Assembly (NCBI GenBank): GCA_035606695.1
Contig: DATNEW010000019.1
Coordinates: 124,001-188,000 of the forward strand
Length of the DNA: 64,000 bases
Direction: 5' to 3'
DNA from: Gemmatimonadaceae bacterium
GTDB lineage: Bacteria > Gemmatimonadota > Gemmatimonadetes > Gemmatimonadales > Gemmatimonadaceae
Shown: piece after piece, positions 1-64,000 of the stretch
How positions within the stretch are numbered: the first letter of the stretch is position 1
Layout: each line of letters starts with the position of its first letter
Translations under genes and position numbers: made by a program
Notes under the pieces: model-generated
Databases searched by the model: none
Seen by the model: only the letters and a program-made list of their open reading frames with translations
Told to the model about the DNA's origin: nothing

Positions 1-702
1 GATCCCTGCGACAAGTGCGAGGGAACGGGCGCCGAGCCGGGATCCAAGTCCGAGGTTTGTCGCACGTGCGCCGGCCACGGCGAAGTACGCCGAGCGCAAC
101 GCTCGTTCTTCGGGCAGTTCGTAACCGTGGCGCCGTGTCCAACGTGCCGTGGCGAAGGGCGCATCGTGCAGACGCCGTGCAAGAAGTGTCGCGGCGAGGG
201 ACGCATGCGCGTCGACCGCGAGGTCACGGTGCAGATTCCGGCGGGCGTCGCGACGGGCCAGTACATGACGCTGCGCGGCGTGGGCAACGCGGGCACGCGC
301 GGCGGTCCGCGCGGCGACATTCACGTGTTGTTCGAGGTGGCGGACGATCCGCGCTTCGAGCGCGACGGCGAGGATCTCTATACCGAGATGCTCGTGACGT
401 ACCCGCAGCTGGTGCTGGGCGCGGAGCTCAGCGCGCCCACCGTCGCGGGACACACGATGCTTACCGTACCCGCCGGCACGCAAAGCGGTCACGTGTTCCA
501 CTTGCGCGGGCGCGGATTGCCGCGAGTGAACGCGAACGGCACCGGCGACCTGCACGTTCGCGTGCAGCTCTGGACGCCCGATCGCATCACGGACGAAGAA
601 AAACACCTTCTCGCGCGACTCAACGAACTGCAGCCCGGCGTGCCGGTCGACGGCCGCGGCAAGGGCTTCTGGGCGAAGATGAAAGAAGCCCTCGGCGCGT
701 GA
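1..702 (+). CDS. dnaJ: Chaperone protein DnaJ, C-terminal part (partial at window start)
   Basis: Co-chaperone that hands unfolded proteins to DnaK and stimulates its ATPase in the cytoplasm. The reading frame is open from base 1, so the J domain and Gly/Phe linker lie outside the window. The 233 visible residues contain all four zinc modules (CDKCEGTG from residue 3, CRTCAGHG from 20, CPTCRGEG from 46, CKKCRGEG from 60). They are followed by the two beta-rich client-binding domains, including the typical PAGTQSG and LRGRGLP stretches. The stop at 700-702 overlaps the GTG start of prmA, the usual dnaJ-prmA-rsmE arrangement. Confidence 0.97.
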   Translation, partial: DPCDKCEGTGAEPGSKSEVCRTCAGHGEVRRAQRSFFGQFVTVAPCPTCRGEGRIVQTPCKKCRGEGRMRVDREVTVQIPAGVATGQYMTLRGVGNAGTRGGPRGDIHVLFEVADDPRFERDGEDLYTEMLVTYPQLVLGAELSAPTVAGHTMLTVPAGTQSGHVFHLRGRGLPRVNANGTGDLHVRVQLWTPDRITDEEKHLLARLNELQPGVPVDGRGKGFWAKMKEALGA

Positions 703-1532
703 CCGGCGATGCCGGGTGGGTAACCGTTCGCGTTGCTCCCGGCGCGCGTCGCGACGATGTGATGGCGGCGTTGTTCCATGCGGGCGCGCAAGGCATTCAA
801 GAGCTGGGTGACGCGCTCATCACGCACGTACCCGACCAGGAAACGGCCAACGGCCTCGCTTGCGCCGCGCTCGCGGTGAGCGACGACGTCCGCGTCGACA
901 CCGAGCCGCTGCCCGACGTGGATTGGTCCGAGCAGTGGAAGAAGAGCATTCGCGCGCAGGAGCTCGGCGCGCTCACAGTGGTGCCGCCGTGGCTTGCCGA
1001 CGGGCGCGACTTGGCGCGCACCATCGTGATCGAACCCGCGATGGCGTTCGGGACCGGCGAGCACGCCACGACGCGCGGCGTCATTCGCCTGATGCAAAAG
1101 CTCATACGCGGCGGCGAGCACGTCGCCGATCTCGGAGCGGGCAGCGCGGTGCTGGCGATCGCCGCGGTCAAACTTGGTGCGGCGCACGCGGCCGCGATCG
1201 AGATCGATCCGGACGCGATCGGCAATGCGGAAGAAAATGTGGAGCGCAACGGCGTGCGCGATCGCGTGCGCGTGATCGAGGGCAATGCCGCGACATTGCT
1301 TCCACTCGTCGCGCCGGTGGATCTCGTGCTCGCGAACATCATCTCGTCGGTGCTCACCGAGCTCCTGCCGGTGATCTCGCTGGCGCTCCGTGATGACGGT
1401 CACGCCATTCTGAGCGGCATTCTCCTGGCGGAACGTGAGGAGATGCAGCGCGTGCTCGGGGACGGCGGTTGGCGCATCGTCGACGAGGATTCCGAGGACG
1501 CCTGGTGGAGCGCGATGATCGCGCGCCGGTAG
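699..1532 (+). CDS. prmA: Ribosomal protein L11 methyltransferase PrmA
   Basis: SAM-dependent trimethylation of ribosomal protein L11. The open frame continues far upstream, but the Arg-rich upstream part only shadows dnaJ. I place the start at GTG 699, which forms a GTGA overlap with the dnaJ stop and gives 277 residues, close to the family size of about 290. Seen: the N-terminal substrate domain ending in DVDWSEQWKKS, the PrmA signature AFGTGEHATT, a SAM-binding DLGAGSAVLAIAA (the usual GSG is GSA here) and the LANII motif that stands for the catalytic NPPY-like loop. It overlaps rsmE by 28 bp. Confidence 0.95.
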   Translation: MTGDAGWVTVRVAPGARRDDVMAALFHAGAQGIQELGDALITHVPDQETANGLACAALAVSDDVRVDTEPLPDVDWSEQWKKSIRAQELGALTVVPPWLADGRDLARTIVIEPAMAFGTGEHATTRGVIRLMQKLIRGGEHVADLGAGSAVLAIAAVKLGAAHAAAIEIDPDAIGNAEENVERNGVRDRVRVIEGNAATLLPLVAPVDLVLANIISSVLTELLPVISLALRDDGHAILSGILLAEREEMQRVLGDGGWRIVDEDSEDAWWSAMIARR

Positions 1533-2269
1533 CGACCTTCTACGCGGACGGCGCGCTCGACGAAGGCACGACCGTCGAGCTGCCGGACAGCGTCGCGCAT
1601 CACGCGCGCGTCAAGCGATTGCAGCCAGGTGATCCCGTTCGCCTCACGAACGGCGCCGGCACGCTCGCCGACGCCACGCTCGATACGATCGCGAAATCGA
1701 GCTGCATAGCGACGATCGCGCGAACGGAGGCAGTGTCCCCGCCGCGCTCCATCCATCTCCGCGTCCCCATCGCCGATCGCGAGCGCATGTTGTGGCTGGC
1801 CGAGAAGACGACGGAGCTTGGGCTTTCGAGCTGGCAGGCCGTGCGGTGGACTCGATCGATGAGCGTGTCTCCACGCGGCGAGGGCGATGCGTTTCGCGCC
1901 AAGTTGCGCGCTCGCATGATCTCGGCGCTCGAGCAGTCGGGCGGGGCATGGCTGCCGAAACTGCTCGACGACACCGAGCCCAATGCGATCGATCTGCCGT
2001 CCGATGCGTTGCCGCTGGTACTCGACGTGAACGGCGGCGGTATCGCCGGACTGGGTGCGCTGTTGGCGATGACGGTCGCGTTCGGCCCGGAGGGTGGGTT
2101 CACGCCCGAGGAGCTGGCCGGCTTGCGCAACAACGGGTGGCGGCCGACGGCGCTCGCGGCGACGACGCTGCGGTTCGAGACGGCGGGCATCGCCGCCGTC
2201 GCCTGCCTGCGCGCAAAATCGTTAGCCTCGGCTAATGGTTTGAAGGACCAAATAGTTAGAGAGGACTAA
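1505..2269 (+). CDS. rsmE: 16S rRNA (uracil-1498-N3)-methyltransferase RsmE
   Basis: SPOUT-class enzyme that methylates U1498 of 16S rRNA. Start chosen at GTG 1505, inside the end of prmA, because the next residues (VATFYADG) match the PUA-like N-terminus of the family; this gives 254 residues. C-terminal knot motifs are clear: AFGPEGGFTPEE (SAM loop) and TLRFETAGIAAV (the LRxETA motif). It follows prmA as in many genomes and ends 3 bp before the HIT gene. No odd features. Confidence 0.93.
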   Translation: MERDDRAPVATFYADGALDEGTTVELPDSVAHHARVKRLQPGDPVRLTNGAGTLADATLDTIAKSSCIATIARTEAVSPPRSIHLRVPIADRERMLWLAEKTTELGLSSWQAVRWTRSMSVSPRGEGDAFRAKLRARMISALEQSGGAWLPKLLDDTEPNAIDLPSDALPLVLDVNGGGIAGLGALLAMTVAFGPEGGFTPEELAGLRNNGWRPTALAATTLRFETAGIAAVACLRAKSLASANGLKDQIVRED

Positions 2270-2272
2270 CGA

Positions 2273-2614
2273 ATGGCCGACGACTGTCTCTTCTGCCGCA
2301 TCGTACGCCACGAGATCCCCGCGAAGCTCGTTCGGGAGGATGCGGACTGCATCGCGTTTCGCGACATCAACCCGCAGGCGCCGGTGCACGTGCTGGTGGT
2401 GCCGCGCGAGCATGTCGCGTCGCTCAACGACGCGAAGGACGCGGCGATGATCGGCCGTCTGTCGCTCATTGCGGCCGAGATCGCCAGGGCGGAAGGGATC
2501 GCCGAGTCGGGCTACCGGACCGTGATCAACACCAATGGAGCGGCCGGCCAGACGGTGTTCCACATCCATCTGCACCTTTTGGGCGGCCGGGACATGGGTT
2601 GGCCGCCCGGGTAA
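2273..2614 (+). CDS. HIT family purine nucleoside phosphoramidase (HinT-like)
   Basis: Small cytosolic nucleotide hydrolase of the HIT superfamily (113 residues, normal for HinT). The N-terminal CLFCRI motif with two cysteines, the VPREH strand and the catalytic histidine triad in TVFHIHLHLLGG are all visible. The start ATG follows the rsmE stop by 3 bp. An 8-bp perfect inverted repeat (GGGCGGCC at 2581-2588, GGCCGCCC at 2601-2608) overlaps the last codons. It could form a 3'-end hairpin but has no U-run. Confidence 0.94.
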   Translation: MADDCLFCRIVRHEIPAKLVREDADCIAFRDINPQAPVHVLVVPREHVASLNDAKDAAMIGRLSLIAAEIARAEGIAESGYRTVINTNGAAGQTVFHIHLHLLGGRDMGWPPG

Positions 2615-2637
2615 CGCCCATACGCCCATACGCCCGT
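2614..2637. repeat. Short tandem repeat, three ACGCCCAT-type units
   Basis: Three 8-bp units (ACGCCCAT, ACGCCCAT, ACGCCCGT) directly after the HIT stop codon. This is one of several CGCCCA-rich short arrays in the window; see also 5456, 10776, 52667 and 63772. Confidence 0.8.
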
Positions 2638-2666
2638 TGACAACCGTCGCCTTCGCCAGGTAAGTT
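2637..2666 (+). promoter_or_regulatory. Candidate housekeeping-sigma promoter for rpsU
   Basis: A perfect -35 hexamer TTGACA (2637-2642) is followed after 18 bp by TAAGTT (2661-2666), a moderate -10. It lies in the 109-bp gap before rpsU, where the sequence is locally less GC-rich. Transcription from here would read rpsU and yqeY. Prediction from consensus only. Confidence 0.5.
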
Positions 2667-2723
2667 ACACGGCTATCCATACTTAACAGGCGTCGACCAA
2701 CGCCACGAAGGGGGGAATCGAGT

Positions 2724-2912
2724 TTGTCGGAAGTCATCATCCACGACGATGAGAACTTTGAGCGCGCGCTCAAGCGGTTCAAGAAGAAGTGCGAGAAGGC
2801 TGGGATCCTGTCCGATCTCCGCAAGCACCGCCACTATGAAAAGCCGAGCGAGCGCCGGAAGCGGAAAATGAATGCCGCCATCCGGAAGAATCGTCGCAGC
2901 CGTCACGGCTAG
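2724..2912 (+). CDS. rpsU: 30S ribosomal protein bS21
   Basis: Small basic ribosomal protein involved in translation initiation. 62 residues with the typical opening (I/V)[23 protein letters not shown] and an Arg/Lys-rich tail. The start is TTG at 2724, preceded by an A/G-rich Shine-Dalgarno (AAGGGGGGAA at 2709-2718). No ATG lies upstream in frame that would fit the family. It is followed 12 bp later by yqeY, the conserved rpsU-yqeY pairing. Confidence 0.95.
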
Positions 2913-2924
2913 GCTGTAACGGCA

Positions 2925-3365
2925 ATGGCTCCACTGCTCGACCAGCTGCAGTCCGACCTGAACACCGCGCGTAAAGCGCAGCAGAAGGGTCAGGTGTTGC
3001 TCCTGGGCACGATCATCGCCGACGTGCGCAATCGCGAGATCGAGCTGAAGCGCCCGCTCGCCGACGACGACGTCGTCGACGTGCTGCGCAAAGGCATCAA
3101 GAAGCGTCGCGAATCGATCGAGATGTACGACAAGGGTGGCCGGGCCGATCTCGCGGCCACCGAGCGCACGGAAGTCGAGGCGCTCGGCAAGTATCTCCCG
3201 GCTGAAGTGAGCGCCGACGAGATTCGCGCCGCGGTCGTCGCCGCCATCAAGGGCGGCGCCACGAACGTAGGTGCCGTCATGGGCAAAGTGATGGGCCAGT
3301 TCAAGGGCCGCGCGGAAGGCGGAACGATCAACGCGATCGTCCGCGAGGAGCTGGCGAAGCAGTAA
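2925..3365 (+). CDS. yqeY: GatB/YqeY domain-containing protein
   Basis: 146-residue protein of the YqeY family, related to the tail domain of the GatB amidotransferase subunit; the cellular role is unclear. The family helical pattern is visible: DQLQSDLNTARKAQQK, later KRRESIEMYDKGGRADLA, KYLPAEVSADEI and the C-terminal GAVMGKVMGQFKGRAEG. Position after rpsU supports the call. It is followed by a dispersed repeat element rather than by a close gene. Confidence 0.92.
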   Translation: MAPLLDQLQSDLNTARKAQQKGQVLLLGTIIADVRNREIELKRPLADDDVVDVLRKGIKKRRESIEMYDKGGRADLAATERTEVEALGKYLPAEVSADEIRAAVVAAIKGGATNVGAVMGKVMGQFKGRAEGGTINAIVREELAKQ

Positions 3366-3369
3366 GCCC

Positions 3370-3516
3370 TGTCATCCTGAGGGAGCATAGCGACCGAAGG
3401 ACTCCTGTGCGTCGCGGAGAGCGCTCCGTAGCGACAGGGGTCCTTCGCTTCGTTCAGGATGACAGATTGGCCGCAGCGAACGGAGGTCCCTTCGCGCTTC
3501 GCGCTCAGGATGACAG
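3370..3516. repeat. Dispersed GTCATCCTGAG-type element between yqeY and mutS2
   Basis: The 5' end CTGTCATCCTGA (3369-3380) is the exact inverse complement of TCAGGATGACAG at 3505-3516. A second internal copy of the right end sits at 3454-3465, so the element seems to carry two right halves. The interior has the typical GAAGGA / GGTCCTTCGC arms. Similar elements occur at 29909, 34260, 41131 and 47344. It ends 10 bp before the mutS2 start. Confidence 0.85.
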
Positions 3517-3526
3517 CTTTACAGTG

Positions 3527-5920
3527 ATGAACGCGCACGCCCTCTCCATCCTCGAGCTGCCCAAGGTCCTCGATGTCGTCGCCGGGTTTGCGACGTCGGA
3601 CCCGGGTGCCGCGCGCGTACGCGAATTGTCGCCGAGCGTCGACCGCGACTGGCTCGATCGCGAACACGCGCGCGTCGCCGCGATGCGCTCCGCCATTCAG
3701 GGCGACGAGCCATGGCATCCCGACCCAACCCCTGATCTGAGCGGACCGCTCGGCCGCTTGCGCGTCGAAGGCAGCATGTGGACCGGGCAGGAGCTGATCG
3801 CCGGCGCTACGCTGCTGCGTTCCTCCCGGCGCACCCAGCTTGCCCTGCGCGATGCCAGGCGCGCGGCGATCGTGCGCGCGGTGCTCGCGCCGCTCATCGA
3901 CGCGCTCGTTGCATTCCCGACGCTCGAGGAGCGCATCGAACGGACTGTGCAGGAGGACGGAACCGTCAAGGACGACGCGTCGCCTGCGCTGCGGCGCATT
4001 CGCAACGAGCTGCGCTCCATGCAAGGCGAGCTCGTTCGCATTCTCGAGCGTGAGATGTCGCGGCTCGAGCCACACCATCGCGTCGCGGACATGTCCGTCA
4101 CCATGCGCAACGGGCGATTCGTCATTCCCGTGCGCCGCGGCGGGCACACGGTCGTCGGCGGCATCGTGCACGACACCTCGGCGTCGGGCGGTACGCTGTT
4201 CGTCGAGCCACCGGCCGCGGTGCAGTTCGGCAATCGCATGCGCGAGCTCGAGGCGGACGAGTTCGAGGAAGTCGAGCGTATCCTGCGCGCGCTCACCGAC
4301 GAGTTGCGTCCGCGGCGCACCGAGATCATCGCGGCGCTCGATGCGCTCGTGGAGCTCGATTCGCTCTTCGCGCGCGCGCGGTTTGGTCACACCTACGCCT
4401 GCGCGCCGGCGACGCTCGTGCGCGCGAGCGAGGGTTTCGAGATTCATAATGGGCGGCATCCGCTCTTGCTCGCGCAGGGCGCGGACGTCGTCCCGTTCGA
4501 TCTGGCGATGTCGCCGGGCGAGCGAACGCTGCTCGTCTCCGGCCCGAACACCGGTGGCAAGACGGTGCTGCTCAAAGCGCTCGGCCTCATCTCGGCGCTC
4601 GCGCAGTCGGGCATTCCAGCTCCCGTCGGCCCCGAGAGTCGCATTCCGATGTTCGACAATGCCTTCGCGGACGTCGGCGACGAACAGTCGATCGAAGCGA
4701 GCCTCTCGACGTTCAGCGCGCATCTCAAGAATCTCGCGGAGATTCTTCGCCTCGCGACCGCCGACTCTCTGGTGCTGATCGACGAGCTGGGGTCCGGTAC
4801 GGATCCCGTCGAAGGAGCGGCGCTCGGCTGGGCGATTCTCGAGGACCTGACGTCGCGCGGGACGATGACGGTCGCCACGACGCATTTGGGAACACTCAAG
4901 GAGCTCGCCGGCCGAGTCGACGGCGTCGTGAACGCGTCACTCCAGTTCGACGCCGTGGCGCTCGCGCCGACGTATCGATTGATCAAAGGCATTCCAGGGC
5001 GATCGTACGGCATTTCGATCGCGCGGCGGTTGAACCTGCCCGCCCAGGTCGTCACGCGCGCCGAAGAACGATTGCCCCAGCACGAACGTGACGTGGCGGC
5101 GCTCATCGAGCAATTGGAGAAGCGCGACGAAGAGTTGAAGCGTCGCGAGTCGGAGACGGCGAAGATTCTCGACGATGCGCGCACACGCATTGCCGAGGTA
5201 TCGAAGCGCGAACGCACCGTGCGCGAGCGCGAACGCGTCGCCGAAAAGTCCGCGCGCCAGGACGCGCGACGTTATCTGCTCGACGCGCGCGCCGAGATCG
5301 ACAAGACGATCAAGTCGCTCAAGGCGGCGAGCGCCGAGGCGGTGGAAGAAGCCGGTCGCGAGGCACGCCGCCGCGCCGAAGAACTGGCTGCGCAGCAAAG
5401 CGCTCAGCTCGACCGTCTCGAGCGCGAGGAAGCGAACGTCGCTCGCCGACAGCAAGCGCCCATCGCCCAACGCCCAACGCCCGTCTCTATCGGCGACACC
5501 GTCGAAGTCGGCACTCTCGATGGAAAAATTGGTCGCGTGCTCGAGCTGCGCGATGACGACGCCATCGTGGCGATGGGTGCGATCAAGCTCACCGTGCCGC
5601 GGAAATCGCTCACGCGCAGCGACCAGTCGCCTCAAGAGCTGGTGAACGTCTGGACAGGCGACATTCCCGAGGTGCACGTTCCCACCGAGATCGACTTGCG
5701 CGGGCTGCGGCCTGACGAAGCAGAAGGGGTTGTGCTTCAGGCGCTCGATGCCGCGGTGAGCGCGGATCTCAAGAGCCTCCGAATCATTCACGGCAAGGGA
5801 ACCGGTGTGTTGCGCGATCGCGTCGCCGAAATGTTGCGCAAGGACACGCGAGTGCGCGAGTTCCGGCTCGGCGCGTGGAACGAAGGCGGCGCGGGCGTCA
5901 CGCTCGCGATGTTCGCGTGA
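3527..5920 (+). CDS. mutS2: Endonuclease MutS2 (ribosome-rescue/anti-recombination ATPase)
   Basis: MutS2 proteins bind branched DNA or collided ribosomes; they lack the mismatch-recognition domain. Start at ATG 3527 (GTG 3524 is also in frame); the longer open frame upstream only reads through the repeat element. 797 residues, normal. Domains: MutS core, Walker A GPNTGGKT near residue 340, Walker B VLIDELGSGTDP near 415, a charged coiled coil about 530-660, and a C-terminal Smr nuclease domain with IDLRGL near 722 and HGKGTGVLR near 755. An APIAQRPTP stretch around residue 645-655 is encoded by a CGCCCA tandem repeat. The stop overlaps dnaG. Confidence 0.96.
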   Translation: MNAHALSILELPKVLDVVAGFATSDPGAARVRELSPSVDRDWLDREHARVAAMRSAIQGDEPWHPDPTPDLSGPLGRLRVEGSMWTGQELIAGATLLRSSRRTQLALRDARRAAIVRAVLAPLIDALVAFPTLEERIERTVQEDGTVKDDASPALRRIRNELRSMQGELVRILEREMSRLEPHHRVADMSVTMRNGRFVIPVRRGGHTVVGGIVHDTSASGGTLFVEPPAAVQFGNRMRELEADEFEEVERILRALTDELRPRRTEIIAALDALVELDSLFARARFGHTYACAPATLVRASEGFEIHNGRHPLLLAQGADVVPFDLAMSPGERTLLVSGPNTGGKTVLLKALGLISALAQSGIPAPVGPESRIPMFDNAFADVGDEQSIEASLSTFSAHLKNLAEILRLATADSLVLIDELGSGTDPVEGAALGWAILEDLTSRGTMTVATTHLGTLKELAGRVDGVVNASLQFDAVALAPTYRLIKGIPGRSYGISIARRLNLPAQVVTRAEERLPQHERDVAALIEQLEKRDEELKRRESETAKILDDARTRIAEVSKRERTVRERERVAEKSARQDARRYLLDARAEIDKTIKSLKAASAEAVEEAGREARRRAEELAAQQSAQLDRLEREEANVARRQQAPIAQRPTPVSIGDTVEVGTLDGKIGRVLELRDDDAIVAMGAIKLTVPRKSLTRSDQSPQELVNVWTGDIPEVHVPTEIDLRGLRPDEAEGVVLQALDAAVSADLKSLRIIHGKGTGVLRDRVAEMLRKDTRVREFRLGAWNEGGAGVTLAMFA
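5456..5483. repeat. Heptamer tandem repeat inside mutS2
   Basis: Four 7-bp units (GCGCCCA, TCGCCCA, ACGCCCA, ACGCCCG) in frame in the linker between the MutS2 coiled coil and the Smr part. It belongs to the same family of short arrays as 2614, 10776, 52667 and 63772. Confidence 0.85.
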
Positions 5921-7731
5921 TTCCTGACGACGTCGTCGATCGCGTTCGTGACGAGTCGGACATCGTCTCGATCATCGGCGAATTCGTGAAGCTCAAGCGC
6001 GTCGGCACCAGCTTTCGCGGACCGTGTCCGTTTCATCACGGAAAGAATCCCAACTTCGCCGTGACCGATCGCGGATACCACTGCTTCAAGTGCGGCGAGT
6101 CGGGCGACGTGTTCACGTTCGTGCAGAAGCATCTCGGGCTCGACTTCGTCGAATCGGTGAAATGGGTCGGCGCGCGGTCCGGCGTCGAGGTGCACGAGGT
6201 CGCGCGTCGTACCGAAGAACGCGACCGGCGCGAGCCGCTCTGGGAAGTCAACGCGTCGGCGGCGGATTTCTTTCGGACACAGCTCTGGGAATCGCCTGCG
6301 GCGAAGCACGCGCGCGACTATCTCGCGTCGCGCGGACTCTCGCGCGACGAGGCCGATCGATTCGGACTCGGCTATGCGCCGCGCGACCCAAACGCGATGC
6401 GTGAGGCGCTCGCCGCGTTGGGCTTTGACGACGACCGACAGATCGCCGCCGGTGTGCTCAGGGCAAGCGAAGATCGCCCCGAGCCGCGCGCGCGCTTTCG
6501 CGATCGGCTCATGTTCCCCATTTACGACATCCAGAGTCACGTGGTGGGATTCGGCGGCCGCGTGCTCGGCGAGGGCGAGCCCAAGTATCTCAACTCGGCC
6601 GAGTCGGACGTCTTCGCCAAACGCAACTTGTTGTATGGTCTGAACTGGGCGAAACAGGCGATTCGGAAGGCAGATCGGCTGATCATCGTCGAAGGGTACT
6701 TCGACGCGATTCGCCTCATGCTCGCGGGCATCACCGAGGCGGTGGCGCCGCTCGGCACCGCACTGACGGAACAACAAGCGGCGCTCGTGCGGAAATACAC
6801 GACGAATGTCTTCCTGCTGTACGACAGCGATCAGGCCGGACTGAAAGCGACGTTTCGCTCGGGCGATGTGCTATTGGCGGCGGGCGTGAATGCGCGGGTC
6901 ATCACGCTGCCCGAAGGCGAGGACCCCGACACGTACGTCGCGAAGTCCGGCGCCGAGGGATTCGAGAAAGCCGCCGCCGCATCCGTCGACGTCTTCGACC
7001 GGAAGATCCAACTCCTCGAGCGCGGCGGTTGGTTCGCTGATCTCCGGCGGAAGCGCGCCGCGCTGGACAAGCTGCTGCCGACCATTCGCATCACGAGCGA
7101 TCAACTGCTGCGCGACCTGTACATCGCCCGGACGTCCGAAGTCGCGGGCATCGCTCGCGAGGCGCTGGTGCGCGAGCTCGCGACCGCGCCGCGGGAACGG
7201 CGAACGCCGATCGAAACCGGCGGACCGCCGCCCGACGAAGGGACCGAGGTCTCCGTCCGTCGCCAGGACCGCCGTGTCGATCATAGGGCCGTTGCCGTTC
7301 GCGCCGAGCGTGAGCTGGTGCGAATGCTGCTGCATCAGCGGCGGTTCGTGGAGACCGCGGCCGAACGAATCGGCGCGGACGCGTTTGCCGATTCGGCATA
7401 TCAGGCGATCTTCAAGGAGCTGACGACGGACGATCCGGACAAAGGGGTCGACGAGATCGCCGCGGGGCTCGACGACGACGCGACCGAGGTGTTGCAGGAG
7501 TTGATGGACGAGCATGGCGGAATCGACCTCGCCGAGGGCGTCATCGGCGATAGTATCAACTCGCTGCTCGCGCGGGAGATCGACGCGCGGTTGTCCGAGC
7601 TCGACCGACTGCTGCCCCTGGCGCCGGAAGCGGAAAAGGATGCGCTGATCGCCGAGAAGCAGCGTCTCGCCGCCGAGATGCACGCGCTGGGCAAGCCGCG
7701 CTGGAAGGGCTTCACTCGCAGTCGTCAATAA
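5917..7731 (+). CDS. dnaG: DNA primase DnaG
   Basis: Synthesises RNA primers for replication at the fork, working with the replicative helicase. Start taken as GTG 5917 (GTGA overlap with mutS2), giving 604 residues beginning MIPDDVVDRVRDESDIVSII, the typical DnaG opening. The CHC2 zinc site is C37-x2-H40 ... C56-x2-C59. The TOPRIM core has E259 in IIVEGYFDAI and D303/D305 in LLYDSDQAG. The C-terminal helicase-binding region is present. No rpoD follows it here, unlike the classical macromolecular-synthesis operon. Confidence 0.96.
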   Translation: MIPDDVVDRVRDESDIVSIIGEFVKLKRVGTSFRGPCPFHHGKNPNFAVTDRGYHCFKCGESGDVFTFVQKHLGLDFVESVKWVGARSGVEVHEVARRTEERDRREPLWEVNASAADFFRTQLWESPAAKHARDYLASRGLSRDEADRFGLGYAPRDPNAMREALAALGFDDDRQIAAGVLRASEDRPEPRARFRDRLMFPIYDIQSHVVGFGGRVLGEGEPKYLNSAESDVFAKRNLLYGLNWAKQAIRKADRLIIVEGYFDAIRLMLAGITEAVAPLGTALTEQQAALVRKYTTNVFLLYDSDQAGLKATFRSGDVLLAAGVNARVITLPEGEDPDTYVAKSGAEGFEKAAAASVDVFDRKIQLLERGGWFADLRRKRAALDKLLPTIRITSDQLLRDLYIARTSEVAGIAREALVRELATAPRERRTPIETGGPPPDEGTEVSVRRQDRRVDHRAVAVRAERELVRMLLHQRRFVETAAERIGADAFADSAYQAIFKELTTDDPDKGVDEIAAGLDDDATEVLQELMDEHGGIDLAEGVIGDSINSLLAREIDARLSELDRLLPLAPEAEKDALIAEKQRLAAEMHALGKPRWKGFTRSRQ

Positions 7732-7779
7732 TCTCGTAGATTAGTAGATACCGTTTTCGCTCAGCCCGGAGATTTTCAC

Positions 7780-8484
7780 GTGCATTCAGACGTCGTCGCA
7801 CTGCTGGCCGTCCAGGAAGACGATCTCACCATTCACGATCTCGAGACGAAGCTGGCCGCGTTGCGACCTCGCCTCGATGCACTGGCGAAGGAGCGCGACA
7901 AGGCGCTGGCCGGACTGCAACAGGCCAAGCAGACGGCGGATTCGGAAGAGAAGCGGCGCGCCGACGTCGCGACGCGCGTGGCGCAGCACAAGGCGCTGCA
8001 CGAGAAGCATCAGCAGGCGCTGAACAACATCACGTCGATGCGCGAAGCGACCGCCGCGACCGCCCAGCTCGAGCAGGCGAAGCGCATGATCGACGAAGAC
8101 GAGCGCGAGCTAGCCTCGATCGGGCAGCGATTGCAGGAAGCCCACCGCATCGTCGACGAACGACAGCAGCAGGCGGACGAGCTGGAACGCGCGCAGGCCC
8201 AGGCGCAGGCGACGCTCTCGACCGAGCAGGAGGAGATCGAGAATCAGCTCACCGCCGCGCGCCGCGTGCGACAGGGTAAAGTCGAGAAGGTCCCGCGCAG
8301 CTTGTTGTCACAGTACGAGCGGATTCGTTCGCGCAAGCGCGTCCATGCGGTGTATCCGCTCAACGGACAGTCGTGCGGAAACTGTGACACCGTCATTCCG
8401 CTGCAGCGCCGCGCCGCGATGACGGGCAGCTCGCGCACCGAAGTGTGTGAGGAATGCGGAGTGATGTTGTACGCAACGGAATGA
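7780..8484 (+). CDS. Coiled-coil protein with C-terminal C4 zinc ribbon (COG1579-like)
   Basis: 234-residue cytosolic protein: a long charged, Gln-rich coiled coil (about residues 15-170) followed by a zinc ribbon with CGNC and CEEC pairs. This architecture matches the widespread COG1579 family, whose function is poorly known and which has been linked to nucleic-acid or secretion-related roles. Start GTG 7780 with GGAG eight bases upstream. It lies between dnaG and recJ, which hints at a DNA-related context but proves nothing. Confidence 0.85.
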   Translation: MHSDVVALLAVQEDDLTIHDLETKLAALRPRLDALAKERDKALAGLQQAKQTADSEEKRRADVATRVAQHKALHEKHQQALNNITSMREATAATAQLEQAKRMIDEDERELASIGQRLQEAHRIVDERQQQADELERAQAQAQATLSTEQEEIENQLTAARRVRQGKVEKVPRSLLSQYERIRSRKRVHAVYPLNGQSCGNCDTVIPLQRRAAMTGSSRTEVCEECGVMLYATE

Positions 8485-8522
8485 TGGTTGTTGGTGCTGT
8501 TGACGGCCGATAGCTTTCGCGC

Positions 8523-10244
8523 GTGACTCTCTCCGCGGTTCGCGCCCGTCCTCGCGCGCGCTGGTTGCTCCCCGAAGAACCCGACGCCACAGTCGTCGCG
8601 CGGTTGCAGGACGAGCTCAAGCTGCCTGCGCCGATCTGCCGGCTGCTTGCGGCTCGTGGCTACGGCGCGCCGGACGACGCGAAGGCGTATCTGCGTCCGC
8701 GGCTCGACCAGCTGCACGACCCGCGCTGCCTGATGGATCTCGATCGCGCGTGCGAGCGCCTGGTGCGCGCGCTGCGCGAAAACGAGACGATTCTCGTGCA
8801 CGGCGACTACGACGTGGACGGCATCTGCTCCACCACGTTGATGGTGCGCACGCTCACGACACTCGGCGGCAATGCGGTGCCGTTCATTCCGCGGCGGCTG
8901 GAAGACGGCTACGACCTCACGAGTGCGGGGGTGCGTGCGGCGCGCGAGTGTGGCGCGAAGCTCGTCGTGACGTGCGACTGCGGCACGAGCGCGCATGCGC
9001 CGATCGCCGAGCTGCAGGCGTCGGGCATCGATGTGATCGTGACGGATCACCATTTGCCGGGCGGCCCGTTACCGCCGGCGTTCGCGGTGCTCAACCCCAA
9101 GCGGCCGGGATGTCCCTCGCCGGACAAGGATCTGGCCGCGGTGGGCGTGGCGTTCAAGCTCGCGCTCGCGCTGACACGCGCGGTAGGTGGAAATGAAAAC
9201 GCGGTGTACGCGATGCTCGATCTGGTCGCGCTCGCGACGATCGCCGACGTGGCGCCGCTGCGCGGCGAAAATCGCGTGTTCGTGCGCTATGGTCTGAAGC
9301 TCCTCAACGATCCGCAGCGCCCCGGCATTCGCGCCATGATTCGCGCCGCGGGATTGGAAGGGAAGTCGCTGACGGCGGGACGTGTCGGATTTATTCTCGC
9401 TCCGCGACTAAATGCGGCGGGCCGTCTGGGCAGCGCGCTGCGCGGCGTGCACCTCATGCTCGCGAGCTCGGATCACGAAGCGAATCCCATCGCGCGCGAG
9501 CTCGAGGAGCTCAACGCGCGCCGGCAGGAGATCGATCGGGCGACGCTCGATCGCGCGTGCTCGCTGGTGCAGGAGCTCGATCTCTCGTCCACGTTCGGCA
9601 TCGTCTTGGCCGAGCAAGGGTGGCATGCCGGGGTGATCGGGATTGTCGCGTCGCGCATCGTCGAAGAGTTTGGCCGGCCGGCGGTGCTCATCGCGCTCGA
9701 GGGTGCGGAAGGCAAGGGCTCCGGCCGATCGATCAGCGCGTTCGATCTGCACGCCGGGCTGTCGGAGTGTCGCGATCTGTTCGTGCGATTCGGCGGGCAC
9801 CGATCGGCGGCGGGCGTGACGATCGCGGCCGATCGGGTTGCGGATTTCGCGAAGCGGTTCAACGACGTGGCGAGCTCGCGCCTCACGGAAGAGGATCTCG
9901 TGCCGGAACTGCGCGTCGATCTCGAGATGCCGTTCGGCGACGCGACCGATGAGCTGGAGTCGTTGCTGCGGCACATCGAACCGTGCGGCATGGGCAATCC
10001 GTCGCCGCTGCTCGTGTCGCGCGGCGTGACGGTCGCTGCACCGCCGCGCGTCGTCGGCAAGGACGGACTCAAGGTGCTCCTGCATGCCGATGGCCGTGAG
10101 CTCGTCGCGCTCGGGTGGGGGATGGCGCCGCGCGCGAAGGAGCTCGACGTCGGACTGTCAATCGACGTCGCGTATCGTCTCGAGCGCGACGAGTATCAGG
10201 GCGAGTCGCGCGTGCAGGCTCGCCTCGCCGATTTTCGCTCCTGA
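8523..10244 (+). CDS. recJ: Single-stranded-DNA-specific exonuclease RecJ
   Basis: 5'-3' exonuclease of recombination and mismatch repair. 573 residues from GTG 8523. DHH-family metal motifs are intact: HGDYDVDGICS, CDCGTSAH and VTDHHLP; later come the DHHA1 substrate-binding region with GKGSGRSISAFDLHAGL and FGGHRSAAGV, and a C-terminal OB fold. It overlaps neither neighbour; rsmD starts 15 bp later. Confidence 0.95.
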   Translation: MTLSAVRARPRARWLLPEEPDATVVARLQDELKLPAPICRLLAARGYGAPDDAKAYLRPRLDQLHDPRCLMDLDRACERLVRALRENETILVHGDYDVDGICSTTLMVRTLTTLGGNAVPFIPRRLEDGYDLTSAGVRAARECGAKLVVTCDCGTSAHAPIAELQASGIDVIVTDHHLPGGPLPPAFAVLNPKRPGCPSPDKDLAAVGVAFKLALALTRAVGGNENAVYAMLDLVALATIADVAPLRGENRVFVRYGLKLLNDPQRPGIRAMIRAAGLEGKSLTAGRVGFILAPRLNAAGRLGSALRGVHLMLASSDHEANPIARELEELNARRQEIDRATLDRACSLVQELDLSSTFGIVLAEQGWHAGVIGIVASRIVEEFGRPAVLIALEGAEGKGSGRSISAFDLHAGLSECRDLFVRFGGHRSAAGVTIAADRVADFAKRFNDVASSRLTEEDLVPELRVDLEMPFGDATDELESLLRHIEPCGMGNPSPLLVSRGVTVAAPPRVVGKDGLKVLLHADGRELVALGWGMAPRAKELDVGLSIDVAYRLERDEYQGESRVQARLADFRS

Positions 10245-10259
10245 GACTCGGAGCGCCAC

Positions 10260-10775
10260 ATGCGGATCGTCGCGGGAAAGTGGCGTGGCCGGCGCATCGA
10301 CGCGCCGTCGGACGATCGCGTGCGCCCGACGGGCGACCGCGTGCGGGAAGCGTGGATGAGCATCGTGAACCCCTGGCTCGCCGGGGCGCGCGTGCTCGAT
10401 TTGTTCGCGGGCTCGGGCGCGCTCGGGCTCGAGGCCTTGTCGCGGGGCGCCGAGGTTGTCGACTTCGTCGACGTCTCACCGAAGAGCATCGCCGCCGTTC
10501 GCGCCAATGCGCAAGCGCTGGGAGCCGGCCCCGAGGCGGTCGTTCATCGGGGCGATGCGCTGGCCTTCGTCGAGAAGCTCGCCGCGCGCGCGTACGACGT
10601 GGCGTTCGCTGATCCGCCGTACGACCTCGGTCTCGCGACGCAGCTCGCGGAGCGGTGGCTCGCGGTACCGTTCGCCGACATCTTCGGTGTGGAGCACCGC
10701 GTGAACGAGCATTTGCCCGGTGACGGCGAGCGGCGCAAGTATGGTGGAACGGTGATTACTTTCTTTCGAGCCTGA
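10260..10775 (+). CDS. rsmD: 16S rRNA (guanine-966-N2)-methyltransferase RsmD
   Basis: Methylates G966 of 16S rRNA in the assembled small subunit. 171 residues, slightly short for the family but complete: opening [29 protein letters not shown] motif [20 protein letters not shown], and catalytic ADPPYDL. It sits directly before coaD, a conserved neighbourhood. Confidence 0.95.
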
Positions 10776-10807
10776 CCGCCCAACCCCACCGCCCAACGCC
10801 CACCGCA
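10776..10807. repeat. Short CGCCCA-type tandem repeat between rsmD and coaD
   Basis: The whole 32-bp gap between the rsmD stop and the coaD ATG is made of degenerate CCGCCCAAC / CGCCCAC units. Same family as the arrays at 2614, 5456, 52667 and 63772. Any Shine-Dalgarno for coaD must come from this C-rich stretch or the rsmD end; none is obvious. Confidence 0.75.
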
Positions 10808-11290
10808 ATGCGCGTCGCCATCTACGCCGGCAGCTTCGATCCCATCACCCGCGGCCATGAAGATCTCATGCGCCGGAGTCTCGAGTTCGTAGACCGGCTC
10901 ATCGTCGCCGTCGCGACGAATTCCTCGAAGCAGCCGTTGTTCACGATCGAGGAGCGCGTCGGCCTCATTCGCGAAGCCATGGGCGATGACGAGCGCGTCG
11001 AAGTGTCGAGCTTCGGCGGACTGTTGGTCGACTATGCGCGCGAGCGCGGCGCCAATCTGATCATTCGTGGACTGCGCGCCGTGAGCGATTTCGAATACGA
11101 GTATCAGATGGCGCTCATGAACCGCCACCTGTCGCCGCGGCTCGAGACGGTGTTCATGGTACCGTCATTGGACACGACGTACATCAGCGCGAGCATGGTG
11201 CGCGAGGTCGCACGCTTCGGTGGCGATGTGAGCAGTCTGGTGCATCCCGCGGTCGCGCGAGCGCTGCAGGCGAAGTCCACCGCGCGGTGA
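10808..11290 (+). CDS. coaD: Phosphopantetheine adenylyltransferase
   Basis: Transfers AMP from ATP to 4'-phosphopantetheine, the penultimate step of coenzyme A synthesis. 160 residues, normal size. The nucleotidyltransferase signature [11 protein letters not shown] is at residues 7-17, followed by [21 protein letters not shown] and the [11 protein letters not shown] loop. The stop overlaps the GTG start of the downstream phosphotransacetylase, linking CoA supply to an acyl-CoA enzyme. Confidence 0.96.
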
Positions 11291-12324
11291 GCGCGAACTT
11301 CATCGACGCCATCCAGGCGCGCGCGGCGGCGACGCGGCGCCGGATTGCGTTTCCGGAATCGGCTGACGAGCGAACTCGGGCCGCGGTGGCGGAACTGTCG
11401 CGGCGGCGGATCGTCGAGCCGGTGGTGATTCTCGATCCCGCGGCGCCTGAATCACACGCGGCCGTCCGCGCACTCGGTGTCGATGTTCGCGATCCGGCAA
11501 GCGATCCCTTCACCGCAACCGCGGCCGATCGACTGCTTTCGGCACGCCGCGGCAAAGGCCTCACAAAAGAGGAGGCAGGCAGGCTTCTCCACACACCGCT
11601 GTTCTTCGCCGACGCGCTCGTTGCCGAAGGGCAGGTCGACGGATGCGTCGCGGGCGCGGTGCATACCACCGGCGACGTCTTGCGCGCCGCACTGTGGATG
11701 GTTGGTCTCGCCCCGGGCATTCGAACGGTATCCAGCTCCTTCTACATGGTCGTTGCGCCGTTTCGAGGCGATCGGGCAGAGGTGCTGACATTCACCGACT
11801 GCGGCGTCGTCCGGTATCCCACGGCCACGCAGCTCGCGGACATCGCCATGGCCGCAGCCGCGGACCGGCGACGGATCGTCGGCGACGAGCCGTTGGTGGC
11901 CTTTCTATCGTTCAGCACGCGCGGCAGCGCGGAGGGTGAGTCGGTCGACATGGTCCGCCAGGCAGTGGCGGAGGTCCGGGAGCGTGCGCCTCACCTCGCT
12001 GTGGACGGAGAATTGCAAGGAGATGCAGCGCTCGCCAGTGTCGTGGCCGCTCGGAAAGCTCCGGGCGGCTCTGTCGCGGGACGGGCAAACGTGCTCGTGT
12101 TCCCGTCGCTGGATGCCGGAAACATCGCGTACAAGCTGGTGCAGCGGTTGGGTGGTGCGAGTGCGATCGGGCCGATCGTGCAGGGATTAGGGCGGCCGTG
12201 CAACGATCTCTCGCGCGGTGCCGTGATGGACGACATTATCAATGTGGCTGCCATTACCGCGCTTCAGGCGTCGACGATCGTCGAGGGCCCGAGCGCGGCG
12301 GTGGCGCGGAACGAGTCCCGCTGA
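11287..12324 (+). CDS. pta: Phosphate acetyl/butyryltransferase (Pta family)
   Basis: Interconverts acyl-CoA and acyl phosphate. 345 residues from GTG 11287 (GTGA overlap with coaD). Seen: [14 protein letters not shown] at the N-terminus, SFSTRGSA, and the C-terminal family block [19 protein letters not shown] followed by [18 protein letters not shown]. Size and motifs fit the short Pta class without the regulatory N-terminal domains. No ackA is visible in the window, so acetyl versus butyryl preference is open. Confidence 0.9.
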
Positions 12325-12357
12325 GAACGACTTGAGGAACTACTTGGAGAGTACGAC

Positions 12358-12690
12358 ATGAGCTTCTCGATCAAGAAGGAGGGCGAGATCGTCGTCGTGG
12401 ATGTGGAGGGCCAACTCATCGTGGGGAACCGGCAGGAACTGAAGCAAAAGGTTCTCGATGAATTGGAGCGTGGCGAGAAGAAATTTCTCATCGACTTCTC
12501 GCAGACCGGCTACATCGACAGCTCGGGACTCGGTGTGCTCGTCTCGCTCTCCAAGAAGATCCGCGAACAGGGCGGTGAGCTGCGGCTCGCCAACCTCAAC
12601 GACGACCTCAAGACCCTGTTCGAGCTGACCAAGCTCGATACGCTGTTCCAGATCGCCGATACGCGCGAGCGTGCGCTGCAAAGCTTCTGA
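12358..12690 (+). CDS. STAS-domain anti-sigma factor antagonist (SpoIIAA/RsbV-like)
   Basis: Anti-anti-sigma protein of a partner-switching system; unphosphorylated it binds the anti-sigma kinase and frees the sigma factor. 110 residues, a single STAS domain. The phosphorylatable serine lies in YIDSSGLGVLVSL near residues 57-60. An RsbW-like kinase and a SpoIIE-type phosphatase follow within 2 kb, so the three genes very likely act together. The sigma factor itself is not in the window. Confidence 0.93.
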   Translation: MSFSIKKEGEIVVVDVEGQLIVGNRQELKQKVLDELERGEKKFLIDFSQTGYIDSSGLGVLVSLSKKIREQGGELRLANLNDDLKTLFELTKLDTLFQIADTRERALQSF

Positions 12691-12744
12691 GCACTCAAAG
12701 ATCACCCGCGCGACGCACCTGCACTCCCGTCGCCGCATGACGTC

Positions 12745-12785
12745 GTGGCTCGCGAGTCGTTCTTCAGGAACGATTCGCGAGCCAC
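12745..12785. promoter_or_regulatory. Long hairpin between the STAS gene and the RsbW-like gene
   Basis: An 18-bp stem (12745-12762 with 12768-12785, one G-T wobble position) closed by a 5-nt loop TTCAG. No U-run follows on the plus strand, so it is not a typical intrinsic terminator. It may be an mRNA processing or stability element that sets the ratio of anti-anti-sigma to anti-sigma protein. Confidence 0.75.
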
Positions 12786-12813
12786 GAATCGCATTGGTCA
12801 TTATTCTTCCCGC

Positions 12814-13272
12814 ATGCCCGCGACTGTAGATCACGGAACGCCGCCCGACGACGTGCGCGTCGTCGAGGTCGACATCCCCAGCGACGTCCGCTTCATCGAG
12901 AAAGTGGTGGAGCTCGTGCGCCGCGAATGCCAGGTCATGGCGTTCGCGCAGCGCCAGCTCATGCTCAACGTGCCGGTCGCGCTCACCGAAGCCCTGTCGA
13001 ACGCCATTCTTCGCGGCAACGGCGACGATCCCGCCAAGCACGTCCACGTCCGCGCCGAGGTCGACACCACGCAGCTCGTCGTCGAAGTGGAGGACGAAGG
13101 CTCGGGGTTCGACTTCGGCCTGCTCGACAAGGATCCCACGACCCCCGACAACATCGAGCGTGAGGACGGACGCGGTCTCTTTTTGATGCGCAAGCTGATG
13201 GACCGCGTGGAGCGCGTCGACGCGCCCGTCGGTTCCGGCAGCATCGTTCGGATGACACTGCGCCGAACATGA
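12814..13272 (+). CDS. Anti-sigma regulatory factor, HATPase serine kinase (RsbW/SpoIIAB-like)
   Basis: GHKL-fold kinase expected to bind a sigma factor and to phosphorylate the STAS partner. The frame is open from GTG 12745, but that start lies inside the hairpin; ATG 12814 gives 152 residues beginning MPATVDHG and fits the family. N-box ALTEALSNAILRGN and G1 box VEDEGSGFDF are visible, then DGRGLFLMRKLMDRV. It overlaps the phosphatase gene by 4 bp. Confidence 0.9.
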   Translation: MPATVDHGTPPDDVRVVEVDIPSDVRFIEKVVELVRRECQVMAFAQRQLMLNVPVALTEALSNAILRGNGDDPAKHVHVRAEVDTTQLVVEVEDEGSGFDFGLLDKDPTTPDNIEREDGRGLFLMRKLMDRVERVDAPVGSGSIVRMTLRRT

Positions 13273-14873
13273 CCGAGCTCGCGCGGGTCCTTGCCGCATT
13301 CCACGACGCCACGCATTGCGAGGCCGGCGTGTGGATGCAATCAGGGTCCGACGCCCCAGCCGGCGTGCCGAGGCTCGAGGCCGCGACGCCGAATCCACCG
13401 ACGCCGACGCGGTTTCCGTCGGTCGCCGAGGGCGCGCAGCTCGTGGCCGCGACGCGCGGCGAGGTGCTCATCGCCGCCGTCGCCGGTCCTCGACGCGCAT
13501 GGCTCTCGCTCGGCCCGTGCCCCGCGCCCGACATCGAATTGCCGAGCTATATGAGTTTTCTGCTGCCGGTCGTGACGCAGTATCTGCAATCGGCGCTCGA
13601 GGTCGAGCACGCGGCGAACGAGCTGGCCGAACGCTACGAAGAGATCAACCTCCTCTACACGATCAGCGAAATACTCGGCCGCACGGTGTCGCTCGACGAA
13701 GCCGCGAATGTGATTCTGCAGGAGGTCTCGGAGACCGTCGGCGCGCGGCGCGCCACGGTTCTCGTGCACGATCGCCCGACGAACACGTTGCGTGCCGTTG
13801 CCGCCCGCGGCGTTCCGTTGAGCGAGATTCCGCCGATCAAGGTGGATGATTCGTGCAGCGTGAGCGCGAAGGCGTTTCGAGCGCAGCACCTGCAAGTCGC
13901 GGAAGATGACGACGAGGCGTGCGCGGAGGAGGCGGCCTATCGGCGCGGCTCCATGCTTTCGGTCCCGATCATGTGGACCGCGCCGGCGCCGCGCGGAGCC
14001 GAACCCCTGGGCGTCGTCAACTTGTCGGATCGGCGCAGCGGACAGCCGTTCACCGCTGGCGATCAGAAGCTCATCGCCGCGATCGCCACGCAGATCGGCA
14101 CGGCGATTCAGAACGCGCGGCTCGTGCGGGCGTCGGTCGATCAACAGCGGCTCGCGCACGAGATGCAGCTCGCGCACGATCTGCAGATGAAGCTCCTGCC
14201 CGACGACGCGATCGTTGCGCCGCAGGCGACGGTCGCGGCGCGCGTCGTTCCCGCGGAGAGCGTCGGCGGCGACTTCTACAATCTCTTCCGGTTGAAGAGC
14301 GGGCAGACGGGCATCATGATCGGGGACGTCTCGGGCCACGGCTACCAGGCGGCGCTGATCATGGCGCTCGCCATGAGCGCCGCCGCGATTCACTCCCAGA
14401 CGACGAGCGATCCCGGCGAGATGCTGCATCAGCTCATGACGACGCTGCGCGACGAGCTCACGCTCACCGAGATGTTCATCTCCGGCTTCTACGCCGTCGT
14501 CGATCCGCAGAATCAATTGCTGCGGTACGCGAACACGGGGCATCCACATGCGTTCCTGCTCGCCGACGGAAAGGACTTCGAGCGCCTCGCCGCGAGCGAT
14601 CCGCCGATCGGCATGGACGAGCGCCTGCCGGTGACGGGCGAGCGAAAGTGGCAATCGAAGCGCGACTTGCTCGTGCTGTTCACCGACGGCATCAGCGACG
14701 CGCGCAACGCCGCCGGCGAACGCCTTGGCGAAGAGAAAGTGTTGGACCTGATTCGCCAATATCGTGATTACACGCCTCGCGAGATCGTGGATCGCGTCAT
14801 GGCGTCACTCGACGTGCACACGCGCGGCGCACCCGTGCGAGATGATCTGACGATCGTTCTCGTGCGCACCTGA
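13269..14873 (+). CDS. GAF-domain PP2C-type serine phosphatase (RsbU/SpoIIE family)
   Basis: Predicted phosphatase that reactivates the STAS protein in response to a signal. 534 residues: an N-terminal variable region, a GAF sensory domain about residues 130-280, a short helical linker (VDQQRLAHEMQLAHDLQMKLLP), then the SpoIIE phosphatase domain with SVGGDFYN, IMIGDVSGHGYQAALIM and LLVLFTDGISDARN (metal-binding aspartates). ATGA overlap with the kinase gene supports one transcript. No membrane segment is seen, so the input is probably cytosolic. Confidence 0.92.
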   Translation: MTELARVLAAFHDATHCEAGVWMQSGSDAPAGVPRLEAATPNPPTPTRFPSVAEGAQLVAATRGEVLIAAVAGPRRAWLSLGPCPAPDIELPSYMSFLLPVVTQYLQSALEVEHAANELAERYEEINLLYTISEILGRTVSLDEAANVILQEVSETVGARRATVLVHDRPTNTLRAVAARGVPLSEIPPIKVDDSCSVSAKAFRAQHLQVAEDDDEACAEEAAYRRGSMLSVPIMWTAPAPRGAEPLGVVNLSDRRSGQPFTAGDQKLIAAIATQIGTAIQNARLVRASVDQQRLAHEMQLAHDLQMKLLPDDAIVAPQATVAARVVPAESVGGDFYNLFRLKSGQTGIMIGDVSGHGYQAALIMALAMSAAAIHSQTTSDPGEMLHQLMTTLRDELTLTEMFISGFYAVVDPQNQLLRYANTGHPHAFLLADGKDFERLAASDPPIGMDERLPVTGERKWQSKRDLLVLFTDGISDARNAAGERLGEEKVLDLIRQYRDYTPREIVDRVMASLDVHTRGAPVRDDLTIVLVRT

Positions 14874-14892
14874 CCGTCGGGCTTTCCTCCTC

Positions 14893-15714
14893 GTGACAGA
14901 GCCGGGCGAGCGCGGACGACGGCCGCCGCCGATTCGAAAGAATCTCGGTCAACATTTTCTCAACGATCCGCGCATCCTGCGGCGCATCGTCGATGCGCTG
15001 GAACTGACCGGCAGCGAGACCGTCGTCGAGATCGGGCCGGGGCGGGGAAGTATGTCGGCGCTGCTCGCGCCTCACGCGCGCGAGTTGGTGCTCATCGAGT
15101 ACGATCGCATGCTCGCGGCAAACCTGCGCGAGCGATATTCAGCGTCGCCGAATGTGAGGGTGATCGAAGCGGACGTGCTCACCGTGAATCTCGCGAAAGC
15201 AGCGGGTGGCCCGTTCGTCGTGGTGGGCAACGTACCGTACTACATCACGACGCCGATCCTCTTTCACGCGCTCCAAGCGCCGCGACCCGAGCGCGCCGTG
15301 TATCTCGTTCAACGCGAGGTGGCGGATCGCATCGTGGCGGCTCCCGGATCACACGAGTACGGCGCGCTCTCGGTGAACGTGCAAGGCTTCGCTCGGCCGC
15401 GATTGCTGTTTCGCGTGGCGTCAGGCTCGTTCCTTCCGCCGCCGAAAGTGGAGAGCGCCGTGGTGCGCATCGATCCGCGCGAGGCCCCGGCGGTGAGCGC
15501 CGAGCATGAAGCGGCGTTCAGGCGGTTCGTGCAGGATGCGTTTGGCATGCGCCGCAAGCAAATGCGGCGCGTGCTCCGCGAAATCGCCAACGTCTCGGCG
15601 GAAACCGCCGAGGAAGTGCTGAGCACGGCGGGTGTTCCTGCGCAGGCGCGACCCGAGACGCTCACGCCCGAGCAATTTGCCAGCGTCATGCTGCAACTGC
15701 CGCGTGCGGTCTGA
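14893..15714 (+). CDS. rsmA: 16S rRNA (adenine-1518/1519-N6)-dimethyltransferase RsmA/KsgA
   Basis: Dimethylates A1518 and A1519 during small-subunit maturation. 273 residues from GTG 14893. Motifs: KNLGQHFLNDPRILRRIV, SAM loop VVEIGPGRGSMS, and the catalytic NVPYYITTPIL. The typical C-terminal AFGMRRKQMRRVL is present. It is the last gene of the first plus-strand block and converges on a minus-strand operon, ending 13 bp before the stop of that operon's last gene. Confidence 0.95.
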   Translation: MTEPGERGRRPPPIRKNLGQHFLNDPRILRRIVDALELTGSETVVEIGPGRGSMSALLAPHARELVLIEYDRMLAANLRERYSASPNVRVIEADVLTVNLAKAAGGPFVVVGNVPYYITTPILFHALQAPRPERAVYLVQREVADRIVAAPGSHEYGALSVNVQGFARPRLLFRVASGSFLPPPKVESAVVRIDPREAPAVSAEHEAAFRRFVQDAFGMRRKQMRRVLREIANVSAETAEEVLSTAGVPAQARPETLTPEQFASVMLQLPRAV

Positions 15715-15727
15715 ACGCGGATTACGG

Positions 15728-18022
15728 TCAGAACATGGCTTCGAGCGACACGTCAACGCGGAACTGCTTTCGCGGATAAATGCCGCGCGCCACGTCGAGA
15801 CGCAGCAAACCGTCGGCGAACGACAGCCCCGCGCCAACGCCGCTCATCGGCCGCACCTTCTGCAGGATCTTCGTTCGGTCACCGACCCACCCAAGATCGC
15901 CGAAGACGGTCGGCCGCACGCCAACGGTGTTCTGGCCGATCTCGAAGCGCGTGAGCCAGTACGCGTCACCGGCTTGTGTCGTGTCGGGGCTTTGGCCGCG
16001 AACCGTTTGTAATCCGCCCAGGAACCAGTTCCGCTGCGGCGGGAGGCTGCCGACCGAGCTGCCGCCCGATATGGTGAGCGACCCCGCGATGGGTCCGACG
16101 CCCTTCGAACCGGTGAGATCGACCGCACCTCGGCCATACGTCGATTGGCCCGCGGCTGCTTCCATTCTGAGATCTGTGAACAACCGAAAAGCGGCGGGAT
16201 CGAGACCGTGCTGGTTCGCGACGTCGATGCCGACACCGGAGTACCATCCGCGCCGCGCGAGGACATTCGCGGGAAACGCACCTCCGCTGAAGGCGAACGA
16301 CGTGTGCGCCGCAGCCGTGCGTTGCTGCTCGGAGAAGGCGCGCCACTCCACGCGCGTGCCTCCTCCAAACTCGGCGGCTCGGTCACCCGAGACTTCGATT
16401 CCCGTTGCGCGATAGTAGAAACCTTCGTCGCGTGCGAACAGCAGCGCCGATACCGAGCTGCTGAAGCTGAGCGGGTGTCCCCAATCATTCGCGGAGACGA
16501 GACGATTGTAGACGCGGGCGCCGATCGTCTCTTCGACATTCGAGCGTGCCGCGGCAAGCTCGAAGTTCGGCTCACGGTCGGCCGAACCGATTCGCGCAAG
16601 TGCGGTGCCCGCGTATCCCCCGCCGAAATCCTGTTCGACCGATCCACCGAGCGACAGACCCTCGATGCGGTTGTATCGCATCAGCGATGGGCCGTACGCA
16701 AAAACGGCGCGTGGAAGCCGGGCGCCGGGACGTCCCAACAACAACGGCCCCTGAGCGCTGAGTGCCAGCGCCTCTCCCTTCAAGGCCTCGAGCTCGTCCG
16801 CGCCGAACAATTTCTCGTTCGCATCGTAGATCGACGCGGGCAGATCCGGCGAATTCTCGAGCTTGGAAAGGTCACACGGAATTCGCATGGCCGTGACCAG
16901 TCGCGCATCGTACAGCGACGAGGTCACCACGCGTGTGTCGGACGTGTCGCACGCGCGATGATAATCCCGCGTTCGAAGACCGCGCCGAACCGAGTCGCGC
17001 CATTTCGCGCGTTCCTCGGGGTTGACGAGATCGCGAATGTGAGGGCGCGCCGGTTCCGCCGCGATCGACGGCAAGCTGTCCGCGCCATTCACGCTGGAAT
17101 ACGTGAAACGCTCTTCCAACTTGAACGGTACGCGCATGAATCCGACGTGCGCGCTGCCTTCTGCGATCCGCAACCTGGGAAGCCAGAAGCGCCCGTCGTG
17201 CAGCCCGTATTCGATCACGACAGCCGCCACCTCGGCCTTCATGGGTGTGATCATCGATCTCACCCATCCGGGGAAGTCGTCCATCGAAGTGGAGTCGGCG
17301 TCGCGCGCCGCGACCCATAGGTCGATCGGGGCCGCAAGCCGATACGCGGCGCGCACCAGTTGCCCCGAGCTCGCGTCCAACCACAATGAACCCGTCGCGA
17401 GATTCCACTTCGGCTCGCGCGGCCGAATCTCGAGCTCGACGAGCCGGATCGTCGCGACGTTCGGCAGCTCGAGCGTGATCGAGTCGCCCGTCGCATAGGT
17501 GTAATACGCCTCTGCGCCTTCGGCGAGAGGATGAATCAACCCTCGCCTGTCGATCGTGGAGCGTGCGATACCACCCCCGATCCAGAGCGGCTCGTTGCCT
17601 GGAAAGTACGGGATCGATGCGTACAGGTCCGGGTCGCTCATTCGGCTGTGAACCTTGCCGTCGCCGTGCAATGCAGTCAGCGGAATGACCGTTCTCGATG
17701 CCGTGGCGTCGATCCATGCGCCAATGCCTTGCTGCCAGCGAACGCGAGCCGCGCTCTCGTGGCGAAAGAGCAGTCTATCGCGACCAATGCTTCTGAATCC
17801 GAGTCCCGCCGAGATGCGCTGATACGACATTGCGTCGTACGCGGTCAGCGTGGAATCCTCCGTCATGCGCGCCCGGCGAGCGCGAACCAGAATGCTCCGC
17901 GCGGTCGGATCAGTGAATGCTGACTCGAGGATATCCGCGGTCAGCTTCGTCGGCTCGCCCTGCTGAACCGGCGGCCCTGGCGAGCCTTGAAACACCAGCG
18001 CGATGCCGAGAAGGACAAGCAC
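15728..18022 (-). CDS. Predicted outer-membrane beta-barrel protein, function unknown
   Basis: 764 residues from GTG 18022, opening with a short hydrophobic segment (LVLLGIALVFQG) that looks like a signal peptide. Arg-rich codons continue upstream, so the true start could be slightly different. The first half has no clear motif. The C-terminal third resembles the Omp85/BamA-type barrel: alternating Gly/aromatic strands, FLGGLQTVRGQ, LFADLRMEA-like strands, and a final strand RVDVSLEAMF ending in Phe, as sorted by the BAM machinery. It is the last gene of the minus-strand RiPP-like operon, 77 bp downstream of the helical-repeat gene. Whether it functions with that cluster or simply follows it is not known. 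Confidence 0.7.
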   Translation of the reverse strand: MLVLLGIALVFQGSPGPPVQQGEPTKLTADILESAFTDPTARSILVRARRARMTEDSTLTAYDAMSYQRISAGLGFRSIGRDRLLFRHESAARVRWQQGIGAWIDATASRTVIPLTALHGDGKVHSRMSDPDLYASIPYFPGNEPLWIGGGIARSTIDRRGLIHPLAEGAEAYYTYATGDSITLELPNVATIRLVELEIRPREPKWNLATGSLWLDASSGQLVRAAYRLAAPIDLWVAARDADSTSMDDFPGWVRSMITPMKAEVAAVVIEYGLHDGRFWLPRLRIAEGSAHVGFMRVPFKLEERFTYSSVNGADSLPSIAAEPARPHIRDLVNPEERAKWRDSVRRGLRTRDYHRACDTSDTRVVTSSLYDARLVTAMRIPCDLSKLENSPDLPASIYDANEKLFGADELEALKGEALALSAQGPLLLGRPGARLPRAVFAYGPSLMRYNRIEGLSLGGSVEQDFGGGYAGTALARIGSADREPNFELAAARSNVEETIGARVYNRLVSANDWGHPLSFSSSVSALLFARDEGFYYRATGIEVSGDRAAEFGGGTRVEWRAFSEQQRTAAAHTSFAFSGGAFPANVLARRGWYSGVGIDVANQHGLDPAAFRLFTDLRMEAAAGQSTYGRGAVDLTGSKGVGPIAGSLTISGGSSVGSLPPQRNWFLGGLQTVRGQSPDTTQAGDAYWLTRFEIGQNTVGVRPTVFGDLGWVGDRTKILQKVRPMSGVGAGLSFADGLLRLDVARGIYPRKQFRVDVSLEAMF

Positions 18023-18099
18023 GGTAATCCCTCGACGAAAGACGGCCCATCGTTCCGATACGATCCGACGGCGGCCCGGGTTTCAGTGCGCGGCCGGCT

Positions 18100-19275
18100 T
18101 CACGAACTGCAAATCTCCGCAACGAGCGCTTCCGCCTCGAGCACGGCGTCCGAAGCCGCAACGACATCGCCCGATCGATATTGCCGATACATCGTCTCCT
18201 CTTCAAGGCGTTGCCGCGTCTCCGTCCAGCGCGCGACGTCCGTCGAGTCGACGGTCGAGAGCAGCCGAGCGCTTTCGATGCACAGCGGCTCGTCTCCCGC
18301 CGTCGATGCACCGTCGAACACGACACGGGCAAGCGCGGAAGCCGCCTCCGGCCAGCACAGCACGGCGGCCACTGTGGCAGCTCGCTGGAGAATTCGGAGG
18401 TTTGACAGATCTCTCACGGCTTCGAGCGAAACACGCGGAACGACGCTGGCGATTGGCGTGAGCACGGCACGGCTCGACGACATGTTGTCACCGACTGCCA
18501 GGGTTTCGGCGAGTCGCAGGCGAAACACGAGCATCGGCCATCCACTCACTGTGGCGGCAGCCGATCTCGCCAGGTGGACCGCCTCGTCGGCGCGACCGAG
18601 TTCGGCGTGCGCGACGATCGCCGCCTCGCGTAGAAACGGCTGGAACTCTCGCCCGCAGGTCGGCGAAAGGCGCTCGACGAATTCCAACATTTCGCCGGCT
18701 TGATGATTTCGTAACAGCGCCTGCAGTGAATCGAGCACGTAGATGTTGTTCGCCATCTGCCGCAGCGTGACTGGCGCGTCGGCTGTCACGGCGTCGTCGA
18801 TCTCGATGGAATGTCCGAGGACGACGAGGGCGGAGCACGGGGACGTCGACGACAAACCGGCGTAGCGCGACAGCGCGCCCGCCCAGTTTCCCTCGAGCGC
18901 ATCGAGTCGGCCGATGTTCACCCACGGTTGAATCGCGAGCGAGCGGATCGCGCTGTCGCCGTGGACGTCGCCAAAGCGAATTAGCCATTCGGCCTCGAGC
19001 TCGCACAGTCGGCGAGACACGTCCGCCGCCCCGCGAGATATCGAAATCAGTGAGACCATGTTCGCGGCGGACGCGATTGCACGCGCGTACTCCCGCGCGG
19101 ACATTCGCGACTTGTCGCATTCGCGTAAAGTGCGCGCCAGTCGCTGCGCCCAGACATGAAGCGGTTCTCGCGCGATCCTCGCGGCGGGAAGCAGGAGCGT
19201 GGACGCAACGGATGCCTTGTGTGTTCTCGCACCGCTCACGTCGAGCGAAAGCGGCGCCGTGTCAGTGGCCAGCAT
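18100..19275 (-). CDS. Hypothetical helical-repeat (TPR-like) protein in RiPP-type operon
   Basis: 391 residues, rich in Ala, Leu and Arg. Successive amphipathic helices (for example ALSRYAGLSS, NNIYVLDSLQALLRNHQ, REAAIVAHAELGRADEAVHLARSA) suggest a TPR-like solenoid, a scaffold for protein contacts. No signal peptide, catalytic motif or P-loop is seen. The start overlaps the upstream PqqD-like gene by 14 bp, so it is probably co-translated with it. I do not recognise the family. Confidence 0.6.
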   Translation of the reverse strand: MLATDTAPLSLDVSGARTHKASVASTLLLPAARIAREPLHVWAQRLARTLRECDKSRMSAREYARAIASAANMVSLISISRGAADVSRRLCELEAEWLIRFGDVHGDSAIRSLAIQPWVNIGRLDALEGNWAGALSRYAGLSSTSPCSALVVLGHSIEIDDAVTADAPVTLRQMANNIYVLDSLQALLRNHQAGEMLEFVERLSPTCGREFQPFLREAAIVAHAELGRADEAVHLARSAAATVSGWPMLVFRLRLAETLAVGDNMSSSRAVLTPIASVVPRVSLEAVRDLSNLRILQRAATVAAVLCWPEAASALARVVFDGASTAGDEPLCIESARLLSTVDSTDVARWTETRQRLEEETMYRQYRSGDVVAASDAVLEAEALVAEICSS

Positions 19276-19660
19276 GCTCCTCCCCCTTTTTCGGTGCGGG
19301 CCAGCGGCTCGGTCGCATTGCCGGAGCGTCCGCTTTCGCGCGCGCCTCGGACCAGTCGCGCAGCACCGCTGAATGCGGCACGAGCAGGCCCTTGTTCATG
19401 AAAGACGCAATGCACGTCCGCGCGCCGTTTCGCCTGCCCGCGTCTTCCGGCAGCACATCTCCGATGCGCGTCGGCCGCCGGAACCGAAGCCACAACTCGA
19501 ATGCCGGCCGTGAGACCTTGAGCGCGAGTCCCGTCGCCGGGACGTACAGGGACGCGGCGTTTCGCTCGATTGAATCGACGAGCACGGTTGGCGACGCGAG
19601 ACACACCGCGTCGTCGTCGAGCGCCGGTACGCTCTCGGCACGATTCGACTCGTGGCTCAT
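19262..19660 (-). CDS. PqqD-like protein (RiPP recognition element candidate)
   Basis: 132 residues. The middle follows the PqqD winged-helix pattern: VDSIERNAASLYVPATGLALKV (beta strands), SRPAFELWLRFRRPTRIGDVL (helix-turn), then RTCIASFMNKGLLVPH (helix ending in GLL). PqqD domains bind leader peptides and present them to maturases. It overlaps the DUF6065-like gene by 4 bp and the helical-repeat gene by 14 bp. The assignment rests on pattern alone, without an alignment. Confidence 0.55.
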   Translation of the reverse strand: MSHESNRAESVPALDDDAVCLASPTVLVDSIERNAASLYVPATGLALKVSRPAFELWLRFRRPTRIGDVLPEDAGRRNGARTCIASFMNKGLLVPHSAVLRDWSEARAKADAPAMRPSRWPAPKKGEEHAGH

Positions 19661-20469
19661 GCTTCGACCGGGGTTTTCGCCGCGGCGTCTCGCTCGAGAA
19701 CCGCCGTCGGCGGCAGTTCCGCGGGGACGACAACCGTGCGATCGACGAATGGTCTGACACTGAGTCTCGTACGATGCCCAAGACTGATGTCGTCACCAGT
19801 CGACGTCGTGCCGCGATTGTAGAATCGCTGCCAGCCTTCGGCGTGTTCCTGCGAGTCGCGCTCGCGCAATCGCTCGTTGAAGTGTTCCCGGCTGTTCGCC
19901 CACGTGTGAAAGCGCTCCATCAGCGCTCGATCGTCGGAGATGTCCTGAATCTCCGGCTCGACACGCTCGACGAGACCCTTCGGAATTGGGAAAATCTGAC
20001 AGATTGGCTCGCCGCGTTCGAAGCGTATCGGGACGCCGACACGCGTGAAGATCCAGTTCATCGTGAACGTGAACGGGAGCCAGTTGGTCTCGACGATTCC
20101 CGTCAACGGTGACACGCCGTCCTTGCAGCAGTTCGCCGGCCCACTCACATGGAGGTCGTACTCCTCTTCCGTTCGAAACAGGAATCCGGGATGGAACGTC
20201 AGAATGCCTTCACCAAAGTGATTCGACACGATCGCATCCGGATCGGCGTCGATGCCGACGATCTGCGTCGACTCCCGCGCGCGCCCTCCCGTCCAGACCG
20301 CCTCGAACGTGCATCCGCTGAGCAACTCCCATCCATATGAATTCGCGACCGTCAGCGGCAGGCAGCGATACGCGAACCGATTGGCGCTTTCGTCCATCCA
20401 CTGGCGGCGGACACTCGCCGGCCGCATCTCAAGCGCCCTTTTTGTAATCCGATATGCAGTCAGTCGCAT
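19657..20469 (-). CDS. DUF6065-like protein in RiPP-type operon
   Basis: 270 residues. The N-terminal half resembles the uncharacterised DUF6065 family: RPASVRRQWMDESANRFAYR, CLPLTVANSYGWELL, then a Trp/Phe-rich core (LPFTFTMNWIFTRVGVPIRFERGEPICQIFPIPKGL) that looks like a small-molecule or jelly-roll fold. The tail is charged and probably disordered. No signal peptide. It overlaps the acyltransferase-like gene by 10 bp and the PqqD-like gene by 4 bp. Its function is unknown; operon position suggests a role in peptide modification or hydroxylation-like chemistry, but no catalytic motif is certain. Confidence 0.6.
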   Translation of the reverse strand: MRLTAYRITKRALEMRPASVRRQWMDESANRFAYRCLPLTVANSYGWELLSGCTFEAVWTGGRARESTQIVGIDADPDAIVSNHFGEGILTFHPGFLFRTEEEYDLHVSGPANCCKDGVSPLTGIVETNWLPFTFTMNWIFTRVGVPIRFERGEPICQIFPIPKGLVERVEPEIQDISDDRALMERFHTWANSREHFNERLRERDSQEHAEGWQRFYNRGTTSTGDDISLGHRTRLSVRPFVDRTVVVPAELPPTAVLERDAAAKTPVEA

Positions 20470-21758
20470 GCGTGCTCTCCCACGAGCTCGGGGGCTTCAG
20501 TTCGTTCATTCGCGGTCAGAAGACTGCGGGCGGCCAATGCCGCGAGCGTCTCCGTGAGCGCCGCGCGCTCGTCCGCCGGCTGCCGGTCGATCCATTCGGC
20601 ATCGACACCGGTCGTCATGAGCGCGCGCGCGAGTCGGCCGCGATGTGTCGGCAATGAAATCGTGGACATCGTCCTGACGTCGGTCCACACCACGCCCGAC
20701 GCAACGCTCGTCTGAACGACGCACCGTCGATCGGCGAGCAGCGCGCCGTTCGCGTCGAGCTGGCCGGTGATCCAGGCCTGTGCGGCAGCGGCGTCGAGAG
20801 GCGCCGTCACTTCCATCGGCAGTCGCAGACGGTTGAACTGACGCGCGCCTTCCCACTGGCTCGGGTACCGTTCGATCTCGCGCTCGAGCGCACGAAGGAT
20901 CACGCGCATGCTCTCCGCGACGAACGCTTCGCCGCGGCCAGTCATGGGAACCACCTCCGGCGTCGGTGCCGGCGTGCCCTCGCCTGGTCCCGTCGGCACA
21001 TCGCCTTCATTGGGCACGGACGGAATGACAACGGCAAGCGGGGCATCGCACATCGCCGCCAGGCGAACGGCTCCCGTGCGCACGCGAATGGGGCACCCGA
21101 ACAATTCGACATCGATCGACCCGCGACCGGTTCCGTCGACCCGCCCGAGTGCTCCGTCCACGAACAGCAGGAGGATTTCGTTTCGCTCCAGCGCGGCCTT
21201 CATGCGCCGCGGCGCACCTGGTTGCTCCAGGTCCAGCGGCGTCACCAGGCGCAATGCGTCGTTCTCGTGGACGCTGGCGAACCCGGTTGCCGCGCCGGCG
21301 CGATCCATCGCCGTCGTGATCGGAAAACCAAGTTGAGCCAAGTCCGATGAGAGATGCCGGTATGCTCCAAAGTGAAAGCTGCACAGGACCAGGCCGCGGC
21401 CCGGCGCAAGCAAGCGCTCGAGTCGATCGCGATCCCAGTCGCGATACATGAGGCGTGGCGGCTCGCCGGCGGCCGCGGCGCGACGCATGCGACCGGCGTC
21501 GGCGCGCCACTGCCACCCCGTCATGAGCCACCGGCGCATCGCCTGGACGGCGCGAAGGTGAATAGCCTGCCGCGGCACCCGGTCGCGATATACAGCGAGG
21601 AACGCGGTCTCGAATAGACTCAGGCCGAGCCCTTCCAACACGGGCTCGCTCGCCATCGACACCGCGGAGTATGCGTCCTGCTCGGCGGCATCCGCGTTCG
21701 CGAGCACCTCTGCGAGCGCGGCGACGGTGATTTCCTTGTGCGTGGCGACGGGCATCAT
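20460..21758 (-). CDS. Divergent LpxL/HtrB-like acyltransferase in RiPP-type operon
   Basis: 432 residues from the first of two adjacent ATGs (21758). Residues 120-320 follow the lysophospholipid/lipid A acyltransferase pattern: GRGLVLCSFHFGAYRH, a LFVDGALG segment, and a C-terminal part with LAAMCDAPLAVVIP. In the LpxL family the catalytic block is H-x4-E; here H129 is kept but the acidic partner is Arg134. The last 90 residues, ending TETLAALAARSLL, look like another PqqD-type winged helix. No strong N-terminal membrane anchor. It could acylate the peptide or a lipid, or be a non-catalytic relative. Confidence 0.6.
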   Translation of the reverse strand: MMPVATHKEITVAALAEVLANADAAEQDAYSAVSMASEPVLEGLGLSLFETAFLAVYRDRVPRQAIHLRAVQAMRRWLMTGWQWRADAGRMRRAAAAGEPPRLMYRDWDRDRLERLLAPGRGLVLCSFHFGAYRHLSSDLAQLGFPITTAMDRAGAATGFASVHENDALRLVTPLDLEQPGAPRRMKAALERNEILLLFVDGALGRVDGTGRGSIDVELFGCPIRVRTGAVRLAAMCDAPLAVVIPSVPNEGDVPTGPGEGTPAPTPEVVPMTGRGEAFVAESMRVILRALEREIERYPSQWEGARQFNRLRLPMEVTAPLDAAAAQAWITGQLDANGALLADRRCVVQTSVASGVVWTDVRTMSTISLPTHRGRLARALMTTGVDAEWIDRQPADERAALTETLAALAARSLLTANERTEAPELVGEHACD

Positions 21759-21783
21759 CTGCTGTCTTGTCCCCCGCGAGAGG

Positions 21784-23148
21784 TCACGAACTGAGCGACG
21801 CGGTGATCGTGTCCGTATGGTCGGAGCCCAGTGCGATACGTTCATGCTCGATCGGACGCTCGTCAGTGCGCGGAGCACGAAGGCCGGCGACGACGCGTCG
21901 CGCTCCAACCAAGAGGGCTCGTCCGCCTCGATAGAAGAACAGACAGATGCCAACGACGGCCATGCTGCGCCATGTGAGATCGACCACCGCCAGGAAGATG
22001 TGGAGCGCGCCGGCCCGATGTGCGACGGCGAGCCACAATCGGCCGAGCGTTTCGGGATACGTCGCGAACAGCGTTGCACCGAACCGGCTCAGCACCGCAA
22101 ACCACATCCACGCGAAGAAGCCGACGCTGGCGACGGCATAGGCCGTGAGTGCGATCGTCGCGCGGCGATCCAGCCCGAGTCCAATGGCCGCATCCCCGCG
22201 GCGATCCGGCCGGCGGATCATCACGACCGCGCGCGCCATGAGCGCCCCCGCCTGTTGCCGCAGGTTGGCGATGCCGAGGGAGTCGCTCACCAGCCAGTAC
22301 CCGTCGAGTCGAAAGAACGGGCTCACGTAACTGGCGATGGCCAGATCGCTCAGCAAGATGCAGTAGAGCAACAACCGCCATCCCGTCTCGTGATACCACA
22401 CCGTGATGGCGCAGAGATAGAGAAGTTGGAAATACACGCCGGCGACGTCGAGGACCACGCGCTGGCGTCGTGTGAGACGCCACGCTTCGGAGAGGTCGGT
22501 GTACAGCACCATGAAATACCAGTACACACCCCAGCCAATCGTGATCTTTCGGCAACCGTAGCGAACGCCTGCCGTGGCGTGTCCCAGTTCATGAATGAGA
22601 GAACCGAAACTGACGAGGCCCATCACGATCAGGGCGTCACCGCCGGTCAGCGGCTTGCTGGAGAGCGTCGCGTGTGGCCGGACGCCGAAGAAGAACCACG
22701 CCTGCACGGCGATCGTGGCAACGAGTGCCGGGAGGACGGCTTCACGGCGGAACAGCACGCCGAGTCCGCGGCCGATCACGTTCACGACCGATGACGGAAT
22801 GAGCGCGACGCGAAGGCCGAGGTAGGAGGAGCGCGTTGCCCGCTTGGTCTGGACCGGGCGATCGCCGACGAGCACTCCGCGCGCAACGAGAAAGCCGTCG
22901 ACGAGGCGCTCGAGACGCTCGCTCGTGTGCGACGGATGTGTTGCACAGTATGACGACACGAGGTCGGCGGTGCTCGTTCGGCCGTCGAACGTCGAGGCGA
23001 ATTCCCAGATCGTGCGCGGTACGGCGAAGCGCGAGGTGCGGCGGTCGGCCGCGGGCACTTCACACAACACCATTGGCTCGAGCGACGCGCTGTCGAATGG
23101 CTCGACACGCATGCTCGGGTTCAGCGATAGCGGCTGCGCGGGGCTCAT
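21784..23148 (-). CDS. M50-family membrane metalloprotease with PqqD-like N-terminus
   Basis: 454 residues. Residues 35-95 match a PqqD-like winged helix (SRFAVPRTIWEFASTFDGRT ... VDGFLVARGVLV). About seven hydrophobic segments follow. The zinc site is H186-E187-x2-H190 in SLIHELGHATAG, and the second metal motif is LDGYWLVSD with Asp282, as in site-2-protease relatives. Similar M50 proteins accompany radical SAM peptide maturases (for example YydH), where they are thought to release or export the mature peptide. It starts 72 bp after the precursor gene. Confidence 0.85.
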   Translation of the reverse strand: MSPAQPLSLNPSMRVEPFDSASLEPMVLCEVPAADRRTSRFAVPRTIWEFASTFDGRTSTADLVSSYCATHPSHTSERLERLVDGFLVARGVLVGDRPVQTKRATRSSYLGLRVALIPSSVVNVIGRGLGVLFRREAVLPALVATIAVQAWFFFGVRPHATLSSKPLTGGDALIVMGLVSFGSLIHELGHATAGVRYGCRKITIGWGVYWYFMVLYTDLSEAWRLTRRQRVVLDVAGVYFQLLYLCAITVWYHETGWRLLLYCILLSDLAIASYVSPFFRLDGYWLVSDSLGIANLRQQAGALMARAVVMIRRPDRRGDAAIGLGLDRRATIALTAYAVASVGFFAWMWFAVLSRFGATLFATYPETLGRLWLAVAHRAGALHIFLAVVDLTWRSMAVVGICLFFYRGGRALLVGARRVVAGLRAPRTDERPIEHERIALGSDHTDTITASLSS

Positions 23149-23172
23149 GGGTGCATCGTCTCAGTGGCGCAA

Positions 23173-23206
23173 GACAGCAGGTCCGCCGGAAGGCGAACCT
23201 GCTGTC
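23173..23206 (-). promoter_or_regulatory. Hairpin directly downstream of the precursor gene
   Basis: A perfect 10-bp stem (GACAGCAGGT at 23173-23182, ACCTGCTGTC at 23197-23206) with an inner GCC/GGC stem and a GGAA loop. It lies in the 72-bp gap between the precursor stop and the protease start. No U-run follows on the minus strand. A 3' hairpin here could stabilise or partly terminate the precursor mRNA so that more peptide than enzyme is made. Confidence 0.65.
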
Positions 23207-23220
23207 GGCCGACTGCTCGG

Positions 23221-23385
23221 TCAGTCGCCGCCCCCGGTCTTGACGGGCGGTGGGCACGTGCCATCGCAGTTGGTGTTCGGTCCGCACTGGTAATCGCAGC
23301 ACATTGCGAATTCCAGGCGCTCTTCGAGCTCGAGAATTGAGAACTCCTCGAGGACCTCGGGTTGCGATGCGAGTTTCTCCGTCAT
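23221..23385 (-). CDS. Cysteine-rich RiPP precursor peptide (candidate)
   Basis: 54-residue peptide starting at ATG 23385, which has a strong GGAGGG Shine-Dalgarno six bases upstream; the frame is open 21 codons further but without a better start. Acidic leader MTEKLASQPEVLEEFSILEL then EERLEFAM; C-terminal core with C29, C30, C34, C40, C44, two Asp-Gly-rich turns and a PPP-KTGGGD tail. The size, the leader/core contrast, and the position between a radical SAM/SPASM gene and an M50 protease gene identify it as the likely substrate. Thioether (sactipeptide or ranthipeptide-like) cross-links are possible but not proven. The core family is not one I recognise. Confidence 0.8.
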   Translation of the reverse strand: MTEKLASQPEVLEEFSILELEERLEFAMCCDYQCGPNTNCDGTCPPPVKTGGGD

Positions 23386-23466
23386 ACACCCTCCGGAACA
23401 ATGTGGGACATCGCCACCGTAGCGGCGGCAGTCGCCGCCACGCCTCATCCCCGAGACGGGGCGAGC

Positions 23467-25002
23467 TTAACCGGCCACTCCAAGCGCCGCTGCCGTCGGC
23501 TCTGGCGAGTCGGCACTCGATGGCGCGCGCTCGTCTGCCGATCGCGGCAGCGCGTGCGGCGCCGCGTGCGGCACCGCCACGGCGCGAGCCGTCGGCAACG
23601 TCAGCTCGAGCGTCTCCAGCAATTCGGACTTGAGCGCCGATTTGGTCGACGGACACGGCCGCCGCCCATCGTTGATCCGGATCATCGGACACGCGAGCCC
23701 CTGACACACCGGCACGAGGTAACAGCTCGAGCAGACCTTGTCATGCTGCCATGCCGGGTCCACCCACATGGCGAGATTGTCGACATTGAGAATGAATTCA
23801 CCTTCGGGCGTCACGCGTCCGACGATGTTGTTCGGTTGCTTGTCCAACGCCACCGTGCACTTCATCAACTTGCCGTCGGCGCCAATCAGGAAGTTGAACG
23901 GCCGCGCGGCGTAACAGACTTTTCGACCGGGCCGGTTTTCATCGCGCAATCCGTGACCGAGATTCAGCCCCTGTTCCCGCGCCGATCGGCGGATGTTCAC
24001 TTGAACGTGGCGCATCTCTTCGGTGCCGCAGACGTTGAGCGCCTCGTCGTTCGGACCACCCCACTTGCCGACGGCGTGCAACGCGATCTCGAACCGTTCG
24101 TCCGACGCGAACGTCGTCGCGATCAGATCGATGTACTGGTCCAACGATTTGCTGTTGTTCGCGTCGAAATTCGTGCGCAGAATGATTCGGAACTCGTCCG
24201 GCCGCCGATGCAGCGCGACGAGATTCTCGAAGATCTGCTCGAACGTCCCGGAACCGTCGCGCGCGACGCGGCTGTGGTTGTGATGCTCCGGCAGTCCGTC
24301 GAGCGTGATCTGGAAATGCCGAATGTCCCACTCGAACAGCTTCGACGCGCGCTCGGGCGTCAGCAAATACCCGTTCGTCGTCATGTGCGAGCGATAGTGC
24401 AGCCCGTACCGCCGCACCGCGTCGGCGAAGTACGGTCCGAGATCCTCGATCGCTTCGAACCCGTACAACGGCTCACCGCCGAACCACGAGATCGAGAGTT
24501 GATTCAAGTCCGGCAGCCGCTTCTCCACGTACCGCTTGATGCCCTCGCGCACCGACGGCAACATCGTTCCGCGCGCGAAATCCTCATAACAGTATACACA
24601 TCGGAAGTTGCAATCCTCCGACGCCATGAGGATCAACTCCAGCGTGTCCATGCGATAGTGCTGCTGCCCGAACACCAGTTGAAATCGTTTCGATTCGTCG
24701 ACGCTGCGCTCGACGATGAATCCCCGCTCACGCAGATAGTCGCCGAACGGCGATAGCTCGCCCTTGAACCCCACGCGGCTGAGCAAACGTTCGGCGATGG
24801 GTCGCTGCTGTGGCGGAAACACACTGATCGCACCCGACATCGTGTTCCAGACGATCAGTCGTCCCTCTTCATCCGACGCACGCGCGTTGAATCGCGACGC
24901 GATCCATTCTTCCGTGGGCGCGCGCCGGAGCTGAATCAATTCGCTCCCATGCGCGGATACACCTGCATCCAGTGGCGACGACTCGAGCAGCCCTGAGGAC
25001 AT
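23467..25002 (-). CDS. Radical SAM/SPASM peptide maturase
   Basis: 511 residues from ATG 25002 (TTG 25035 is an alternative). The N-terminal 115 residues contain a winged-helix-like stretch (LIVWNTMSGAISVFPPQQRP ... YLRERGFIVE) that may recognise the leader. The radical SAM cluster motif is C131-x3-C135-x2-C138 (CNFRCVYC), followed by WFGGEPL and TTNGYLL. SPASM cysteines for auxiliary clusters: C363, C382, C424, C427, C433, C438 and C450. The Pro/Ala-rich tail of about 60 residues is probably disordered. First gene of the minus-strand operon; the precursor follows 81 bp downstream. Confidence 0.9.
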   Translation of the reverse strand: MSSGLLESSPLDAGVSAHGSELIQLRRAPTEEWIASRFNARASDEEGRLIVWNTMSGAISVFPPQQRPIAERLLSRVGFKGELSPFGDYLRERGFIVERSVDESKRFQLVFGQQHYRMDTLELILMASEDCNFRCVYCYEDFARGTMLPSVREGIKRYVEKRLPDLNQLSISWFGGEPLYGFEAIEDLGPYFADAVRRYGLHYRSHMTTNGYLLTPERASKLFEWDIRHFQITLDGLPEHHNHSRVARDGSGTFEQIFENLVALHRRPDEFRIILRTNFDANNSKSLDQYIDLIATTFASDERFEIALHAVGKWGGPNDEALNVCGTEEMRHVQVNIRRSAREQGLNLGHGLRDENRPGRKVCYAARPFNFLIGADGKLMKCTVALDKQPNNIVGRVTPEGEFILNVDNLAMWVDPAWQHDKVCSSCYLVPVCQGLACPMIRINDGRRPCPSTKSALKSELLETLELTLPTARAVAVPHAAPHALPRSADERAPSSADSPEPTAAALGVAG

Positions 25003-25116
25003 TGAGTGCCTCGGCAAAAGCCGGTTCCGGGCCAAACAACAGGGTGACCATTCGACGACGCTCGAGCGAGCGTCGCCGCCATGCGGTATACCAATTTGCT
25101 CATTAGAGCGTTCGCG

Positions 25117-25144
25117 ATACTACAACAATCTTTCCTGTTGTCAA
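25117..25144 (-). promoter_or_regulatory. Candidate promoter of the RiPP-like operon
   Basis: On the minus strand, TTGACA (25144-25139) and TAGTAT (25122-25117) are separated by 16 bp, a near-consensus housekeeping promoter. It would start transcription about 100 nt before the maturase ATG. On the plus strand TTGTCA (25138-25143) and TACGCT (25161-25166), 17 bp apart, form a weaker divergent promoter for the permease; the two -35 boxes overlap. The rest of the 202-bp gap is AT-richer than its surroundings and contains a GACGCTC/GAGCGTC hairpin near 25057. Confidence 0.55.
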
Positions 25145-25204
25145 TCACGCGATTCGGCATTACGCTAGCGCGAAGCCAATTTCCTTCCCGCGAGGACACA
25201 CCGC

Positions 25205-27610
25205 ATGGCATCGCTCTTCTTGGAAACGCGGACGTCGCTTCGCCATCTCGGCCGCCATCCGATCGTTGCCCTCACTATACTCGTTTCGTTCGCGTTGGGA
25301 ATTACCGGAACGACCACCGTCGCAGGTTTTGTGGACGAAACGTTGTATCGACCATTTCCATATCACGCGCCATCCGAGCTCGTTGCCATCTTCTCGGCGA
25401 AACATGCGCAGCCTGGCGTGCGCGCCGGACTCTCGTATCCCGATTATAAGGATTTACATGATCGCGTTCGCTCGCTCACCGACCTGGCGGCGTATCAAAC
25501 CGCCACGCTCAGCTTCGGCGGTGGGGATCCCAAACGAATTGAAGGCGAACGTGTCTCACCGAATCTCTGGCACACGCTCGGCGTTCAGCCCATCGTCGGA
25601 TCCACCGCGGCGTGGGATGTCGCATCACCCAGCGGTTCCACGCTCGTGCTCAGTTATGTCTTGTGGCAAACACAGTTCGGGGGACGCGCCGACATCATCG
25701 GCGCCGCCGTGGATGTCGATGGCCGGCAACACCGCGTCATCGCCATCATGCCGCCGAGTGTGCGATTTCCCGAGGTCGCGCAGTTCTGGGTGCCGCTCGA
25801 GCGCGACGCGGCGCACGCCTCGCGAAGCCAACGCGACGTCCGCGTGATCGGACGCCTCGCGGCGCGCGCCACTCTATCGAGCGCGAATGCCGAAGTCACG
25901 GCGATCGTCAAGACGCTCGCCGCCGCGCACACGGCCGCCGACCAAGGGTGGGACGGCGCGGTGATGCCATTCCGTCAAGCAATCGTCGGCCAAGGCGTCA
26001 AGCCGATTCTACTTCTCGTACAAACGATTGCCGCGCTCGTGACACTGCTCGCCGCGATCAATGTCGCCGCACTGCTCCTGGCGTACGGCGCAACGCGGCG
26101 GTCCGAGTTCGCGGTCCGTCTGGCGCTTGGCGCATCACGCCAGCGTATCGCGCGCCTCATCATCGTCGAAAGTCTTGGGCTGTCGCTCGTCGGCGCGTTG
26201 ATCGCGGTGGCGCTTTCGCAGCTCGCGCTCCGCGAGATTCGCGACGCCATTCCGATCGAGCTCCCCGCGTGGATGCCGCTGCACATGGACGTCCGCATCG
26301 AAATCTGGACGCTGTTCGTCGCGGCCATCGCCGGCATCATGAGCGGAATGCTCCCGTCGTCGCAGCTGTCGGCCACCGAACCGGCGGACGCCCTTCGTCA
26401 GGGCGGCGCCGGAACTACAATGACGCGCGCCACGCGCCGCATGCGACGCGCGTTGACGATGGCGCAGCTCGGGCTCTCGGTCATTTTGCTAACGCTTGGC
26501 ATCTTACTCATGAAGAGCTACCGGAACATCATCGCGACCTCGCCGGGGTTCGAACCGGACGGCGTGCTGACGACTCAGCTCGCGTTCCCCGCAGGGGCGC
26601 CCGCCGATCCCGCGGCGCGCGGCGCATTCGTCGATCGGCTTCTGACGAACGCGCACGAAATGGCCGGCGTGGATCGCGCGGCCGTCGTGAACTTCCTGCC
26701 GCTGAGCGGAAACAGCGCGAGCGTCACGGTTGCGGGAGAGGCGCAGCAGCCAACCGCGCGCGCGCGCGTCGTCGATCAGCGCGTGATCACGCCCGAATAC
26801 TTCGCGGCGCTCGACATTCCGCTCGTCTCCGGTCGTGCGTTCGAGACCGGCGACGATGCGGGCCATCCGAGAGTTGTGATCATCGACCAGAAGCTCGCGA
26901 AGCTGTTGTGGCCGACGGGGTCAGCCCTCGGGCGACGCCTGCATATCGGAGCCGGCGACGATTCCACAAATTGGGCAGCTGTCGTCGGCGTCGTTGCCAT
27001 GGTCAGACAGTGGACGCTCGCCGAACCCGGCACGCCAACCTTATATCAGCCGTTCGCGCAGCGCGCTGTCTCGTCGTTCGAGCTCGTGATTCGTACTCGG
27101 GGCGATCCGCTGCTCATGCGAACGTCCGTCAAACAGCTCGTGCGTCGCCTGGATGCGAATATGCCAATGACCGCGCCCGTTCGATTGTCGGACGTCGTGG
27201 AGCGCTCGGCGTGGGTGCCCAAGCTAACCGGAGCGCTCATCGTCGCGTTGGCGGCCGTCGCGGCCATTCTCGCCATCGTCGGAGTCTATGGTATGTCGGC
27301 TGAAGGCGCGAAGGAGCGTTTGCCCGAGCTTGCGATCCGCGCGGCGATCGGCGCGCGTCCACTCGATCTCATCTGGTTGAACGTCCGCGATTCGGCGGGC
27401 GTCATCGCGGTCGGCGTCGTTGCGGGCGCGATCGGAACGCTGCTTCTCGCGCCGGCGCTTCGGCGAGCGGTCTTTGGTGTGTCCCCAGCCGACCCGTGGG
27501 TGTTGCTCAGCAGCGCCGCACTGTTGTCGCTCGTCGCCATCGTCGCCTGCGTGCTCCCAGCCCGAAGCGCGGCACGCGTCGATCCATTGTTGACGCTGCG
27601 ACGTAGTTAG
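25205..27610 (+). CDS. ADOP-type ABC transporter permease (MacB/FtsX superfamily)
   Basis: 801 residues with two FtsX modules: a hydrophobic segment near residue 20 (PIVALTILVSFALGITGTTTVAG), a periplasmic MacB-like domain (LSYPDYKDLHDRVRSLTDLA ... RIEGERVSPNLWHTLGVQPI), three helices around 265-400 with EFAVRLALGASRQRIARLI, a second helix-periplasmic domain-three helix unit, and EFAIRxAIGA-type LPELAIRAAIGARPLDLI at the end. This is the Acidobacterial Duplicated Orphan Permease layout; no ATPase gene is adjacent. It is divergent from the RiPP-like operon and may export its product, but such permeases are also common elsewhere. Confidence 0.88.
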   Translation: MASLFLETRTSLRHLGRHPIVALTILVSFALGITGTTTVAGFVDETLYRPFPYHAPSELVAIFSAKHAQPGVRAGLSYPDYKDLHDRVRSLTDLAAYQTATLSFGGGDPKRIEGERVSPNLWHTLGVQPIVGSTAAWDVASPSGSTLVLSYVLWQTQFGGRADIIGAAVDVDGRQHRVIAIMPPSVRFPEVAQFWVPLERDAAHASRSQRDVRVIGRLAARATLSSANAEVTAIVKTLAAAHTAADQGWDGAVMPFRQAIVGQGVKPILLLVQTIAALVTLLAAINVAALLLAYGATRRSEFAVRLALGASRQRIARLIIVESLGLSLVGALIAVALSQLALREIRDAIPIELPAWMPLHMDVRIEIWTLFVAAIAGIMSGMLPSSQLSATEPADALRQGGAGTTMTRATRRMRRALTMAQLGLSVILLTLGILLMKSYRNIIATSPGFEPDGVLTTQLAFPAGAPADPAARGAFVDRLLTNAHEMAGVDRAAVVNFLPLSGNSASVTVAGEAQQPTARARVVDQRVITPEYFAALDIPLVSGRAFETGDDAGHPRVVIIDQKLAKLLWPTGSALGRRLHIGAGDDSTNWAAVVGVVAMVRQWTLAEPGTPTLYQPFAQRAVSSFELVIRTRGDPLLMRTSVKQLVRRLDANMPMTAPVRLSDVVERSAWVPKLTGALIVALAAVAAILAIVGVYGMSAEGAKERLPELAIRAAIGARPLDLIWLNVRDSAGVIAVGVVAGAIGTLLLAPALRRAVFGVSPADPWVLLSSAALLSLVAIVACVLPARSAARVDPLLTLRRS

Positions 27611-27614
27611 CGAA

Positions 27615-28238
27615 TCAATCCCTGTTCGTGAGAGCGAAGGACAAGCCCTCGAGCTCCATCGCCATGTTGACGGTCTTGACCGCGACGTCCGCCGGCGCCT
27701 GCAGCTGCGTCGGCGCGAAGTTGAGGATCGCCTTCACGCCCAGCTTGACCACGCGATCGACGACGCGCTGCGCCTGATCGCCGGGGACCGTGAGCACGAC
27801 GATGTCGGGATGCTCGCGCGGAATGTCGCGCTCGAGCTGATCGATGTCGCGAACGGGAATGCCTTCGAGCTTTCGCCCGACCTTCTCGGGATTGTTGTCG
27901 TACGCCGCGAGAATGTTGAAGCCGCGCTGGCGGAAGCCGCGGTACTGCACGAGCGCCGCGCCGATCTTTCCCGCGCCCACGATCACGACGCGCCACTCCT
28001 TGCCCAGCCCCAGGATCTCGCGCAGCCGCCCGGCGAGCTCGGGCACTGAGTAGCCGAGCCCTCGTTTTCCGAACGAGCCGAAAAACGACAGATCCTTTCG
28101 GACCTGCGCGGACGTGGTCCCGCCACGCTTCGCCAGCTCTTCACTGGAAATGGTCGACAGTCCACGCTGCTCGAAGTCCTCTAGAAAACGGAGGTACGCC
28201 GAGAGGCGCCGGACGGTGGAGTCTGCAATGCGTTTCAC
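27615..28238 (-). CDS. rex: Redox-sensing transcriptional repressor Rex
   Basis: Dimeric repressor that leaves DNA when the NADH/NAD+ ratio rises. Start set at GTG 28238 (207 residues, opening MKRIADSTVRRLSAYLRFLE); TTG 28247 is also in frame. The winged helix with SSEELAKRGGTTSAQVRKDLSFFGSFGKRGLGY and the Rossmann motif VVIVGAGKIGAALVQY are characteristic. An 18-bp Rex operator lies just upstream at 28255-28272, so the gene is probably autoregulated. It converges with the permease gene, 4 bp apart. Confidence 0.95.
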   Translation of the reverse strand: MKRIADSTVRRLSAYLRFLEDFEQRGLSTISSEELAKRGGTTSAQVRKDLSFFGSFGKRGLGYSVPELAGRLREILGLGKEWRVVIVGAGKIGAALVQYRGFRQRGFNILAAYDNNPEKVGRKLEGIPVRDIDQLERDIPREHPDIVVLTVPGDQAQRVVDRVVKLGVKAILNFAPTQLQAPADVAVKTVNMAMELEGLSFALTNRD

Positions 28239-28254
28239 GGATGACAAGAAGGGC

Positions 28255-28272
28255 TTGTGAATTCATTCACAA
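28255..28272. promoter_or_regulatory. Rex operator (ROP box) between rex and arginine deiminase
   Basis: TTGTGAATTCATTCACAA, a near-perfect dyad that matches the published Rex consensus TTGTGAA-n4-TTCACAA exactly in both arms. It lies 17 bp before the rex start and 46 bp before the divergent arginine deiminase start, so it can control both genes. Confidence 0.85.
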
Positions 28273-28317
28273 GTTAAAAGAGCCCCTTACCAGATACCAG
28301 CGGTTAGCTTTGGCCGA

Positions 28318-29571
28318 ATGCCCGCCCAGCATACCCAGCACGCGCACGTCACGTCGGAAATCGGCCGGTTACGGGGCGTAATCGTGCACTCGCCCGGCTC
28401 AGAGCTGCTCGCCGTGACGCCGGGCAATCGCGCGGATTATCTGTACGACGACATCATCGACGCCGAGGCGGCCCAGCGGGAGCATCGCCGGTTCATTGCG
28501 ATCCTCGAGCGCTTCACCACGGTGTACGAAGTGCGGACGCTCCTGGCCGACATTCTCGCCAACGCCGATGCGCGCGAGCTCTTGATTCGCGAGACGATGG
28601 ACATCGTGCCGTTCGAGCCGCTGGCGCGCGACATCAGCGAGCTCGACGCGCAGGCGCTGGTGCGCATGCTGGTCGAAGGCCGCGACGAGCCGCCGGGTCC
28701 GATCGCGAAGGCGTTGAACGAGCCGGGATACGTGCTGCCTCCCGTACCGAACCTGTTCTTCACGCGCGACAGTTGCATGGTCGCGGGCGATCGGGTGCTG
28801 ATCGGTTCCATGCGCTACGCCATCCGTTGGACCGAAGCGATCATCATGAAGGCGCTGTTCGCGCATCATCCGGAGCTGACGAACGGCGGTATCCTCTATG
28901 ACGGCGCGTCTGAGCGGCGGGTGAATTACACGGTCGAGGGTGGCGACGTGCACCCGCTGCGACCCGATCTCGTCGTGATCGGCTTCAGCCAGCGCTCGAC
29001 GCCGGCGGCGATCGACCAGCTCGCGTGCCTCTTCTTCGAGCAGACCGGGGTGCGCGATGTCATCGTCGTCGTGATGCCGCAGGAGAACACGGCGATCCAC
29101 CTGGACATGATCTTCACGCAGATCGATCGCGAGCTTTGCGTCGTATTCCCGCCGCATTTCATCGGACCCGAGCGTCTCGCCGTGCTGCATTATCACAAAG
29201 GCGATACGACGATTCACGAATGTGCAAACATTTTTGATGCGCTCGCCAAGTGCGACATGCCGATCGAGCCCGTGTTCTGCGGCGGCGGCGTGCGCACGAT
29301 TCAGGAGCGCGAACAATGGGCGTCGGGATGTAACTTTGTCGCGATGAAACCCGGCGTGATCTTGTCATACCAGCGCAACGAAGGCACGTTGCGCGAGCTC
29401 GAGCGCTTCGGCTTTCGCGTCGTGAGCGGCACGTCGTTTCTGACGGGCGAGGATCGTATCGCCGAGGGCGACCGGGCCGTCATTACGTTCGAGGGCGCGG
29501 AGCTGGTTCGCGCCGGCGGCGGCCCGCGGTGCATGACATTGCCGGTACGTCGTGACGACGCATGGACTTAG
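28318..29571 (+). CDS. arcA: Arginine deiminase
   Basis: Hydrolyses arginine to citrulline and ammonia, the first step of the ATP-yielding arginine deiminase route. 417 residues, normal size. Motifs: GRLRGVIVHSPG, NLFFTRD, EGGDVHPL, the H-x-D pair in IHLDMIFTQ, and the catalytic Cys405 in GGGPRCMTLP. No arcB, arcC or antiporter follows, so citrulline use must be encoded elsewhere. The Rex box upstream suggests induction at low redox capacity (oxygen limitation). Confidence 0.95.
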   Translation: MPAQHTQHAHVTSEIGRLRGVIVHSPGSELLAVTPGNRADYLYDDIIDAEAAQREHRRFIAILERFTTVYEVRTLLADILANADARELLIRETMDIVPFEPLARDISELDAQALVRMLVEGRDEPPGPIAKALNEPGYVLPPVPNLFFTRDSCMVAGDRVLIGSMRYAIRWTEAIIMKALFAHHPELTNGGILYDGASERRVNYTVEGGDVHPLRPDLVVIGFSQRSTPAAIDQLACLFFEQTGVRDVIVVVMPQENTAIHLDMIFTQIDRELCVVFPPHFIGPERLAVLHYHKGDTTIHECANIFDALAKCDMPIEPVFCGGGVRTIQEREQWASGCNFVAMKPGVILSYQRNEGTLRELERFGFRVVSGTSFLTGEDRIAEGDRAVITFEGAELVRAGGGPRCMTLPVRRDDAWT

Positions 29572-29675
29572 AAACGCGGAATTCCGAGCGAAGGTGCGCA
29601 GCGCCGCAGCGAGGAACAATCACAACACAAGAAACGCGGAATTCCGAGCGAAGGTGCGTCGCGCCGCAGCGAGGA
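29571..29675. repeat. Two direct copies of a 45-bp repeat, period 60 bp
   Basis: GAAACGCGGAATTCCGAGCG... at 29571-29615 and 29631-29675 are nearly identical (two changes near the middle), exactly 60 bp apart. The first begins at the last base of the arginine deiminase stop codon. They fill the gap before the exonuclease gene and end with GAGGAA, which could serve as its ribosome binding site. Confidence 0.9.
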
Positions 29676-29689
29676 AGCATGTCAAGAGA

Positions 29690-30649
29690 ATGTCTGGATT
29701 AACTTTAGGAAACGCTAATACCTCGCTGACCGACCGCGCCGCGGATTTTCTCTCGGCAGGGCCGGCCGATCCCTCGACCTTGATCTCGTACGTCTGCCAG
29801 CTGCCGGGTGCGCCGGCCGGCGTGGCCGAGCATATGGCGGCGGCGCTCTTCGCGGGGCATACGAGGTTTTCGCGCGGTGCGGACGGCCGCTGGATGTTGC
29901 GCGAGACCGTCATCCCGAGCGCCAGCGAGGGATCTAACCTCACGGTAGAGGGACGTCCCTCTATCATGATGCAAGATCCGTCGGTCGCGCCGCTCCCTCG
30001 GGATGACAAGCCGCTCTCCACCGAACCCTTCGTCGTCGTGGACGTCGAGACCACCGGCACGCGCGCCTTCGCCGGCGATCGCGTCACCGAAGTCGCCGTC
30101 GTCCACGTACAGAATGGCGTCGCCACGACGGTCTTCGACACGCTCGTCAATCCCGAGCGATCGATTCCGCCGGCGATCATGGCCATCACGAACATCACGC
30201 GGGAGATGGTGAAAGACGCCCCTCGCTTCGCCGACGTGTGCGATCAGCTCCTCGGCGTCCTCGAAGGGAACGTCTTTGTCGCCCACAACGCGGGTTTCGA
30301 CTGGCGATTCATTTCCGCGGAGATCCAGCGCGTGACGCGCCGGCCGCTCGAGGGACGCACGCTGTGCACGGTCCGGCTCGCGCGACGACTGGTGCCGCAG
30401 CTCCGCCGCCGAAATCTCGATTCGCTCGCGTCTTATTACGGCATCGACAACTCGGCGCGACATCGTGCCGGCGGCGACGCGCTCGCGACCGCGCACATTC
30501 TCCTTCGCTTGCTCGACGCCGCGCACGATCGCGGCTGCGCATCGCTCGATGATCTCGAGCGGCTGATGACCACACGTACGGCGAGCGCCAAGCGCTCGCG
30601 CCGGCCACCCGCATTGCCGCAGCCGGCGCGCGACGACGCCATCGCATAA
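29690..30649 (+). CDS. DEDDh 3'-5' exonuclease, DnaQ/PolC epsilon-like
   Basis: 319 residues from ATG 29690; the longer open frame upstream translates the direct repeats and is not believed. Residues 1-70 form a small helical domain of unknown role. Then comes a linker of about 33 residues encoded by a dispersed repeat (29909-30007). The exonuclease domain follows with VVVDVETTGTR (DxE), FVAHNAGFDWRFI (Asp) and HRAGGDALATAHILL (His...Asp), the complete DEDDh set. It probably acts as a proofreading or processing nuclease; no polymerase is adjacent. Confidence 0.88.
   Translation: MSGLTLGNANTSLTDRAADFLSAGPADPSTLISYVCQLPGAPAGVAEHMAAALFAGHTRFSRGADGRWMLRETVIPSASEGSNLTVEGRPSIMMQDPSVAPLPRDDKPLSTEPFVVVDVETTGTRAFAGDRVTEVAVVHVQNGVATTVFDTLVNPERSIPPAIMAITNITREMVKDAPRFADVCDQLLGVLEGNVFVAHNAGFDWRFISAEIQRVTRRPLEGRTLCTVRLARRLVPQLRRRNLDSLASYYGIDNSARHRAGGDALATAHILLRLLDAAHDRGCASLDDLERLMTTRTASAKRSRRPPALPQPARDDAIA
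29909..30007. repeat. Dispersed GTCATCC-type element inserted in frame within the exonuclease gene
   Basis: GTCATCCCGAG (29909-29919) and its exact inverse CTCGGGATGAC (29997-30007) bound a 99-bp element, 33 codons long, so the reading frame is kept. The centre has an 18-bp perfect palindrome (29946-29963, TAGAGGGACGTCCCTCTA). The encoded peptide runs VIPSASEGSNLT ... LPRDDK and separates the two domains of the protein. Confidence 0.88.
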
Positions 30650-30650
30650 C

Positions 30651-30710
30651 AATGCATGACACTGCATGACACCGCATAACACCGCATGACACCGTATGAG
30701 ACCGTGAAAC
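30651..30710. repeat. Six degenerate copies of a 10-bp tandem repeat (ACCGCATGAC)
   Basis: Units such as ACTGCATGAC, ACCGCATAAC, ACCGCATGAC and ACCGTATGAG run without gap from the exonuclease stop into the MBL gene. The predicted ATG of the hydrolase (30686) is part of one unit, so copy-number changes would alter its 5' end. Confidence 0.85.
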
Positions 30711-31576
30711 CAGATCCGCTCATCGAAAGCCGCCAGCTCGGACGCTGGCGCGTGCACGCCATTCAGGCCGGCGGCCAGAAGCTCGACGGGGGAGCGATGT
30801 TCGGCGTCGTGCCGAAGTCGCTGTGGGAACGTCGCATTCCCGCCGACGAGCGCAATCGCATTCAGCTCGGCATGCGCTGCCTCTTGATCGAGCATGATAT
30901 CGGCCCCGTGTTGATTGACACGGGCGCCGGCAATAAGGAAAATGGAAAGTTCTACGACATCTACGGCATCGAGAATCGAGGAAGGCAGGGGCCCACGGCG
31001 CTCGAGGACGGACTCGCCCAGCTTGGGTTCGCGCCGTCCGACGTGGCGATGGTGATCAGCAGCCATTTGCATTTCGATCACGCGGGCGGCAACACCGTGA
31101 AGCGCGAAGACGGTTCGATCGCGCCGAGCTTTCCGAAGGCGCGCTATGTCGTGCAGCGCGGGGAGCTCGAGTGGGCAACGCACACCAACGAGCGTACCGC
31201 GGCGAGCTACTTCCCACACAACTGGGATGCGGTGCGAGTGAGCGGCCAGCTCGAGCTCATCGACGGCGACCGGGAGATCATCGCGGGCATTCACTCGGTG
31301 AAGACGCCGGGACATACGCCGCATCATCAGGGATTGCTCATCGAGTCCGACGGCGAGCGGGCATTCTACATCGCCGATCTCGTTCCGACGGCGGCGCATC
31401 TCCCGCTGCCGTGGATCATGGGATATGACGTCGAGCCGATGGTGACGCTCGAGACCAAGCGCCGCATTCTGGCGCGCGCGGTGGATGAAGATTGGCTCGT
31501 CGTCTTCGAACACGATGCGAAGACGTCGTGGTCGAAGATCGCGAACGATGGAAAGGCGTACGGCGTGCGCGCTTGA
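30686..31576 (+). CDS. MBL-fold metallo-hydrolase
   Basis: 296 residues, cytosolic. The zinc motif H-x-H-x-D-H is in SSHLHFDHAGG; VKTPGHTPHHQG and ADLVPTAAHLP supply the further metal ligands. Size and layout resemble the lactonase/quorum-quenching-like branch, but substrate cannot be told from sequence. Start ATG 30686 falls inside a tandem repeat; GTG 30704 is an alternative. It converges with the lipoprotein gene, 3 bp apart. Confidence 0.88.
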   Translation: MTPYETVKPDPLIESRQLGRWRVHAIQAGGQKLDGGAMFGVVPKSLWERRIPADERNRIQLGMRCLLIEHDIGPVLIDTGAGNKENGKFYDIYGIENRGRQGPTALEDGLAQLGFAPSDVAMVISSHLHFDHAGGNTVKREDGSIAPSFPKARYVVQRGELEWATHTNERTAASYFPHNWDAVRVSGQLELIDGDREIIAGIHSVKTPGHTPHHQGLLIESDGERAFYIADLVPTAAHLPLPWIMGYDVEPMVTLETKRRILARAVDEDWLVVFEHDAKTSWSKIANDGKAYGVRA

Positions 31577-31579
31577 CCG

Positions 31580-32305
31580 CTAGTCGCTGGTGAGAATTCC
31601 GCGGAAGCGGTGACCGTCCCACCACCAGAGCGTCGAGGCTTTTCCGTAGTACTCCTCGTCGATCCCGTCGTGTTTGAGGTCGAAGTACGCGTCGGGTGCC
31701 GGTTGTTTACCCGGCGTATCGTCGTAATCCGAAATCGTGACGCGTTCAGGCCGGTGCACTTGAAGCACGGTGATGTTCCAGTGCAGCGTGTCCGCGCCGG
31801 GGATCATGCCGCCCGAATCGACCACGACGACCCGTACGCCCCGCGCCTCGTTCAGCAGCGCGAGTATCAGCGATTTGCGGTTGCGAGCACCGATGAGCGC
31901 GACGTCCGCGCGGCCGTCTCCGTCGAAATCGCCGACGGTACCGAACGCTGCGCTCGCGGCGCTCGTATCGTTGGCCGAGTTGAGTGCGTCGCGCTCGAAG
32001 TCACGGCGATGCAATGGCGCGAAGTCCGGCTGAGCCGCACGCAACGCGGTTGCGAACGATAGAGGCAGCACCAGCTGTGGAATGCCCGCGACGCGCCGGA
32101 TCTCAGGCGACGTGACGCTCGAATCCACGATCATTTCGTGCGCGGAGTCGGGCGGCGTGTTGGCGACGGAGGCGGGCGGTAACCCGCTCGGCCGCGCGAC
32201 AGGTTGCCGCGACGTCGAGTCAGCGGCCGCGCGTTGCTCGCGGTTGCATGCCGCGAACGTCGCCGCGGAAGCCAGGACCAAGAGCGCTGTAGGTTTCATC
32301 GCCAT
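31580..32305 (-). CDS. Hypothetical lipoprotein with FG-GAP-like calcium-binding motif
   Basis: 241 residues. The N-terminus MAMKPTALLVLASAATFAAC is a lipoprotein signal with the lipobox cysteine at residue 20, so the protein is probably anchored in an envelope membrane facing the periplasm. A GDFDGDGRADVALIG segment matches an FG-GAP/VCBS repeat with Asp calcium ligands. The rest, with WWWDGHRFRG near the end, is not recognised. The ATG overlaps the start codon of the divergent methyltransferase; an inner ATG at 32299 is possible. Confidence 0.75.
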   Translation of the reverse strand: MAMKPTALLVLASAATFAACNREQRAAADSTSRQPVARPSGLPPASVANTPPDSAHEMIVDSSVTSPEIRRVAGIPQLVLPLSFATALRAAQPDFAPLHRRDFERDALNSANDTSAASAAFGTVGDFDGDGRADVALIGARNRKSLILALLNEARGVRVVVVDSGGMIPGADTLHWNITVLQVHRPERVTISDYDDTPGKQPAPDAYFDLKHDGIDEEYYGKASTLWWWDGHRFRGILTSD

Positions 32306-33458
32306 GTCGGATACCTGGATCGATGCGCTGCTTTCGCCGAGCGGTCAAGCACTGCTCGCCGATTTAGCGCCGGAAGCGCTCGATGCGAAAACCGAGTTGA
32401 GCGTGATCTCGCGGCTGCGTGCAAAGTATCCGGCGGAGCTCGTGTCCGCGGCAGTGACGCAGATCAAGTTGCGCCGCCGTGCGCGGGACAAGTTCACGCA
32501 CGCCGATCGCATGTATTTCACGGCACCCGGTCTCGAGCAGGCATCGAGTGAACGAATGGCAGACCATCACGCGCGGCGCTTCGCGTCGTTCGATCGCATG
32601 ATGGATTTATGCAGCGGCATCGGCGGCGATCTGGTCGGCCTCGCGCGGGATCGTCGCGTAACCGCCGCGGACTTCGATCCGATTCATTCGCGGCTCGGCG
32701 TCCTGAATGCCGAGGTGAATGGTGTGGCGCCGAATGTGGACGCGGTGTGTGCGGACGTGCGCGAGCTGAACTACGGCGACGTGACGGCCGCATTCATCGA
32801 CCCCGCACGCCGTTCGTCAGAGGGTCGCATGCGCGCCGGCGAGAGCGAGCCGCCGCTCGAGTGGTGCTTCGCGCTCGCCTCGCGCGGTGTAGCGCTCGGC
32901 ATCAAAGCGTCGCCGGCGCTCCCGGTGGACGTCGTGCCTGAGGGTTGGGAACTGGAATTCGTCTCGGAGCGTCGTGAGCTCAAGGCGTCGGTCTTGTGGT
33001 CGCCGGACATCGCGACCCATCGGCGGCGCGCAACGCTACTCGGCGACGCTGTGCACACACTCGTCGAGGAAGACGCGGGGGCGATTGCCGTGAAGCCGCC
33101 GGGCGCATTCTTGCTCGATCCCGATCCCGCCGTGACGCGGGCGGGGCTCGTCGAGACACTCGGCGCGCGGGTCGATGCGTGGAAGATCGACGAGCAGGTG
33201 GCGTTTCTCTCGGCGGATCATTCGATGGAGACGCCATTCGGCCGGTCGATGAAGGTCGAGGCGTCGATCCCGTGGAGCTTGAACCGCCTCAAGGAATCGC
33301 TGCGGTCGCTGGATGTCGGGACTGTGGATATTCGGAAGCGGGGTTCAGCCGTTGATGTGGATGCCATCCAGCGGCGGCTCAAGCTGAGCGGGACGCGGCA
33401 GGCGACGGTGGTGTTGACGAGGGTGGCGGACCAGCCGTGGGCGATGGTGTGCACGTGA
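32304..33458 (+). CDS. Class I SAM-dependent methyltransferase with THUMP-like C-terminus
   Basis: 384 residues from ATG 32304; the upstream open frame is antisense to the lipoprotein. An N-terminal helical domain (residues 1-90), a Rossmann SAM motif MDLCSGIGGDLVGLARD near 100, AADFDPIHSRLG, then AFIDPARRSSEGRM (catalytic DPxR-type loop). The C-terminal 90 residues (SMKVEASIPWSLNRLKESLR ... VDIRKRGSAVDVDAIQRRLK) match the THUMP-like domain of the PG_1098-type family. An RNA substrate is likely. Confidence 0.85.
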   Translation: MSDTWIDALLSPSGQALLADLAPEALDAKTELSVISRLRAKYPAELVSAAVTQIKLRRRARDKFTHADRMYFTAPGLEQASSERMADHHARRFASFDRMMDLCSGIGGDLVGLARDRRVTAADFDPIHSRLGVLNAEVNGVAPNVDAVCADVRELNYGDVTAAFIDPARRSSEGRMRAGESEPPLEWCFALASRGVALGIKASPALPVDVVPEGWELEFVSERRELKASVLWSPDIATHRRRATLLGDAVHTLVEEDAGAIAVKPPGAFLLDPDPAVTRAGLVETLGARVDAWKIDEQVAFLSADHSMETPFGRSMKVEASIPWSLNRLKESLRSLDVGTVDIRKRGSAVDVDAIQRRLKLSGTRQATVVLTRVADQPWAMVCT

Positions 33459-33587
33459 CGTCGGACAATGGTCGGCTGTGCGTCAACTACTTACTTCCCA
33501 CGACTTGACCTAACTCCCGATTTCTTTTAGCTTTAGCCCTCACAACTCGGAAAGTGGACCGTCGCTGGTCCCACCCTGTGGCCCTCG

Positions 33588-33735
33588 CCTCGCGCGAGGT
33601 GTGCTACCGGAGTCCAGAAAAAAGCGCCCCGCGTGTGCACACGACGGCGGCGTTTGTCTTCGCGGACTCTGTAGCCCGGCATCGCCGGCTCTCAGGTCCG
33701 CGTTTTTGTTTTTCTCTTCTCTCTGGAGACTCGGT
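33588..33735 (+). promoter_or_regulatory. infC leader with intrinsic terminator (attenuator)
   Basis: A hairpin at 33661-33702 (outer stem CGCGGAC/GTCCGCG, inner AGC-CGGC/GCCG-GCT) is followed by TTTTTGTTTTT (33703-33713), a textbook terminator ending 22 bp before infC. Upstream, GAGTCC (33610-33615) can pair with GGACTC (33664-33669) in the left terminator arm and could act as an antiterminator. A CCTCGCGCGAGG palindrome lies at 33588. In other bacteria infC-rpmI-rplT is controlled by ribosomal protein L20 through such a leader; the same is plausible here. Confidence 0.75.
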
Positions 33736-34251
33736 ATTCAGGACACCACAAAGCGTGTGCGGGTCAACCGCCAGATCCGCATCAGTCCGGTCCGCGTGAT
33801 CGGGGCCGATGGATCACAACTCGGCATCCTCGAGGTCGATGCCGCGTTACGCATGGCGGAAGAGCTGGGACTGGACCTGGTTGAAGTCGCCGCGACGGCT
33901 CGCCCTCCCGTGGTCCGCATCATGGATTACGGGAAGTACAAGTTCGAGATGGCGAAGCAGGCGCGGGTGGCGAAGAAGAAACAGCACGTGATCGAGCTCA
34001 AGGAAGTGAAGTATCGCCCTGGGATCGACGATCACGACTTCGACACCAAGACGCGGCACGCGCGCCGGTTCCTGGAAGAGAAGAACAAAGTGAAAGTGAC
34101 GATGATGTTCCGTGGGCGCCAAGTCGCGCACCCCGAGCTCGGACAGGCCGTGCTCGACCGCGTGGCGCAGGCCCTCACGGACGTCGGCAAAATCGAGAGC
34201 TCGGGAAGATTGGAAGGAAAGTCCATTACCATGATTCTCGCGCCGAAGTGA
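33736..34251 (+). CDS. infC: Translation initiation factor IF-3
   Basis: Binds the 30S subunit and checks start-codon selection. The family start region ([26 protein letters not shown]) is preceded in frame by ATT 33736, with GGAG eight bases upstream. ATT is the classical rare start by which IF-3 limits its own synthesis, so I choose it over ATG 33601, which lies before the terminator. This gives 171 residues, the normal size. Motifs [25 protein letters not shown] and [14 protein letters not shown] are all present. Confidence 0.92.
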
Positions 34252-34259
34252 CGCGGAGC

Positions 34260-34288
34260 GTCATCCCGAGCGTCAGCACGGGATCTGC
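34260..34288. repeat. Left half of the dispersed GTCATCCCGAG element
   Basis: GTCATCCCGAGCGTCAGCAC plus GGGATCTGC lies between infC and rpmI, without a matching right half. It shares the GGGATCT segment with the copy at 29909. Confidence 0.6.
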
Positions 34289-34306
34289 TTTTATGAGGAA
34301 GTTCTG

Positions 34307-34504
34307 ATGCCGAAAATGAAAACCCACAAGGGCGCCACGAAGCGCTTCAAGAAGACCGGGACGGGCAAGGTCCGCCGCTACAAGGCGTTCAAGAGCCACA
34401 TCCTGACCAAGAAGACGTCGAAGCGGAAGCGCCGCCTCCGCCAGGCCGGCATCGTCGCGACGACCGGTGACACCAAGCGCGTCAAGCGCCTGATTCTGGC
34501 CTAA
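34307..34504 (+). CDS. rpmI: 50S ribosomal protein bL35
   Basis: 65 residues, very basic, beginning [22 protein letters not shown], the strongly conserved bL35 opening. Second gene of infC-rpmI-rplT. AGGAAG lies upstream of the ATG as ribosome binding site. Confidence 0.97.
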
Positions 34505-34516
34505 GGAGAGAGTCCC

Positions 34517-34879
34517 ATGCCTCGTGCCGTAAGCAACGTCCCGCGCCTGAAGCGGAAGAAGCAGATCATGAAGGCCGCGCGCGGCGCCTTTGGCGCCCGC
34601 TCGAAGCTCTGGCGTCCCGCGAAGGAGACCGTGGAGCGCGGCTGGAAGTACGCGTACCGCGATCGCAAGAACAAGAAGCGCGATTTCCGCCGTCTGTGGA
34701 TCACCCGCATCAACGCGGGTGCGCATCAGAACGACATGAATTACAACTCGTTCATGAACGGCCTCAAGCTGGCCGGCATCGAAGTGAACCGAAAGATCCT
34801 CGCCGATCTCGCGGTCCACGATCCCGCCGCGTTTACGGCTCTCGTCGACAAGGCGCGCTCCGCGTTGAACGCAGCGTAA
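34517..34879 (+). CDS. rplT: 50S ribosomal protein bL20
   Basis: 120 residues starting MPRAVSNVPRLKRKKQIMKA, with the family block RDRKNKKRDFRRLWITRINA. Needed for early 50S assembly; in other bacteria it also represses its own operon by binding the leader. AAGGAGAG precedes the ATG. A strong terminator follows 20 bp after the stop. Confidence 0.97.
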   Translation: MPRAVSNVPRLKRKKQIMKAARGAFGARSKLWRPAKETVERGWKYAYRDRKNKKRDFRRLWITRINAGAHQNDMNYNSFMNGLKLAGIEVNRKILADLAVHDPAAFTALVDKARSALNAA

Positions 34880-34899
34880 GGTCTCGCTTCACACCCCCC

Positions 34900-34944
34900 G
34901 GCGGCAGCGCGACATTGAGTGTCGTACTGCCGCCGTGTTTTTTT
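34900..34944 (+). terminator. Intrinsic terminator after rplT
   Basis: Stem GGCGGCAG (34900-34907) / CTGCCGCC (34927-34934) with an inner CGACA/TGTCG stem and TTGAG loop, followed by seven T (34938-34944). Ends the infC-rpmI-rplT transcript before pheS. Confidence 0.9.
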
Positions 34945-34957
34945 ATGCGGAACTGCG

Positions 34958-35167
34958 AATGGACAGAGCGGATGGACAGAGCGGATGGACAGAGCGAACG
35001 GAAAGACCGAACGGAAAGACCGAACGGAAAGAGCGAACGGAAACGGCGCCGGCACAGCGCGGGCTTCATTCGCCCGTTCCACTCGCCTTTTCCACTCGCC
35101 CTCACCACTCGCCTTTTCCACTCGCTCTTTCCACTCGCTCTTTCCACTCGCTCTTTCCACTCGTGGT
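34958..35167. repeat. Two mutually complementary 13-bp tandem arrays, seven copies each
   Basis: Left array 34958-35048: seven 13-bp units, three of GATGGACAGAGCG type and four of AACGGAAAGAGCG type. Right array 35077-35167: seven 13-bp units of TTCCACTCGCTCT type. A right unit is the inverse complement of a rotated left unit at 11 of 13 positions, so a transcript can fold into one long imperfect hairpin with 91-nt arms and a 28-nt loop. It fills most of the 332-bp rplT-pheS gap. No spacers and no open frame of known type. Confidence 0.92.
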
Positions 35168-35211
35168 TTCATTAGCTGTCCCTCGCCGCTCATCACCTGC
35201 CCACTAACGCC

Positions 35212-36276
35212 GTGAATCTTCAGGACTATCTCGAGGAAGCCGACACCATCGAGCGCGAAGGCACCGCCGCGCTGGCCGGCGCGGCCGGCGCCGACGCCCT
35301 CGAGGAGGCGCGCATCGCCTTCCTCGGCGACCGCCAGGGGCGCGTCAAAGCGCTGCAGGAGGGCCTGCGCGGCATCTCGAAGGAAGACAAGCCCGCCGCC
35401 GGCAAACGCTTCAACGAAGTGCGCATGCGCCTCGAGGCGCTCCTCGCCGACCGCAAGACCGCCGTGCCGCGCGCCAGCGGAGGCGCGCCCGGCGAAGACC
35501 GGTCGCTCCCCGCCCGCCACCAATGGAAGGGAGCCAAGCACCCGGTCACGCTCGTCATCGAAGAGATCGAGAGCATATTTAGAGAATTGGGTTTCACGAT
35601 TGCTCAAGGCCCCGAGGCCGAGACGGAATGGTACAACTTCGGCGCGCTCAACTTTCCGCCGAACCATCCGGCCCTCGACGCGCACGACACCATGTACCTC
35701 GCAGGCGAAGGCCTGCTCCGCACCCACACCTCGCCGGTGCAGGTGCGGACGCTCCAGAAATACGCGCCGCCCATTCGCGTGCTCATTCCCGGCAAGGTCT
35801 ATCGCAAGGATCCATTCGACGCCTCGCATGCGCCGGCGTTCGAGCAGATCGAAGGGCTCTGCGTCGACGAAGGCATCAGCTTCGTCGACCTCAAGGCCAC
35901 GCTCAACGTCTTCGCGCAGCGCTTCTTCGGCGCGTCGCGCACTCGCTTCCGCCCGTCCTACTTCCCGTTCACCGAGCCCTCGGCCGAGATGGACGTGCAG
36001 TGCGGCATCTGCGGCGGCGTCGGGTGCGCGGCGTGCAAGGGCACGGGGTGGATCGAAATCCTCGGCTCCGGCATGGTACATCCCTCGGTGCTCGACGCGG
36101 CCGGCGTCGACAGCGAGAAGTACACCGGCTGGGCGTTCGGCATGGGGCCGGCGCGCATCGCGATCAGCCGATACAAGATTCCTGATATCAGAATCCTCTA
36201 CGATTCCGACGTGAGATTCCTGGAGCAGATCGCCGCCGCCGGCAGCCGCGCAGCCGACGCATCGAGCGATAAATGA
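35212..36276 (+). CDS. pheS: Phenylalanyl-tRNA synthetase alpha subunit
   Basis: Catalytic subunit that charges tRNA-Phe. 354 residues from GTG 35212. N-terminal coiled coil, then class II motif 2 around VYRKDPFDASHAPAFEQIEGL, YFPFTEPSAEMDVQC, a four-Cys zinc-knuckle-like insert (CGIC ... CAAC) known from many bacterial PheS proteins, and motif 3 GWAFGMGPARIAISRY. The stop overlaps pheT (ATGA). Confidence 0.96.
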   Translation: MNLQDYLEEADTIEREGTAALAGAAGADALEEARIAFLGDRQGRVKALQEGLRGISKEDKPAAGKRFNEVRMRLEALLADRKTAVPRASGGAPGEDRSLPARHQWKGAKHPVTLVIEEIESIFRELGFTIAQGPEAETEWYNFGALNFPPNHPALDAHDTMYLAGEGLLRTHTSPVQVRTLQKYAPPIRVLIPGKVYRKDPFDASHAPAFEQIEGLCVDEGISFVDLKATLNVFAQRFFGASRTRFRPSYFPFTEPSAEMDVQCGICGGVGCAACKGTGWIEILGSGMVHPSVLDAAGVDSEKYTGWAFGMGPARIAISRYKIPDIRILYDSDVRFLEQIAAAGSRAADASSDK

Positions 36277-38720
36277 ACCTGTCCTTCGAGTGGCTGAAGG
36301 CCTTCGTGCCGTTCCACGAGACCGCGCCGGAGCTGCGCGAGCTGATCACCGCGCACGTCGCCACGGTCGACGAGCTGGCGGCGCTCCGCGAGGATCTCGC
36401 GCCCATCGTCGTCGCGCGCGTCGTCGAGGAAGCGCCCCATCCCGACTCCGATCACCTGCACGTGACCAAGGTCGATGCCGGCACCGGCACGCTCCTCGAC
36501 GTGGTCTGCGGCGCGGCAAACGTCACGGCGGGGAAGCTCTATCCCTTCGCGAAGACCGGCGTCACGATCCCCACCGGTCTCAAGATTCAGAAGCGCAAGA
36601 TCCGCGGCGCGACATCCGACGGCATGCTCTGCTCGCCCGACGAGCTCAAGCTCGGCAGCGACCATAGCGGCATCATGGAACTGAGCATCGACGTGCCGCC
36701 GGGCACGCCGTTCCTCGCGGCCGTTCCCGTCGGCGATATGAGAATCGTCATCGACGTCGGCGCAAACCGGCCGGACCTGCTCTCCCACCTGGGTGTCGCG
36801 CGTGAGATTGCGGCGATCACCCGTCAGCCATTCGCGCTGCCGGCGATCGAGGGCCTCGCGACCGGCATCCCCGCGTCGACCGGAAGCGGGTTCTCCGGGA
36901 CATCCGGACCCGTAACTGTCACCGTGGCCGAGCCGGAGCTCGTCCGGCGCTTCATGGGCGTGGTGATTCGCGGTGTGAAAGTCGGCCCGAGCCCGGACTG
37001 GCTCGTGCAACGCCTCGAGTCGGTCGGATCGCGCTCGATCAACAACATCGTGGACGCCAGCAACTACGTGCTGCACGAGCTCGGGCAGCCGACGCACGCG
37101 TTCGATCTCGCCAGGCTCGGACAGTCGAAGATCATCGTGCGCCGCGCCAAGGCCGGCGAGAAGATCACGACCCTCGACGGTGTCGAGCGCGAGCTGAAGG
37201 ACCACATGATCGTGATCGCCGACGGCGAACGACCGCACGCCGTGGCTGGCGTGATGGGCGGCCGCGACAGCGAAGTCACCGACGCGACGACCGACGTCTT
37301 TCTCGAGGTCGCGAACTTCAATCCCACGCGCATTCGCGACGCACGTCGCGCGCTTGGCCTCTCAACGGACGCGAGCTATCGCTTCGAGCGCGGCGTCGAT
37401 CTCGAGATCGCGCCGCGCGCGCTGGAGCGCGTCGCGCAGCTCATCGCGTTGCTCGCGGGCGGGCGCATCGACAGCGCGCCGGTCGATCTCGCATACGAGC
37501 CGCCGCCGCCACGAAGCGTTACCCTCCGCACACGGCGCGTCGCCAGACTGCTCGGCGAAACGCTCGGGACGGAAGAGATCGCGCGCTTACTTTCGTCGGT
37601 CGGCTTCGAGGTCGATCGCATCGGCGACGACCTCGGCGTCAAGGTTCCGACGTGGCGTGGCGACGTCACCGGAGAGGTCGATCTCATCGAAGAAGTCGCC
37701 CGCCTGCGCGGCTACGATTCTTTCCCGACGGAGATTCGCCCATTTCGGCCCGGTGCCGTGGGCGACGACGCGCACTGGATTCTGTCGCGCCGCGTACGCG
37801 AGGCGCTCGTCGGAGCCGGCATGCTCGAGGTGCGGCCCATGCCGTTCGTCGCGGGCGGCGAAGGCTTCGTGCGCGTCGAGAACCCGTTGGCCGAGAACGA
37901 AGGGTATCTGCGGCGCGAGGTGCTCGATACGCTCGCGCGCCGCGCCGAGTACAACCTGGCGCGCATGCACGGCGACGTCCGGATCTTCGAAATCGGCTCG
38001 GTCTTCACGCCGCGCGCTGGCGCGTTGCCGGCGGAGGACCTTCGGGTCGGCGTGCTCGTGATGGGTCGGCGCCAGCCGGCTCATTTCACTGATCCGAAAT
38101 CCGTCGAATTTGACTCGTGGGTCAAATACGGCGAATGGGATGCGAAGGCGTTGGGGCAGATGGTCGCCGCATCGGCGTATCCATCAGCGAGCGTCGCGTT
38201 GCGCGAACCCAATTCGTCCGATGCGCTGTGGGACATCGTCGCGGGCGATCGCGTGGTCGGCACGGTGAGACGCGTGGCGCTCGACGCACCGGTATGGGCG
38301 GCGCCGGCGTTCGGTATCGAGTTGTCGCTCGGTGTGATCGATTCGGCCGATGTCGCGCCGCGGGGCGAGTCGGCGCATCGTCCGTTCGTGAGGCCGGCGC
38401 CAGTCGTCACCCAGTACGTTCCGGTTCCGACGACGCCTTCGGCGGAGTTCGATCTGGCATTGCTGGTGCCCGATTCGATCAGCGCGGAGCAGGTCGAGGA
38501 TGTGCTGCGCCGCGCGTCGGGACGTCTGCTCGAAAAGGCTGAACTCTTCGACCGCTATGTTGGCCAGGGAGTTGAACCTGGGTATCGCAGCCTCGCGTGG
38601 AGGTTGACGTTCAGGCACGCCGAGCGCACTCTACGGGAGCGAGAGATCGAGGCTCGCCGTTCGGACATTCTCAAGGCCCTCGCCGACGAGCTCAATGTCA
38701 GACCACGGTCAAACACCTAG
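36273..38720 (+). CDS. pheT: Phenylalanyl-tRNA synthetase beta subunit
   Basis: 815 residues, full length. N-terminal tRNA-binding (EMAP-like) domain with HPDSDHLHVTKVD and KRKIRGATSDGMLCS, B3/4 editing region with NNIVDASNYVLHELGQPTHAFD, B5 domain, and a C-terminal ferredoxin-like anticodon-binding domain (FDLALLVPDSISAEQVEDVL ... RLTFRHAERTL). It overlaps the next gene by 26 bp, which suggests coupling of cell-division genes to this operon. Confidence 0.96.
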   Translation: MNLSFEWLKAFVPFHETAPELRELITAHVATVDELAALREDLAPIVVARVVEEAPHPDSDHLHVTKVDAGTGTLLDVVCGAANVTAGKLYPFAKTGVTIPTGLKIQKRKIRGATSDGMLCSPDELKLGSDHSGIMELSIDVPPGTPFLAAVPVGDMRIVIDVGANRPDLLSHLGVAREIAAITRQPFALPAIEGLATGIPASTGSGFSGTSGPVTVTVAEPELVRRFMGVVIRGVKVGPSPDWLVQRLESVGSRSINNIVDASNYVLHELGQPTHAFDLARLGQSKIIVRRAKAGEKITTLDGVERELKDHMIVIADGERPHAVAGVMGGRDSEVTDATTDVFLEVANFNPTRIRDARRALGLSTDASYRFERGVDLEIAPRALERVAQLIALLAGGRIDSAPVDLAYEPPPPRSVTLRTRRVARLLGETLGTEEIARLLSSVGFEVDRIGDDLGVKVPTWRGDVTGEVDLIEEVARLRGYDSFPTEIRPFRPGAVGDDAHWILSRRVREALVGAGMLEVRPMPFVAGGEGFVRVENPLAENEGYLRREVLDTLARRAEYNLARMHGDVRIFEIGSVFTPRAGALPAEDLRVGVLVMGRRQPAHFTDPKSVEFDSWVKYGEWDAKALGQMVAASAYPSASVALREPNSSDALWDIVAGDRVVGTVRRVALDAPVWAAPAFGIELSLGVIDSADVAPRGESAHRPFVRPAPVVTQYVPVPTTPSAEFDLALLVPDSISAEQVEDVLRRASGRLLEKAELFDRYVGQGVEPGYRSLAWRLTFRHAERTLREREIEARRSDILKALADELNVRPRSNT

Positions 38721-39024
38721 TACCGCTAGTACAACGAGCGATCGCGCGATTCAAGAACTCGAAGTGCTCGTGCGCCATCTGGCGGACGAGCTGGCGGGTT
38801 TTCGGCGGCGCGCGCTCGTCGCTGAAGCGCGCATCAAGGAAGTCGAGGGACTGGATGGCGGCGGCGCCGCCAACCTCGATCTCGTGAGCCGCTGCGCGCA
38901 ACTCGAGCAGGAGAACGAGCGTCTGCAAACCCGGCTCGAGGCGGCGAGCGTGCGGGCGAAGCAGATGCTCGACCGCGTCAAATTCCTGCGGCAGCAGGCT
39001 CAAGCCGGCGGAGGTCCCTCATGA
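38695..39024 (+). CDS. Small coiled-coil protein, ZapB-like candidate
   Basis: 109 residues: a disordered Ser/Thr-rich start, then two heptad-rich helices (AIQELEVLVRHLADELAGFR and CAQLEQENERLQTRLEAASVRAKQML). No catalytic motif. It begins inside pheT and overlaps zapA by 4 bp, so a role beside ZapA at the division ring is a reasonable guess; short coiled coils of this kind diverge quickly, and no family is certain. Confidence 0.65.
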   Translation: MSDHGQTPSTASTTSDRAIQELEVLVRHLADELAGFRRRALVAEARIKEVEGLDGGGAANLDLVSRCAQLEQENERLQTRLEAASVRAKQMLDRVKFLRQQAQAGGGPS

Positions 39025-39332
39025 GCGCGAAGAAGCACACCGTACGGGTGACGATTTTGAACGAGGAATACGCGATCCGCAGCGAGGCCCCGCCGGAACA
39101 CGCGCAGGCGGTGGCGAAGTACCTCGATCAGGCGATTCGCAAGGTGTTGTCGAGCGGTACCGTGGTTGAATCGAATCGAGCCGTGGTGCTTGCCGCGCTT
39201 CAGGTGACAGCCGAATTGTTCGCGGCCAGGGCTGGACTCGACGCAACGAACGACTCGGTGCGGAGCCTGAGCGACTACATCCGGCCATTGCTGCCCCCGT
39301 CCAAGCGCACGGTCGAGGCGGAAGTTGGCTGA
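39021..39332 (+). CDS. zapA: Cell division protein ZapA
   Basis: 103 residues, small FtsZ-ring stabiliser. The opening VRVTILNEEYAIRSEAPPEHAQAVAKYLD and the following helix VVLAALQVTAELFAAR fit ZapA. ATG overlaps the stop of the coiled-coil gene. Position between pheT and rny is common for zapA. Confidence 0.88.
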   Translation: MSAKKHTVRVTILNEEYAIRSEAPPEHAQAVAKYLDQAIRKVLSSGTVVESNRAVVLAALQVTAELFAARAGLDATNDSVRSLSDYIRPLLPPSKRTVEAEVG

Positions 39333-39535
39333 GCCGTTTGCCTTTTCACCAACGGCCGCGTAGCTTAGCGCCGGTAGCCAAGCTGACCTAGGTACAAGCG
39401 CGCTTTATAGTTAGCGCTGCCCACGCCGCTCCCTTCGCCGGAGTGTCGTCGGACCGCAAACAAGAGTCGCGCACGGGAAGGCGGTGGTTCTCCCTGTCCT
39501 GCGGTCTCTGCACCGCGGTGGAGCATAGATTCCAT
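39333..39535 (+). other. 203-bp gap zapA-rny; possible structured RNA (6S RNA position)
   Basis: No credible coding frame. Inverted repeats are dense: AGCTT/AAGCT around 39362-39383, CTCC/GGAG at about 39430-39442, GACCGCA/TGCGGTC around 39451-39507, and CACCGCGGTG at 39511-39520. In several bacterial groups the 6S RNA gene lies right after zapA and before rny, and the gap length fits. I could not match the 6S consensus with confidence, so this is only a candidate. Confidence 0.3.
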
Positions 39536-41122
39536 ATGAATCTGTACGCGATCATTGCCGCGCTTGGCGTTTTGGTAGTCGTTGCCGCGCCGGCATTTTT
39601 CTTTTGGGGACGTAGCGCGGGCACGAAGAGCGAGCGAGACCGCCAGGCCGCCGCGAAGTCGACCGCCGAAGAGACGTCCAAGCGCATTCTGAGCGACGCC
39701 GAGCGAGAGGCGGAGAACCTTCGGAAGAGCGCGCTTGTCTCCGGCAAGGAAGAGCTCATCAGGCTTCGCGAAAACTTCGAGTCCGAGGTGCGCGGGCGCC
39801 GCGAAGAAGTGGAGCGCGAAGAGCGCCGCTTGTCGGAACGCGAGACCGTACTCGACCGCAAATACGAGCTGATCGAGCAGCGCGACAAGGAGCTTGGACG
39901 CCGCGCGAGCGAATTTGGGCGCCGCGAAAAGCAAGTCACTGAACGCGAACAGGAGCTCGAGAAACTGGTCGGCGAAGAGCGCCGCCGTCTGGAGCAAATG
40001 GCCGGCATGTCGGCGCAGGAAGCCAAGGCCGAGCTCATTCGGCGCATGGAGGAAGAGGCGCAGGCTGACGCGGCGAATCGCATTCGCGAAATCCGCGAGA
40101 GCGCGAAGCGAAATGCCGAGCGCGAGGCGAAGAAGATCGTGGCGCTCGCCATTCAGCGCATCGCGGCGGAGCACACCGCCGAATCGACCGTGTCGGCGGT
40201 CTCGCTCCCGAACGACGAAATGAAGGGCCGCATCATCGGCCGCGAAGGGCGAAACATTCGCGCCTTCGAGCTCGCGACCGGCGTCGACGTCATCATCGAC
40301 GATACGCCCGACACGGTCGTCGTCTCCTGCTTCGACCCGGTGCGCCGCGAAACGGCGCGCCTGGCGCTCGAGAAGCTCGTCTCGGACGGCCGCATTCACC
40401 CGGGGCGCATCGAGGAAGTCGTCAACAAGTCGCGCAAGGAAATCGAGACACAGATCATCGAGACCGGCGAGCAGGCCGCGTACGACGCAGGTGTGCACGG
40501 GCTGCATCCCGAGTTGGTCAAGCTGGTCGGGCGCATGCGGTGGCGCACGAGTTACGGGCAGAACATCCTGCAGCACTCGAAGGAAGTGGCGTGGCTCGCT
40601 GCAATCATGGCGACGGAACTGGGCCTCGACGTGAACATGGCGCGCCGCGGCGCGCTGCTGCATGACGTCGGCAAGGTGCTGACGCACGAGCACGAGGGCA
40701 CCCACGTCCAACTCGGCGTCGAAGTCGCGACGAAGTACGGCGAGAACCCGCTGGTCGTGAATTGCATCGCGGCGCACCACGACGACGTGCCGCACGAAAG
40801 CGAAGTGTCGGTGCTGGTGCAGGCGGCCGACGCGATCTCGGGATCGCGCCCGGGCGCACGGCGCGAAGCGTTCGAGACGTACGTGAAGCGGCTCGAGGGA
40901 CTCGAGAAGATCGCGTCGAGCTACAAGGGCGTGGAGAAAGTGTTCGCGATTCAGGCGGGGCGCGAAGTGCGCGTGATCGTCATGCCTGACGACGTGGACG
41001 ACGTGCGCATGACGACGATGTCGGAAGAGATCGCGCGGCGCATCGAGGCGGAGTTGCAGTATCCCGGACAGATCAAGGTCGTGTTGATTCGAGAGACGAG
41101 GGCGGTGGATTTTGCGCGGTGA
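39536..41122 (+). CDS. rny: Ribonuclease Y
   Basis: Membrane-anchored endoribonuclease that starts mRNA decay. Start at ATG 39536 (528 residues) just before the N-terminal membrane helix LYAIIAALGVLVVVAAPAFFFWG. Then come a long charged coiled coil (about 30-200), a KH RNA-binding domain with MKGRIIGREGRNIRAFE, and an HD domain with ALLHDVGKVLTHEHEGTHV and AAHHDDVPHES. The upstream open frame reads through the candidate RNA region and is not used. Confidence 0.96.
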   Translation: MNLYAIIAALGVLVVVAAPAFFFWGRSAGTKSERDRQAAAKSTAEETSKRILSDAEREAENLRKSALVSGKEELIRLRENFESEVRGRREEVEREERRLSERETVLDRKYELIEQRDKELGRRASEFGRREKQVTEREQELEKLVGEERRRLEQMAGMSAQEAKAELIRRMEEEAQADAANRIREIRESAKRNAEREAKKIVALAIQRIAAEHTAESTVSAVSLPNDEMKGRIIGREGRNIRAFELATGVDVIIDDTPDTVVVSCFDPVRRETARLALEKLVSDGRIHPGRIEEVVNKSRKEIETQIIETGEQAAYDAGVHGLHPELVKLVGRMRWRTSYGQNILQHSKEVAWLAAIMATELGLDVNMARRGALLHDVGKVLTHEHEGTHVQLGVEVATKYGENPLVVNCIAAHHDDVPHESEVSVLVQAADAISGSRPGARREAFETYVKRLEGLEKIASSYKGVEKVFAIQAGREVRVIVMPDDVDDVRMTTMSEEIARRIEAELQYPGQIKVVLIRETRAVDFAR

Positions 41123-41130
41123 GTTGAGCG

Positions 41131-41273
41131 TGTCATCCCGAGCGACCCTGACGCTGACCCTGAGTGAAGCGAAGGGGAAGGGGAGTCGAGGGACCTCCGT
41201 CCCGGCGGAGGAGTCGTATGCAGCGCTCCGCTGAGAAAGGGGTCCTTCGCGCCTTTGGCGCTCAGGATGACAC
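41131..41273. repeat. Dispersed GTCATCC-type element upstream of folD
   Basis: TGTCATCCCGAG (from 41131) and CTCAGGATGACA (ending 41273) bound a 143-bp element that fills the rny-folD gap. Its right part contains GGTCCTTCGCGCCTTTGGCG, as in the copy at 3370. It ends 4 bp before the chosen folD start. Confidence 0.85.
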
Positions 41274-41277
41274 ACGG

Positions 41278-42153
41278 GTGATCGACGGCGCGGCGCTTGC
41301 CGCGCGTGTGCAGAGCGAAGTCGCGGAGAAGGTTGCGGCATTGAAGGCGCGCGGGATCACAGCCGGGCTGAGCGTCGTGCTCGTCGGCGACGATGCGGCG
41401 AGCGCCGTCTACGTCGGCTCCAAGGAGCGGACGTGCATCGAGCTCGGGATGAAGGGCGAGACCATTCGCCGCCCCGCGTCGATCACGCAGGGCGAGCTGC
41501 TCGAGATCGTCGACCGCCTGAACGCCGATCCCGCGGTGCATGGCATTCTCGTACAGATGCCGCTGCCGAAGCACATTGACGCGGACGTCATCGTGCGCCG
41601 CATTCGTCCGGACAAGGACGTCGACGGTTTTCATCCCGTGAACGTCGGCAAGCTGTGGATCGGCGAGACGGACGGCTTTGCGCCGTGCACGCCGGCCGGT
41701 GTCGTCTACATGCTGCGGGCGCACGACGTGAAGACCGCGGGCGCGCACTGCGTCGTCGTGGGCCGCAGCAACATCGTCGGCAAGCCGATGGCGGGATTGA
41801 TGATTCAGGCCGGCATCGACGCGACGGTGACGATGTGCCACAGTCGCACGCGCGATCTCGCGTCGGTCACGCGCGGCGCGGACATTCTCATCGCCGCGGT
41901 CGGCCGCGCGCAGATGATCACGGCCGACATGGTGAAGCCGGGCGCGGTGGTGATCGACGTCGGGATGAATCGCATCGCGGACGCGACGAAGAAGAGCGGG
42001 ACGCGTCTGGTCGGTGACGTCGATTTCGACTCCGTGCGCGAGGTCGCGTCGCTCATCACGCCGGTGCCGGGGGGCGTCGGCAAGATGACGATCGCGATGT
42101 TGATGGCGAACACCGTGCGCGCCGCCGAACAGATCGGCCAGGGACGTTCATGA
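41278..42153 (+). CDS. folD: Bifunctional methylenetetrahydrofolate dehydrogenase/cyclohydrolase
   Basis: Interconverts 5,10-methylene- and 10-formyl-tetrahydrofolate. I use GTG 41278 (291 residues, [15 protein letters not shown]), which matches the usual IIDGKxxA opening; ATG 41164 or 41218 would add residues translated from the repeat element. Motifs: [14 protein letters not shown] (catalytic Lys region), [40 protein letters not shown] and [10 protein letters not shown]. It overlaps xseA by 4 bp. Confidence 0.94.
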
Positions 42154-43427
42154 CGGGCCGTCGTGTTCCGCGCCGTGACGATCCCGGCGCGCTCGATCTC
42201 TTCGTGATGTCCGACGCGGCGCCGGAAGGGGCGTACGTGCCTGAAGAGCCGCCGGCATCCGAATTCGTCGACGGCTATCCGGGCGAGACGCCGCGCACCG
42301 CGATCGCGGTCGGCACGCTCACGCAGACCGCGAAGGACGTGATCGAAGGCGCATTCATTCCTCTCTGGGTGCGCGGCGAGATCTCGGACTTCAAGTCGCA
42401 TCGCAACGGACATTGGTATTTCTGCTTGCGCGATGCGAGCGCGCAGATTCGTTCGGTCGTTTGGAAGCGCGATCAACGCGGCATTCCCGCCGCGCCGGAC
42501 GACGGCATGCAGGTCGCCGCGTTCGGCCGCCTCACAGTGTACGCCGCCCGCGGCGAGATGCAATTCACGGTCACGCGCATCGAGGCCGAAGGCGACGGAC
42601 TTCGCCGGAAGGCGCTCGAGATCACACGCGCACGTCTCCAAGCCGATGGTCTGCTGGCACCCGAGCGCAAGCGCGCCTTGCCGCGTTTTCCGAAAGTGGT
42701 GGCAGTCGTCACCAGCCCGGACGGCGCAGCGCTGCATGACATCGTCGCGGTCATGCGACGTCGCGCGGCGGACGTTCGTCTGGTCGTCGTGCCCGCGGCG
42801 GTGCAGGGCGATACGGCCCCCGAGGAACTGTGCTTCGCGCTCGACCAGGTGAATCGCTGGGGCGGCGCCGAGCTCGTGATCGTGGGACGTGGTGGTGGTT
42901 CGCGCGAAGATCTCTGGGCGTTCAACGACGAACGGGTCGCGCGCGCCGTGGCGGCTTGCCACGTGCCGACGATCTCCGCCGTGGGCCACGAAGTCGACTT
43001 CTCGATTTGCGACCTGGTCGCGGACCATCGCGCACCGACGCCGTCCGCGGCCGCCGAGGCGGCGACGTTCTCGCGCGGAGAGTTGCAGGCGGAATTGAGA
43101 AAACTCTCATTGCGCATGTCGGGAGCGACCCGCGCCGTTGTGCGCGACCGTGCCGACGCCGCTCGCCACCTCGGACGCGATCTCGCCGGTGCGGCGTCCG
43201 GCCAACTCGCCGTGCGGCGCACCGCGTTGCAGTCCGTGGCCGGGCGTCTCAACGCGCTGAGTCCACTTTCGACGTTGGCGCGTGGCTACTCCGTCGCGCG
43301 CGGCGATGATGGCGCGACGCTCGTCTCGGCCGAGGCATTTCGTCCCGACATGCCGTTCGAGCTGATCGTGCGTGACGGCGTGGTACCCGCGCGCGTCACC
43401 GGAACGCCGCGGCGGTCGACTCCATGA
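42150..43427 (+). CDS. xseA: Exodeoxyribonuclease VII large subunit
   Basis: 425 residues. A 45-residue N-terminal extension, OB-fold with [23 protein letters not shown], then the nuclease core with [42 protein letters not shown] and [28 protein letters not shown]. The C-terminal [10 protein letters not shown] segment is present. With xseB it degrades single-stranded DNA. Overlaps folD and xseB by 4 bp each. Confidence 0.95.
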
Positions 43428-43633
43428 CGTTCGAGCAGCGCCTCGCGCGCCTCGAGGAGATCGCCGGCGAGCTCGAAGGCGAGGGTGTCGATCTCGCGCG
43501 AGCGCTCACCCTGTTCGAGGAAGGCATTCAGAATCTGCGCGCCGCGGCCGATGAGCTGGCGGCGGCGGAAGCCAGAGTGCAGCGACTCGTCGAGCGAGCC
43601 GACGGGAGTTTCGACGTCATCGACCGCGAGTAG
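43424..43633 (+). CDS. xseB: Exodeoxyribonuclease VII small subunit
   Basis: 69 residues: [38 protein letters not shown], the typical XseB helical pair. ATGA overlap with xseA gives coupled translation of the two subunits. Confidence 0.93.
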   Translation: MTFEQRLARLEEIAGELEGEGVDLARALTLFEEGIQNLRAAADELAAAEARVQRLVERADGSFDVIDRE

Positions 43634-43640
43634 CGACGCC

Positions 43641-44543
43641 GTGCACGCGGCGCGGGCGTCGTCCGCGACGTGGCGTGCGGATCGCGCCGCGATCGAGGCG
43701 GCGCTCGAGCGCGCGTGGGAGCGGGCGCGCGCGACCGTCGGTGCCGAGATCGGCGAGGCCATCCGGTACAGTGTGCTGGGCGGCGGCAAGCGGCTGCGCG
43801 CGCTCTTGTTCCTGGCGGCGTACCGCACGGCCGGCGGCGCGGGTGACGCGAGCGCGCTCGCCGCGGCATTAGAGATCGTACATGCGTATTCGCTCATTCA
43901 CGATGACTTGCCGTGCATGGACGACGACGACATGCGGCGCGGACGAGCGACGGTGCATCGTGTCTACGGTGTGCGCGCGGCGGCGGCGGCGGGCGTCGCG
44001 ATGGTGCCGGTAGCGGCGCAGGCCGCGTTCCTCGCGTCGCGCGAGTTGGGACTCGACCGGACGCGGTGCGCCGAAGTCGTGGCCGAATTGATGCGCGCGT
44101 CGGGCGCGGGCGGGATGATCGCCGGTCAGCTCCTCGATCTCGAGGGCGAAGGACGCGCGCTCGGCGTCGACGATCTCGAGCGCATTCACCGCGCCAAGAC
44201 CGGCGCGCTGATTCGCGTCTCGGTACTGCTCGGCGGGCTGGCCGCAAACGCCGGCGTGGAGCAGCAGCAGGCACTCGCGCATTTCGGCGAATCGATCGGG
44301 CTCGCGTTTCAGATCGCGGATGACGTGCTTGACGTCACCGCGACCACGGACCGATTGGGGAAGCCGGCAGGGCGCGACCTCGACTTGAAGAAAGGGACGT
44401 ATCCCGCGGTGCTCGGCATCGAGGGTGCGACCGCGCGCGCCGCCGCCCTCGTGGACGACGGCTGCGGCGCATTGCGTGCGGCGGGACTCCTGTCCACGGA
44501 ACTGGATGCGCTGGCGCGGTTCGTCATCGAGCGAGAGTCCTGA
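43641..44543 (+). CDS. ispA: Polyprenyl synthetase (farnesyl/geranylgeranyl diphosphate synthase)
   Basis: Condenses IPP with allylic diphosphates. Start set at GTG 43641 (300 residues), 7 bp after xseB. First Asp-rich motif in HDDLPCMDDDDMRRGR, second in FQIADDVLDVT, with GGGKRLRALL and KTGALI also visible. It lies before dxs, so one region supplies isoprenoid precursors and elongates them. Chain length (C15 or C20) is not decided by sequence reading. Confidence 0.92.
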   Translation: MHAARASSATWRADRAAIEAALERAWERARATVGAEIGEAIRYSVLGGGKRLRALLFLAAYRTAGGAGDASALAAALEIVHAYSLIHDDLPCMDDDDMRRGRATVHRVYGVRAAAAAGVAMVPVAAQAAFLASRELGLDRTRCAEVVAELMRASGAGGMIAGQLLDLEGEGRALGVDDLERIHRAKTGALIRVSVLLGGLAANAGVEQQQALAHFGESIGLAFQIADDVLDVTATTDRLGKPAGRDLDLKKGTYPAVLGIEGATARAAALVDDGCGALRAAGLLSTELDALARFVIERES

Positions 44544-44591
44544 CCGTTCGCTACCTTTCCTAATCCATCCTCCCCACCGCAGACGAGTCTT

Positions 44592-46475
44592 GTGAGCCTC
44601 CTCGACCGAGTCAAATCCCCTTCAGACATCCGCGGCTTTTCCAGCGACGAGCTGACGCAGCTCGCCGCCGACGTTCGCGCCCGTCTGATCGACGTGTGCT
44701 CCCGCACCGGTGGCCACATCGGCGCGGGACTTGGCGTCGTCGAGCTGACGGTGGCGCTGCACTACGTCTTCGACACGCCGCGCGATCAATTGGTGTGGGA
44801 CGTCGGTCACCAGGGCTATCCACACAAGGTGTTGACTGGCCGCAACGATGACATGGAAACGCTCCGCCAGGAAAACGGCGTTTCGGGTTTCCTGAAGCGA
44901 ACTGAAAGCGATTACGACGCCTTCGGCGCCGGCCATGCCGCGACGTCCATCTCGGCCGCCTTGGGCATCGCCGCCGGACGCGACGTAAAGGGTGACGATT
45001 TCAAGGTCGTCGCGGTGATTGGCGACGGGTCGCTCACCTCGGGCCTCGCGTATGAAGGTTTGAACAACGCCGGCCACTCGGACCGCAACATCGTCGTCGT
45101 GCTGAACGACAACGAGATGTCGATCGCGCCGAACGTGGGCGCCATGTCCAAGTATCTCACGTCGATTCAGCGCAACTCGCTGTACAACCGCGTGCGCAGC
45201 GCGATCGGCGACATCATCGACAATGCGCCGGGACCCGTCGGTACAATCGTACGAAAGTGGGAAGAGAGCGTGAAGGCGTTCATCACGCCGGGCGTGTTGT
45301 TCGAGGAGCTCGGCTTCCGCTACTTCGGACCGATCGACGGCCATGACATCAACGGCATGATCGAGACGCTGACGGCCGTGCGTGAGATGAAGGGCCCGCG
45401 CCTCGTGCACGTCATCACGCAGAAGGGAAAGGGATTTCCGGCCGGCGAGATCAGCGGCGAGAAATGGCACGCCTTGCCGCCGGGCCACGATCCGGCGACG
45501 GGCGTACAGCGCAAGCCGTCGACGGCGGTGTCGTATCAGAAAGTATTCGGCGCCGGTTTGGCCGAGCTTGCGCGCGAAGTGCCTGGACTCGTTGCGATCA
45601 CCGCGGCGATGCCGAGTGGAACGAGCACCGACATCTTCGCGAAGGCGTTTCCGAACCGATTCTTCGACGTCGGGATCGCCGAAGGTCACGCGGTCACGTT
45701 CGCGGCCGGCATGGCAACGCAGGGCGTGCGACCCGTCGTCGCGATCTACAGTACGTTCCTGCAGCGCGCGTACGACAACATCATTCACGATGTGGCGATT
45801 CAATCGCTGCCCGTGATCTTCTGCATGGATCGCGCGGGTCTCGTCGGCGAAGATGGCGAGACGCACATGGGACTGTACGACATCGCGTACATGCTCGCCG
45901 TGCCCGGGATGACGGTGACCGCCCCGAAGGATGGCGCCGAGTTGCTGGGGCTGATGCGGAGCGCCGTGCTGCACACCGACGGTCCCTTCTCGATTCGCTA
46001 TCCCCGTGACGCCGCGCCCGACAAGGCGCCAGCGATGGCGACCGTCGAACCGGTGCCGTTCGCCACCTGGGACGTGCTTCGTCACGGACGCGACGTCGCC
46101 ATTCTCGCCGTCGGCACGATGGTCAATCAATCACTCGCCGCGGCCGAGTCGCTCGCGGCGGATGGGTTGAACGTGACGGTCGTGAACTGTCGCTACCTCA
46201 AGCCATACGACGAAGTCACGCTCGCCGCGGTGCTCGCGGATCACAAACACGTACTCGTCGTCGAAGAAGGCACCGTGGTGAACGGGTTCGGCGCGTTCAT
46301 GTCGGCCGTCATCGCGCGCTACGATTCGACCGTGCGTGTGGCGGTGCTCGGCGTGCCGGATCGTATCATTCACGCGGCGCCGCGTGCGCGTCAGCTCGCG
46401 CAATGCGGTATCGACGCGAACGGCATCGCGACGCGAGTGCGCGCGCTGCTCGAAACCGAGGCGATGGCGGGGTGA
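44592..46475 (+). CDS. dxs: 1-deoxy-D-xylulose-5-phosphate synthase
   Basis: First enzyme of the MEP isoprenoid pathway; joins pyruvate and glyceraldehyde 3-phosphate using thiamine diphosphate. 627 residues from GTG 44592. Seen: LVWDVGHQGYPHKVLTGR, FGAGHAATSISAALG, thiamine motif VIGDGSLTSGLAYEGLNNAG, and transketolase C-half motifs RFFDVGIAEGHAVTFAAGMA and MDRAGLVGEDGETHMG. The stop overlaps nadK. Confidence 0.97.
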   Translation: MSLLDRVKSPSDIRGFSSDELTQLAADVRARLIDVCSRTGGHIGAGLGVVELTVALHYVFDTPRDQLVWDVGHQGYPHKVLTGRNDDMETLRQENGVSGFLKRTESDYDAFGAGHAATSISAALGIAAGRDVKGDDFKVVAVIGDGSLTSGLAYEGLNNAGHSDRNIVVVLNDNEMSIAPNVGAMSKYLTSIQRNSLYNRVRSAIGDIIDNAPGPVGTIVRKWEESVKAFITPGVLFEELGFRYFGPIDGHDINGMIETLTAVREMKGPRLVHVITQKGKGFPAGEISGEKWHALPPGHDPATGVQRKPSTAVSYQKVFGAGLAELAREVPGLVAITAAMPSGTSTDIFAKAFPNRFFDVGIAEGHAVTFAAGMATQGVRPVVAIYSTFLQRAYDNIIHDVAIQSLPVIFCMDRAGLVGEDGETHMGLYDIAYMLAVPGMTVTAPKDGAELLGLMRSAVLHTDGPFSIRYPRDAAPDKAPAMATVEPVPFATWDVLRHGRDVAILAVGTMVNQSLAAAESLAADGLNVTVVNCRYLKPYDEVTLAAVLADHKHVLVVEEGTVVNGFGAFMSAVIARYDSTVRVAVLGVPDRIIHAAPRARQLAQCGIDANGIATRVRALLETEAMAG

Positions 46476-47341
46476 CCCGGCTCGGCGTCGTCGGGCACCA
46501 GGGCTATTCCGGTTTTCCGGCGGTGCTGCGGACGCTGGGAGAGCTTGCTCCCGCGCTCAAGCTCGAGCTTTTCTACGAGGAAGAGCTGTACGAGCTCGCG
46601 GGCAACGGAAACCTCCTCGACGATCCCTCGTCGCTCGACGCGCTGCTCACGCTGGGCGGCGACGGAACGCTCCTCCGCGGCGCCCGCATCATTGCACCGC
46701 ACCGCGTACCAATACTCGGCATCAATCTGGGGCGGCTGGGGTTTCTCACCTGCTGCAATGCCGACCAGCTGTCGAATGCGTTGATGCGTTTCGCGCGCGG
46801 CGACTATCTGGCCGAGTCGCGCATGGCGCTGCAGGCCCGCGTGCTCGACACGAATGGCGTCGGCCGCGAGGAGTGGATCGCGCTGAACGATGTCGTGCTC
46901 CACAAGGGCGGGTTCGCGCGCGTCGTAACGGTGCGTGTCGCCGCGAATGGCGAGCCGATTGCCGCGTACGGGGCCGACGGCGTCGTGCTGTCGACACCGA
47001 CGGGGTCGACAGCCTACAGCCTTTCCGCGGGCGGACCCGTCGTCTTTCCGACGGTCGAAACGATCGTGGTCACGCCCGTATCGCCGCATACACTCGCCAT
47101 TCGACCTGTCATTCTTCCGGCCGACGTCGAGGTTACGCTGAAAGCGGATGATGCGACCGAGGAGCTTTTGATTACGGTCGATGGCCAGGTCGGTAGCAGC
47201 TTTGCGTCCGGTGAAACGCTCTGCGTCAAACGCGCCGCTCAAGGCGTGTCGATCATCCGCTTTCCCGGAACTGATTTCTTCACGACGCTCCGTCAGAAGC
47301 TCGGCTGGGGCGGTCTCGCCGACAGGGACAAAACCGCATGA
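46472..47341 (+). CDS. nadK: NAD kinase
   Basis: Phosphorylates NAD to NADP. Start at GTG 46472 (289 residues, GTGA overlap with dxs). Motifs: TLGGDGTLLRGAR, GINLGRLGFLT, ALNDVVLHKGG and the conserved DGVVLSTPTGSTAYSLSAGGP. NADPH is needed by the downstream MEP pathway, which fits the pairing with dxs. Three repeat copies follow before recN. Confidence 0.95.
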   Translation: MTRLGVVGHQGYSGFPAVLRTLGELAPALKLELFYEEELYELAGNGNLLDDPSSLDALLTLGGDGTLLRGARIIAPHRVPILGINLGRLGFLTCCNADQLSNALMRFARGDYLAESRMALQARVLDTNGVGREEWIALNDVVLHKGGFARVVTVRVAANGEPIAAYGADGVVLSTPTGSTAYSLSAGGPVVFPTVETIVVTPVSPHTLAIRPVILPADVEVTLKADDATEELLITVDGQVGSSFASGETLCVKRAAQGVSIIRFPGTDFFTTLRQKLGWGGLADRDKTA

Positions 47342-47343
47342 TT

Positions 47344-47432
47344 GTCATCCTGAGCGAGCGACACGCTTCAATGTCATCCTGAGCGAGTGACACGCTTCAA
47401 CGTCATCCTGAGCGAGTGAAACGAGCGAAGGA
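47344..47432. repeat. Three tandem 29-bp left ends of the dispersed element before recN
   Basis: GTCATCCTGAGCGAG starts at 47344, 47373 and 47402, exactly 29 bp apart; the third copy runs on into GAAACGAGCGAAGGACC. No right half is present. AAGGA in the last copy (47428-47432) sits eight bases before the recN GTG and probably serves as its ribosome binding site. Confidence 0.88.
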
Positions 47433-47440
47433 CCCCTGTC

Positions 47441-49144
47441 GTGCTGACTGAGCTCCGCATCAAGAACTTCGCGATCATCGAGTCGCTGACGCTGCCGCTG
47501 GCGCGCGGGTTCAACGTGCTGTCCGGTGAAACGGGCGCGGGCAAGTCGATCATCGTCGGCGCGCTGGGATTGCTCCTCGGTGAACGCGCGAGCGCGGACG
47601 TCATTCGCACCGGCGCCGAGCGCGCCACGGTCGAGGGCGTGTTCGACGTCGCCGATCGACCCGAGATTCGCACCTTGCTCGACGACCGCGGCATCGACGT
47701 CGAAGAGTCCACGGTGGTGCTCAAGCGTGAAGTCACGACGGGCCGCGCGCGCGCCTGGATCAACGGCACGACGGTGAACGCGGGCCTGCTCGCCGAAGTG
47801 GGCCGATTGCTGGTGAATCTCCACGGCCAACACGAAGCGCAGACGCTGCTCGACCCGGACGCGCAGCGCCGCATTCTCGATGCATTCTCCGGTGCCGCGG
47901 AGCAGTCCGCGTCAGTGAAAGCGGCGCACGATCAGCTCTCGGGCATCGTCCGCGATATCGCGGATCTCACCAGACGCAGAGCCGAGGCCGAGCGGCGCGC
48001 CGATTACCTGCGGCACGTCGTCCAGGAAATCGGCGACGCGAAGCTCACCGACGGTGAAGACGTACGCCTCGAGGAGGAAGCGCGCCGGCTCGAAAACGCG
48101 GAGGAGTTGCGCGCGCTTGCGACCGGGATCGCCGGTGGGCTCGACGGGGAAGAGGACACCGTGCTTCAGAAGCTGGCCGCCATCGGCAAGCATCTGTCGT
48201 CCATTCAGCGCATCGATCCCACGCTGAACCGCTTGCAGGAGCAATTCGACACGGCGTACTACGCGATCGAGGCGTTGGCGCGCGAGCTCGAGGAGTACGA
48301 AGGCGCGGTCGATCTCGATCCGTCGCGCCTCGAGGACGTGCGGCGGCGACGCGATCTGTTGTTCAGGCTGACGAAGAAGCATGGCGGCTCGCTCGCCGAC
48401 GTGATTCGCACCGGCGAGGAGGCAAAGCGCGAGCTCGATCTCGTCGACTCGGCGGGCTTGGACATTCGGCAGCTCGAGTCGCGCGAGCGCGAAGCGCGCG
48501 CGGCGTTGATCGAGCGCGCTGAAACGCTCACGGCGATGCGACGTTCCGGCGCCGAGCGCATGGCGCGCGCAGTCGACGAGGTGCTGCCCGATCTCGGAAT
48601 GCCGGACGGTCACGTGACCGTCGCGCTTCGCCCGTTGAAGGAGATCGGTGCGTCAGGTTCCGAAGACGTGGAGTTCTGTGTCGCGCTCAACGTCGGTCAC
48701 GAGCCGCGCCCGCTGTCTCGGGTGGCGTCCGGCGGCGAGCTCTCGCGTGTGATGCTCGCGCTCAAGACGATTCTCGCGCGGCTCGATCGCGTGCCGACGC
48801 TCGTGTTCGACGAAGTCGATGCCGGGATCGGTGGGCGCGTGGGGTTGCAGGTCGGCGAGACCATGCGGCGCGTGGCGAGCTATCATCAGGTCTTCGCGAT
48901 TACGCATCTGCCGCAGATCGCGGCGCGCGGGCATCATCACATTCTGGTGAGCAAGGGCGCGCGGGGCGGAGTGACGGCGGCGGACGTGACGGTCCTCGCC
49001 GGCGATGAGCGAGTGACGGAGATCGCACGCATGCTCGGCGGCGACCCGGAGCGGGATGTGAGTCGCGCGCATGCGAAGGAGTTGCTCGAGGCGGCGACGA
49101 CGTCGGCGACGGTCGAGGGGCCGCGCCGGACGCGGAAGCGGTAG
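47441..49144 (+). CDS. recN: DNA repair protein RecN
   Basis: SMC-like ATPase of double-strand-break repair. 567 residues from GTG 47441. N-terminal Walker A VLSGETGAGKSIIVGALGLL, a long coiled coil, ABC signature LSRVASGGELSRVMLALK, Walker B PTLVFDEVDAGIGG and ITHLPQIAARGHHH near the end. The ribosome binding site appears to come from the repeat upstream. Confidence 0.95.
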   Translation: MLTELRIKNFAIIESLTLPLARGFNVLSGETGAGKSIIVGALGLLLGERASADVIRTGAERATVEGVFDVADRPEIRTLLDDRGIDVEESTVVLKREVTTGRARAWINGTTVNAGLLAEVGRLLVNLHGQHEAQTLLDPDAQRRILDAFSGAAEQSASVKAAHDQLSGIVRDIADLTRRRAEAERRADYLRHVVQEIGDAKLTDGEDVRLEEEARRLENAEELRALATGIAGGLDGEEDTVLQKLAAIGKHLSSIQRIDPTLNRLQEQFDTAYYAIEALARELEEYEGAVDLDPSRLEDVRRRRDLLFRLTKKHGGSLADVIRTGEEAKRELDLVDSAGLDIRQLESREREARAALIERAETLTAMRRSGAERMARAVDEVLPDLGMPDGHVTVALRPLKEIGASGSEDVEFCVALNVGHEPRPLSRVASGGELSRVMLALKTILARLDRVPTLVFDEVDAGIGGRVGLQVGETMRRVASYHQVFAITHLPQIAARGHHHILVSKGARGGVTAADVTVLAGDERVTEIARMLGGDPERDVSRAHAKELLEAATTSATVEGPRRTRKR

Positions 49145-49169
49145 CGAAAGCGCGAAGGATGACACAAGC

Positions 49170-50816
49170 TTATCGCACGAACACCCTCAACCCCACCTGA
49201 TCCTGAAACGTTTTCGGGGCCGGCCCGCCCGACACGCTCAACGTCTCGAGATGCCGAAAGTTCGCCTCGAACGGAATCCGCCCCGGCCCGCGCAGTGTTT
49301 GCGATGTGGAATATGAGAATCCTATTCCAACTTGTTGCAACGTCGCGGCATCGTTGCCGAACGGCGGCGTTGCAACGGGGATCAGGACGCTTTGCGTCGC
49401 CGAGCCCGGGGGCGGCGGACCCACGTTGGGTGCGGTGTACTGATCGGCGCCGACACGCGTGAACGCGTAATAGCCATTCAGCGATACGTAACCGCCCAGC
49501 CGAAACCGTGGAATCGCCGTCAACGACAGCACATTCCCGGCGGTGTAGGTTCCCCCAAGCGCCGCGGTGAGCGGTAGTGCCGCATACGCCGTGTTCGGCA
49601 CGCGCGACACGTTCACGCTGCCGAATTGCATCGTGTACGAACCGAGCGCGCTGAACGCCCAACGATCGCCCCACGCAAAATCCGTCGCGCCACCGAGGAT
49701 GAGGCCCGGCTGTCCGTAGCCAGTCGCGTTGTCGAACAACCGATCGCGATCCGCCGGCTCGCCCGTCCCGAAGCGTCCTGTCACGTTCACCGCGATACGC
49801 TCATGAAAGCCCGGCGCGACCGCGGTGTCGGGAAATGAGTTGCTGAGCTGATAGCTCGCCCCGACAGAGATGTCCCCGATCGACGACCGACTGGGCGACT
49901 GCAGCGTGTCGTAGCCGGCCCCCTGCAACACCGCGTTGAGCGCGTTGTTGGCCGGGATCTCGGCTGTGGCGAACTTCCCGGTCGGCACCGGACCGTTGAA
50001 AACCTGATACGACGCGACGAGCGCGGCGAGCCGCGCGTCGATCGCCTTCTGAATGTCGCTGCCGCCAATGGGAACGAAGGTGGTTCCTGGAGCCGACTCG
50101 CCCGTGCCGTAAATCAATCCCGTCGCGCTCGCGAACGACTGCGTCGACGCGATCAACGTCTGCACGGCGGACTGCTGCGAGAGGATCGTCGTGCAGCCTG
50201 GCCCCGACGAATTGCTCTGACACGATTTCAACTGATTCTGGAGCCCCGATGCCGCGTCTTGCAGGCTCTTGATGAGCGCCGCGTTCTGGGTCCAGCTCGA
50301 CGTCAGGATGGCCGGATTCAGCCCGACGTTCGCCGCGCCAGGTTTCTGATTCAACCCGACGAGCACCGTCGTCCGCGTTTCGACCAACGGCACGACGACG
50401 CCGATCGTGAGCCGCCGCGACAGGCCGTATTCGAGCATCAGCGGGGCGGTCACGATGCGCGCATTCGCGCCGCCGGTGGTGGCACCGGCCGTGACGCGCA
50501 GGTTCGGATTGTTCGTCGCCGCCGCCACGAGACCATTGAGCGGCAAGCCGGGAATGAGATCGCCCGTCAACGAATCGACGACGAAGCTCGACCCAATGTT
50601 GCGCTTGCCTCCATTGCCGAGAAACTCGTCGAAGCGCGTCCAGCTGGTCAACAGGCGGACGTCGAACCCGTGTCGATTCAGGACCGTCGCGTCGGTCTCG
50701 AGACTGGTCGTGGCTTGTGCGGCGGCGCGGTGGAATGAAAAGACGACGAGCGCGGCGCCGAGGGCGCGCGAACGAATGCTGTGTCGAACCGGCAAATGCA
50801 GTTTCGCTCCGTGCAC
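49170..50816 (-). CDS. Predicted outer-membrane beta-barrel protein, function unknown
   Basis: 548 residues if started at GTG 50816; the frame is open to 50957. The N-terminus HSIRSRALGAALVVFSFHRAAAQA is a signal peptide with a likely AAA-Q cleavage region. The body is rich in Gly, Thr, Ser and aromatic residues in alternating patterns (ISVGASYQLSNSF, WAFSALGSYTMQFGS, FRLGGYVSLNGYYAF), and the last strand QDQVGLRVFVR suits a barrel. It resembles the 'transporter/phenol MetA-like' barrels only loosely. Divergent from the glycosidase gene with 70 bp between. Confidence 0.65.
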   Translation of the reverse strand: MHGAKLHLPVRHSIRSRALGAALVVFSFHRAAAQATTSLETDATVLNRHGFDVRLLTSWTRFDEFLGNGGKRNIGSSFVVDSLTGDLIPGLPLNGLVAAATNNPNLRVTAGATTGGANARIVTAPLMLEYGLSRRLTIGVVVPLVETRTTVLVGLNQKPGAANVGLNPAILTSSWTQNAALIKSLQDAASGLQNQLKSCQSNSSGPGCTTILSQQSAVQTLIASTQSFASATGLIYGTGESAPGTTFVPIGGSDIQKAIDARLAALVASYQVFNGPVPTGKFATAEIPANNALNAVLQGAGYDTLQSPSRSSIGDISVGASYQLSNSFPDTAVAPGFHERIAVNVTGRFGTGEPADRDRLFDNATGYGQPGLILGGATDFAWGDRWAFSALGSYTMQFGSVNVSRVPNTAYAALPLTAALGGTYTAGNVLSLTAIPRFRLGGYVSLNGYYAFTRVGADQYTAPNVGPPPPGSATQSVLIPVATPPFGNDAATLQQVGIGFSYSTSQTLRGPGRIPFEANFRHLETLSVSGGPAPKTFQDQVGLRVFVR

Positions 50817-50886
50817 TGTGTGGTGTATGTGGGACGGCCGTCTCACGTTATCATTCCACGACTCGCCATCAGAATATACATAGCCC

Positions 50887-52662
50887 GTGACGCAGCTCCC
50901 GCCGCCCACCGTCCCATGGCAGATCACCGGCAACCACTGGCTTGCCCTGCCGTGCATTCACCCCGCCGACGCATCGATTCACGCCGTCGGCATGCTGCAC
51001 CGTGCCGCGCGCTCGGCCATCGAATTCGCGGGATCGCCCGAGTTCATGCGCGGCACCGGCCCCGCGCTGTTGCGGCCCACCCTCGACATTGGCGGAGTAC
51101 GCCACGAGCTCTCGGATGTTCCGATCGCGTGGGAGCGCGCCTTGGGATGGATCCCCACGTTCACCTGCACGATCGGCGACTTGCTGATTCGCGGGACGAT
51201 CTTCGCGCCGTACGGCCGCGATGCCGACGTCTCGGGTGCGGTGTACGCGCTCTCGCTCGAGAATCGTCGTGCCGAAGATGTGACGGTGACCGTGACGCTC
51301 GCCGGCACGCTCGGACACCGACAGTTGCGCGTCCGCACGCCGCGCGCGTTCGAAGATGCGAACACGGTGAGCCAGGGCCTGTCCGGCGCGGTGCTGCTCG
51401 AAGGCGCGTCGCTGCCCGGCCTCGCGGCGCTCGCGCTCGCCGCGGACGGCGACGCGGCGACCGTGGTCGACGGCAATTCCTACACGATGCGCCGCACGCT
51501 CACGATCGGCGCCGCCGGGCGTGAGCAACTCGCGTTCTATCTCGCGGTCGGTCCCGAGCGCGACGGCGCCGAGGCGACGGCGGGAGTCCTGCAGCGGCGC
51601 GGATGGCGCGAGCTGCTGTCCTCCACGCGCGACGCGCTCCAGAGTCTGGAGCAGAGCACCGGCCACGAAGCGATCGACCGGCTGATCAATCGCAATCTTT
51701 TATTCGCATACTTTTACGCCGTGGGACGCGCACTCGACGATGCGCAGTATTATCTCGTTCGAACGCGCGCGCCCGGCAACGGCCACGGCGTCACCGTCCG
51801 CGATTGGGACGCCCTCATGTGGACGATACCCGCGGTGCAACTCGCCGACCCGCCGCTCGCGCGCGAGCTGTTGCTGCGCATGTGCGAGCTGCACGGCTAT
51901 GCGCCAGGTCGCGGCGTGCATTATCTCGACGGCACGCTGTTCGAACCAGGCTTCTCGCTGGAAGGCGTGGCAAGCTATCCGTTGGCGGTCGACCGCTACA
52001 TTCGCGACACCGGCGACGATCGCGTCGTGGACGAGCCCGCGCTGGCGGACACGCTGTATTTGACGGCCGAAGATCTCGACGCGCGCAAGGACAAACGCGT
52101 ACCGCTGTATTCCACCGAAGTCAGTCCGTCGGGCGTGCCGGCGGCGCATCCGTTCACGCTGCACGCGAATGCCGCCGCGGCGCAGGCGCTCGACGTCCTC
52201 CGCCGCACCCTCGATGAAGAAACGGCGCGCGGCCTTCAGGATCCCGACGCCGTTCGCGCCGCGTTGCAACGCCACTTCGTCGTCGAAGCCGCGGGCCGCT
52301 CGAGCTTCGCCTCGGCCATCGACCTCGCGGGTTCGACGTCAGTCTTCGACGATCCCGCCGCGTCGGTCTATTGGCTGCCGATGTACGAAGCCGTACCGCG
52401 CCACGATTCGACGTATCGTCGCACCGTGAAGGCGATCGACGTTGCGCCGCAGTCGCTCGTGCAGCAATGCGCGCGGTTGGTCGGTCCCGACGCGAGCGAC
52501 GTGTTGCAGTGGCTGCGCCGCGCCCCCCTCGACGGCGGCACCGCCGCCGAGACAGTTGACGCCGAGGGCAGGGCAGTAGCGAACGGCGGCGATGCGGCAC
52601 TCTCCGGTCTTCTGGCGTGGTCTGTCTGGTACAGTATCAACGCGCTGGGCGAACGCCCATAG
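50887..52662 (+). CDS. Predicted six-hairpin glycosidase / glycogen-debranching-like protein
   Basis: 591 residues from GTG 50887, no signal peptide. The N-terminal 240 residues are beta-rich (as in a super-sandwich domain). The C-terminal part shows alternating helices of an (alpha/alpha)6 barrel with RDWDALMWTIPAVQLADPPLARELLLRMCELHGY and HYLDGTLFEPGFSLEGVASYPLAVDRYIRDTGD, like glycogen debranching-related glycosidases. Candidate acid residues are the Asp in VRDWDA and Glu in LFEPGF. Substrate unknown. A 12-bp hairpin spans its stop codon. Confidence 0.65.
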   Translation: MTQLPPPTVPWQITGNHWLALPCIHPADASIHAVGMLHRAARSAIEFAGSPEFMRGTGPALLRPTLDIGGVRHELSDVPIAWERALGWIPTFTCTIGDLLIRGTIFAPYGRDADVSGAVYALSLENRRAEDVTVTVTLAGTLGHRQLRVRTPRAFEDANTVSQGLSGAVLLEGASLPGLAALALAADGDAATVVDGNSYTMRRTLTIGAAGREQLAFYLAVGPERDGAEATAGVLQRRGWRELLSSTRDALQSLEQSTGHEAIDRLINRNLLFAYFYAVGRALDDAQYYLVRTRAPGNGHGVTVRDWDALMWTIPAVQLADPPLARELLLRMCELHGYAPGRGVHYLDGTLFEPGFSLEGVASYPLAVDRYIRDTGDDRVVDEPALADTLYLTAEDLDARKDKRVPLYSTEVSPSGVPAAHPFTLHANAAAAQALDVLRRTLDEETARGLQDPDAVRAALQRHFVVEAAGRSSFASAIDLAGSTSVFDDPAASVYWLPMYEAVPRHDSTYRRTVKAIDVAPQSLVQQCARLVGPDASDVLQWLRRAPLDGGTAAETVDAEGRAVANGGDAALSGLLAWSVWYSINALGERP

Positions 52663-52676
52663 CTGTTCGCCCAGCG
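52643..52676 (+). terminator. Hairpin over the glycosidase stop codon
   Basis: Perfect 12-bp stem CGCTGGGCGAAC (52643-52654) / GTTCGCCCAGCG (52665-52676) with a 10-nt loop that contains the TAG stop. C-rich tract follows instead of T, so it is a 3'-end hairpin rather than a classical terminator. Confidence 0.55.
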
Positions 52677-52714
52677 CCCATCCCCCATCCCCCATCCCCC
52701 AGCGCCCATCGCGC
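52667..52714. repeat. CGCCCA/CCCATCC short tandem array upstream of tRNA-Gly
   Basis: CGCCCAG, CGCCCAT, then CCCCCAT repeated, then CGCCCAT again, all C-rich on the plus strand. Same family as 2614, 5456, 10776 and 63772. It fills the gap between the glycosidase gene and tRNA-Gly. Confidence 0.75.
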
Positions 52715-52732
52715 TGATATATTTCGCCCCGC

Positions 52733-52805
52733 GCGGGAATAGCTCAGTTGGTAGAGCACAACCTTGCCAAGGTTGGGGTCGCGGGTTCGAGTCCCGTTTC
52801 CCGCT
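52733..52805 (+). tRNA. tRNA-Gly (anticodon GCC)
   Basis: 73 nt. Acceptor GCGGGAA (52733-52739) pairs with TTCCCGC (52798-52804); D-arm GCTC/GAGC; anticodon stem CAACCTTGCCAAGGTTG with GCC at 52766-52768; T-loop GCGGGTTCGAGTCCCGT. CCA is not encoded. Confidence 0.97.
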
Positions 52806-52916
52806 CTGAACGTCCGGGACTTGGGATTCCGAGCTCGACACTCGAAGCGATTCAGCCACGAGTTCGACGTCTCGAACTACCAGGTCCCGTTTCATTTGTG
52901 TGCGTGTGACGTGCAT

Positions 52917-53000
<84 letters not shown>

Positions 53001-53175
53001 CTCCGTTGTCGACACTCGCTGGCGTGCCGCCGGCACGCCGCCGGCACCCGCCAGGCTCGCGCAGTGGATGTTTCTCGACGCCGTCGGCGCGCGTCATCAG
53101 AACGGTCCGCCTCACGATCGGTCCTATATAGGCCGATACTCACCTCGCAGGGCCGTCCGCTCACTCTCAGCCATC

Positions 53176-54333
53176 ATGTATCCCACGCACCGACTTCGGC
53201 TCGCCGGCCTTTTGGGCGGGTCCATTTTGTTCGTCGGAATAACAAATTGCAGCCGAGCCTCGGCGGCAGGCTTCGGCGCGTCACGCGACACCGCGTACGT
53301 TGGGGTCGCCGTCGGACTGCAATCTCCTGAGCGATACAAGAACGTCTTCAAGGGCGTCCAGCAAGCGCTGGATGAGCTCAACGCGAATCGTCCGTCTGGT
53401 TCGCCGATCCTCGCGATGCGTCAAGCGCCCGCGAATGCCAGCACGAACGTGCAAGTCGCCGCCGCCTTCCGCGACGATCCGTCGGTCATCGGTGTCGTCG
53501 GCCACACCGAGAGCGATGCCACCATCAGTGCCGCCAGCGTCTACGACGATCGCGAGCACGGCGGCCGCAACGCCATCGTTGCCGTTTCGCCGACCGCCGC
53601 CGCCGGTGACGTCACGCGCGCCAGCCCGTGGGTCTTCCGCGTCTGCCCGGTCGTGAGCCAGCAAGCAAGCACGCTCGCGCACTACATCACCGATTCGCTG
53701 CATCTGCATCGCATTGCGCTCGTCTATCGCAACGACGTCGCGGGGCGCGAATTCCTGCGTACCTTCGCCAAAGCGGTCGACGATTCGCGCGACACGCTCG
53801 TCGAGCGCGATCCGTTCGTCGAAGCCATCGCTGAATTCGACGTGTATGCGCAGCGTCTCGCGCGCAACAAGCCGGACGGCGTGATGATCTACGCGAATAC
53901 CTCGGACGTGCTCACGGTGATGCATGCCGTTCACGCCGCGGGCGTGCACCCGATCGGCGTCAGCACCAACGGACCGACGCCGGCCGAAGTCGTCGCCGAT
54001 GGCGCGGCCGGTCGCGATTTCGGCGGCCTGCGATACCTCTCGCTCTTTCTTCCCGATCGCGCGGCGTCGCCGCGTGCGTCGCAGTTCGTGAGCGCATTCG
54101 AGAAGTCATATCGGGAAAAGCCGGATCACTGGGCTGCCCTGAGCTACGACGCCGCCATGCTGATCGGTCGCGCGGCGCAGGCTCGCGGTGCCGATCGTCG
54201 CGCGATTCGCGATTGGATCGCATCCGTCGGGAACGGACAGCCGGCCTACGCCGGCGCCAGCGGCGAGATTCGGTTCGACGCCGGGCGGAATCCGATCGAG
54301 AAGACGGCGCTCGTCGCCACGGTGACGCCATGA
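53176..54333 (+). CDS. Periplasmic ligand-binding protein, type 1 (Leu/Ile/Val-binding-like), putative lipoprotein
   Basis: 385 residues from ATG 53176; the long open frame upstream covers tRNA-Leu and is not coding. N-terminus [21 protein letters not shown] then ITNCSR looks like a lipoprotein or secretory signal. The rest fits a type-1 periplasmic binding fold: [66 protein letters not shown] and [24 protein letters not shown]. No transporter genes lie nearby; the stop overlaps a chemoreceptor gene, so it more likely feeds a sensor. Confidence 0.85.
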
Positions 54334-56051
54334 CCGCCATTCCGTTCCGTGCGCATCTCGGCGGTTGGACGATTCGTCTCCGCCTCTTGATCGGCTTCGG
54401 CGCCACGATCGTCCTGCTGGTGCTCGCCACGACGCTCAGTCTCGTCATGCTTCGCCGCACGCATACCGGCATGAAGGCCGAGATGCAAGCGGTCGTCGAT
54501 CTGCAGCGTCATCTCACCACGACCAACGACGCGACGCGCGACTACGTCGTGCTGGCGCAGACCGACCTGCTCGGACGCGACGCGCAGAACCAGCGCCGCA
54601 TCGACAGTCTCGCCACCGTCGCTGATTCCGTGCGCCGGCTGCTGATCAGCGGCTCGTCGCTGAGCGAAGCGAATCGCGGCCGCCTCGAGCGCATCGGCGA
54701 CATTCAGTCGCGCATCGCGGTGCGATTGGCGCTGGCGCACGCCGCGGAAGATGTCGCTCGTCCCGACGAAGCACTTCGCCAGGCGCGCTTCTCGTCCGCG
54801 CTGCTCGATACGTTGTTCGAGCAATCCGAGGCGGTGAAGCGGGACGAATCATCCGCCGCGGCCGATCGCATGCACTCGATCGATCGCTCCGCCGCCACGC
54901 AGCAGTTGTTGCTCGCCGGCTTGTCGGTGATCGGGGCGCTCGTGGCGCTGCTCTTTGGCATGTGGACGTGGCGTGCCGTTGCCCACCCGCTCGCTCGCCT
55001 CACGGCGACCGCGCGCCGCATGGGCGCGGGCGATCTGCGCATCGACGAGATGGACGGCCATCTGGATGCCGAGTATCGCACGCTTGCCGACGCATTCTTC
55101 GAGACGTCGACGCGTCTCGCGACGCTCCTGCGCGAGATTCAAGCGCAGGCGACCAGCGTCGCCGGCTCGGCGACCGAATTGACCACGGCGTCCGAGGAAG
55201 CCGCGCGCGCGACGACGCAGATCAGCGACGTCGTCGGCGAGATCGCCGGCGCCGCGAGCATGCAGATCGGAGCGCTCGGTTCATCGCGCTCGCTGCTCGA
55301 TCGCGTCGGCAAATCCGCGACGCACCTGAGCTCAACCGCGGAACGCTCGGCGGAGATCGGCGTCGACATTCAGGACACCGCGGCCCGCGCGCAGAAGGAC
55401 ATCGGTGACGCCTTGCAGATGCTGCAGCGCGCGCGGCAGATCATCGAAGCGTCCGCGGCCGGCGTGTCGCGTCTGGAAGATGTGTCGAAGGCCGTCGAAC
55501 AATTCGTCGCGGCGATTCAGGACGTCGCCGACATGACGAACCTGCTTTCGCTCAACGCGGCTATCGAAGCGGCGCGCGCCGGCGAGCATGGCCGCGGCTT
55601 CGCTGTGGTCGCGAACGAAGTACGCGAGCTGGCTACGCGCAGCGCGACGTCGGCCACCGAAGTGCGCGGTATCGTCGACACGATGCGCCACGAGGTCGGC
55701 GCCGCCGTCACCGCGTTCGACGAAGGCGTGCGCGGACTCGGCAACGTCGACGGTATTTCGCGCACGGCGACCGATGCGCTCGGCCGAATTCGGGATTCCG
55801 TATCGGGCATCGAAGAGTTGGCGCGTGCGCTCGACTCGGCGGCGGTGGCGAATCACGCGTCGGTCGAGGAGCTGGAGCGTCACATGACCGCGGTTGCGGA
55901 TCAGGCGCAGAGCCAGGCGGCGGCGAGTCAGGAAGCGGCAGCGGGTGCCGAGGAGACCGCGGCGACCACACATCAAGTCGCTGAGACGGCGGAGAATCTG
56001 TTGACGAACGCGGCGCGTCTGCGCGAGCTCGTCTCGGCGTTCGAGGTCTAG
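54330..56051 (+). CDS. Methyl-accepting chemotaxis protein
   Basis: Transmembrane chemoreceptor, 573 residues from ATG 54330 (ATGA overlap). TM1 [23 protein letters not shown], a helical periplasmic domain about 45-190, TM2 [26 protein letters not shown] ([21 protein letters not shown]), then the signalling domain with the conserved hairpin [41 protein letters not shown] split over residues about 405-450. Likely senses a ligand through the co-expressed binding protein. No cheA/cheW in the window. Confidence 0.93.
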
Positions 56052-56070
56052 CCGAAGGGCGTTACAGCGC

Positions 56071-56110
56071 GCTCTGACGCGCTCTGACGCGCTCTGACGC
56101 GCTACGATGC
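56071..56110. repeat. 10-bp tandem repeat (GCTCTGACGC), three exact copies and one degenerate
   Basis: GCTCTGACGC at 56071, 56081 and 56091, then GCTACGATGC at 56101. The last unit overlaps the stop codon of the following minus-strand gene. Confidence 0.9.
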
Positions 56111-56407
56111 GCGACGAGCGCCGGCTTCGCGCTCGACGAGCGCCGCGAGCTCGTCGTCGGAGAGATGCACCCAACCGTCGGGAATCGGCGTCAGCCGGAT
56201 CTTGCGGCTGTGTCCCTGCAGCGCGAGCCAGCCGCCGCTCAGCTCGCGCGGAATGACGAGCCGAAATTCGCGAGTGCGGCGCCGATCGAAGGTCTCGCGC
56301 GAGCGAACGCGACGCTCGGAGTTCAGTCGCCGCTCGACGGTGGCGGGATGAACTTCCCACGCCTCCCATGAGCTTCCTTCCGAATCCGTGAACCGTCTGT
56401 ATGACAT
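56102..56407 (-). CDS. Hypothetical small protein
   Basis: 101 residues from ATG 56407; the frame is open to 56515 but that part runs into a terminator hairpin. Sequence opens MSYRRFTDSEGSSWEAWEVHP, followed by a strongly basic stretch (RRLNSERRVRSRETFDRRRTRE), a beta-like middle (FRLVIPRELSGGWLALQG) and an acidic C-terminal helix. No known motif; similar WEVWEV-type small proteins are a pattern I associate with this bacterial group, but I cannot name a family. Confidence 0.6.
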   Translation of the reverse strand: MSYRRFTDSEGSSWEAWEVHPATVERRLNSERRVRSRETFDRRRTREFRLVIPRELSGGWLALQGHSRKIRLTPIPDGWVHLSDDELAALVEREAGARRAS

Positions 56408-56501
56408 CTGGACTGCGTCGCTGCGGGAGTGATGCGGAGTGACCGGGTGATCTCCACCAGTAAAAAAGCAAGAGGTGGACCTAAGGCCAGGATTCAACGA
56501 A

Positions 56502-56533
56502 AGAGGCGCGAACATTTGAGTGTTCGCGCCTCT
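56502..56533 (-). terminator. Intrinsic terminator downstream of the OmpA-like protein gene
   Basis: Perfect 13-bp stem AGAGGCGCGAACA (56502-56514) / TGTTCGCGCCTCT (56521-56533), loop TTTGAG. On the minus strand TTTCGTT follows. It lies 33 bp after the stop of the 56566-57462 gene. Confidence 0.75.
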
Positions 56534-56565
56534 ATGAATTCTCTAAAGCGTCACGCGTCAGGCAA

Positions 56566-57462
56566 TCAGTACCACGTCAACCCGACGATCAGAGGAACGT
56601 GACTCACGCTGTTGAAACCGCTCGCGCCGTTGAGATGGAAGTAGCGCGATTCGACGAACAATCCCGTGCGGCCGAGCATGTATTCGAGACCCGCGCCCGC
56701 GTTCCAGCCCCATGCGTTGTGCCAACTCTGATCCTGCGAATCGATCGGGGTGCTGCCGGTCGGATCGATCAGCGTGCGATAGTGACCCCATGACAACCCG
56801 CCGATCACGTACGGCGCGAGCCGCGGCGTGAGCTGCGCGACTTTCAACCGCGCGTCCGCATCGACGGTCCAGATCTGCGGACGCGTACGATAGAAGCCGG
56901 TCGTTCCGTCGGTGGCGAGCCAGCTTCCGCTGCTCTGGAAGCTCGAGTATCCGACGTCACCGCGGAAACCCAACGCGGCACCCGGACGCTGAATGCCGAA
57001 CGGTACCGCGATGTTGTAGCCGACATGATTGCGATCGAACGCGGGATCGCCATTCGTGCCTGGAATGCAATCGATGCCAAGCTTCACTTCGTTGCTCTGA
57101 TCGCCCACACCTCCGAAGGCGAGTCCCCCACCGAGTCCGGCGAACAATCCCAGCGGACGCACGACGCGAAGCGGAGCCGGCGGCGGCGGTGGAGGCGGTG
57201 GCGGCGGCGGTGCTGCCTCGACCACCGGCGGTGGCGGAGGTGGCGGCGTCACCGTATCGGGCGGTGCAACTTCGCCCGGCGCCTCCTTCGAGATCTTGAT
57301 GCGTTCCGCCGACGTCGCCGGTTTCGTGCGCGAACTTTTCGCGACCGTGTCCGGCTTGGTCTTCGGCGTTCCGGCTTGGGCCCAGGCTGCCTGCGCGCCG
57401 CTCACAGCGATCGCGACCGCGAGTCCGGTTACCCAGCACGACGAACTGATCTTCTTCGACAT
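56566..57462 (-). CDS. Outer-membrane beta-barrel protein with polyproline linker
   Basis: 298 residues. Signal peptide MSKKISSSCWVTGLAVAIAV then SGAQAAWAQA with a likely cleavage after AQA. A Lys/Thr-rich segment, then two long proline runs around residues 73-97, then an eight-strand-like barrel of about 200 residues with LGFRGDVGYSSFQ, YVIGGLSWGHYRTL, NAGAGLEYMLGRTGLFVESRYF and a final PLIVGLTWY. The polyproline stretch could span the peptidoglycan. Family resembles OmpA/OprF-like small barrels, without an OmpA peptidoglycan domain. Confidence 0.8.
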   Translation of the reverse strand: MSKKISSSCWVTGLAVAIAVSGAQAAWAQAGTPKTKPDTVAKSSRTKPATSAERIKISKEAPGEVAPPDTVTPPPPPPPVVEAAPPPPPPPPPPPAPLRVVRPLGLFAGLGGGLAFGGVGDQSNEVKLGIDCIPGTNGDPAFDRNHVGYNIAVPFGIQRPGAALGFRGDVGYSSFQSSGSWLATDGTTGFYRTRPQIWTVDADARLKVAQLTPRLAPYVIGGLSWGHYRTLIDPTGSTPIDSQDQSWHNAWGWNAGAGLEYMLGRTGLFVESRYFHLNGASGFNSVSHVPLIVGLTWY

Positions 57463-57497
57463 TTAACCCAGTCTCCTGCGGTGCAGCGTTGATGGCG

Positions 57498-57515
57498 ACG
57501 TGACCACGGTCACGT
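57498..57515. promoter_or_regulatory. 18-bp perfect dyad upstream of the barrel gene
   Basis: ACGTGACC-AC-GGTCACGT, perfect 8-bp arms, 36 bp before the ATG at 57462. A GGAAATTTCC palindrome follows at about 57522. Candidate operator. The whole gap 57463-57818 has no gene; the remainder is a low-complexity GGACCACAGG-like stretch and a terminator (next entry). Confidence 0.5.
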
Positions 57516-57681
57516 TGTATAGGAAATTTCCGTTCCATCAGCACGGCAGACGGCGGACGAGCACGGCGCGGAGTGAAGCGGGCGCCGCCGGACCGCAGGG
57601 ACCACAGGGACCACGGACGAACTTCGGACGGTCATGGACGGGCGCGGAGACGGCGTTTATGAGTATTGTGTAACAAAGGGA

Positions 57682-57721
57682 AACGACTTCGAGATGCGGA
57701 CACTTGCATCCCGAAGTCGTT
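57682..57721 (-). terminator. Terminator downstream of the Rad52-like gene
   Basis: Stem AACGACTTCG (57682-57691) / CGAAGTCGTT (57712-57721) plus an inner GATGC/GCATC stem across one mismatch. On the minus strand a TTTCCCTTTGTT tract follows. On the plus strand TCAAAAAAGG follows. About 100 bp after the rad52-like stop. Confidence 0.7.
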
Positions 57722-57818
57722 CAAAAAAGGGCTCTTGTTCTTTGACTTGTTACTGAAAACCAGTCACGCCGTTTCCGTGCCTCTCCGTGGACGTCAGAAA
57801 TTTTCCGTGGTCAACGGC

Positions 57819-58589
57819 TTAAAACGGTAGCTCTTCAAGTCCAGCATTCTCATCTCTGGGCACGTCCGCCACGTCCGGCTTCGAACCACTTCGTGCGGGC
57901 CACACGACTCCGTCGCACGATCTCGAACGGCACTTGAAGTCCGGCGCCTTCGGATTCCGCTTCGACAGCCGGTTGTCCCACATCCGTCCGCCACACTTCG
58001 GGCAGCTCGGCTCGTCGCTGGCGAGTGGTCCGGTCGCCGGCTCCACGTCGAGCTCCGTCACCTTCGCAGACTCGTCGGCCCGCACGACGCTCACAGTGGC
58101 GCGCTGGACTCTCCTCCCATATGCGTCCGCCGGATCCTCGAGCGGCTTCGCATACCTCCCATCGCCGTCGACCTGCACCCAGTTCTGCTCGTACGCGTAG
58201 AGCTCATGCGCGATCCCGAAGCGGACGGCGGACCGCTTGAATGCATCCGTCGCCGCCTGCTTGTAGTCGCGCCCGGTGCCCACGTCCTCGCGAATGACGC
58301 CAAGGATTTGCAGCCGCGCCTTGAACGAACAGGTCGGCTCGTCGTGGTCATCCGACGCGAGCGTCGGAAGCAGTTCGAGCGTCAAGTCCCATTCACCGGG
58401 TACGACGCCGTCGAGGCGCTCGCGCACGGTGTTGGCGTCGACGTACGCCACGAATCGCGCGAAGTACCTTCCGTCGCGCTGGACCGGCCTTCCATCCTGC
58501 CGCCACGAAATCACGCCCGCGGGCAGCGGCGCCGACAGTTGTGCCCAGATGTCGTTTTTCTCCACGGTCGTCTCATGTCGTGCGATCAT
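57819..58589 (-). CDS. Rad52/DdrA-type single-strand annealing protein with zinc ribbon and SSB-like tip
   Basis: 256 residues. Residues 1-150 match the Rad52/Rad22 annealing core: WAQLSAPLPAGVISWRQDGR, YFARFVAYVDANTVRERLDGV, FKARLQILGVIREDVGTG and KQAATDAFKRSAVRFGIAHELY. A zinc ribbon follows with C196, C199, C220 and C225. The last residues ENAGLEELPF resemble the acidic Pro-Phe tip of bacterial SSB proteins. AAGGA precedes the ATG. It may anneal single strands in double-strand-break repair or be phage-derived. It shares direction with the small basic protein gene upstream. Confidence 0.85.
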   Translation of the reverse strand: MIARHETTVEKNDIWAQLSAPLPAGVISWRQDGRPVQRDGRYFARFVAYVDANTVRERLDGVVPGEWDLTLELLPTLASDDHDEPTCSFKARLQILGVIREDVGTGRDYKQAATDAFKRSAVRFGIAHELYAYEQNWVQVDGDGRYAKPLEDPADAYGRRVQRATVSVVRADESAKVTELDVEPATGPLASDEPSCPKCGGRMWDNRLSKRNPKAPDFKCRSRSCDGVVWPARSGSKPDVADVPRDENAGLEELPF

Positions 58590-58644
58590 GCTCTCATCCT
58601 TCCGTTGTTAGTCGGTCCACGTGCTTGGGATTTGTCGTGCGCCA

Positions 58645-58971
58645 TCATCGAACGTGCATTCTTGCGTGTTTCACAGCGGGGCAGTCGCGACCATGCTCGC
58701 AGTACCACCCGTGCCGGTCGAAGAAGACGAGATGCGCCGTCACCACGCCGCCGTTCGATTCATCGACCCGAAACAGCCGCCCGACCGAGGTTCCGGGACC
58801 GCATTTCTGAACGGGATCGAGCTCTCGAATCCGGACGCTCACCTCCGGTTTCGGCGGTGCAGCCTTCCGCCCTCGTGTAACGTTTGTTACCCCAGATCGG
58901 CGCGTTTTCGCCTTCGCCGCCGTCCGCTTCTTCGCCTTCCTAACAGCCCCGGATTTCTTGACTTTGCCCAC
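58645..58971 (-). CDS. Small basic protein with Lys-rich tail and C/H-rich C-terminus
   Basis: 108 residues from GTG 58971, chosen because TAGGAG lies six bases upstream; the longer frame overlaps the divergent HTH gene. The N-terminal 40 residues are Lys/Arg/Ala-rich (KVKKSGAVRKAKKRTAAKAK), like histone-type tails. The C-terminal part, WYCEHGRDCPAVKHARMH, has Cys and His spaced as in a small zinc site. Function unknown; DNA binding is plausible. It is upstream of the Rad52-like gene on the same strand. Confidence 0.65.
   Translation of the reverse strand: MGKVKKSGAVRKAKKRTAAKAKTRRSGVTNVTRGRKAAPPKPEVSVRIRELDPVQKCGPGTSVGRLFRVDESNGGVVTAHLVFFDRHGWYCEHGRDCPAVKHARMHVR
58877..58890. promoter_or_regulatory. 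Candidate operator copy inside the small basic protein gene
   Basis: GTAACGTTTGTTAC, a dyad with perfect 5-bp arms GTAAC/GTTAC. The same 14-bp motif (one change) occurs at 59035 in the divergent promoter region. Confidence 0.45.
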
Positions 58972-59034
58972 GCCGACTCCTAGGCTTTGGTTGTAGAACC
59001 GCTGATTGATTCGGGGTCTGTTCGGTATCTCAAT

Positions 59035-59048
59035 GTAGCAAACGTTAC
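59035..59048. promoter_or_regulatory. Candidate operator of the divergent HTH regulator
   Basis: GTAGCAAACGTTAC, the inverse of the motif at 58877 with one base changed. It lies 11 bp before the HTH gene ATG and 63 bp before the small protein start, where an autorepressor would bind. Confidence 0.5.
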
Positions 59049-59059
59049 AGGGTCGGTCA

Positions 59060-59536
59060 ATGGAATGGAAGCACGCCGATTCACCCGCCGCCGGAATCCC
59101 CGAGTTCACCGAGCTCGGCAAGCGGATCGAGATGCTTCGCATCGATCGCGGGCTGTCCAAGCAGTACCTCGCTCGCTTCGCGGGCACGTCGCGTCAGCAG
59201 CTGTGGCGCGTGATGACCGGTAAATCGCACCTGACCGTCGCGCTGCGCGCGCGGCTCGCCGACGTCCTCGACGTGAGCACGCTCGAGCTCGAGCCGACCG
59301 CGCGGACTCATTCGATATCGGCCGGCGCGCTCGCCGGCCCGACCGATTTCCAATCCTACGCCGCGCATGCGGACGCCATTTCGCAAACGCTCGCGTCGAT
59401 GCCCACCGGCGATCGCGGCCGAGCATTGAAGCGGCGCTTTTTGGATGCGGTCGAGGACTGCGCGCTCGCCGATGGCTGCGCGCTCGATCCGCGCTATTTC
59501 GACCTCCGGCGCCAGGTGCTCAACGGAGAACTGTGA
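59060..59536 (+). CDS. XRE-family helix-turn-helix transcriptional regulator
   Basis: 158 residues. The HTH domain spans about residues 17-75: FTELGKRIEMLRIDRGLSKQYLARFAGTSRQQLWRVMTGKSHLTVALRARLADVLDVS split across the typical five helices. The C-terminal 80 residues are helical with no known ligand motif. Divergent from the small basic protein/Rad52-like pair; a dyad just upstream suggests that it controls them and itself. Phage-type origin is possible. Confidence 0.85.
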   Translation: MEWKHADSPAAGIPEFTELGKRIEMLRIDRGLSKQYLARFAGTSRQQLWRVMTGKSHLTVALRARLADVLDVSTLELEPTARTHSISAGALAGPTDFQSYAAHADAISQTLASMPTGDRGRALKRRFLDAVEDCALADGCALDPRYFDLRRQVLNGEL

Positions 59537-59544
59537 CGGCCGGC

Positions 59545-59575
59545 TTCGCGAGCGGTGAGCGCTGCCGCCCGCGAA
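59545..59575 (+). terminator. Hairpin between the HTH gene and the M20 peptidase gene
   Basis: TTCGCG/CGCGAA outer stem and GCGG/CCGC inner stem, nine bases after the HTH stop. No T-run, so termination is uncertain. The 77-bp gap shows no other feature except a weak start region for the lysine operon. Confidence 0.4.
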
Positions 59576-59613
59576 CCTGTGAGCCCGACCATGAATCGGC
59601 TAGCTTTGCGGTT

Positions 59614-60609
59614 ATGACCGATGTCGTGGCGCTCGCCGCCGAACTGCTGACGATTGATTCCTCCACGGGCGCGGAGTCCGGCGCGGTGGATTTCGTCTCG
59701 AAATGGTTGATCGCCCGTGGATGGGACGTCCATCTGCAGGAAGTGTCGCGCGGGCGCGCGAACGTGTGGGCCAAGCGAAACGGAGGCGGCGTCACGTTCT
59801 CGACGCACCTCGACACGGTGCCGCCGTACGTGGCGCCGCGACTCGACGGCGATCGCCTCTACGGTCGCGGCGCATGCGATGCGAAGGGCATCGCCGCCGC
59901 CATGCTCGTTGCCGCCGACAACCTGGCGAAGGCCGGCGAACAGCGCGTCGATCTCCTGTTTGTCGTCGGGGAAGAGAAAGGCTCCGACGGTGCGCGCGCC
60001 GCGAATCGTCTCAAGCCGACGAGCAAATTCCTCGTCAACGGCGAACCGACCGAAAGCAAGCTCGCGAGCGGAGCGAAGGGATCGCTCCGCGTCATCGTGC
60101 GCACCACCGGCCGCGCCGCGCATTCCGCGTACGCACACCTCGGTGAATCAGCGATCAAGCCGATGCTCGCGCTGCTGCCGACACTCGAGACGCTCGATCT
60201 TCCGAGCGACGACGTACTCGGCGCCACCACGGTCAACGTCGGCACGCTCCGCGCGGGAACGGAGGCGAACATCGTTCCCGCCGCGGCCGAGGCTGAGATG
60301 ATGTTTCGATTGGTCACCGACGTTGCGCCGCTCAAGAAGCAGATCGAGAAATGGGCGAAGGGAAAAGCCGAGCTCGAATTCGGCTCGCACATTCCGGCGC
60401 AGCACTTTCATACGATCGACGGGTTCGAGGTCGCGCCGGTCGCATACACGTCGGACATTCCGCTGCTCGGCCGGTGGGGAACGCCGCTCCTGTTCGGGCC
60501 GGGATCGATTCACGTCGCGCACACGCCGAACGAGTTCATCGACGTAAATGAGTTGCGCGGCGCGGTGGGTGCGTACGAGAAGATCGTGCGGAGCTTGCTG
60601 GCATCATGA
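59614..60609 (+). CDS. M20-family metallopeptidase, probable acyl-diaminopimelate or acyl-lysine deacylase
   Basis: 331 residues from ATG 59614. Metal-site motifs of the M20 family: FSTHLDTVPP, YGRGACDAKG, VGEEKGSDGA (catalytic Glu) and TTGRAAHSAYAHLGESA (dimerisation-domain His). It heads an overlapping operon with asd, lysC, dapB and dapA, so a DapE-like step (removing succinyl or acetyl from diaminopimelate) is the likely job. Acetylornithine- or LysW-type deacetylases have the same fold and cannot be excluded. Confidence 0.82.
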   Translation: MTDVVALAAELLTIDSSTGAESGAVDFVSKWLIARGWDVHLQEVSRGRANVWAKRNGGGVTFSTHLDTVPPYVAPRLDGDRLYGRGACDAKGIAAAMLVAADNLAKAGEQRVDLLFVVGEEKGSDGARAANRLKPTSKFLVNGEPTESKLASGAKGSLRVIVRTTGRAAHSAYAHLGESAIKPMLALLPTLETLDLPSDDVLGATTVNVGTLRAGTEANIVPAAAEAEMMFRLVTDVAPLKKQIEKWAKGKAELEFGSHIPAQHFHTIDGFEVAPVAYTSDIPLLGRWGTPLLFGPGSIHVAHTPNEFIDVNELRGAVGAYEKIVRSLLAS

Positions 60610-61721
60610 CCGAGCGCGAGACGAGGGAACGCGTTCCCCACGCCGGGGAAAAGGGACGCCGGCACCGAGTCGCGGTGCTCGGCGCCACCGGCGCGGTCGG
60701 TCAGGCGTTCATCCGCCTGCTCGTCAAGCATCCGTGGTTCGAGCTCGTCGAAGTCGCCGCGTCGGAGCGCTCGGCGGGGAGGCGCTATGCGGACGCGGCG
60801 CGATGGATCGGCGCCGACGAATTGCCGCCGAGCGTCGCGGACATGACCGTGCTCCCGTGCGATCCCTCGAAGATCACGGCGGACATCGTCTTTTCGGCGC
60901 TGGACTCCTCGGCGGCTCAGGATGCCGAACCGGCGTTCGCGCGCGCCGGCAAGACGGTGCTCACGAATGCGAAGAACTATCGCATGGAGCCCGACGTGCC
61001 GCTGGTGATCGCGGAGGTGAATCCGTCGCATCTCGACGTGCTGCACGCGCAGCGCAAGGGTCGCGGCTGGACCGGCGCGATCGTCGCCAACGGCAACTGC
61101 TCGGCGATCGTTACGTCGCTCCCGCTGGCGCCCATTCATCAGCGTTTTGGTATTAGGAAACTCATGGTGGTGACGATGCAGGCGATCTCCGGGGCTGGAT
61201 ATCCCGGCGTGGCGTCGCTCGACATCATGGGCAACGTCATTCCATACATCGGCGACGAAGAGCCGAAGATCGAAGCCGAAGTGCGCAAGTTTCTCGGGGC
61301 AAACGCCGGCGATCACATCGACAGCGCGGACTTTTCGGTGAGCGCGCATGCGAACCGGGTGCCGGTCGAACATGGACACACCATATGCATGTCGATCGAG
61401 CTCGAGACGAAGGCCGATGCAAGCGAAGTCGAGCGCGCGATTCGCGACTGGCGCGGCGCTGAAGCGGCTCGCGATCTCCCGACGTCGCCCGAGCGCCCGC
61501 TTGTCGTGACCGATCAACCGGACAGACCGCAGCCGCGCCGTCAGGTCGACACGGGCAATGGCATGACCGTCGTCGTTGGCCGCGTACGTCCCGATCCGAT
61601 CTTCGACGTCAAGCTCGTGGCGATGGGCCACAACGTCGTGCGCGGCGCGGCGGGCGCCTCGGTGCTCAACGCCGAACTGATGGCGAACTGCGGCCTCCTC
61701 GGCCAAGCCAACTCCTCGTGA
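60606..61721 (+). CDS. asd: Aspartate-semialdehyde dehydrogenase
   Basis: Reduces aspartyl phosphate to aspartate semialdehyde, the branch point for lysine, methionine and threonine. 371 residues. A basic N-terminal tail, then HRVAVLGATGAVGQAFIRLL, catalytic cysteine in VANGNCSAIVTSLPL, QAISGAGYPGVASLD, and VSAHANRVPVEHGH. The layout resembles the archaeal/fungal-type Asd more than the E. coli type. ATGA overlap with the M20 gene and GTGA overlap with lysC. Confidence 0.93.
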   Translation: MTERETRERVPHAGEKGRRHRVAVLGATGAVGQAFIRLLVKHPWFELVEVAASERSAGRRYADAARWIGADELPPSVADMTVLPCDPSKITADIVFSALDSSAAQDAEPAFARAGKTVLTNAKNYRMEPDVPLVIAEVNPSHLDVLHAQRKGRGWTGAIVANGNCSAIVTSLPLAPIHQRFGIRKLMVVTMQAISGAGYPGVASLDIMGNVIPYIGDEEPKIEAEVRKFLGANAGDHIDSADFSVSAHANRVPVEHGHTICMSIELETKADASEVERAIRDWRGAEAARDLPTSPERPLVVTDQPDRPQPRRQVDTGNGMTVVVGRVRPDPIFDVKLVAMGHNVVRGAAGASVLNAELMANCGLLGQANSS

Positions 61722-63079
61722 TCGTTCTCAAGTTCGGCGGCACGTCGGTCGGCGATGCCGAAGCGATCGCGCGAACCGGACGTATCGTGCAGAGTCGCGC
61801 CGACCAGGGTGCGATCGTGGTCGTGTCGGCGCTCGCCGGCGTCACGAACGCATTGATCGCGCTCGCCGAACAGGCAGCAAAGGGGCACCTCATCGGCGCG
61901 CTCCGCGCCGTCGAAGGATTGCGCGAGCGGCATCTGCAGCAGACGGAATTGCTCCTCGGAACCGGCGACGCCGCGACGGACGTCTGCGCCGAGGTGAGCG
62001 CGATGATCGACGAGCTCGCGCATCTCGCCGAAGCGCTCGCGACGCTGGGCGATCTCACGCCGCGCAGCATGGACGCCATCTCGTCGTATGGCGAAAAAAT
62101 GTCGTCGATCATCTGTGCCGCGTCGTTCCAGAAGCAAGGCGTTCCGGCGGTGCACGTCGACTCGTGCGAAGTGATGATCACGGACAGCCAGTTCAGCCGC
62201 GCCGAACCGCAGGCGGAGGCGATCGCCGAAGCGTGCCGCGCCAGCGTGATCCCACTCGTGCGCGATGGCAAAGTGCCGGTGATGGGCGGCTTCATCGGCT
62301 CGGCGAAGGGCACGGGCATTACGACGACGCTTGGCCGCGGCGGCAGTGACTATAGCGCGTCGCTCTTCGGCGCGGCGGTGCAGGCCGAGGCGATCGAGAT
62401 CTGGACGGACGTCGACGGCATGTTGACCGCCGATCCGCGGGTCGTGCCGAACGCGCGGTTGATCGAGCAGATCGCGTTCGACGAGGCGTCGGAGCTGGCG
62501 TCGTTCGGCGCGAAGGTGCTGCATCCGAACACGATCGCGCCCGCGGTGCGGCTCGGCATTCCGGTGTACGTGCTCAACTCGCGCCGTCCCGAAGGAAAGG
62601 GGACGAAGATCACCTTCGACGCGCCGAAGCGGTCCGTCAGCGCGATCGCCGGGAAGAACAAGATCTCGCTGCTCAAGATCGGCTCGCCGCGCATGCTGCT
62701 CGCGGAAGGCTTTCTCAGATTGGTATTTGAGATCTTTGAACGTCACCGCACGTCGGTGGACGTCGTCGCCACGTCCGAGGTGTCCGTGTCGCTCACCGTG
62801 GACGATCCGTCGGCGCTCGAGGCGATCGTGACCGATCTGCGCGCGCTGGGCGACGTCTCGGTGGAGCGAAGCCGCGGCATCGTCGCGGTGGTGGGCGGCG
62901 CGATCGCCGAAGGCGGCGAGGCGATGGCGCGCGCGCTGGGCGCGCTCGGCGGCACGCACGTGCACATGCTCTCGCTCAGCGCCACGGGCATCAATCTGAC
63001 GATGGTCGTCGACGACGATCAGGTGAAGCCCGCGATGCAAAGGCTGCACGCCGCCTTCTTTGAGAGCGCCGCGTCATGA
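61718..63079 (+). CDS. lysC: Aspartate kinase (monofunctional, with ACT domains)
   Basis: First step of the aspartate pathway. 453 residues from GTG 61718. Kinase domain with VLKFGGTSVGDAEAI, SSYGEKMSSIICAA, and TLGRGGSDYSASLFGAAVQAE and IWTDVDGMLTADPR. Two C-terminal ACT domains (ISLLKIGSPRMLLAEGF and VAVVGGAIAEGGEAMARAL) suggest feedback control by end products. No homoserine dehydrogenase is fused. Confidence 0.95.
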   Translation: MIVLKFGGTSVGDAEAIARTGRIVQSRADQGAIVVVSALAGVTNALIALAEQAAKGHLIGALRAVEGLRERHLQQTELLLGTGDAATDVCAEVSAMIDELAHLAEALATLGDLTPRSMDAISSYGEKMSSIICAASFQKQGVPAVHVDSCEVMITDSQFSRAEPQAEAIAEACRASVIPLVRDGKVPVMGGFIGSAKGTGITTTLGRGGSDYSASLFGAAVQAEAIEIWTDVDGMLTADPRVVPNARLIEQIAFDEASELASFGAKVLHPNTIAPAVRLGIPVYVLNSRRPEGKGTKITFDAPKRSVSAIAGKNKISLLKIGSPRMLLAEGFLRLVFEIFERHRTSVDVVATSEVSVSLTVDDPSALEAIVTDLRALGDVSVERSRGIVAVVGGAIAEGGEAMARALGALGGTHVHMLSLSATGINLTMVVDDDQVKPAMQRLHAAFFESAAS

Positions 63080-63768
63080 CGCGGCACATCGCCATCGTCG
63101 GCATGGGCAAGATGGGCCGCGCAATCGCCGAGCTGGCGCCGGCGCGCGGTTGGGAGGTCGTCGCTCGACTCGATGAACCTCATGTGAAGGACGGGATCAC
63201 GCGCGACATGCTCGGTGGTGCCGACGTCGCGGTGGAATTCACCGTACCCGACGCGGCGCCGAAGAACATTCGCGCGATCGTCGCGGCAGGATGCCCGGTC
63301 GTCGTCGGCACGACAGGCTGGTACAACCTCTTCGATGACGTGAAGCACGATGTGAATGTGAGCGGCGGCGCGCTGCTCACCGCGACGAACTTCTCGCTGG
63401 GTGTGAACATTTTCGAGCAGATCGCGACCACGGCGGCAGCACTGTTGGCGAAGGTGCCGGGGTTCGAGGCGCATCTCGTGGAGACGCATCACTCGGCGAA
63501 GAAGGACGCACCGTCCGGCACTGCCCACACGCTCGCGCAGAGTACCTCGGCGGCGTGGGGCAAGCCGATTCCGATCACGAGCGTGCGTACCGGTTCGGTG
63601 CCGGGCACACACGAGTTCATCTTCGATGCCCCGTTCGAGCAGATTCACCTCGAGCACATTGCCCGCGACCGGCGCGTGTTTGCCGAAGGGGCGCTCGTTG
63701 CCGCGCGTTGGCTGATCGGCCGCCGCGGCGTGTTCACCATGAAAGACGTTCTCTCGAGTCCGAAATGA
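63076..63768 (+). CDS. dapB: 4-hydroxy-tetrahydrodipicolinate reductase
   Basis: 230 residues, a little short of the usual 240-270. NAD(P)-binding IAIVGMGKMGRAIAE, then VEFTVPDAAP, VVGTTGW, ATNFSLGVNIF and the catalytic ETHHSAKKDAPSGTA. Acts after DapA in the diaminopimelate route. The ATG overlaps lysC and the stop overlaps dapA. Confidence 0.96.
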   Translation: MTRHIAIVGMGKMGRAIAELAPARGWEVVARLDEPHVKDGITRDMLGGADVAVEFTVPDAAPKNIRAIVAAGCPVVVGTTGWYNLFDDVKHDVNVSGGALLTATNFSLGVNIFEQIATTAAALLAKVPGFEAHLVETHHSAKKDAPSGTAHTLAQSTSAAWGKPIPITSVRTGSVPGTHEFIFDAPFEQIHLEHIARDRRVFAEGALVAARWLIGRRGVFTMKDVLSSPK

Positions 63769-64000
63769 CCGACGCCCATCGCCCAGCGCCCAACGCCCAG
63801 CGCCTCAAGGGCTGCGGCACCGCCCTCGCCACGCCCTTCAACACGGACGGCTCACTCGACGAGGGTGCACTGCGCGCGTTCGTTGATTGGCAGATCGACG
63901 AAGGTATTCACTTCCTCGTGCCGTGCGGGAGCACCGGCGAAGCGGCGACGATGACGCTCGACGAGCACGCGCGTGTCGTTCAAATCACGATCGAGCAGGC
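63765..64000 (+). CDS. dapA: 4-hydroxy-tetrahydrodipicolinate synthase, N-terminal part (partial at window end)
   Basis: Condenses pyruvate with aspartate semialdehyde. Only the first 78 codons are in the window. After a repeat-derived start (TDAHRPAPNAQR) the family opening appears: LKGCGTALATPFNTDGSLDE, then FVDWQIDEGIHFLVPCGSTGEAATMTLDEH with the conserved GSTGE motif. The stop lies outside. ATGA overlap with dapB. Confidence 0.93.
   Translation, partial: MTDAHRPAPNAQRLKGCGTALATPFNTDGSLDEGALRAFVDWQIDEGIHFLVPCGSTGEAATMTLDEHARVVQITIEQ
63772..63806. repeat. Heptamer tandem repeat at the dapA 5' end
   Basis: Five 7-bp units (ACGCCCA, TCGCCCA, GCGCCCA, ACGCCCA, GCGCCTC) within the first codons of dapA. 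Adds a short Pro/Ala/Arg tail before the conserved domain. Same family as 2614, 5456, 10776 and 52667. Confidence 0.88.

Follow-up and report, generated by a model that had tools for sequence, protein, structure and literature searches.

We identified, in a Gemmatimonadota bacterium, an insertion of nine genes that separates ksgA from rex and is probably an island for the biosynthesis of a lipidated RiPP with a radical SAM modification. The analysis covered a 64,000-nucleotide stretch of contig DATNEW010000019.1 (the window), and computation established the block as a unit, its precursor, the predicted folds of its proteins and a core gene set that recurs in other genomes. This core set lies outside every peptide family found in our search, and the predicted product is a new variant of RiPP made with a new kind of acyltransferase.

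A nine-gene block inserted between ksgA and rex

Genes were called with a codon-model caller, longest-ORF calling being misleading in these GC-rich genomes. Exactly nine genes lie between ksgA and rex: a minus-strand run, an ADOP permease gene and an Omp85-like gene (Table 1). The run (25002-18100) encodes, in order, the maturase, precursor, M50 protease, acyltransferase, DUF6065 protein, PqqD-like protein and TPR-like protein, separated by gaps of 81, 72 and 25 nt and then overlapping by 10, 4 and 14 nt. The original prediction had described six minus-strand genes with short gaps or overlaps; the genes and their strands were as described, but the count is seven. All of the other members that it had named (M50, acyltransferase, DUF6065-like, PqqD-like and helical-repeat genes, and the divergent ADOP gene) were also located on the strands given, but the block reaches beyond the range assigned to it on the left side, where the Omp85-like gene is included.

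In all five same-genus genomes, the hit-to-hit gap between ksgA and rex is 4-65 nt. As ksgA and rex are adjacent in these sister genomes and the block stands between them here, the gain or loss concerned all of its genes together, as the prediction of a single functional cluster would have it. We found no direct repeats of at least 10 nt near the block ends, and the GC content of the block (0.645, versus 0.646-0.667 in equal-length stretches outside it) gave no clear foreign mark. Comparison of the block with anti-phage defence models gave no hit other than one of a generic kind between the radical SAM protein and viperin models. The sequence TTGACA-16-TAGTAT is only suggestive as a candidate promoter of the maturase run, because promoter-like sites were no more numerous than in shuffled sequence.

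Table 1. Features of the inserted block, with positions in the window
Feature	Position	Strand	Evidence or remark
Whole block between ksgA and rex	15715..27614		ksgA-rex directly adjacent in 5/5 same-genus genomes
Omp85/ShlB-like outer-membrane protein, in inserted block	15728..18022	-	PF03865, 22.8 bits
TPR-like helical protein, 391 aa	18100..19275	-	Overlaps RRE gene; homologues in L009, L036
Stand-alone RRE-like protein (PqqD-like), 132 aa	19262..19660	-	hhalign to arginase N-terminal domain
DUF6065 protein, dUTPase-like fold, accessory	19657..20469	-	PF19541, 313.3 bits
LPLAT (LpxM/PatA-like) acyltransferase with C-terminal RRE domain (predicted), 432 aa	20460..21758	-	AlphaFold2 model
M50-type intramembrane metalloprotease, RRE-like N-terminal domain	21784..23148	-	HELGH
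Precursor peptide, 54 aa, MTEKLASQPEVLEEFSILELEERLEFAMCCDYQCGPNTNCDGTCPPPVKTGGGD	23221..23385	-	Shine-Dalgarno, coding score, leader homologues
Radical SAM/SPASM peptide maturase, 511 aa	23467..25002	-	ATG at 25002; PF04055, 55.8 bits
Promoter-like site TTGACA-16-TAGTAT (suggestive only)	25117..25144	-	Divergent gap upstream of maturase; 10/12 matches
ADOP family duplicated permease, divergent	25205..27610	+	TIGR03434, 671.7 bits

The precursor and its maturase

The precursor is a genuine gene rather than a chance ORF, since its coding score from the codon-model caller is positive, its ATG is preceded by a GGAGGG Shine-Dalgarno box, and homologues with a conserved leader occupy the same gene neighbourhood in other genomes (L009, L014, L017, L019, L020, L023, L024, L131, L132, L134 and L135). 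The leader motif, EF..(E/I)LE(E/D)RLE, is kept in 13 further precursors, and the core usually contains C-(N/D)-x-x-C. Precursors in the cluster family are 41-54 aa long, and close pairs differ at few positions in the comparison made for purifying selection. No NCBIfam family matched the precursor. A short peptide with a conserved leader and a variable core thus adjoins modifying enzymes, as in RiPP clusters, and the pairing of a Cys-rich core with a SPASM maturase is that of sactipeptides and ranthipeptides.

The maturase is of the SPASM type, with invariant cysteines and a conserved N-terminal M..SPLD. Its best NCBIfam relative is TIGR04463, at 202.2 bits against a family cut-off of 525, and its best solved relative by sequence is PDB 5wgg, which we take to be CteB. 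The closest kin, 45-57% identical, come from Gemmatimonadota, Myxococcota, Acidobacteriota and Pseudomonadota. The invariant cysteines and the homologues sharing the leader bear out the predicted RiPP cluster with a radical SAM/SPASM maturase and a Cys-rich precursor; the precursor was also expected beside close maturase homologues, and it is present at most of them, with the exception of L010 and L011.

Recurrence of the core set in three phyla

The maturase, acyltransferase, precursor and M50 protease genes also occur together at ten further loci with a maturase, spread over Gemmatimonadota, Myxococcota and Pseudomonadota; this count includes L008, seen in part, and L131, whose maturase is split by a transposase-like ORF. 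The gene order differs in the window, where the acyltransferase follows the M50 gene. The proposal that all of the genes are conserved together in one pathway stood for these four, but not for the DUF6065, stand-alone RRE and TPR-like genes, which are missing from most core-set loci. At L132, L133 and L135 the acyltransferase and M50 genes are kept and the maturase is absent.

The neighbours of these cassettes point to a lipidated RiPP. Genes for an ACP, an AMP ligase and acyl-CoA dehydrogenases adjoin the cassette at L009, and genes for an ACP and a ketosynthase adjoin it at L014; such ACP, ligase and ketosynthase genes lie beside these two cassettes only and are not present in the window. 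At L017, L019, L020, L022, L023 and L134, genes for PF00491 arginases and for Cupin_8/JmjC proteins come after the cassette. Acyl-supply genes beside two cousins, together with arginase and cupin hydroxylase genes beside others, indicate this type of product.

A predicted acyltransferase fused to an RRE domain

The AlphaFold2 model of the acyltransferase (pLDDT 78.8, pTM 0.81) has the LPLAT fold of PatA and LpxM, which residues 44-315 match with Z 20-21 and rmsd 2.9-5.5 over 237-275 residues. Residues 338-419 match the RRE structures TbiB1 (Z 8.4) and PbtF (Z 7.0). The fusion of a PatA/LpxM domain to an RRE domain predicts a peptide-directed acyltransferase, and the RRE domain, which had no part in the original prediction, appears from the model to be the key to its function. 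We found no homologues in the plasmid collection; matches in the Acidobacteriota sample were weak, with no cassette on the short flanking stretches. Literature searches for lipid-A-type acyltransferases in RiPPs, with most subscription papers outside their reach, returned nothing relevant.

The HxGxxR motif, comprising His129 and Arg134, is invariant in all 14 homologous sequences, in which Arg replaces the acid of the H(X4)D/E dyad, and acyl transfer by the modelled LPLAT-RRE protein may consequently follow another course or not take place. Conceivably, the RiPP is made by the maturase while this protein, its fold kept but acyl transfer lost along with the acid, has no catalytic role and binds the leader as a scaffold or chaperone; PatA retains Asp at this position, and the title of the LpxM E127A structure entry calls that residue catalytic. 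However, homologues about 25% identical share the same His, DG..G loop and RV motif without exception, which fits a working active site, and both the acyl-supply genes beside two cassettes and the retention of the acyltransferase where the maturase is absent argue against a scaffold, which we consider unlikely. We prefer the reading of a peptide acyltransferase with an altered active site.

Accessory genes and the M50 protease

The DUF6065, stand-alone RRE and TPR-like proteins are accessory. The DUF6065 protein scores far above the PF19541 gathering cut-off of 26.6 bits, and its model (pLDDT 63.6) resembles dUTPase (Z 9.7-10.8 over residues 1-180); this predicted fold does not support a 2-oxoglutarate hydroxylase. 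Elsewhere, DUF6065 is fused to or found beside Cupin_8/JmjC proteins. No paper naming DUF6065 was found in a search that left out most subscription papers. The stand-alone RRE-like protein had no Pfam hit but aligned by hhalign with the N-terminal RRE-like domain of cousin-cluster arginases (96.5%, E 8e-10, 77 columns, 25% identity), so that leader-binding RRE domains are recognisable both here and at the acyltransferase C-terminus. A TPR-like homologue (30% identity) is found near a cassette in L009, and in Streptomyces L036 another lies next to DUF6065 and a maturase.

The ADOP permease exceeds the TIGR03434 cut-off of 622.3 bits as a full-length family member, and similar permeases adjoin the cassette in L009, L014, L019, L020 and L022; it is a candidate exporter or immunity protein. 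The Omp85-like gene, not found between ksgA and rex in the five sister genomes, has homologues in 52 of the 59 genomes searched and three copies in this one, and is probably a lineage paralogue.

Such paralogues throughout the family, and the rarity of the DUF6065 and TPR-like genes at homologous loci, would suit a model in which the maturase, precursor, M50 protease and ADOP permease make an ordinary sactipeptide or ranthipeptide, with the genes for the acyltransferase, DUF6065, the TPR-like protein and Omp85 carried along as passengers. We find this quite improbable, as the acyltransferase carries an RRE and recurs with M50 even without the maturase, and the gene overlaps and clean ksgA-rex boundary tie the other genes together.

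The M50 protease carries HELGH and a second motif, SPFFRLDGYW, and at its N-terminus lies a domain that matches the RRE-like domain of the arginases with 91.6% probability. By sequence it is a relative of the daptide and LiaK proteases, below both cut-offs (89.6 bits against 300 for the daptide model; 23.7 against 225 for YydH/LiaK). Although this kinship might suggest a Yyd-type epipeptide or daptide system, the distance of the protease from both families, the absence of daptide partner genes, the Cys-rich core and the Cys-peptide enzymes among the maturase kin largely refute one, leaving it scarcely credible; the predicted resemblance to Yyd-type systems was not upheld, no Yyd-type maturase being among the best matches listed.

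Proposed pathway

In the pathway that we infer for the lipidated RiPP, which extends to acylation, the type of crosslink, the order of steps and export, RRE domains on several enzymes would recognise the 54-aa precursor via its leader, EEFSILELEERLEFA. The SPASM maturase would probably form thioether crosslinks in the C-(N/D)-x-x-C core, after which the LPLAT-RRE enzyme would acylate the peptide with a fatty acid drawn from acyl-ACP or acyl-CoA, most likely on a Cys thiol or on an amine, which could be the N-terminus of the core. Cys is the only potential acceptor side chain common to all cores; a scheme in which every member carries its acyl group on Lys or ornithine was ruled out, as the cores of L009, L132 and L135 contain neither Lys nor Arg. 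At the membrane, the M50 protease may then cut off the leader; export or self-protection may fall to the ADOP permease, perhaps aided by the Omp85-like protein; and the DUF6065, stand-alone RRE and TPR-like proteins may contribute an accessory step.

In our estimation there is about an even chance that these loci form a RiPP class whose hallmarks are an LPLAT-RRE acyltransferase and an RRE-M50 protease, both acting on precursors with an ELEDRLE leader. A fold of the lipid-A/PIM type would in that case have been taken over to acylate a ribosomal peptide, its active site altered to one that contains Arg and no acid, and the steps of radical SAM crosslinking, arginase/cupin and DUF6065 would be optional modules. 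Lipidated RiPPs are rare, and a second, unrelated leader-reading fold would, if true, be a new route to ribosomal lipopeptides. Precursors of the observed size with one or two enzymes offer small, precise test cases, and Luteibacter jiangsuensis and Fulvimonas soli exist in culture.

Comparison with known systems

TIGR04463 Cys-rich-peptide maturases and CteB/PapB-type thioether enzymes likewise pair a SPASM maturase with a short neighbouring peptide rich in Cys, but their leaders and partners differ from those described here. PatA and LpxM resemble the acyltransferase domain in fold (Z 21), but have the dyad acid and no added RRE domain. In daptides, MpaP is an RRE-dependent intramembrane peptidase that cuts off the leader (PMC10036551), like the role proposed for the M50 protease, whereas no daptide partner enzyme is encoded in the block. 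Enteropeptins are described with a PF00491 arginase (KgrD) and a thiomorpholine-type Cys modification, with no mention of an acyltransferase or M50 protease (PMC12703449). They share with the cousin clusters the arginase family and an Arg next to Cys (RCNGRC), whereas the core in the window lacks Arg.

The selidamides phaeornamide and kamptornamide are RiPPs with a fatty acyl group, as proposed here. Phaeornamide involves an arginase, an Fe(II)/alpha-KG hydroxylase and an acyltransferase (PMC9505594). In the selidamides, which are the lipidated RiPPs described best, the acyltransferase is a GNAT, whereas here it is predicted to be an LPLAT fused to an RRE, and neither Pfam nor NCBIfam detected a GNAT family in the block. 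Their arginase belongs to PF12640 and that of the cousins to PF00491, and their NHLP leader and lanthionine synthetase have no counterpart in this system. No arginase or hydroxylase is encoded in the window, but in the Luteibacter and Myxococcus cousins the acyltransferase is accompanied by an arginase and a hydroxylase of the Fe(II)/alpha-KG type, and this combination would, if true, represent a clear convergence on selidamide logic.

Unity of the ksgA-rex block

Nine genes lie in the window between ksgA (end 15714) and rex (end 27615). In all five other genomes of the genus ksgA adjoins rex directly (hit-to-hit gap 4-65 nt), with no gene between, and the gene order flanking the block on either side is identical; the block 15715-27614 was therefore gained in this lineage, or lost by the other five, as a single unit. 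This boundary comparison speaks for unity more strongly than strand and spacing do, although the genes are closely set: gaps of 81, 72 and 25 nt separate the maturase, precursor, M50 and acyltransferase genes, overlaps of 10, 4 and 14 nt follow at the three junctions after these, and a GGAGGG box lies immediately 5' of the precursor ATG. The GC content of the block (0.645) is slightly under that of equal-length stretches outside (0.646-0.667). The original prediction had assigned all the genes to one peptide product; the presence or absence of the block as a whole upheld this as far as a single unit is concerned, whereas DUF6065, which in other genomes mostly stands alone without such partners, did not. 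The Omp85-like gene informs little on the product, because 52 of the 59 genomes searched contain members of its family and this genome alone has three copies.

Genes of the block between ksgA and rex (window coordinates)
Gene	Position	Strand	Transcription order
Radical SAM/SPASM maturase	25002-23467	minus	1
Precursor, 54 aa	23385-23221	minus	2
M50-type metalloprotease	23148-21784	minus	3
Acyltransferase	21758-20460	minus	4
DUF6065 protein	20469-19657	minus	5
132-aa protein	19660-19262	minus	6
TPR-like protein	19275-18100	minus	7
Omp85-like protein	18022-15728	minus	8
ADOP permease	25205-27610	plus	

Recurrence of the core set

This unitary RiPP island contains a core set of genes that recurs in other bacteria. 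Maturase relatives (E 1e-20 or better) occurred in only 4 other genomes among the 298 of the phylum searched; when each bacterial and archaeal species was represented by one genome, 80 loci were obtained. The order maturase-acyltransferase-precursor-M50, with maturases 45-57% identical, was found in Gemmatimonadota (loci L009, L014), Myxococcota (L017, L134), Luteibacter and Fulvimonas (L019, L020, L022) and Sphingomonadales (L023). These loci are not all independent, as they include the close pairs L019/L022 and L017/L134. The window differs in that its acyltransferase lies 3' of M50. Locus L008 (maturase-acyltransferase) runs almost to its contig end, and L024 (maturase-precursor-M50) to the end. 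A decaying cluster of the Luteibacter family (L131:11207-14480) retains the core set but has its maturase gene interrupted by a transposase-like ORF, and a second precursor paralogue without any Cys.

The expectation of a precursor beside close maturase homologues held for most of them and failed at L010 (8956-10434) and L011 (746-2212), where no recognisable precursor, acyltransferase or M50 adjoined; other neighbours of these maturases are conserved, and they are possibly orphans acting in trans. The cassette of L008 is likewise carried by genome G242. Same-clade maturases at L015, L016, L018, L025 and L034 instead adjoin double-glycine-leader precursors and large transporter-like genes; they form one group in the maturase tree, where branch support of 89/88 separates them from the acyltransferase/M50-linked maturases. 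L016, L018 and L025, with VSGG leaders, represent two maturase clusters that a single Holophagae contig carries some 20 kb from each other, and the almost identical cluster of Acanthopleuribacter pedis. At L132, L133 and L135 the acyltransferase-M50 pair occurs with no maturase within 19 kb, at L132 and L135 together with a precursor carrying the same leader; the pair is more constant than sets including the maturase. In Nonomuraea dietziae (L031:8966-9857), a 37%-identical maturase is directly preceded by three short peptides that contain Cys and are near-repeats of one another (AEQYMDNCDCM and similar), and the window's own genome holds a further divergent radical SAM gene (G000:C39:153126-153539, open frame 588 aa).

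Precursors and probable maturase target

All precursors share the leader motif (E/D)E(F/M)...E(L/F)(E/D).R, and the core after it contains two to five Cys, except in the Cys-less paralogue of the broken L131 cluster; NCBIfam models matched no precursor tested. The motif C-(N/D)-x-x-C is present in every maturase-linked main precursor except L024 (CDYQC and CDGTC in the window; CDDNC, CNIYC, CNGSC and CNGRC in others) and was not found in the precursors of the maturase-less L132 and L135. It arises in 1-10% of composition-preserving shuffles of each core, the precursor sequences being related and not independent. Judged from sequence, this motif is probably the maturase target, and the maturase would form crosslinks in the core.

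Acyltransferase and proposed lipidation

Sequence matches of the acyltransferase, the pivotal part of the block, were weak (Lip_A_acyltrans, E 0.029; PIM acyltransferase, E 2e-5; PatA structures, E 2e-5). Its AlphaFold2 model was good (pLDDT 78.8, pTM 0.81), with residues 44-315 matching PatA and LpxM (Z 20-21) and residues 338-419 matching the RRE domains of PbtF (Z 7.0) and TbiB1 (Z 8.4), the latter solved together with its leader peptide. The C-terminal part also matched a true PqqD protein (E 1e-4, 56% probability). Because the modelled protein carries a leader-binding domain, it very probably acts on the peptide.

A genuine caveat to an acyl-transfer role is that in 14 of 14 acyltransferase sequences the superfamily dyad H(X4)D/E is replaced by HxGxxR, while the His, the DG..G loop and the RV motif are kept. 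The Arg sits at the Asp of PatA HSGNWD, the sequence alignment itself ending one residue earlier, and at the position of LpxM catalytic E127 (named in the entry title; matched by motif, not structural alignment). Acyl-supply genes adjoin two Gemmatimonadota cassettes, L009 (ACP, AMP-ligase, two acyl-CoA dehydrogenases) and L014 (ACP, ketosynthase). We somewhat favor lipidation of the peptide, for which Cys or the core N-terminus is a likelier acceptor than Lys or ornithine, since the cores of L009, L132 and L135 have no Lys and no Arg.

Accessory genes

PF00491 arginases and Cupin_8/JmjC proteins lie 3' of the cassette in Myxococcus, Luteibacter, Fulvimonas and a sphingomonad, and the core in these clusters is RCNGRC. 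The arginases are paired, one per pair having an extra N-terminal domain that matches the 132-aa protein (96.5%, E 8e-10; no Pfam match) and the N-terminal domain of the M50 protein (91.6%). We read both the extra arginase domain and the 132-aa protein as putative RRE domains, the latter standing alone.

The DUF6065 model is dUTPase-like in fold (Z up to 10.8, pLDDT 63.6). In Streptomyces, DUF6065 adjoins a maturase and TPR-like protein at L036, while L143 (8039-14808) combines it with a ThcOx-type oxidase and a JmjC_2 protein as well as a 61-aa peptide with C-terminal DDVSGASLPIPRILN, and looks like an undescribed RiPP cluster. In a sphingomonad-order genome (L145:6874-8445) DUF6065 is fused to a Cupin_8 (JmjC-like) domain, which suggests that it works with an oxygenase. 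On a Gemmatimonadota contig (L117:516-2202 and 7755-8999) it adjoins Transglut_core3 and PqqD (lasso B2/B1-like) and asparagine synthase, a possible lasso cluster. Our guess is that DUF6065 is linked to oxygenase-modified peptides.

Comparison with known systems

The M50 protein carries HELGH and (N/S)P...DGYW. In daptides, the RRE-dependent intramembrane peptidase MpaP takes off the leader (PMC10036551), and by analogy the M50 protein would remove the precursor leader. It falls far under both the daptide and LiaK cut-offs and is a member of neither family, so the Yyd-type resemblance first proposed was not borne out, and a daptide system is likewise rejected. For the block as a whole we infer acylation and export. 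In the part of the open-access literature searched, we found neither a published description of the block nor an acyltransferase-RRE fusion. We rate the block as a variant of a known RiPP kind; a named class would require the product.

The enteropeptin enzyme KgrD is a PF00491 arginase working beside a Cys-derived thiomorpholine (PMC12703449), which makes the Arg adjoining Cys in the cousin RCNGRC a lead and not a test. Biosynthesis of the selidamide phaeornamide uses a GNAT acyltransferase together with an arginase and a hydroxylase of the Fe(II)/alpha-KG type (PMC9505594). The cousin clusters follow the same logic, although the acyltransferase and arginase families are unrelated; the match would be convergence, and by analogy it points the same way as the acyltransferase evidence, to lipidation.
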